From Desulfobacterales bacterium (GTDB lineage Bacteria > Desulfobacterota > Desulfobacteria > Desulfobacterales > JAFDCJ01): 5,971 nucleotides of DNA. The position numbers and the translations under genes are program-made. The stretch covers positions 1,432,101 to 1,438,071 of the forward strand of contig CP070771.1 in the NCBI GenBank assembly GCA_020345785.1. The letters run 5' to 3'. The notes beneath the pieces are model-generated. The model was not told where the DNA came from and searched no databases. It saw only the letters and a list, made by a program, of their open reading frames with translations. Of the stretch, positions 1 to 5,971 are shown one piece after another (the first letter of the stretch is position 1; each line of letters starts with the position of its first letter).

Positions 1-35
1 TAGTAACCTCCAAAAAGACCAACACAACAAAGCAT
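1..35 (-). CDS. Possible 5' end of a minus-strand gene running off the left edge
   Basis: On the minus strand an AAGGAGG ribosome binding site (positions 40-46) precedes an ATG at 33-35 by 4 nt. The frame is open to the window edge and reads MLCCVGLFGGY. A second GGAGG lies inside this frame at 7-11, about 6 nt from the edge. The true start could therefore be just outside the window, which would make the visible part a leader peptide or untranslated sequence. Eleven residues do not allow a family to be named. They are hydrophobic, with two adjacent cysteines. Confidence 0.3.
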   Translation of the reverse strand, partial: MLCCVGLFGGY

Positions 36-308
36 AAAGCCTCCTTTCTAATATAAAATCTATCCTTTAATATTCCCGGCTAGATAATGTCGGATGATTA
101 AAGTTTTATTGGGACTGTATTTTTTCCCTTAAAAACAGCAATTGTTTTTTTAATCTTTTGATTTCTATTGTTTAGCAATTAGCATGCCATATTATGATGG
201 TTAGTATATAACCGCTTTAAATCACTTGTGTTATTTACTTCCATGATTGATGTAAATGCTATTTTCTTGGAATAGGGGCATGGAAATGTGCGTAAAAATT
301 ATCCGATC
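36..308. other. AT-rich spacer without a recognisable gene
   Basis: I see no coding region here. The stretch is strongly AT-rich with several T and A runs. It contains two weak dyads: AAAAACA/TGTTTTT at 131-149, an A/T-only stem followed by T residues on the plus strand, and GGTTA/TAACC at 200-214. It probably includes the promoter of the gene leaving the left edge, but I cannot place -35 and -10 boxes with confidence. Confidence 0.4.
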
Positions 309-793
309 TTAGCATTGGAAGGGTATCCAGGCGCGTAAGAAGTATTCAGCTATAAGTTCTTTCTCTGGCTGTCCAGTTAAGAAAATAAGGTAGGCCTGAA
401 TCTGGCCTTTCGTGGTATTGTGGATTATCCCATATATTGTGGTTTGCCCAAAGCTTAAAAATTGCAGATTTATTGAGAGTATCGAGAATTCGGCAAAATT
501 GATGATATCCTCTAAAATTTCCTTTAAATTGGGTCCATCTTCCGCTTCACATTTCTTGCCAGAAGGCCAACTATCAATTTTGCCTGAAATATATCATATA
601 TTTTTCGTGTATCTTATTGTTTCATCCAATGTCAAATTATTGTATAAGAATCAGAGGGCGCACCAGTGGCAGATATCTGGTAGAATAGATTTCAAAAATT
701 AAAATGCTCATTGATAATTTCAATTTCTTTTTTTGTAACGTTACTTTCAATATTGAGGCACTCATCAATGACAATCCCATCGCGCTGCAGATC
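309..793 (-). pseudogene. Decayed minus-strand reading frame, family unknown
   Basis: Reading the minus strand, a frame with protein-like composition can be followed in pieces. Positions 793 to 695 read DLQRDGIVIDECLN and continue to NEHFNF, ending at a TGA (692-694) just after a run of five Ts. A one-base shift there joins a frame reading FLKSILPDICHWCAL. This hits TGA at 651-653, then FLYNNLTLDETIRYTKNI, then TGA at 594-596. After that come 94 open codons containing GPNLKEILEDIINFAEF and PEKELIAEYFLRAWIPFQC, ending in TAA at 309-311. No ATG with a ribosome binding site starts any piece. The charged, helix-like composition suggests a real but degraded gene with one frameshift and two nonsense codons; both TGAs could derive from CGA arginine codons. 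I do not recognise the family. The region is far more AT-rich than the peptidase gene that follows. The frame may be chance, so confidence is low. Confidence 0.3.
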
Positions 794-818
794 TTAAATC
801 TGAAAAAGGCGAAGTAAA

Positions 819-1955
819 ATGCCAGCCGAAATCAATCACGAAGAATATGTTTCCCGGCAAAACAGAGCCCAGAAATTAATGCAGGCAGCGGACATTCAGG
901 CATTATTGGTCACGGATCCCACCAACCTGTTTTATTTTACCGGAGCGTCGTATTTTGGCGAAATGTCCTACCCTAGACCGGCAGCACTGCTTATTCCCCG
1001 GGAAAAAGAAGCGATGCTGCTGACCCATGATTTTCATTTGGCCGTTCCCTGGCAGGGCGATGTCCGCGAATACCCGAAAGTCGGCGAACTGCCGGTGGAT
1101 ATGTTAAAGGACATGTTTTCCGATGCCGGGTGTGAGAGCGGAAGGATCGGAATGGAGTTGGGTCGCGAGCAGAGACTGGGCATGTCGTATTCGGATTTTC
1201 GGAAAGTCCGGGCCGCCCTTCCCGAAATAATCCCTGTTGATGCCGCCGGCATGATCTGGGACACCAGGATGCAGAAATCGGATGCGGAAATCGCCATTAT
1301 TCAGCAAGCCTGCAAAATTCATGATGATGTTTTCAAAAAGGTTTTCGATGCCGTAAAAGCCGGTATGACGACCCGCGAGATTGAACAGCTGTTTCGGATG
1401 GCAATCGCTGAGAGTGAATCCGATTCCGGCTGGGCAGTGGTCTGTGTGGGTGATTTTGATGAACACCAGGCCTCCGGGCCGACGCATCCGGATAAAGTGT
1501 TGCAAGCTGATGCGCTGCTCTGGGTGGACTTGGGCATCGTTCTGCGAGGTTATCATACGGACTACTGCCGCGGCCTGGTGGTGGGTGCGTTATCCGAAAC
1601 CCGCAAAGAGCTATGGGACAAGGTTCAGCAGGTCCTTCTGGCCGGCATTGAGAGCGTCAAAGCCGGCATCCCTGTATCCGCTGTCTATCAGGCCCAGCTC
1701 AGCAAGGCCGAAGAGCTGGGTCTCGATATGCAAACCTGGAAGGCACGCCGGTTTGGACATGGCAGTGGGCTGCACACGACGGAACCGCCCTATATCTCCG
1801 GGGATGATCATACGATTTTAAAACAGGGCGTGATTCTGCACATCGAACCCGGCTGTATCCAAAAGGACGGTATCTATGTGCGGGAAGAACAGGTTCTCGT
1901 AACGGAAACCGGCTGCAAGGTTCTTTCCAATGCTCCCTGGCAATTGTCAGCATAG
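819..1955 (+). CDS. M24 family metallopeptidase (creatinase / Xaa-Pro aminopeptidase type)
   Basis: This 378-residue cytosolic protein has the two-domain layout of the family: a creatinase-like N-terminal domain (about residues 10-145, with the LLVTDPTNLFYFTG strand typical of it) and a pita-bread M24 domain (about 155-370). The five metal ligands of the dinuclear centre are all visible: Asp237 (WVDLG), Asp248 (HTDYCRG), His314 (FGHGSG), Glu343 (HIEPG) and Glu357 (VREEQVLVTE). An active metal hydrolase is therefore likely. Relatives include Xaa-Pro peptidases, creatinase and DMSP lyase DddP. The sequence does not say which substrate is used, so the name should stay at family level. The start is the first ATG of the frame, with only a weak purine-rich leader (AAGGCGAAG) before it. 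The stop is TAG. The methyltransferase gene follows in the same direction after 101 bp, and co-transcription is possible. A small TTCAGT/ACTGAA hairpin at 1978-1997 in the gap lacks a T run and is not a convincing terminator. Confidence 0.9.
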   Translation: MPAEINHEEYVSRQNRAQKLMQAADIQALLVTDPTNLFYFTGASYFGEMSYPRPAALLIPREKEAMLLTHDFHLAVPWQGDVREYPKVGELPVDMLKDMFSDAGCESGRIGMELGREQRLGMSYSDFRKVRAALPEIIPVDAAGMIWDTRMQKSDAEIAIIQQACKIHDDVFKKVFDAVKAGMTTREIEQLFRMAIAESESDSGWAVVCVGDFDEHQASGPTHPDKVLQADALLWVDLGIVLRGYHTDYCRGLVVGALSETRKELWDKVQQVLLAGIESVKAGIPVSAVYQAQLSKAEELGLDMQTWKARRFGHGSGLHTTEPPYISGDDHTILKQGVILHIEPGCIQKDGIYVREEQVLVTETGCKVLSNAPWQLSA

Positions 1956-2056
1956 ACGAACAATTTGCCGACCTTCATTCAGTCTCCGAGTACTGAAGAG
2001 ATTTCTGCTTATGCAATATTTTATGTGAGTGCAAGGTGATATGACGGAGAGGCAAA

Positions 2057-3040
2057 GTGACGCTTACAAACCATCAATCGCCGATCGATGCCAATTCCGA
2101 AAACGCCCAGCAGTGGCGAACGGTTGTTACCTGCTATTCGGCCGTTGACAGGTTCTTCCCGGCCTGCGGGTTGTTCGACCTGACGGAGGGGATTTATCAC
2201 GGTAATCCCAAGACACCTTATGAACAGGCCGAGGCTAATCAGCTCGACTACCTGTTGGATCAGATCCGGTGCGAACCAGGCTGTCGTGTGCTGGACCTCG
2301 GCTGCGGGTACGGAACGCTCTTGGAGCGAATCCGGCAGCGCGGCGCCATAGGGATCGGAAACACCATTTCGCCCGAACAGCTGAAGTACTGCCGCGAAAA
2401 GAACCTCGATGTTTTTCTGATAGACTACCGCGCGATACCAGGCGAATGGGAAAGGACATTCGACGGGGTCATTGCCAACGGATCGATTGAACACTTCGTC
2501 CAACCGACCGATGCCGCTGCCGGAAAGCAGGACGACATCTATCGTCACCTGTTCGCCAAAGTCCACCGCCAGATTGATCCCAATTCTAACATGCGCCGCT
2601 TTGCGACGACGACGGTTCACTTCGTTCGAAAGCCATCAAATCCACTTGACGTATTTAAAAACCCCCTAACCTTTCGTTGGGGTTCGGATAATTTTCATTG
2701 GGCGGTTCTGGAACGCGGCTGGGGCGGCTATTACCCGGAGATCGGTCAATTGCGCCGCTGTGCGGATGGATATTTTGACCTGATCGATGAAGATGACGGG
2801 ACCGAGGATTATCGTTTTACCTCCGCCGAATGGCTGCGGCGGACACGCCGGGCGTTGTTATCCCTCAAGGTGGTAAAGATTGCGTACCGGTCTTTGCCGG
2901 TTTTGGTGCGATCCCCGGGACAGTTCATGACACTGCTCCTGAATCTTTTAAGCAGTGAGTCATGGAATTGGCAATTTCGCCCGCCAAACCCACCGACACG
3001 ACTGCTGCGACAAACATGGGCGTATTTAGATCGGCACTGA
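2057..3040 (+). CDS. SAM-dependent methyltransferase, cyclopropane-fatty-acid-synthase-like
   Basis: This 327-residue class I methyltransferase carries motif I as VLDLGCGYG (residues 78-86), the SAM-binding glycine loop. Family hallmarks of the CFA/mycolic-acid cyclopropane synthase group surround it: an upstream GLFDLTEGIYHGN segment ending in YEQAEANQ, then TISPEQL (103-109), IDYRAIP (122-128) and an acidic NGSIEHF (141-147). The C-terminal half (about 180-327) is less typical, with aromatic patches such as ERGWGGYYPEIG and a basic stretch RRTRRALLSLKVVK. It could dictate an unusual substrate or membrane contact. The product may modify lipid acyl chains or a small molecule; the substrate cannot be read from the sequence. 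The start is GTG, chosen because GGAGAGG lies at 2046-2052, 4 nt upstream. The ATG at 2041 is out of frame. The stop is TGA, so UGA is used as a terminator in this genome. A GC-rich hairpin follows 52 bp downstream. Confidence 0.85.
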   Translation: MTLTNHQSPIDANSENAQQWRTVVTCYSAVDRFFPACGLFDLTEGIYHGNPKTPYEQAEANQLDYLLDQIRCEPGCRVLDLGCGYGTLLERIRQRGAIGIGNTISPEQLKYCREKNLDVFLIDYRAIPGEWERTFDGVIANGSIEHFVQPTDAAAGKQDDIYRHLFAKVHRQIDPNSNMRRFATTTVHFVRKPSNPLDVFKNPLTFRWGSDNFHWAVLERGWGGYYPEIGQLRRCADGYFDLIDEDDGTEDYRFTSAEWLRRTRRALLSLKVVKIAYRSLPVLVRSPGQFMTLLLNLLSSESWNWQFRPPNPPTRLLRQTWAYLDRH

Positions 3041-3092
3041 CTATTTTGATAAAAAAATGATTCCCATAAGGTTTAGTATGTCAGTCCAGCCG

Positions 3093-3131
3093 CTGGCCGC
3101 CGAAGCTTGCCCGTATTGGGAGGGCGGCCAG
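3093..3131 (+). terminator. GC-rich hairpin downstream of the methyltransferase
   Basis: CTGGCCGCC (3093-3101) and GGCGGCCAG (3123-3131) are perfect inverted complements, giving a 9-bp stem around a 21-nt loop followed by GTTTG. The position, 52 bp after the methyltransferase stop, suits a transcript end. The loop is long and the T run short, so it could equally be an intergenic repeat. Part of it recurs near the right end of the window (5879-5897). Confidence 0.35.
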
Positions 3132-3160
3132 TTTGATCTAATGAGGAAACTTTAAAAAAG

Positions 3161-3276
3161 CGAATATCGAATTATGAATGTCGAATGTCGAAGGAAAGTA
3201 TTCTATCTTTTTTATAAAAAAGACTGAGCGGAGCGAAACCGCCCTTCGACATTCTACGGTTCGATATTCGATATTC
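3161..3276. repeat. Long imperfect inverted repeat (MITE/REP-like hairpin element)
   Basis: The left arm (3161-3194) and right arm (3243-3276) are imperfect inverted copies rich in TCGAA words. The inner 12 bases are perfect: GAATGTCGAAGG at 3183-3194 against CCTTCGACATTC at 3243-3254. The outer ends pair as GAATATCGAAT with ATTCGATATTC. The 48-nt centre includes a palindrome CTTTTTTATAAAAAAG at 3207-3222 and the phrase TGAGCGGAGCGAAACCG. There is no coding content; two minus-strand ORFs across it are translations of the repeat. Such hairpin cassettes are usually multicopy in their host genomes, but copy number cannot be seen here. Confidence 0.7.
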
Positions 3277-3277
3277 T

Positions 3278-3293
3278 GTCCGCCGCGGCGGAC
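3278..3293. repeat. 16-bp perfect GC palindrome GTCCGCCGCGGCGGAC
   Basis: This perfectly self-complementary sequence directly abuts the long inverted repeat on its right side. Its core CCGCCGCGGCGG recurs in the palindrome at 5946-5963, so it is probably a dispersed intergenic element and not part of a gene. Confidence 0.6.
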
Positions 3294-3331
3294 TGTTCCG
3301 TTTAGGTGAAGTTTCATACGAGGAGCACTCG

Positions 3332-3520
3332 TCACCAGGGCTCCCCGGTCTCATACCTTCTTTGCACATCAGCCAGGGCTGACAATTTCATAATCTCGAC
3401 CACCTTGGGGTCATGTCCGGTGTGGCTGATAAGGAAGAGATAGGTTTTGATAATCTGTTTTTTGGTATGCTCAAGCTGGATTTCATTCATGGGCTGTGGT
3501 TTGATCTGATCGGTATTCAT
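3332..3520 (-). CDS. Small protein of unknown function, 62 residues
   Basis: The frame reads MNTDQIKPQPMNEIQ at the start and ends ADVQRRYETGEPW before a TGA stop. I do not recognise a family. The protein is polar, without cysteines, signal peptide or membrane segment, and looks mostly helical (about residues 12-32 and 38-58). The ATG at 3518-3520 is preferred because AAAGGAG precedes it with 8-nt spacing. The longer in-frame version starting at 3559 has no ribosome binding site and would translate through a hairpin. That hairpin (3524-3547) pairs the GGAG of the ribosome binding site, hinting at translational control. The gene lies between two inverted-repeat elements and has no functional partner nearby. 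Confidence 0.6.
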   Translation of the reverse strand: MNTDQIKPQPMNEIQLEHTKKQIIKTYLFLISHTGHDPKVVEIMKLSALADVQRRYETGEPW

Positions 3521-3523
3521 AAA

Positions 3524-3547
3524 ATTTTCTCCTTTCACGGAGAAAAT
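3524..3547 (-). promoter_or_regulatory. Hairpin that sequesters the ribosome binding site of the 62-residue gene
   Basis: In the mRNA, ATTTTCTCC (3547-3539) pairs perfectly over 9 bp with GGAGAAAAT (3532-3524) around the loop GTGAAA. The GGAG of the ribosome binding site is in the 3' arm, and the ATG follows 3 nt after the stem. The stem is A/U-rich below a GC cap, so it could open with temperature, a protein, or an upstream ribosome. The structure is seen in the sequence; the regulatory role is inferred. Confidence 0.5.
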
Positions 3548-3561
3548 GATATCACACACCC

Positions 3562-3578
3562 GTGACAGATCCGGTCAC
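3562..3578. promoter_or_regulatory. Operator-like dyad upstream of the 62-residue gene
   Basis: GTGAC and GTCAC flank a 7-bp centre, 42 bp upstream of the start codon. The half-sites resemble CRP/FNR-class TGTGA/TCACA words, but the spacing is wrong for a standard CRP site. It may be a repressor or activator site, or part of a leader hairpin. Confidence 0.2.
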
Positions 3579-3674
3579 AATTTAGCCGAAATCCAGCAAG
3601 ATATGAATGTATATCAGTTTACCTGAGAATTAGGCGCTTAGTTATTTCTTTGCATTTTATGAAAAAATTTTTTC

Positions 3675-3739
3675 ATCACGAAAACACGAAACTTTTATTT
3701 TCACCTTTTCGTGTTTTTGTCCTTTCGTGCTTTCGTGAT
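3675..3739. repeat. Inverted repeat of CACGAAA words
   Basis: The 17-base arm at 3675-3691 (ATCACGAAAACACGAAA) pairs with 3723-3739 (TTTCGTGCTTTCGTGAT) with one mismatch across a 31-nt spacer that itself contains a further TTTTCGTGTTTTT. It lies in the spacer between the 62-residue gene and the MerB-like gene. ORFs crossing it on either strand are repeat translations. It is likely a dispersed intergenic hairpin. The rest of this spacer (3740-3864) holds only a small CCCGAT/ATCGGG dyad at 3758-3771. Confidence 0.6.
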
Positions 3740-3864
3740 TATTTTCTTTTTTGGTTCCCCGATGAATCGGGATTTCCGTTTCACCCCAAACGGCTCGTCC
3801 GGGATAGAAGATGAAAGAATTGTCAACCGGATACGAACCACTCTGAACCATCACCCTTGCGTCA

Positions 3865-4563
3865 TTATTGCTCAGGCGGCTGCCAAAAAGAACCCAACCC
3901 TTTCAACACCCCAATTAATTCCATCAGGTACTCCTGCATACGGGAAACGTAATCCGCGTCCAACCGCCTGGTAAAAAAATTGCCGGAAAAAAGTCCGACA
4001 ATATCAGACAGTTTATTGATTCCCTCTTCAGTATCAGCCTTAAAACCGCTCCAATTTCGAATATGTTCTTCCGACCGGAAGAGATTCATGGTACTTCAGG
4101 CATAAGGCAGGTCGTTGAACCAACGCCTGAACGGAACAGAGGTGTATCCCATTATACTTTCCGGTTCAGCGTTCAGAACTTTTCCATCCTTCATTTCCAC
4201 TCTGATTGGAGAACCGCAATCCAGACAGGGAGCATGAATTTGTACTGTTTTCCCCGGAAATAGCCAGCTGACCGCCAGCGATTCGAACCCTCATTGGCCG
4301 AACCACTTCTGTTGGCCGTCGATAGTGATGCGGTATTGTGTGGGAAGATTGCTAAAAGGAGGAAACGAGCCAATGTAGTCGGTATTGGGAAACAACCAGG
4401 CAGGAAAGCCTGGCGAATAAAGCTCATGCAACACTTTGCGAGCTTGCTCCACCGGCACATCCATTTTGGCTGCAATTTCTGTGTAGTGAGGTGCTTGACC
4501 GGTTTCCATCATGCGTTTCATGATGATTTGAAAAATTATGTCCAATTGATTTGGTTCACTCAT
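3865..4563 (-). CDS. Alkylmercury lyase (MerB)-like protein with two predicted selenocysteines
   Basis: One frame runs from ATG (4561-4563) to TAA (3865-3867), 232 residues, interrupted only by TGA at 4291-4293 (residue 91) and 4096-4098 (residue 156). AAGGAGG at 4568-4574, 4 nt upstream, fixes the start. Residues about 5-50 form a helical, winged-helix-like N-terminal domain (PHYTEIAAKMDVPVEQARKV). The rest follows the MerB catalytic domain: KWFGQ-U91-GFESLAVSWLFP matches the YAWCALDxLxFP region around catalytic Cys96 and Asp99, with Glu94 in the Asp99 place. PYA-U156-STMNLFRSEEH matches the FCxHVHFFASED region around Cys159. The Sec-to-Sec interval is 65 residues, against 63 in MerB. Both TGAs are followed by SECIS-like stem-loops. 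MerB breaks carbon-mercury bonds by thiol attack and proton transfer; two selenols would give far tighter mercury binding, but substrate and activity are inferred. Residues Cys113 and Cys116 (CLDC) are an additional thiol pair. The alternative is a pseudogene with two nonsense mutations, which is unlikely given their exact positions. UGA elsewhere in the window is an ordinary stop. Confidence 0.85.
4067..4082 (-). promoter_or_regulatory. SECIS-like stem-loop for the second UGA (Sec156)
   Basis: The mRNA reads UCUUCC-GGUC-GGAAGA, a perfect 6-bp stem with a GGUC loop placed 20-23 nt after the UGA at 4098-4096. Bacterial SECIS elements sit just downstream of the UGA inside the coding region and present a G, often GGU, in the apical loop to SelB. 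In E. coli fdhF, recalled from memory, the GGUC is about 19-22 nt after the UGA. Geometry and loop sequence agree closely. Confidence 0.75.
4267..4279 (-). promoter_or_regulatory. SECIS-like stem-loop for the first UGA (Sec91)
   Basis: The mRNA reads GCUG-GCGGU-CAGC, a 4-bp stem with a 5-nt loop 16-20 nt after the UGA at 4293-4291. A GGUC run falls at 18-21 nt, nearly the same register as the second element. A lower stem may form between GAAU (nt 7-10) and AUUUC (nt 30-34) across an internal loop. It is weaker than the second hairpin on its own. Confidence 0.6.
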
Positions 4564-4593
4564 ATTGCCTCCTTTTTTTGACTGAATTCGCAA

Positions 4594-4943
4594 GGGTTGC
4601 CTCTCTATGGAATGCGCCGAACCAACAAGGTTAAGGCTTCCAAAATAAAAATTAACGTCCCCTGCCTAAGTTTTAGGTTAAAGTTTAAGGAAAACCCTTG
4701 TCGGCCGTGACACGATCTGCGCTTCGAGGGAAAGCGGTACACTCAACGGACGAGCATGAAGAATAGAGAAAGCCGATATAGAGAATGGTTGCCAGATATC
4801 ATATTCAACGCTAAAGGAGCAAACCGATAGAATCTCAATATTTTTTCAGCAATCTATTGTCAAGAGAAATCTATTAGTCGCCGTGTAAAGGTAAAACCTT
4901 TTCAATTGTCATCCCGATAGAGTGGGATGGCTTATGAATGGAG
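4594..4943. other. Gene-free spacer between the MerB-like gene and the amidase gene
   Basis: No convincing coding region is present. A 24-codon plus-strand frame (4756-4830, beginning MKNRESRYREWLPD) has no good ribosome binding site or recognisable homology. Small dyads are CCTAA/TTAGG at 4666-4678 and AAAGGT/ACCTTT at 4887-4901. The word AATCTATT occurs twice, 17 nt apart, near 4852 and 4869. The promoter of the MerB-like gene must lie in the left part of this spacer, but I see no clear -35/-10 pair. Confidence 0.5.
4910..4929 (-). terminator. Candidate terminator hairpin after the amidase gene
   Basis: CATCCC and GGGATG form a 6-bp stem around an 8-nt loop, 15 nt downstream of the amidase stop codon. 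On the minus strand it is followed by ACAATTGAAAAGGTTTT, so the T run is displaced. It is positioned well but is a weak intrinsic terminator. Confidence 0.35.
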
Positions 4944-5804
4944 TTAACCGACAAGAGCGGCAAATTGGTCCCAATCAAAAGCCGGGCCGATGTCGTATTT
5001 ATCCCGGCGGAAATTCTGATGGCTCGCAATTCCGCGAAATTCGGAAAACCAAGCGAGATCACACTCCTCAAGCCTGTCAAAAGGAATGGTTTTTTCGATC
5101 TCAAAGGTTTCGCATAAATGTTTCACCAGGTTGCCCACAGCCAGAAATTGTTCGTGTGGGAAAGAGGCATAATAATCACGACCGCGAAAAGACGCCTCGA
5201 CATATTTGTGGGTTTCGCTGATATGACACCAACGGGTTTTATAGGTCTCAACCCTATTCTCCACTGGCGGCCACCAGTAAAGGACATCGTCGCGTCGTAC
5301 TAACGGTCCGACATTGGCGATCTCAATTTGAATCGCCCGTTTCTCGTTGCGTTTGTCCGGTTGTCCCTTGATACCCAGAGCATACGCCCAGAAATTCGGG
5401 GCAAAGGCTTCATAAATCACACCATCCGTATCCACGATATAGGCGGTTGCTATTCTGTGCGGATCTCTTTCCCAGGTGTTATAGGCACCGCGTGCGTTCC
5501 TCCCGGCGGTAAAATGCAAAACGATCAGATTCTTCGGTTTGCTCTCATTCATATATTGACCGTCCGACAGACGCAGCGTCGTTTTGTCGATCGGCAGCTC
5601 CGGGGAATCGATGGTCATCATGTCCGTGGTTTCCCCAAGATCCTCAACCTCTCTGGGAATTTTCAGCACCTGCCCGACTTTGATGCGGTCGGGGTTCGAA
5701 ATATCATTGGCTTCGGCGATTAAAATATATTTCCCCGCATCGCCGTAGAATTTCTTGGCAATCTTGCCCAACGTATCTCCCTGTTTAATTTTGTAAGTTT
5801 CCAT
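4944..5804 (-). CDS. LysM domain N-acetylmuramoyl-L-alanine amidase (Amidase_2 / PGRP type)
   Basis: Numbering is from the longer 289-residue version. A single N-terminal LysM domain (about 6-53, YKIKQGDTLGKIAKKFYGD through KVGQVLKIP) binds peptidoglycan glycan. A linker leads to a zinc amidase domain (about 95-285) that cleaves the bond between N-acetylmuramic acid and L-alanine. Expected active-site residues are visible: His100 (VLHFTAG), Tyr125 (TAYIVDTDG), His265 (SHQNF), Lys272 and Asp274 (DKYDIGPAFDWD); His100, His265 and Asp274 are the likely zinc ligands. There is no signal peptide, so export would need another route, or the enzyme acts at lysis or in recycling. Two ATGs compete: 5813 directly abuts the GGGGAGG ribosome binding site (5814-5820), whereas 5804 is 9 nt from it. 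The 5804 start (286 residues) is preferred. The stop at 4944-4946 is TAA or TAG by frame, and a hairpin follows. Confidence 0.88.
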   Translation of the reverse strand: METYKIKQGDTLGKIAKKFYGDAGKYILIAEANDISNPDRIKVGQVLKIPREVEDLGETTDMMTIDSPELPIDKTTLRLSDGQYMNESKPKNLIVLHFTAGRNARGAYNTWERDPHRIATAYIVDTDGVIYEAFAPNFWAYALGIKGQPDKRNEKRAIQIEIANVGPLVRRDDVLYWWPPVENRVETYKTRWCHISETHKYVEASFRGRDYYASFPHEQFLAVGNLVKHLCETFEIEKTIPFDRLEECDLAWFSEFRGIASHQNFRRDKYDIGPAFDWDQFAALVG

Positions 5805-5813
5805 GGCATCCAT

Positions 5814-5820
5814 CCTCCCC
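5814..5820 (-). promoter_or_regulatory. Ribosome binding site GGGGAGG of the amidase gene
   Basis: This strong Shine-Dalgarno sequence touches the first in-frame ATG (5811-5813) with no spacer and lies 9 nt from the second (5802-5804). Spacing therefore argues for initiation at the second ATG. Confidence 0.6.
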
Positions 5821-5878
5821 GGAATAAGATTGTTTTGGGTTCGAAGTCATTTGAATGGGTTTTCAGCCGGAGGCGAAT

Positions 5879-5897
5879 CAGCCCAGCCGCTGGCTGC
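5879..5897. repeat. Second copy of a 19-bp intergenic word (CAGCCCAGCCGCTGGCTGC)
   Basis: It matches 3082-3100 (CAGTCCAGCCGCTGGCCGC) at 17 of 19 bases. Its core CAGCC-GCT-GGCTG (5884-5896) is itself a small hairpin. Both copies lie in non-coding spacers close to a CCGCCGCGGCGG palindrome, suggesting parts of one dispersed intergenic repeat family. Confidence 0.4.
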
Positions 5898-5945
5898 GAT
5901 TAAAGCGCCCTCCCCTCGACCCCTCAATTAATTCTTGCCAAACAT

Positions 5946-5963
5946 ATCCCGCCGCGGCGGGAT
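5946..5963. repeat. 18-bp perfect GC palindrome ATCCCGCCGCGGCGGGAT
   Basis: This perfect palindrome near the right edge shares its 12-bp core with the one at 3278-3293. It sits about 140 bp upstream of the amidase start. It could be a short hairpin, a protein-binding dyad, or a repeat scar. Confidence 0.6.
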
Positions 5964-5971
5964 TGCAAGTT

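Follow-up and report, generated by a model that had tools for sequence, protein, structure and literature searches.

A MerB-like gene of Desulfobacterota with UGA codons in place of both catalytic cysteines, predicted to encode a double-selenocysteine protein

The closest described systems to the gene reported here are MerB and the MerB-like protein SaoL, the latter reportedly described, along with the SAO system, by Haft and Gwadz (2023, J Bacteriol 205:e0025922). MerB proteins carry a four-residue signature, given as C96, D99, C117 and C159 in the section of PMC8261052 covered here. In an excerpt of PMC13188914, SaoL is MerB-like, serves as the organometallic lyase of the SAO system, and is a selenoprotein with a single selenocysteine (Sec) in a CU motif. 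MerB-like proteins are also found among selenoproteins in excerpts of two further papers: as 'alkylmercury lyase MerB-like' in PMC9312934, and as 'MerB2' in a table, apparently of selenoproteins, in PMC7435645. Bacterial selenoproteins with two Sec residues are known too; the excerpt of PMC13188914 gives ferredoxin-thioredoxin reductase and an FmdB-type regulator as examples. These resemble the protein described below in having more than one Sec, but belong to families other than MerB.

The gene of interest lies on the minus strand of a 5,971-nucleotide stretch of DNA (hereafter, the window), and its source is likely a Desulfobacterota bacterium. A single frame (3865–4563) runs from an ATG at 4561–4563 to a TAA at 3865–3867, and contains two internal stops, both of them TGA. 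An AGGAGG ribosome-binding site, read directly from the DNA, precedes the ATG (4568–4573, minus strand). With TGA read as U, the frame encodes 232 amino acids. A sequence-only reading of the window had proposed that two neighboring open reading frames are the parts of one gene; their shared frame, their offsets, and both TGAs (codons 91 and 156 of frame 4563–3865) are as it stated. The joined protein matches the Pfam MerB family (PF03243) with 76.1 bits against a gathering score of 27, while the N-terminal and C-terminal pieces, searched singly, give no match to Pfam MerB. The predicted structure of the joined protein (pLDDT 93.5) has a MerB fold, the top PDB matches all being MerB.

Alignment to the MerB sequences of the PDB (phmmer) places the two UGA codons at the catalytic cysteines, as the sequence-only reading had held. 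Codon 91 (4291–4293, minus strand) pairs with the Cys of the MerB C-A-L-D motif, the place of Cys96, and codon 94 (Glu94; 4282–4284, minus) with its Asp, the place of Asp99. Codon 113 pairs with the third MerB Cys, and codon 156 (4096–4098, minus) with Cys159, the residue immediately ahead of S160 in the C160S mutant 3f2g. Cys113 occupies the place of Cys117 and is part of a Cys113-Leu-Asp-Cys116 motif (4216–4227, minus). Both this motif and Glu94 are invariant in 30/30 loci. Of the four MerB signature positions, then, one is retained (Cys117, as Cys113), one is replaced (Asp99, by Glu94), and the remaining two (Cys96 and Cys159) are UGA in 50/50 loci, a pair that would be chemically similar to the original were Sec inserted.

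The protein differs from MerB (PF03243; plasmid R831b MerB, MerB2) not only in these Sec codons and the Glu, but also in its extra Cys116, a C-terminal end that is longer by ~25 residues, and scores below the NCBIfam MerB cut-offs (NF009710, 37.5 versus 193 bits; NF033555, 28.1 versus 200). The best NCBIfam match is SaoL (NF040728), likewise a MerB-like selenoprotein, yet at 45.6 bits this falls short of the cut-off of 140; ten relatives of the window protein score 32–53 bits. Whereas the excerpt on SaoL gives it a single Sec, within a CU motif, the gene described here has two predicted Sec codons, 65 codons apart. Because the cut-offs of both NCBIfam MerB and SaoL are missed, the substrate may differ.

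The surroundings of the gene contain no mer gene among the window's ORFs, and no SAO gene is named among the window's main ORFs. Its neighbors are a CMAS-like methyltransferase (2057–3040, plus strand), an M24/creatinase-type peptidase (819–1955, plus), and a protein with LysM and amidase_2 domains (5813–4944, minus); a 75-amino-acid frame without a confident family match (3559–3332, minus) lies downstream on the same strand as the MerB-like gene. We looked for an operon as an explanation and did not find one: across 11 loci (the window and L001–L010), no neighbor recurs in more than four, and no mer gene turned up among the neighbors. A large ORF (820–865 amino acids) lies upstream in 4/11 (L006, L008–L010), another ORF family sits beside the gene in 3/11 (L001, L003, L007), and the remaining recurrent neighbors occur in two or three loci, mostly the close kin L008–L010.

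The two UGAs are conserved. Read from the DNA, TGA stands at both sites in every one of 50 distinct loci of essentially full length, the window among them (47 aligned at both sites after removal of duplicates, plus L050, L063 and L064); the farthest of the double-TGA loci read is 43% identical to the window protein. The ten closest relatives, from a scan of species genomes, are 61–84% identical and TGA/TGA in 10/10; all are from deltaproteobacterial MAGs, the nearest a Desulfosarcina. A phylum sample of 395 genomes yielded 37 with a match, 23 of which carry a frame whose only internal stops are two TGAs (27 frames of this kind in all, 39–84% identical to the window protein). Some genomes carry double-UGA paralogs—three copies in G093, two each in G087 and G010—that are 39–68% identical to the window protein. 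Of the remaining 14 matching genomes of the phylum sample, two contain split copies, one has a fragment from the N-terminal end, and 11 encode ordinary MerB-like proteins (28–38% identity) free of internal stops. In a class sample of 389 genomes, which shares some genomes with the phylum sample, 28 have a match: 24 with two TGAs (two of these with an extra TAA), and four with partial matches containing one TGA each. Homologs with Cys at both positions, which the sequence-only reading had called for, do exist: ordinary MerB-like loci from this phylum, read as DNA (L037–L040), have Cys codons at both sites in 4/4 cases, and four Cys/Cys proteins are found among the best 120 of 271 protein relatives.

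Are the TGAs a pair of nonsense mutations in a merB pseudogene, or else sequencing errors? In favor of this reading, seven relatives look degraded or incomplete. These (L034–L036, L065–L068) come from several genomes, are split, frameshifted or partial through either decay or assembly error, and show TGA at every surviving site (site 91 in 3/3, site 156 in 5/5; L035 keeps neither site). Nevertheless, both versions are ruled out, and we give them practically no credence. Sequencing error cannot produce TGA/TGA in 50/50 loci, and the same count upholds the original argument that chance nonsense changes are unlikely to strike both catalytic positions. Further, in the seven pairs computed, dN is much lower than dS in all three segments that the UGAs delimit, some dS values being saturated; for the window versus L001, the three segments give dN of 0.077, 0.067 and 0.076, and dS of 0.78, 0.85 and 1.31. 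The frozen hairpin codons described below argue in the same direction. These patterns make it very likely, as far as sequence comparison can tell, that the gene is no pseudogene and encodes a MerB-like selenoprotein with two Sec residues, found clade-wide in Desulfobacterota.

The segments that follow the UGAs bear on a different possibility, namely that the UGAs serve mainly as a selenium-responsive switch, with the 90-amino-acid winged-helix piece, the product when selenium is lacking, being a functional regulator in itself. We consider this very improbable: constraint is similar in the sequence beyond the UGAs, and the N-terminal part is common to canonical MerB (matches start at model residues 1–8).

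In bacteria, the SECIS hairpin directly follows the UGA on its downstream side, and its loop has a conserved G (PMC2398784, in the excerpt covered). A candidate hairpin of this kind follows each UGA. The first (4263–4279, minus strand) has a 6-bp stem and a GGUCA loop starting 17 nt after UGA 91; the second (4066–4083, minus) has a consensus stem of seven pairs, with C opposite A at the outermost pair of the window's own copy, and a GGUC loop starting 19 nt after UGA 156. Both predicted hairpins are present in 47/47 aligned loci when up to one missing stem pair is allowed; the consensus stems were taken from alignments, and an unconstrained search favored other, longer hairpins in some loci. 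At site 156 the loop is GGTC in 47/47 loci, while at site 91 it starts with (G/A)GT in 45/47 and CGT in two. The predicted loop presumably resembles that of E. coli fdhF.

Three kinds of comparison bear on the predicted hairpins. Firstly, pairing: 98.7% of cells are paired in the site-156 stem, versus 44–63% when the stem is slid, and 16 cells show two-sided compensatory changes (C-G to U-A, and once U-A to G-C, the latter in L027, where both amino acids were altered as well). The site-91 stem is paired in 99.3% of cells (12–60% when slid), and is so nearly invariant that covariation is uninformative there. Secondly, and more tellingly, codon usage: in 30 loci, most conserved residues are near expected synonymous usage, and the strongest departures fall at codons 94–98 and 162–165, along with 157–158 and 166. 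Departures are also seen outside the hairpins, at 83, 114 and 115 (that at 115 being as strong as that at 94), so the codon freeze is concentrated at the hairpins and not limited to them. The tripeptide F-R-S is encoded TTC-CGG-TCG in 47/47 loci, and, compared by eye, the Cys relatives L037–L040 use different codons where the hairpins would be. Thirdly, synonymous shuffling: in 1000 sets with the protein kept and the loci treated as independent, the stems occur in a mean of 27 (site 91) and 25 (site 156) of 47 loci, with maxima of 35 and 34, versus the observed 47/47 at both sites. The height of this null indicates that the amino-acid sequence itself already favors the stems. A search of the window against Rfam (E up to 10) returned four matches, all below gathering threshold and unrelated, and none to a SECIS family. 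We infer that SelB binds both predicted hairpins and so brings Sec-tRNA to the UGA in front of each.

The machinery for such delivery is present in the relatives' genomes. Absence of SelB and tRNA-Sec had been named in advance as a refutation of the selenocysteine proposal; among the ten closest relatives' genomes, SelB exceeds its cut-off in nine and tRNA-Sec is found in eight, with at least one of the two in each. All that the tenth genome (G003) shows of SelB is a short fragment close to the end of a contig. SelB is also present in 22 of the 23 double-TGA genomes of the phylum sample, and the 23rd (G019) has tRNA-Sec; as SelB occurs in 353/395 genomes of that sample, this count is no test of association. 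Two of the genomes, G002 and G008, carry a divergent tRNA-Sec (52 and 56 bits, respectively) adjoining a SelB frame (G002:C22:173696-174945 and G008:C152:7329-9351), as well as tRNA-Sec and SelB elsewhere, which suggests a second SelB/tRNA-Sec pair.

Protein databases give a different picture of the two sites. Among the best 120 of 271 protein relatives, 51 have Trp at both positions (W/W), 61 carry Cys91 but stop short of 156 by a residue or so, four are Cys/Cys, and four are other. That is, the entries (P0002–P0121) tend to carry Trp at the UGA positions, likely through use of code 4 on short contigs, or to end at residue 155. Taken at face value, the W/W entries favor TGA as tryptophan, with Trp at 91 and 156. 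This is ruled out, and hardly deserves any weight: the 50 loci have TGA and never TGG, TGA is a genuine stop in the window too (the methyltransferase ends with it, at 3038–3040), Cys/Cys relatives exist, and the hairpins and SelB are present. Judging from the relatives' DNA, the printed W/W is best read as the gene caller's use of code 4 on UGA. The Cys91/stop-156 form is known from protein entries alone (the 61 of the best 120 of 271), and Cys91 with Trp156 occurs in none of those best 120. Given this lack, and given that the double-UGA products obtained under the standard code (90 amino acids) are too short to be candidates, the proportions among the 120 are not natural frequencies.

We built a tree from residues 1–155 of 114 of 121 rows, with residue 91 masked; seven rows with fewer than 140 residues before column 156 were excluded, and the UU (double-Sec) group counts W/P and W/end entries as UU. 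UU and Cys/stop entries interleave: the UU label requires 15 changes, at least 10 of them forced by well-supported branches, and the Cys/stop label 16, at least 12 of them so forced. On this sequence evidence, residue 91 may be read as having switched often between Cys and Sec, with 156 remaining Sec. At odds with frequent switching, the Cys91/stop-156 form appears in none of the Desulfobacterota DNA read. A scan of viral contigs with P0060 found no relative, and a plasmid search returned nine records, 24–26% identical and MerB-type where annotated.

Mercury is bound far more tightly by selenium than by sulfur, and much natural methylmercury is the product of anaerobes of the Desulfobacterota phylum, made by the protein HgcA. 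In the phylum sample, HgcA (E <= 1e-60) is found in 116/395 genomes: 18 of the 23 double-TGA genomes versus 98/372 of the rest (Fisher p 8e-7, with neither kinship nor genome size corrected for). Sixteen of these 18 also exceed the curated HgcA cut-off, while G067 and G087 lie under it. HgcA is over the cut-off in 7/10 of the nearest genomes. MerA is over its cut-off in 0/10 (best score 385 versus 454 bits), a weak negative given that controls reach the cut-off in 1/14 cases.

The combination of a MerB-family gene, UGA at both catalytic Cys codons, and the accompanying hairpins predicts a diselenol enzyme that, in our view, probably cleaves the C-Hg bond of methylmercury, although the margin of belief is modest. 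Substrate and catalysis we infer by analogy, from MerB chemistry. The selenolate at 91 would attack the metal of R-Hg+, Glu94 (in the place of Asp99) would protonate the leaving carbon, and Hg(II) would finish between Sec91 and Sec156. A diselenolate would be expected to hold Hg(II) very tightly; as a guess at how it might be emptied, the Cys113-x-x-Cys116 pair could pass Hg(II) on to small thiols or sulfide. Since MerA does not reach its cut-off in any of the ten nearest genomes, the product would not be reduced but would pass to sulfide or selenide.

Two other functions are compatible with the same fold, and both deserve less belief than methylmercury cleavage. Binding of Hg(II) by the pair of selenolates may be too tight to permit turnover, and the protein could be a stoichiometric trap or metallochaperone, in which the selenolates and the CxxC pair hold Hg(II) or another soft metal without lysis. 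The strength of selenium–metal binding speaks for such a trap, as do the missed MerB and SaoL cut-offs, the window's want of an adjoining mer gene, and the MerA result in the ten relatives; against it, U91, E94, C113 and U156 are chemically similar to the four MerB signature positions, and a trap has no need of the acid residue. We regard it as unlikely, but as the foremost of the alternatives. A MerB-like selenoenzyme acting on some other organometal (organotin, organolead, organoarsenic, or a metal-carbon cofactor species) seems less likely again. Many organometals occur in sulfidic sediments, and SaoL, the best NCBIfam match, leaves the substrate open in its name, 'organometallic lyase'; the co-occurrence with HgcA, uncorrected for kinship, suggests mercury instead.

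How new is this arrangement? The sequence-only reading knew of no published description. That stands for the double-Sec form, which was not found in the literature searched, namely the portions covered of PMC13188914, PMC9312934, PMC2398784, PMC5029168, PMC8318568, PMC12013277, PMC12195606, PMC8261052, PMC9948709 and PMC7435645, with Haft and Gwadz 2023 and Haft and Tolstoy 2025 lying outside the search's scope. It does not stand for MerB-like selenoproteins as such, since single-Sec examples (SaoL, 'MerB2') appear in the excerpted reviews. The single-Sec protein is already published; the double-Sec form is what would be new relative to the literature covered. In the excerpts covered, the methods of MerB surveys require Cys at 96 and 159 (PMC8261052, PMC9948709); as gene sets, moreover, end at the UGA or print Trp, a double-UGA clade would be missed.

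The fullest version of the reading joins all of these elements: a diselenol organomercury lyase that is clade-wide in Desulfobacterota and often shares its cell with HgcA, at one extreme of a family whose attacking residue has alternated between Cys and Sec at least ten times while the second site has nearly always been Sec. We hold this as a tentative proposal, with slightly less than an even chance of being right in full. If true, the family would offer (i) one active site with two separate Sec residues, each with a hairpin of its own, (ii) a natural Cys/Sec series in which to test what selenium contributes to the breakage of a carbon–metal bond, and (iii) a two-selenol demethylase within a methylmercury-making phylum, often in HgcA-positive genomes, which would represent an overlooked sink in the mercury cycle.
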